Below are positions 1 to 11,989 of a stretch of DNA of 11,989 bases, piece after piece; position 1 is the first letter of the stretch; the number at the start of each line of letters is the position of its first letter. Below the pieces are notes generated by a model, which worked only from the letters and a program-made list of their open reading frames with translations, was not told where the DNA came from and did no database searches. The stretch comes from Thermoplasmatota archaeon (GTDB lineage Archaea; Thermoplasmatota; Thermoplasmata; RBG-16-68-12; JAGMCJ01). The stretch lies in assembly GCA_022848825.1 (NCBI GenBank), contig JAJISH010000308.1, positions 1 to 11,989 of the forward strand. Direction: 5' to 3'. The position numbers were made by a program, and so were the translations under genes.

Positions 1-2277
1 GTCCGCGAATGCACCGTCCACGGTTACTTCAGGTGGGGAAAGGATGTAGGAATTCGTCAGAAAGCCTTCCCTGATGAGCACCGTCGAGTTCGCGCCGACA
101 CTGTCGAGCCTGAGTCCGAAGGAGTGCGTCTGAGGCATGGAGGTCAACTGCGCCACTGCGAAGAGCGTGACGTTGCCCGTGAGCGGGCTCGAGGATGTGT
201 TCAGCTGGAACTGGGCTATGCCGCCAGCAACATCCGAGGTTCCCAGGAGAGAATCCGACGCGTCCCAAACGCCATTGACGTTCGAGTCCTGATACAGCGC
301 AACAGTGACAAGATCGTCAGAGAGGTTGCCCCGTGTGGAAAAATCGAGAGACAGGGTGCTCAGGGCGGTCGCCTGGACCCGCATAGTCAGGGAGAGAGCG
401 GGGAATTCCAGCTGCGTCACAACCTCCGGGGCCACGGTCTCGACATCCACTGTCAGTGCCCCGAGGTCCGTCTCCACTATCGCATCCCCCACATCCGTGT
501 TACCGAGGATGTCCATGGTCGCCAACAGCATTCTGGCGCCGTCGTTGGGAAGACTGAAGACCGCCTCAAGCTTGTTGTCCTCCACGGCGCAACTAGCGGA
601 CCCGTCCGGTCGGAACCCATGCCAGTTGTCCCTGCCGCCCGACGGGGCGAAGTCCATGGAGTCGCTTCCTGTGCACGAGTTGTTCCAGCCGCTGAGGCGC
701 ACGAGATCGTCCACGCCAAGATCGCCTGCCTCGTAGCCAGTCGAAGAGTCTCCGTCGCTGTCGATGAGTAGGAAGAGATTGTCGAGGCCTTCCTGCCCCG
801 CACCGTTGAAGAACGAGCCTTCTACTTCTGCATACACATACCCACGGTTGAGTTGCCTGAACAGCCGGTAGGAAACGATGTTGATATCTGTGTTTTCCAG
901 CTGATCTGAGGAATCGTCAAGGAATATCGGGGAGCTCCTGGTGGAGAGTTCAGACCAATCATCGAAGTCCCCGTCGATTTCGATTGCAGTTCCCGCCGGG
1001 GCCAAGAGCACCGAACCCAGCATGGGCATGAGAATGAGAAACGTGAGAAGAGCAGCCACTCCTACGAGACCTCGAGACCACCTCGACGGTCCTCTGGGAA
1101 CCTCCATGGGTCTCACCCTGCCCGCTCTGCCGTTAACCAGTCCATTACCGTTTATCAGGCCGTTGACGAGGCCGTTGACCCGCCCGACCCCGTTAACAAG
1201 TCCATTGACGAGGCCGTTGGTCCGCCCGATGCCGTTGACAAGTCCATTGACCCTTCCATTCACGAAGCCGTTGACTAGGCCGTTGGTCCGCCCGATGCCG
1301 TTGATGAGCCCTTTGCCAACGGACCTTCGGCTCAACATGTCCCGCTGACTGAGCGTGGCCATCTTCCTGATGTCCCTGACTCTCTCGAGAGTGGCTGACC
1401 CAATGGCCTTCCCATAGCACTCAACTGCTTCGTCCTGTCGACCGAGCTTTTCAAGAAGCTCTCCCTTGGTCTGCCACGCCATCTTGAGCGAGGAATCCAA
1501 CCTCAGGAGCGCATCGTAATGTCGAATGGCCCTCTCGATGGCGTCCGCGTCTTCGTCAGATATCTCTTCTCCCGGCTCTGGAACAAGGGAGACGTCCTCT
1601 TTGGACCGGAGCACGTTGAGGACTTCCAGCTTGTACTGCCCCTCCATCTCTGGATTGAGTTCAGAAGCCCTGTCGTAGCATTCGATTGCTTCGTCGAACC
1701 TCCCCAGCTCGACAAGGAACTCGGCTTTCTTCAGCCAAGCCCTTTCTAGCGTGGGGTCGACCTCAAGGAGTCTGTCGTAGTGACTGATCTGTTCCTCGAT
1801 TTTCTGGGCGCGCGGGAGTTCCTCTCCCTCCTGGATGCGCTTCCACCTCTCAAGGAAGTCCCTGCCCAATATCCTGGGTTCTTCCTCTTCCTCCCCGATG
1901 CTCTCGGGAACCTCTCGCTCGTCCAGCGGGATGTCCTTCTCAAGCTCTTCCAGAAGGCTGTCCAGCGATTCCATTTCGAGTTCCTTTCTGGCTGGCAGGA
2001 CCGTTCCGCAAGAAGAGCATCGTGTATCGTCAGTTTCCACAGAACTTCCACAGGCTGGGCAAACGAAGGGGAGGTTCTCCTGGAGGAACTGCTCCTCGAA
2101 AAAAACCTTGATTCTGGCCGCAAGCTCCCGCCCGACACCGGCGACCGTTGCGATGTCCTCGACATCCGCGGATAGGATCGAGTCGACGGAAGAGAATCCA
2201 TCCTCGATTAGGCTCTTCGCCCGTTTCTTGCCTACACCGGATATCTCGGAAAGGAGACTTATGAAGCTCTCTTCCAT
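1..2277 (-). CDS. HhH / zinc-ribbon / TPR protein with Asn-Gly repeats, one membrane helix and an ectodomain (3' end outside window)
   Basis: An open frame of 759 codons runs from ATG at 2277 off the left edge without a stop; an in-frame TAG lies eight codons upstream, so this is the first ATG. Visible order: two helix-hairpin-helix motifs (about 8-60; GVGKKRA and GVGREL); a zinc ribbon (C73, C76, C87, C90); an acidic linker; two TPR-like units (about 164-210 and 248-292); an Asn-Gly repeat run (323-383); a basic stretch (384-402); one hydrophobic helix (about 403-428); then a domain opening with DGDFDDW (435-441) and an acidic loop DSDGDSSTGY (507-516). By the positive-inside rule the first 400 residues are cytoplasmic and the rest outside. 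The outer part has five N-X-S/T sequons (N532, N651, N693, N702, N730) and two cysteines (C535, C563). HhH and zinc ribbons often bind nucleic acid and TPRs bind proteins; the actual role is unknown. Its TATA box suggests its own transcript, separate from the regulator gene upstream. Confidence 0.9.
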   Translation of the reverse strand, partial: MEESFISLLSEISGVGKKRAKSLIEDGFSSVDSILSADVEDIATVAGVGRELAARIKVFFEEQFLQENLPFVCPACGSSVETDDTRCSSCGTVLPARKELEMESLDSLLEELEKDIPLDEREVPESIGEEEEEPRILGRDFLERWKRIQEGEELPRAQKIEEQISHYDRLLEVDPTLERAWLKKAEFLVELGRFDEAIECYDRASELNPEMEGQYKLEVLNVLRSKEDVSLVPEPGEEISDEDADAIERAIRHYDALLRLDSSLKMAWQTKGELLEKLGRQDEAVECYGKAIGSATLERVRDIRKMATLSQRDMLSRRSVGKGLINGIGRTNGLVNGFVNGRVNGLVNGIGRTNGLVNGLVNGVGRVNGLVNGLINGNGLVNGRAGRVRPMEVPRGPSRWSRGLVGVAALLTFLILMPMLGSVLLAPAGTAIEIDGDFDDWSELSTRSSPIFLDDSSDQLENTDINIVSYRLFRQLNRGYVYAEVEGSFFNGAGQEGLDNLFLLIDSDGDSSTGYEAGDLGVDDLVRLSGWNNSCTGSDSMDFAPSGGRDNWHGFRPDGSASCAVEDNKLEAVFSLPNDGARMLLATMDILGNTDVGDAIVETDLGALTVDVETVAPEVVTQLEFPALSLTMRVQATALSTLSLDFSTRGNLSDDLVTVALYQDSNVNGVWDASDSLLGTSDVAGGIAQFQLNTSSSPLTGNVTLFAVAQLTSMPQTHSFGLRLDSVGANSTVLIREGFLTNSYILSPPEVTVDGAFAD
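1129..1311 (-). repeat. Asn-Gly tetrad/hexad repeat tract inside the HhH/TPR protein
   Basis: Codons 323-383 encode units of the type (L/F/R)-(V/I)-N-G mixed with hexads (I/V)-G-R-(T/V)-N-G. There are 14 Asn-Gly pairs within 58 residues (326-383). The block beginning IGRTNG recurs after 22 residues (328 and 350). At DNA level an identical 28-base stretch occurs at 1211-1238 and 1277-1304, 66 bases apart, which points to recent duplication or slippage. The tract lies between the TPR region and the basic segment before the membrane helix. It is poor in charge and regular in hydrophobic spacing, so it could be an extended repeat fold or a flexible tether. I recall similar runs in hypothetical proteins of thermoplasmatal archaea but cannot confirm this here. 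Confidence 0.9.
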
Positions 2278-2297
2278 CAGGGTTTTCTACGAGACGT

Positions 2298-2308
2298 GGA
2301 TATATACC
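2298..2308 (-). promoter_or_regulatory. TATA box for the HhH/TPR membrane protein gene
   Basis: TATATA at 2301-2306 is centred about 26 bases before the ATG at 2277. Archaeal transcription normally starts some 25 bases downstream of the TATA centre, so the transcript would begin at or next to the start codon and be leaderless. No Shine-Dalgarno match lies before this ATG, in keeping with that. The site shows that this gene is probably not just the tail of the upstream ATPase/regulator unit. Confidence 0.65.
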
Positions 2309-2347
2309 ATTTCTAGAACTGGGTAGGAACTCAGTCTGTTGGTTTTG

Positions 2348-2366
2348 GAACCGACTAGTACGGTTC
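2348..2366. promoter_or_regulatory. perfect inverted repeat, candidate operator
   Basis: GAACCG and CGGTTC form perfect 6-base arms around a 7-base centre containing ACTAGT. The dyad lies 12 bases after the stop of the winged-helix regulator gene and about 40 bases before the TATA box of the next gene. It could be a binding site for a dimeric winged-helix protein or a short hairpin at the end of the regulator mRNA. No T-run follows on the minus strand, so a classical terminator is less likely. The assignment is inference from position and symmetry only. Confidence 0.3.
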
Positions 2367-2378
2367 TGTGTTTATGTC

Positions 2379-3086
2379 CTATTCCAGTACTGTTCGGAAG
2401 GGGTCAACTGAGAGGTCCAGTACGGACTTGAACCGCGACCTCTGAATCTCGACCATCAACTCCGTATCCGATTGGCGGACGACCTTGGGCTCCAGTCCAT
2501 CGGTCTCCAACTTCCTAAGAATGTCCTTGCGGAACTCCTTCGCCCTCTTATAGTTCCGATCCTTCGCCCTCTTCAGTCCATCTGAGGGGAAGTACCTGAC
2601 AAACCTCCCGTCGGTCGTGCGAGAGATGAGATCGAGACCCTCCATTCGCTTGACGAGCCTTAGGATTGACTGGTCACTCGTGCTGAGCATCTTCGCTAGT
2701 TCCCTTTGAGAGAGTCCTGGCTGGCTCAGTATCGTGAGAAACAGCTTCTTGGCGGCCTCGTTGTTCAGCAGTTCCAGAAGCTCGCCATCCTTTTCGTCAA
2801 CGAGTCCCACAGGAGAGTATGTCACCTTGTTGCGGACATTTCTTTGGTTGATGTAGCCAGATTCCACTAGCTGTCGCAGGTGCCAAGCTGCGGTGCTCTG
2901 TGAGATGTCGTTTGCGACCGAGACCGTCTTGAGCGGGGATCCAGGATATCGGCACAGGAATGCGAAGAGCCTCTGCCGGACGGGGCTCATGAGGACGGAC
3001 TCCAGACCGGCTCTCTCCTCATCGTCCCCGCCAAGCATGACCTTCTCAAAGGCCTTGCCGACTCCCCTGGATTTACTTCTTCTCAT
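2379..3086 (-). CDS. tandem winged-helix transcriptional regulator
   Basis: A predicted DNA-binding regulator of 235 residues. It opens with a basic tail (RRSKSRGVGK). A first winged-helix domain covers about 28-92: a helix with SPVRQRLFAFL, a recognition-helix region QSTAAWHLRQLVESGYI (63-79), and a wing ending near VTYSPVG. A second covers about 109-167, with LSQRELAKML and SDQSILRLVKRMEGLDLI, then a wing RFVRYFPS. The last 65 residues are rich in Lys, Arg and acidic residues, with no recognised domain. The start at ATG 3086 was chosen because it overlaps the end of the ATPase gene by 14 bases and has GAGG three bases upstream; a longer frame from 3206 would lie wholly inside the ATPase gene, and its extra residues look out-of-frame. 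The ArsR/MarR-like fold is clear; target genes are unknown. Co-translation with the KaiC-like ATPase suggests that the ATPase controls or works with it. Confidence 0.88.
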   Translation of the reverse strand: MRRSKSRGVGKAFEKVMLGGDDEERAGLESVLMSPVRQRLFAFLCRYPGSPLKTVSVANDISQSTAAWHLRQLVESGYINQRNVRNKVTYSPVGLVDEKDGELLELLNNEAAKKLFLTILSQPGLSQRELAKMLSTSDQSILRLVKRMEGLDLISRTTDGRFVRYFPSDGLKRAKDRNYKRAKEFRKDILRKLETDGLEPKVVRQSDTELMVEIQRSRFKSVLDLSVDPFRTVLE

Positions 3087-3951
3087 ATTCCTCGATGATG
3101 TCTTCGATGATCTCGCTGGCCTTGATCCCCTCAAAATCGTCATCGGTGAGTTCCTTGAGAGCCCTGGAGAGCCGTGCCCTGACGTGAGGCGGGATCTTGT
3201 TCCCAACGATCTTCTTGAAGTCTTCTCTCAGTTTGTCTGGAATCTTCTTCGTCTCGACCTTCTTGTAGTTCCCCCTCTCGACTATGAGACCCAGACCTTT
3301 GATTATGCGGTAGGGATGCGCCAAATCGCTGTGCTTGCTGCTCCTGCATTTCACGATCTTGAGCGTTCGGCCCACTGCACCGTCAACTGGCCGGTATCTG
3401 AGATGAACCACGCAATCCGCAAGGTACATGGGTATGATCGTCTCGGGTCCCGAAAGGTCCCCTGACGAGCCGTGCTCCTCCAGCGTGCAGAGAACCGTTC
3501 CCACTTTCCGAGCCTGCTTCAATAGGAATCCGATCAGGTCTCTTCTCTCATACTGATCCTGGACCGACCACATGACCGGAGTCAGAGGATCGATTGAGAT
3601 GCGAGCGTTTGACCCGCCCCAATCCGCGACGAAGGATGGAAGCTCTTTCTTTATGAAGCTGGAGAACTCCTTTCCGGAAGCGTCGATGAACACGAGCTTC
3701 TCGTTGTCAAGGTAATCGAGTATCTCGCGCCACCCCATTTCGATGGCTTCCCTGATTATCTCGTCCTTGTTCTCGTCAAGGCTTACGAAGATGCCCTCTT
3801 GCCCCGCTTCCAGTCCCCTTCGGACGAACTGGGTGGCGAATGTGGTCTTGCCGGCGCCCGAGGCTCCAATCACGACCGTCGTGGAGTTCTCGTTCATGCC
3901 GCCGTCCAAGAGAGGATTCAGACCGTAGATTCCGCTCTTGATCTTCTTCAT
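3073..3951 (-). CDS. KaiC-like RecA-superfamily ATPase (single domain with helical tail)
   Basis: A soluble ATPase of 292 residues from the RecA/KaiC superfamily. It starts as KaiC domains do (IKSGIYGLNPLLDGG, 4-18). The Walker A loop is GASGAGKT (29-36, K35, T36), and SLDENKDEIIR (57-67) follows, whose D59/E60 sit where KaiC has its catalytic acidic pair. The Walker B strand ends at ISID (D121), and the KaiC-like ending is KCRSSKHSDLAHPYRI (201-216). Known archaeal single-domain relatives include the motility ATPase ArlH and many proteins assigned to signalling by context. About 65 further residues form a charged, probably helical tail with no family match I can name. There are no flagellar or arl genes nearby, so ArlH is unlikely. 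The gene heads a two-gene unit with the winged-helix regulator and probably regulates it by ATP-dependent oligomerisation; that link is inference. The ATG is placed by the TATA box about 26 bases upstream. Confidence 0.92.
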   Translation of the reverse strand: MKKIKSGIYGLNPLLDGGMNENSTTVVIGASGAGKTTFATQFVRRGLEAGQEGIFVSLDENKDEIIREAIEMGWREILDYLDNEKLVFIDASGKEFSSFIKKELPSFVADWGGSNARISIDPLTPVMWSVQDQYERRDLIGFLLKQARKVGTVLCTLEEHGSSGDLSGPETIIPMYLADCVVHLRYRPVDGAVGRTLKIVKCRSSKHSDLAHPYRIIKGLGLIVERGNYKKVETKKIPDKLREDFKKIVGNKIPPHVRARLSRALKELTDDDFEGIKASEIIEDIIEEYEKK

Positions 3952-3972
3952 TCAGATTTCTGATGACGTGTC

Positions 3973-3982
3973 TTTATAAATA
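3973..3982 (-). promoter_or_regulatory. TATA box for the KaiC-like ATPase gene
   Basis: TTTATAAA (3973-3980) is centred about 26 bases before the ATG at 3951, again fitting a leaderless transcript. The box is its own reverse complement, so it could also fire toward the right. A rightward start would leave a leader of over 100 bases before the zinc-ribbon gene. Confidence 0.65.
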
Positions 3983-4069
3983 TCTTTTGTCATGGATATT
4001 TGCCCCGAGAAGTCCTAGGGTCGGGACCTGGACCCAGCAATCTCAGGTTGCGTGAACTCCTTCGCGGGG

Positions 4070-4109
4070 AGCAAAAGGGTCTTTTACATCAGTCATCTAT
4101 CCCTTTGCT
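4070..4109. promoter_or_regulatory. interrupted inverted repeat around a weak TATA-like site, upstream of the zinc-ribbon gene
   Basis: Arms AGCAAAAGGG (4070-4079) and CCCTTTGCT (4101-4109) are complementary apart from one extra A. They enclose TTTTACATC (4082-4090), a weak TATA-like element that would place a transcription start near 4112, about 11 bases before the GTG at 4123. The symmetry round a presumed promoter could be an operator. A second small dyad, GGGTC/GACCC, lies at 4018-4035. The rest of the 171-base gap (3952-4122) shows nothing else I recognise. Confidence 0.25.
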
Positions 4110-4122
4110 GATATCCTTGCCC

Positions 4123-4422
4123 GTGAGATACTACTGCGAGAGATGCAAGAGAATGGCCAAGAAGGGGCCGACCTGTGCCGCTTGCGGGGGGGCTGTGACG
4201 CGTCACGATCTGAAGATGACGCGCTTCCGAGTCGTCTCCTTGGTCTGCTGGGCACTGGCGATTTTCCTCCTGTTCTGGCCGTTCCTTGCACCCCCGGAGC
4301 TTCTGGCGCTTTTCTATCTCGCGTTCCTCTTCATAGGCGTGGCCGTGGCGATGGAGTGGTTTGACGCAAGGGTCATAGCGATTAGAGTCCTCAGAGCCCT
4401 TCGCGAATCGAGAGGCCCGTAG
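4123..4422 (+). CDS. small zinc-ribbon protein with two membrane helices
   Basis: A hypothetical membrane protein of 99 residues. The N-terminus carries a zinc ribbon with C5, C8, C18 and C21 (CERC and CAAC spaced nine residues apart). Two hydrophobic helices follow (about 37-55 and 59-77), separated by APPE, and a basic C-terminal tail rich in Arg. Both ends are probably cytoplasmic, since Lys/Arg flank the helix pair on both sides. The start is uncertain. GTG at 4123 was chosen because it directly precedes the zinc ribbon; a TTG two codons earlier, or the ATG at 4153 (which would cut into the ribbon), are alternatives. A longer frame from a TTG at 4000 gives a leader without domain-like features. 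There is no clear Shine-Dalgarno site. The gene ends 75 bases before polC, which has its own promoter. I recognise no family function. Confidence 0.7.
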   Translation: MRYYCERCKRMAKKGPTCAACGGAVTRHDLKMTRFRVVSLVCWALAIFLLFWPFLAPPELLALFYLAFLFIGVAVAMEWFDARVIAIRVLRALRESRGP

Positions 4423-4438
4423 AGCCGCCCTCGATAGG

Positions 4439-4445
4439 TTTATAG
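4439..4445 (+). promoter_or_regulatory. TATA box for polC
   Basis: TTTATAG is centred about 56 bases before the polC ATG. A start some 25 bases downstream would give a leader of about 30 bases, enough to hold the Shine-Dalgarno match at 4483. It lies just after the stop of the zinc-ribbon gene, so polC is probably transcribed separately. Confidence 0.55.
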
Positions 4446-4482
4446 AAATGCTCCGCAATACCCTGTTGCTTCTTCTAATCCT

Positions 4483-4491
4483 GAGAGTGAT
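4483..4491 (+). promoter_or_regulatory. Shine-Dalgarno site that sets the polC start
   Basis: GAGAGTGAT matches the consensus GGAGGTGAT at seven of nine positions and ends six bases before ATG 4498. This favours ATG 4498 over the internal ATG at 4525 (residue 10), although family similarity begins only around residue 11. Confidence 0.5.
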
Positions 4492-4497
4492 GCGAGG

Positions 4498-7400
4498 ATG
4501 GGTGGGGTCGTCTGTAGCCAAGAGATGCGAGAGTATTTCGACACTCTGGAGAGTGATGCGGAGAGATGCTACAAGGTCGCCTCGAAGGCCCGGAGACTGG
4601 GAGATGATCCCGAACTCGATGTTGAGATCCCTCGCGCTGAGGACCTCGCATCGAGAGTCGAGCGTCTGCTCCAGGACTACGATGTCGAGGGAATCGCGAG
4701 GAGAATCAGAAGCCTCTCGAAGAAGCACGACAGAGAGGAGGTCTCCCTGCTCGTTGCGAAGGAGCTCGCGAGAAAAGGTCGAGGACCCAAGGAGGTCGCC
4801 CTGGACAGAGCGATCCGGGTGGGACTCGCAATACTGACGGAGGGGATACTCGTCGCTCCGCTCGAAGGCCTGGCATCCGTCAAGATAAAGAAGAACAGGG
4901 ATAACACGTCCTACGCGGACGTCTACTACTCTGGGCCGATAAGATCCGCCGGCGGGACCGGGCAGGCTTTGAGCGTCCTGATAGCAGATGTCGTCCGTCG
5001 AGAACTCGGGATAGGAGCATACAAGGCAACGAGAGAGGAGGTTGAGCGCTTCAAGGAGGAGATACCGCTCTACAGACGCCTGCAGCACCTCCAGCACACG
5101 CCGACAGCTGATGATATCGATCTCATCGTGAGCAACTGTCCCATCGGAATCAACGGAGAGGGGACTGAGGACTCGGAGATCAGCGGTCACAGGGACCTGC
5201 CGAGGATAGAGACCAATCGGGTGAGGGGCGGGGCATGTCTTGTCATCGCGGAGGGGCTGTCCCTCAAGGCGCCGAAGATAAGGAAGCACGTCTCCAAGTT
5301 GAAGATAGACGGATGGGGTTTCATCGACGACCTGGTCCACGAGAAGACAGATGATGAGGCCGAGGAGATCCAACCGAACTACAGGTATATCGAAAACATA
5401 GTGGCTGGCAGGCCCATCCTGTCTCATCCCAGCAGGCCCGGCGGGTTCAGATTGCGGTATGGGAGATCAAGAGCCACCGGGCTCGCCGCGCTGGGAGTCA
5501 GCCCCGCGACGATGAAGGCACTGGACAGCTTCATTGCGGTCGGCACACAGATAAAGATAGAGAGGCCGAGCAAGGCTGGAGCCGTCACTCCGTGCGATTC
5601 GATCGAGGGGCCGATCCTGTTGATGGACAACGGCGACCTCATCGAGGTCTCGGATGAGAAGGACGTTCCGTCCCGCGGCGTGAAGAAGATAGTGGACCTC
5701 GGTGAGATACTGATTCCCTTCGGTGAGTTCCTAGAGAACAACCATCTGCTCATGCCTGGGGCATATGCGCCGGAGATCTACGTTCAGGAGTTGCGCTCGA
5801 AGTGTGAGGAGCTCCCCTCCGATTGGAGAGAACCGACACCGGAGAGAGCCATAGAGCTGTCAGAGTCCCTCGGCGTCCCCCTGCACCCGAAGTACAATCT
5901 CTTCTGGCATGATCTGACCGTCGAAGAGATCGGGGAGCTCAGGGGCCATGTCGCGGCCAAGGGTCGCCTTGAGGATGGGAGGCTGCTAATCCCCCGAACG
6001 GATGCGATCAAGGACCTAGTGGTCAGACTCGGCGCGACCCACACAGAGAGCGGAGATGGCCTGACATTCGAGAAGTACTCGCTCCCGCTCATCAGATGCT
6101 TGGGGCTCAGGATAGATGATGGCGAAATCAAGAAGGAGGCCGACGTTGATGCTTCCGATCCCATGGATCTTGTAACGAAGTATGCGGGATTCGAGGTGAG
6201 AGTCCGGGCGCCCTCGCGCATCGGTGCGAGAATGGCCCGGCCCGAGAAGGCAAAGGAGCGGTTGATGAAGCCGGCTCCTCACAGTCTGTTTCCCGTCGGG
6301 AGCTTTGGCGGGCCGCAGAGACTCCTCAAGTCTGCGATCGCCTCGCAAGACGTCTCCATCGAGGTTGGAATCAGGGTCTGCCAGGAGTGCGGCTCCAAGT
6401 GGATCCTTCCGAGATGCCCGTGCGGCGGGAGAACGAAGCCGACGAAAATTGTCAGGCCCCAGAAGATCCCCATTGCACGAATCCACAAAGAGGCCGTTAG
6501 AAGACTGGGCGAGGGCAAGGCTCTGGACGCGAAATGCGTCCGGGGGATGATATCGAAGAGCAAGACGCCTGAGGCCCTTGAGAAGGGAATCCTTCGCAGC
6601 AAGCACCGTGTGTTCGTATTCAAGGACGGCACGACGAGGTTCGACATGACGGACTTGCCGCTGACTCACTTCAAACCTGCGGAGATAGGTCTGAGCGTGG
6701 ACAGGGCCCGCGAACTGGGTTACGCAAGAGACGCGAGCGGCCAACCTCTTGAACGTCCGGATCAGGTGGTGGAGCTCAGGCCGCAGGACATCGTCGCCTC
6801 AAGGCTGTGTGGAGAGTACCTCTTGCGTGTCGCTGGATTCCTTGATGACCTGCTCGAGAAGTTCTACGGTTTGGAAAGATTCTACAACGCAAAGAGTCCA
6901 GATGACCTGCTCGGGCACCTCCTCGTCGGTCTTGCACCTCATACGTCAGGCGGCGTTCTGGTTCGGTTGATAGGCTACACCGATGCCAGAGCCTGCTACG
7001 CCCATCCGTACTTCCACGCGGCTAAAAGACGCAACTGTGATGGCGATGAGGATTGCGTCATGCTCCTTCTTGATGGCCTTCTCAACTTCAGTCGTTCGTT
7101 CCTGCCCGAAAGGAGGGGAGGACTGATGGACGCCCCCCTTGTACTGACCACCAGGATAAACCCGAACGAGATAGACAAGGAGGCCCACAACATAGACGTC
7201 GATGAGGGCTATTCCCTGGAGTTCTACGAAGCGGCGAACAGATTCGCCCATCCGAGGGATGTCGAGGACCTCGTGGACACTGTGGGGAAGAGGATAGGCA
7301 GCGTGCTGCAGTACGAGGGGCTCGGGTTCTCGCACAGAACGTCGAACATCGCTTCGGGTCCTCTGACGTCCGCGTACAAGGCTGGATCGATGGTTGAGAA

Positions 7401-7788
7401 GATGGAGGCTCAGCTGCGTCTGGCTCGAAAGACACGAGCGGTTGATGCCCCTGACGTCGCCTCGAGGATAGTGACTCATCACTTCCTGCCCGACTTGATC
7501 GGGAACATGAAGGCGTTCTCGACCCAGCATGTGAGATGCACGAAATGCAACGCCAAGTTCCGCAGGATACCGCTCAAGAAGAAGTGCTCCCGATGCGGCG
7601 GGAACCTCACGCTGACGGTCCACAGGAATTCCGTCAGGAAGTACCTGGAAGTCTCGAAGAGGATCTCCGAAGAGTATACGATTCCCAAGTACCTCAGACA
7701 GAGGATAGATCTCATCGAAGAGGCCATCGAGTCCCTCTTCAGCAACGATAAGGTCCACCACCTGAAGCTCGACGACTTCTGCGAGTGA
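4498..7788 (+). CDS. polC: DNA polymerase D large (catalytic) subunit DP2
   Basis: The polymerising subunit of archaeal replicative DNA polymerase D, which works as a heterodimer with the proofreading subunit DP1 (not in this window). The 1096 residues are continuous and near the family's usual length. Hallmark blocks: YSGPIRSAGGTGQALS (143-158); SGHRDLPRIETNRVRGGACL (about 229-248); GFRLRYGRSRATG (about 316-328). The catalytic loop is NCDGDED (846-852), with D848 and D850 the expected metal-binding aspartates. A zinc module has C628, C631, C640 and C642. A second, near the C-terminus, has C1014, C1017, C1030 and C1033. In some archaea DP2 carries inteins; no insertion is seen here. The last residues, HLKLDDFC, resemble a degenerate PCNA-binding box (Q-x-x-L-x-x-F-F), a role inferred from position. 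The start is set by the Shine-Dalgarno site at 4483-4491, with Met10 as the alternative. The gene is apparently monocistronic. Confidence 0.98.
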   Translation: MGGVVCSQEMREYFDTLESDAERCYKVASKARRLGDDPELDVEIPRAEDLASRVERLLQDYDVEGIARRIRSLSKKHDREEVSLLVAKELARKGRGPKEVALDRAIRVGLAILTEGILVAPLEGLASVKIKKNRDNTSYADVYYSGPIRSAGGTGQALSVLIADVVRRELGIGAYKATREEVERFKEEIPLYRRLQHLQHTPTADDIDLIVSNCPIGINGEGTEDSEISGHRDLPRIETNRVRGGACLVIAEGLSLKAPKIRKHVSKLKIDGWGFIDDLVHEKTDDEAEEIQPNYRYIENIVAGRPILSHPSRPGGFRLRYGRSRATGLAALGVSPATMKALDSFIAVGTQIKIERPSKAGAVTPCDSIEGPILLMDNGDLIEVSDEKDVPSRGVKKIVDLGEILIPFGEFLENNHLLMPGAYAPEIYVQELRSKCEELPSDWREPTPERAIELSESLGVPLHPKYNLFWHDLTVEEIGELRGHVAAKGRLEDGRLLIPRTDAIKDLVVRLGATHTESGDGLTFEKYSLPLIRCLGLRIDDGEIKKEADVDASDPMDLVTKYAGFEVRVRAPSRIGARMARPEKAKERLMKPAPHSLFPVGSFGGPQRLLKSAIASQDVSIEVGIRVCQECGSKWILPRCPCGGRTKPTKIVRPQKIPIARIHKEAVRRLGEGKALDAKCVRGMISKSKTPEALEKGILRSKHRVFVFKDGTTRFDMTDLPLTHFKPAEIGLSVDRARELGYARDASGQPLERPDQVVELRPQDIVASRLCGEYLLRVAGFLDDLLEKFYGLERFYNAKSPDDLLGHLLVGLAPHTSGGVLVRLIGYTDARACYAHPYFHAAKRRNCDGDEDCVMLLLDGLLNFSRSFLPERRGGLMDAPLVLTTRINPNEIDKEAHNIDVDEGYSLEFYEAANRFAHPRDVEDLVDTVGKRIGSVLQYEGLGFSHRTSNIASGPLTSAYKAGSMVEKMEAQLRLARKTRAVDAPDVASRIVTHHFLPDLIGNMKAFSTQHVRCTKCNAKFRRIPLKKKCSRCGGNLTLTVHRNSVRKYLEVSKRISEEYTIPKYLRQRIDLIEEAIESLFSNDKVHHLKLDDFCE

Positions 7789-7796
7789 GCGCAATA

Positions 7797-7804
7797 CTAT
7801 TAAA
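7797..7804 (+). promoter_or_regulatory. TATA-like element for the first glycosyltransferase gene
   Basis: CTATTAAA begins nine bases after the polC stop and is centred about 53 bases before the GTG at 7854. A start near 7827 would leave a leader of some 27 bases containing GGGAG (7839-7843), a Shine-Dalgarno candidate ten bases before the GTG. The gene therefore appears to have its own promoter rather than relying on polC read-through. Confidence 0.45.
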
Positions 7805-7853
7805 GCCCGGTTGGGTATTTGTTTCCAGAAGGTAACACGGGAGCTGAAGCATC

Positions 7854-9023
7854 GTGAGAATCCTCCAGTTGTGCGTCAGGTTTCCGCCCGCTCCTGGGGG
7901 CGCTGAGACGCACGTACACTCGATCTCGAAGGAGCTAGTGAAGAGGGGTCACGACGTCACCGTTTTTACTTCGGATCTCTACACGGAGACGCCGTTCGTT
8001 CGGCTGACCGATGTGCCCGATACAACCGACGGCATACGGGTCAAGAGGTTCCGAGCGCACACGATGGGCGGAGAGATGCACTACGTCCTCGTTCCGTCCC
8101 TCTTGTGGAGATCGATCCGAGAGAAGGTCGATGTCGTTCATGCCCACTCATATGGATATTTCCACGTCAATGCCGCATTCCTAATGAGAAGACTGCGCGG
8201 TGTACCCTTCGTTTTCACTCCCCACTTCCATCCAGAGTGGTCGATGTGGGGCGGGAGCAAGAGGAAGATGCTGAGGAGGATCTATGACAGGTGGCTTGGG
8301 TCATGCATTTTCGATTCCGCGGACAGAATCATCGGCGTCTCGAGGGCAGAGATGAGCCTCATGAACGGTGGTCGCTTCGCGGAAGGGAGGACCACTATCA
8401 TACCGAACGGGATCTCGCCCGGGGACTTCGACCCGCCTCCAGATGGCCGACTGTTCAGAGAGCACTATGGATTGGGTGGGAAGGTCGTCCTGTTCGTCGG
8501 GCGTCTTGCGTCCAACAAGGGCCTGGACACTCTGGTGGATTCCATTCCAGGAGTGATCGCTGAGCATGATGACGTGAAGTTCGTACTCGTCGGGCAGGAC
8601 GAAGGGATGAGGGAGAGTCTGCTCAAGAGGGCGAACTCGCTGGGCGTATCGGATGCCCTCGTCTTCACGGGCCACATCACCGATGACCGCCTGTTCAGGA
8701 GCGCATTCGCCTCCTCCGATGTGTTCGTGCTCCCTTCCGAGTACGAGGCCTTTGGGATCGTTTTGCTGGAAGCGATGATGTGCGAGAAGCCCTGCATAGC
8801 GAGTGCCGTGGGCGGAACGTCAGAAGCCGTTGTCCAAGACGAGACCGGACTTCTCGTCGAGTACGGGAACGCTGGCGAACTCGCAGAGATGATAACTGGA
8901 ATCCTGTCAGACCCCCAGAAAGCGAAGGAGATGGGCAAGAGAGGGAGGGAGCGGGTCCTCAGGAAATTCACATGGGAGCGTGTTGCGGGGGAGATCGAGA
9001 AGGTCTACGAAGACCTCATCTGA
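7854..9023 (+). CDS. GT4-family glycosyltransferase (GT-B fold)
   Basis: A probable retaining glycosyltransferase of 389 residues that moves a sugar from a nucleotide-sugar donor to a glycan or lipid acceptor on the cytoplasmic side of the membrane. The N-terminal Rossmann domain has the GT4 glycine loop FPPAPGGAETHV (10-21), VVHAHSY (94-100) and TPHFHPEW (122-129). The linker has GVSRAE and IIPNGI (182-187). The donor-binding domain has VLFVGRLASNKGLDTL (212-227), FVLVGQDEG and the EX7E motif (E298, E306) in EYEAFGIVLLEAM, then VGGTSEAV and a closing helix. All key elements are present and the length is typical. The start is GTG 7854, since family similarity begins at once (RILQLCVRFPP). It converges on the methyltransferase gene with only two bases between the stops. 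The specific sugar and acceptor cannot be read from the sequence. Confidence 0.93.
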   Translation: MRILQLCVRFPPAPGGAETHVHSISKELVKRGHDVTVFTSDLYTETPFVRLTDVPDTTDGIRVKRFRAHTMGGEMHYVLVPSLLWRSIREKVDVVHAHSYGYFHVNAAFLMRRLRGVPFVFTPHFHPEWSMWGGSKRKMLRRIYDRWLGSCIFDSADRIIGVSRAEMSLMNGGRFAEGRTTIIPNGISPGDFDPPPDGRLFREHYGLGGKVVLFVGRLASNKGLDTLVDSIPGVIAEHDDVKFVLVGQDEGMRESLLKRANSLGVSDALVFTGHITDDRLFRSAFASSDVFVLPSEYEAFGIVLLEAMMCEKPCIASAVGGTSEAVVQDETGLLVEYGNAGELAEMITGILSDPQKAKEMGKRGRERVLRKFTWERVAGEIEKVYEDLI

Positions 9024-9025
9024 GA

Positions 9026-9817
9026 CTACATGACCTTCCGACACGACAGCGCGAGGTACCGACCGAGATATCTCATCTTCGGCAGGATATTCGCGATCGC
9101 ATCCAAACGCTCGGCGATGGCCCTCAATCTCGTGGAACCGCGCACAATCTCGTCGAGGGGACCCTCCATCTTGTCTGGGAAGAAATAGGATCCTCTGACG
9201 TCCTCGATCCTGAGGCCGTACCGCTCCAAAGATTTGAGGAGCGAAGAGACCGAACTGAATCTGTCGACGGGGACTGCTGAGAACTCCCTTTTGTGCTCTT
9301 CTTCGCTGAGGTAGTAGGGCCTGATGCCCAGTAGCCTGAACAGCATGAGCCTGTACCAGCTCGCCATGGGTACCGTGAGATGGATCGTTCCATCCCGCTT
9401 CGCGACAGCCGCCAGTTGTCCAATCGCTCCTTCCACATCATCGAGGTGCTCGAGAACCTCGGTACAAACCACGACATCGAAGGACCCGTCGCGGAAAGGA
9501 AGAGCCAAGGCGGATCCAAGTACGACATCCGCTCCTGAGCGAGCCTTGGCGGATTTGAGAACGTCCATGGACACATCGACTCCGACGCGGTTCCCGCCTA
9601 GATGCATCATAGTTGTTCCGTCACCGCACCCCACATCCAGGACCCTCCCCCCGCTCCTCACATGTGACCGGAGCATTTGCAGTGTCCTGACCAATCTAAG
9701 CCAGGGTGCCAGATGCAAGAAGTGAGAATCGTCCAGAGACGCATATCTCGGACCCCCGCTCATCGCTCGGGCACTCGTGCCCTGTGGTTCGGAGCGTCCA
9801 ACAAGGTCACTGTCCAT
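9026..9817 (-). CDS. class I SAM-dependent methyltransferase
   Basis: A methyltransferase of 263 residues using S-adenosylmethionine. Motif I is VLDVGCGDG (59-67), the ribose-binding acidic residue follows in VGVD (78-81), ALPFRDGSFD (105-114) covers the next strand, and VVCTEVLEHLDD (116-127) is typical of the Methyltransf_11 group. IHLTVPMASWYR (145-156) follows, and the remaining hundred residues probably form the substrate lid and C-terminal helices. The start at ATG 9817 was chosen because it lies four bases after the stop of the glycosyltransferase gene upstream and has GAGGATGA (9822-9829) as a Shine-Dalgarno site. A longer frame from 9907 would overlap that gene. Tight coupling to a GT4 gene suggests that it methylates a sugar or glycan intermediate, though small-molecule or lipid substrates remain possible. 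Confidence 0.9.
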   Translation of the reverse strand: MDSDLVGRSEPQGTSARAMSGGPRYASLDDSHFLHLAPWLRLVRTLQMLRSHVRSGGRVLDVGCGDGTTMMHLGGNRVGVDVSMDVLKSAKARSGADVVLGSALALPFRDGSFDVVVCTEVLEHLDDVEGAIGQLAAVAKRDGTIHLTVPMASWYRLMLFRLLGIRPYYLSEEEHKREFSAVPVDRFSSVSSLLKSLERYGLRIEDVRGSYFFPDKMEGPLDEIVRGSTRLRAIAERLDAIANILPKMRYLGRYLALSCRKVM

Positions 9818-9821
9818 CCGC

Positions 9822-10994
9822 TCATCCTCGGAGAGCCTTGCGATAGAGCTTAGCCAGTCTTTCGGTCGATTTCCGCCAACTGAAGTCCTGTGCCGATTCG
9901 AGCGCACCTTCCTTCAGTCTTGCCGCCAGGTCAGGATCTCCCAAGACGCTCAGGATCGCCTTGGCCAGTTCGTTCGGGTCGCCTGCCTTGGCTAGGAGAC
10001 CGTTCTCACCGTGACGGATGATCTCTCTCGTTGAGGGAACATCGCTCGTGATCACGGGCAATCCGCATGCCAGGTACTCGAATATCTTCAGTGGAGAGAA
10101 CCCGAAGTCGGCGTGAGGATACGGGGCAACCGCCACATCGCTTTCCACGAGGATGCGGGGTATCTCCTCGTGTTCGACGCTACCAAGGAAACTGACCCTA
10201 TCAACGATGCCGAGGCTCTTCGTCTGCGCTATCAGATGGCCGATTTCGTATTCCTTCGCACCACCCACGAGCAGTAACCTCATGTTGGCATTCTTGCGGA
10301 GAGCTATTGGGAAGGCCTGCAACAGCTGATCGACGCCGTGCCAGGGCCCCAGAGCTCCGACAAAGCACACGATGGAATCGCCTCCGGCATTGAGCCTATC
10401 ACGCACACCAAATGGTTCGACTCCAGGATTGAAAAGATCGAGGTCCACACCGTTTGGGATTATGCTGACCTTGTCTGCATCAGCCCCCCACTCGTCAATC
10501 GTAACTCGCCTGAGACTCTCGCTCACGGAGAAAGCGTGGTCGGCCCTCCGCAACGTCCGTTGGCACCACCACAAGGCCATCTGCCGATAGAGTCTCGTTG
10601 CCGCGATCCTCGACGTGAGGGCTTCCGTTCTTATCCAGTCATCGTCGATCTGTAGAATCGTGGGAATCCCTGCCTTGCGGGCGATGGCGATGCCCGACCC
10701 GCCAAAGAGGTATCCGCGGTCGTGCACGATGTCGAACTCGTGCTCCCGCAGCAAGGACCTGACCTTGCTCTTCGTGTCCCGCGTGAAGAACAACCTGTTC
10801 AACGGGACATCTTTCGAGAACACCCTGTGGTAGGTAATCCCCGCCTCGTGAGAGGGTCTGTTCTCATCCCTCCGGCAGATGAGATGGACCTCGATCCCCA
10901 AGTCGACGAGATTCTTCGCGAACTCGTGCTGATGAACGGACTGAGCCAGGGGCTCAGGGATCTTCACGGAGGGAGCCACCATGCAGACTCGCAT
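9822..10994 (-). CDS. GT4-family glycosyltransferase with a changed EX7E motif
   Basis: A second GT-B glycosyltransferase, 390 residues from ATG 10994. The N-domain opens with MRVCMVAPS and has FDIVHDRG (87-94) and ILQIDDDW (113-120). ADHAFSVSESLRR (151-163) and VSIIPNGVDLDLFNP (176-190) form the bridge. The donor domain has CFVGALGPWHGVDQLL (210-225), RLLLVGG (239-245) and FLGSVEHEEIP (269-279). In the catalytic region FGFSPLKIFEYLACG (297-311) the second glutamate is kept (E306), but the position eight residues before it is Gly298. This SPLKxxEY form recurs in a GT4 subgroup, so the enzyme need not be inactive. The start at 10994 fits the TATA-like site some 32 bases upstream, while the longer frame from 11015 would start too close to it. 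The gene is followed after four bases by the methyltransferase, with which it forms an operon. Sugar specificity is unknown. Confidence 0.92.
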   Translation of the reverse strand: MRVCMVAPSVKIPEPLAQSVHQHEFAKNLVDLGIEVHLICRRDENRPSHEAGITYHRVFSKDVPLNRLFFTRDTKSKVRSLLREHEFDIVHDRGYLFGGSGIAIARKAGIPTILQIDDDWIRTEALTSRIAATRLYRQMALWWCQRTLRRADHAFSVSESLRRVTIDEWGADADKVSIIPNGVDLDLFNPGVEPFGVRDRLNAGGDSIVCFVGALGPWHGVDQLLQAFPIALRKNANMRLLLVGGAKEYEIGHLIAQTKSLGIVDRVSFLGSVEHEEIPRILVESDVAVAPYPHADFGFSPLKIFEYLACGLPVITSDVPSTREIIRHGENGLLAKAGDPNELAKAILSVLGDPDLAARLKEGALESAQDFSWRKSTERLAKLYRKALRG

Positions 10995-11021
10995 AATTCC
11001 CAGAGACAAGTCCACCCAGCT

Positions 11022-11032
11022 CTATTTACTTT
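11022..11032 (-). promoter_or_regulatory. TATA-like element for the GT4/methyltransferase operon
   Basis: On the minus strand AAAGTAAATAG is centred about 32 bases before ATG 10994. This would give a leader of only a few bases, and no strong Shine-Dalgarno site is seen. It shares a 110-base divergent region (10995-11104) with the promoter of the membrane protein gene. Confidence 0.45.
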
Positions 11033-11073
11033 TTGGCCTGAATGGGAGCGCGAGCCAGATGCTGCCCAATAAG

Positions 11074-11082
11074 GTTAAAGTA
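11074..11082 (+). promoter_or_regulatory. TATA-like element for the GT-C-like membrane protein gene
   Basis: GTTAAAGTA is centred about 27 bases before ATG 11105, fitting a leaderless transcript. The bases directly before the ATG (CAAGACAA) hold no Shine-Dalgarno match. Confidence 0.45.
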
Positions 11083-11104
11083 CTCCCTCCTGATTTCAAG
11101 ACAA

Positions 11105-11989
11105 ATGAAAAAGTCGACCGCTTCCGCACTTCTGGCGATATTCCTCATCGCCATGTTCATCAGGTTGTTCCCGCTGGTGAGACACCTGTTCTGGGGAGCG
11201 GACGTCGGCGAGTACTACTACATCAGCACGCAACTCGTGGCGAATGGGTCGATATCGGGAACCTACGCGGGATGGGGTTTTGCATATCCGCTGTTCCCGG
11301 GCATGGAGATCGTCGTCGCCAGCGCGTCACTGCTTGGGATGGACACGTCAATGGCCCTATCGTTGATGATCCCGATTCTGGCGTCCCTCATCGTGTTCCC
11401 CATCTTCATGATGACGACCGAGATCACGGGCGATGCCAGAGCTGGACTGATCGCAGCGGCGTTCATCGCAGTGGCAATGCCCCACGTCTATGCCACCTCC
11501 CATCCAATGCCTGCAGCCATGGGAGATCTGCTCTTCGCCACATGTCTACTGCTCTTCCTGAAGTGGCTGAGGAATCCCAAGTTCGGGCTTCTGCTGTTCC
11601 CTGTCACACTCGTCCTCATCGTCACACATCACCTTTCGACGTATTTCCTTCTCATCTCCCTCATATCCGGAGTGTTCCTGGTCCAGCTTCTCAGGAGCCG
11701 CACCTCGAAGGAAGTGCTGATGAGGGAGTTGACGTATGTGCTTTTCACAGCCGTCACTGCCGCTCTCTTCTGGTTCTTTGGGGCACCAGGTTTCGCCGAA
11801 GAGGTGGTCTCCAGCGAGAGCGTCTTCCTCTCTCCCTTCCTCTTGGGTCTGCTCGTCCTCGTGCTAGTGGCCGCTTCTCTCGTAGTGTATGCAAGGAGGA
11901 AGCTCCTGCCCAATCTCGTGCTCAGATATCCGACGTTCAGAAGGGCGATGGCGACGTTCACCGCCGTGTTCGTGACATCCCTGTCGATA
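11105..11989 (+). CDS. polytopic GT-C-like membrane glycosyltransferase (3' end outside window)
   Basis: The open frame runs 295 codons from ATG 11105 to the window edge with no stop. The protein is very hydrophobic, with a short basic start (MKKS), a first helix at about 7-25 and some eight more segments to residue 295 (roughly 66-78, 84-104, 113-130, 141-154, 160-175, 178-196, 208-226, 242-263). The loop after helix 1 has GADVGEYYY (31-39). GT-C enzymes, including STT3/AglB oligosaccharyltransferases and PMT-type mannosyltransferases, keep acidic catalytic residues in this loop. THHLSTYF (174-181) and PHVYATSHPMP (126-136) resemble blocks in predicted archaeal GT-C proteins. It would take a lipid-linked sugar and add it to a protein or glycan on the outer face. 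The divergent GT4/methyltransferase operon supports a glycosylation role. The missing C-terminus, where an acceptor-binding domain would lie, prevents a finer call; a non-catalytic polytopic protein is possible. Confidence 0.75.
   Translation, partial: MKKSTASALLAIFLIAMFIRLFPLVRHLFWGADVGEYYYISTQLVANGSISGTYAGWGFAYPLFPGMEIVVASASLLGMDTSMALSLMIPILASLIVFPIFMMTTEITGDARAGLIAAAFIAVAMPHVYATSHPMPAAMGDLLFATCLLLFLKWLRNPKFGLLLFPVTLVLIVTHHLSTYFLLISLISGVFLVQLLRSRTSKEVLMRELTYVLFTAVTAALFWFFGAPGFAEEVVSSESVFLSPFLLGLLVLVLVAASLVVYARRKLLPNLVLRYPTFRRAMATFTAVFVTSLSI

Follow-up and report, generated by a model that had tools for sequence, protein, structure and literature searches.

The question raised by this locus is what a helix-hairpin-helix (HhH) domain and a zinc ribbon are doing at the inner end of a protein whose other end lies outside the cell. 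The window analyzed here is a whole contig (G000:C233) of 11,989 nucleotides from a genome of the class Thermoplasmata. The sequence-only reading had strung together an HhH pair, a zinc ribbon, an acidic linker, TPRs, an Asn-Gly (NG) tract, a membrane helix and an outside domain of the DGxFDDW type, and this order was borne out by Pfam, by AlphaFold and by the motif IDGDFDDW, which follows the helix. The parts of the gene are as follows.

1..2277, minus strand: gene for the NG-tract transmembrane surface protein, with ATG at 2277, 759 codons visible and the 3′ end lost at the contig edge
2098..2256, minus strand: residues 8-60, helix-hairpin-helix domain (Pfam HHH_5, 1.5e-14; pLDDT about 90)
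1996..2064, minus strand: residues 72-94, zinc ribbon CPACG...CSSCG with invariant cysteines (Zn_ribbon_3, 6.1e-6)
1813..1989, minus strand: residues 97-155, acidic linker, of low model confidence in parts
1354..1812, minus strand: residues 156-308, TPR solenoid
1129..1302, minus strand: residues 326-383, NG tract with 14 NG, predicted to be disordered
1003..1080, minus strand: about residues 400-425, membrane helix predicted from hydropathy, charge and AlphaFold
460..993, minus strand: residues 429-606, CBM9-like beta domain (predicted fold)
31..459, minus strand: residues 607-749, second beta domain, predicted to be sialidase-N-like (Bacteroides-type sialidases)

Two faces of the surface protein

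The matches to HhH and zinc ribbon profiles persisted in Pfam, the second just under its threshold, scoring 26.0 bits where 27 are required. TPR_8 matched two stretches (1.6e-13), the better at residues 179-210. The NG tract was modelled with a pLDDT of about 30. A membrane helix had been placed at residues 403-428, and one is predicted there, with a hydrophobic peak at 407-425 and an AlphaFold helix at 400-424. In an alignment of 18 full-length orthologues with the window protein (19 sequences), the flanks of this helix carry charges of +3 to +6 on the N side and 0 to -5 on the C side, which is positive-inside in 19/19. The NG run varies from 11 to 20 NG among the same sequences; its membrane-proximal end looks best conserved and reads NGNG[FL][TV]NGR or close to it in most.

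The first outside domain resembles CBM9 (1i82) in its predicted fold at 16% identity, and no CBM9 Pfam match was found among the matches listed (25 of 30 and 25 of 26). Foldseek with the whole 759-residue model returned mostly TPR and antibody-like structures, and the lack of HhH and zinc-ribbon structures among the fold matches listed carries no weight for these two modules.

The missing end of the protein can be read from a full-length relative, L004 (positions 8001-12359; Thermoplasmata archaeon isolate RS_14_3), which has 1452 aa and is 94% identical. Beyond the part seen in the window it has an LTD at 1035-1127, two DUF11 stretches, and a C-terminus formed by [IV]PE[FL], a helix and a basic tail. 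Because of this C-terminus, the ectodomain of about 1000 residues is probably held in the membrane at both ends. The [IV]PE[FL] motif, helix and short tail occur in 18/18 full-length orthologues, and the tail is net positive in all except L090 (17/18). No PEF-CTERM was found among the matches listed for three chains of the order (25 of 35, 25 of 31 and 13 of 13); the best CTERM match listed was JDVT-CTERM, with an E of 0.0047, under the cut-off. A short tail resembling VADxVP after the last helix is shared by L004, L089, L100 and L105, from three families.

The last 713 residues of L004 were modelled as a row of beta domains followed by the final helix, and structure comparison pairs the DUF11 part with the stalk domains found in adhesins, pilins and integrin alpha chains. 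The stalk-like arrangement predicted by the model is a common one, and says nothing on the function of the DUF11 part.

It had also been proposed that the ectodomain can be glycosylated. Sequons, which are predicted sites, number 5 in the 334 outside residues visible in the window, compared to 3.1 ± 1.6 after shuffling, without clear enrichment. The complete ectodomain of L004 is enriched, with 26 in 994 aa compared to 10.1 ± 2.9. The 18 full-length ectodomains have 12-26 sequons compared to 7.2-10.6 after shuffling, and the enrichment is unclear in three of them, L092-L094, with 12-14 compared to about 10. The residues on the N-terminal side of the NG tract, counted with the tract itself excluded, have none or one in 19/19. 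Such counts point to candidate sites rather than to actual glycosylation.

The KaiC-like ATPase and the winged-helix regulator

The surface gene lies directly downstream of two other genes, all three being transcribed in the same direction.

2379..3086, minus strand: winged-helix (wHTH) regulator, probably with two wHTH domains in tandem; ATG at 3086, with a longer frame from 3206
3073..3951, minus strand: single-domain KaiC-like ATPase (PF06745, 1e-36) with an intact Walker A, GASGAGKT

With the regulator starting at ATG 3086, the two genes overlap by 14 bases. The regulator matches HTH_24 (9.8e-11), MarR_2 (4.2e-9) and, just under the cut-off, HTH_20 (5.3e-6). The ATPase scores 126.9 bits against PF06745, compared to a cut-off of 26.6, and its Walker B reads ISIDP. 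The Walker A variants listed for its homologues (55 of 82) are all of the form GxxGAGKT.

KaiC and wHTH genes lie directly upstream of the surface gene, and co-directional with it, at 20/20 orthologous loci of the order (L004, L005, L008 and L089-L105), loci that were selected by their surface protein and whose surroundings are largely syntenic. The wHTH gene of L097 is a separate match (G090:C111:31639-32241). At L091 (11537-18557) the KaiC gene is apparently interrupted, its matches lying about 6 kb apart and close to a masked stretch.

A sharper test, centered on KaiC, covered 60 further loci, a part of all such matches, in other families or as second copies in the order, with KaiC proteins 49-76% identical to that of the window. 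There was a wHTH match at 46/60, and an NG protein followed in the same orientation no more than 4 kb away at 22/60, with a wHTH match also at 20 of these 22. Less than 2.5 kb of sequence was available downstream at 14/60; among the 46 loci with at least 2.5 kb, 20 had the NG protein. At 20 control loci with KaiC proteins of 37-41% identity, there was neither a wHTH match nor an NG protein. Of the 38 loci with no NG protein in reach, about 12 owe this to an early contig end. The KaiC/wHTH pair also exists without an NG protein, and unrelated genes come next at several loci. For a close paralogue of the surface gene, L006 (C452/C383), the 8 kb upstream gave neither a KaiC nor a wHTH match. In the window genome, G000:C383 (L002) and G000:C452 (L119) are probably two pieces of a second HhH-zinc ribbon-TPR-NG gene, the orthologue of L006.

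Seven other families (f7, f16, f17, f18, f20, f21 and f25) contribute 24 loci where KaiC is accompanied by an NG protein; f25 rests on a genome, G051, that has contigs in common with an f17 genome. G051:C58 and G109:C69 give identical match coordinates in different families, and are probably one contig binned twice. The two f16 loci (L172 and L177) have diverged wHTH matches only (1.2e-9 and about 5e-5), and the f20 loci L106 and L107 have KaiC and the NG protein in altered gene order. A helix is predicted after the NG tract in 20/20 other-family NG chains; the [IV][DN]G motif start lies within the 60 residues inspected in 16/20, and the rest differ or fall short. Ten families of Thermoplasmata have the three-gene unit (f1, f2, f4, f6, f7, f17, f18, f20, f21 and f25), and an eleventh, f16, has it with a diverged regulator. 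The safest statement is that KaiC, wHTH and NG protein form a conserved unit.

Five neighbors of the unit in the window, among them the gene for DNA polymerase D, were found at 0/24 of the other-family loci (stretches of 3-20 kb). The polymerase gene lies next door at 19/20 loci of the order, and a functional link to it was rejected as synteny. Between the KaiC and polymerase genes, positions 4000-4422 of the window encode a small two-helix protein bearing CxxC pairs. Two group-1-type glycosyltransferases and a methyltransferase are encoded at 7854-11989, along with a multi-helix protein that has no Pfam match and is kept at 15/20 loci of the order. In L004 the surface gene is followed, at 12667-13605, by a gene whose six-helix product resembles a prepilin peptidase on reading.

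This last gene bears on an alternative drawn by analogy, that KaiC would be an ATPase helping to assemble or insert the surface protein, with the wHTH protein controlling supply. ArlH, a KaiC homologue, probably plays such a part for the archaellum. Such a role would suit membership of the KaiC family, the GxxGAGKT form of the Walker A variants listed, and a weak match to the ArlH profile (3.7e-10; 39.9 bits compared to a cut-off of 215). The prepilin-peptidase-like gene would suit it too, being present at 15/20 loci of the order, but it is found at 0/24 elsewhere, and an assembly ATPase appears unlikely.

HhH, zinc ribbon and fused KaiC domains

One suggestion had been that the HhH domain and zinc ribbon could fix DNA or a replication factor to the envelope. 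The HHH_5 match of the window protein is of the right kind, and the closest solved HhH sequences are found in a haloarchaeal L32e extension (2.3e-8), topoisomerase V and UvrC; the best of these, however, is an extension of a ribosomal protein. All 19 aligned sequences retain the four cysteines of the zinc ribbon. The GxG of the hairpins is not generally conserved: it is present in hairpin 1 in 11/19, in hairpin 2 in 9/19, and in both in 8/19, including the window protein. Its losses from one or both hairpins (11/19, in proteins that retain the rest) are confined to families f4 and f6, from which it follows that canonical DNA contact is not essential to what these families keep. Residues 1-62 carry a net negative charge in 19/19.

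Outside the order, HHH_5 was above the cut-off in 10/10 KaiC-linked NG proteins scanned, out of 24, with a net charge of the domain ranging from -2 to +4. Hairpin 2 retains GxG in 8/10 of these, which favors a tether, but hairpin 1 does so in 3/10 and both in 2/10, so that one or both are gone in 8/10; the second glycine of hairpin 1 is kept in 9/10. The DNA polymerase D gene adjoining the unit in the order might also have pointed to replication, and was not found at the 24 loci elsewhere. Taken together, these observations make a tether for DNA or a replication factor very improbable, although the HhH domain, whose fold is kept, may still contact DNA.

The HhH fold, as judged from these profile matches, is a usual part of KaiC-linked NG proteins. 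That it is a fixed part of every one was rejected, since the two f16 proteins (L172 and L177) start with FAEDFMxKW and on reading seem to have no HhH. Upstream of the f16 KaiC gene, a frame at L177 2674-3138 has an end that reads HhH-like. In this family the HhH may be encoded as a polypeptide of its own.

In some relatives KaiC itself forms the inner end. At L107 (15270-20000) a KaiC domain (4.1e-24) comes first, followed by zinc ribbons, NG tract, helix and LTD. Two longer proteins, P0122 (2202 aa; KaiC match 2.2e-24) and P0123 (2142 aa; precomputed KaiC match), begin with KaiC and continue with zinc ribbon, TPRs, NG tract, helix and FG-GAP repeats. Their Walker A is degenerate, reading GPSGVEKE in P0122 and P0123 and GPTGLEKE in L107, and the fused domains are therefore probably inactive, unlike the separate KaiC. 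The window genome probably has such a fusion as well: an open frame of 2471 residues on C201, with its start cut, aligns to P0122 from residue 139 at 36% identity, beginning inside the KaiC domain of P0122 (3-238). The C201 fragment by itself gave no KaiC match in Pfam at 0.001.

The family is wider than the unit. The ectodomain query found matches in 91/250 genomes of the class and KaiC at 1e-50 in 75/250. The HhH-zinc-ribbon query matched in 180/250, many of these being weak and probably unrelated HhH proteins, and the NG codon pattern in 113/250, some by chance, with low counts in the reversed control. With kinship ignored, the ectodomain is present in 65 of the 68 genomes that have a KaiC of about 50% identity or more; KaiC occurs alone in 3 genomes and the ectodomain alone in 26, and both are missing from 156. 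The 26 indicate that many relatives work without KaiC and that the NG tract also serves some independent purpose. That the tract is specific to KaiC was rejected, since no such KaiC accompanies the NG tracts and ectodomains of family f8 and others; in f8, the tract would have another or more general partner. The f8 genomes (e.g., G002, G105 and G118) have many NG tracts and ectodomain matches. Outside the class, at the places listed, the NG pattern mostly matches other repeats. The window genome has eight ectodomain matches with several kinds of inner end: HhH-zinc ribbon-TPR, zinc ribbon/TPR, TPR-rich, the probable KaiC fusion, and NG tract only. One contig piece, C281, has an ectodomain match and no visible inner end.

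The promoter between regulator and surface gene

There are 101 bases between the wHTH stop codon and the ATG of the surface gene, and they contain two elements.

2298..2308, minus strand: putative TATA-like box GGTATATATCC, 20 bases from the ATG
2347..2365, minus strand: operator-like inverted repeat AACCG-N7-CGGTT plus CC, a putative binding site

The surface-gene transcript is likely to be leaderless, given the position of the box. In the genus of the window, each of 5/5 genomes has a single inverted-repeat site with 0-1 mismatch in a search that allowed up to 3. Ten more sites turn up in the five genomes, each with 3 mismatches, compared to 8 for a reversed-pattern control. One 3-mismatch copy has an identical sequence in 4/5 genomes of the genus (G000:C262, G014:C9, G123:C23 and G035:C2).

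A different element occupies the same place in family f4, once per genome in 9/9, and in family f2 there is again an element at this place, once per genome in 5/5; no second site was found in the f4 or f2 genomes at 2 or 3 mismatches. In an f4 alignment of 13 rows from nine genomes, a conserved stretch extends from the element to the TATA-like box. Altogether there is one site per genome in 14/19 genomes, and one that is by far the best in the other five. A unique site is expected of almost any pattern of 19-23 bases. It counts against a wide regulon, without proving an operator, which is only putative. A wide wHTH regulon was rejected on these counts of extra sites. The informative part is the presence of a conserved, positioned promoter element beside a wHTH gene.

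A proposed circuit and known systems

From the architecture, topology signs, gene linkage, fusions and conserved promoter element described above, we infer physical contact between the three partners, the direction of a signal, a ligand, operator binding and autoregulation. The best explanation, held with slightly less than even confidence, is that the surface protein is a trans-envelope receptor for a KaiC/regulator switch that acts on the receptor's own promoter. The protein would have one anchor in the helix behind its inner 400 residues and, probably, another in a C-terminal helix. Its outer CBM9-like, LTD and DUF11 domains would bind to, or stretch against, the envelope or extracellular material, and the outside state would pass through the helix to KaiC and the regulator. 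The inner HhH, zinc ribbon and TPRs would most likely dock or sense KaiC, the regulator or both; the gene linkage and the fusions suggest that they talk to KaiC. The pair may then set transcription of the surface gene through the intergenic element, whose conservation is the reason for proposing feedback in an autoregulated circuit. The sequence-only reading had also offered the idea that an outside signal reaches a DNA-bound complex. This fits the evidence better than a tether does, and the signal would be carried by separate partners encoded upstream, KaiC and the wHTH protein.

The main rival is a purely structural protein, an adhesin or coat component, with KaiC and wHTH controlling its amount only and the inner modules anchoring it or helping its assembly, without any signal. 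It is possible rather than probable, and by itself it leaves unexplained the 400 conserved inner residues, the HhH domain in 10/10 scanned KaiC-linked relatives, and the fusion of KaiC domains to the inner end.

The receptor reading can be extended to the class, at the price of considerable doubt: Thermoplasmata might possess a class of trans-envelope receptors that report the state of the surface to a KaiC gating a single-site wHTH protein at its own promoter. These would be doubly anchored giants with a flexible Asn-Gly comb and interchangeable inner modules, whether HhH, zinc ribbon, TPR or inactivated KaiC.

A KaiC signalling module is one in which KaiC is tied by neighborhood or fusion to input and output domains. 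The ATPase described here agrees with this definition, having neighborhood or fusion links to a wHTH output and to candidate input domains. Makarova, Galperin and Koonin reportedly proposed in 2017 that KaiC-like ATPases are hubs of archaeal signalling. To our knowledge, the inputs that reach such hubs from outside the cell are largely an open matter. The candidate input partner here differs in being a giant transmembrane surface protein with an NG tract and swappable inner modules. The hub proposal is itself cited in two other papers (PMC5847659; PMC13286277). In Haloferax volcanii, the KaiC homologue CirA overlaps with the regulon of the transcription factor CsmR, a precedent for the coupling of a KaiC homologue to a transcription factor (PMC13286277). 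The passages on CirA and CsmR do not mention a transmembrane surface partner, and they give CsmR peaks at 65 genes, compared to one place per genome for the conserved element in this unit (PMC13286277). Surface proteins with DUF11, LTD and a sorting-like C-terminus share with this one the two DUF11 stretches, the LTD and the [IV]PE[FL]-helix-basic tail. The differences are a modular cytosolic N-terminus of 400 residues with an NG tract, and CTERM models that remain under the cut-off among the matches listed. No earlier description of the NG tract, or of the triad of KaiC, wHTH and NG protein, was found among the open-access papers listed by literature searches.

The surface protein is the obvious candidate for the input of the KaiC unit, and its own promoter the obvious candidate for the output. 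The unit suggests how these archaea connect the cell surface to the control of their genes, and the wider family of NG-tract proteins may be a notable part of that surface.
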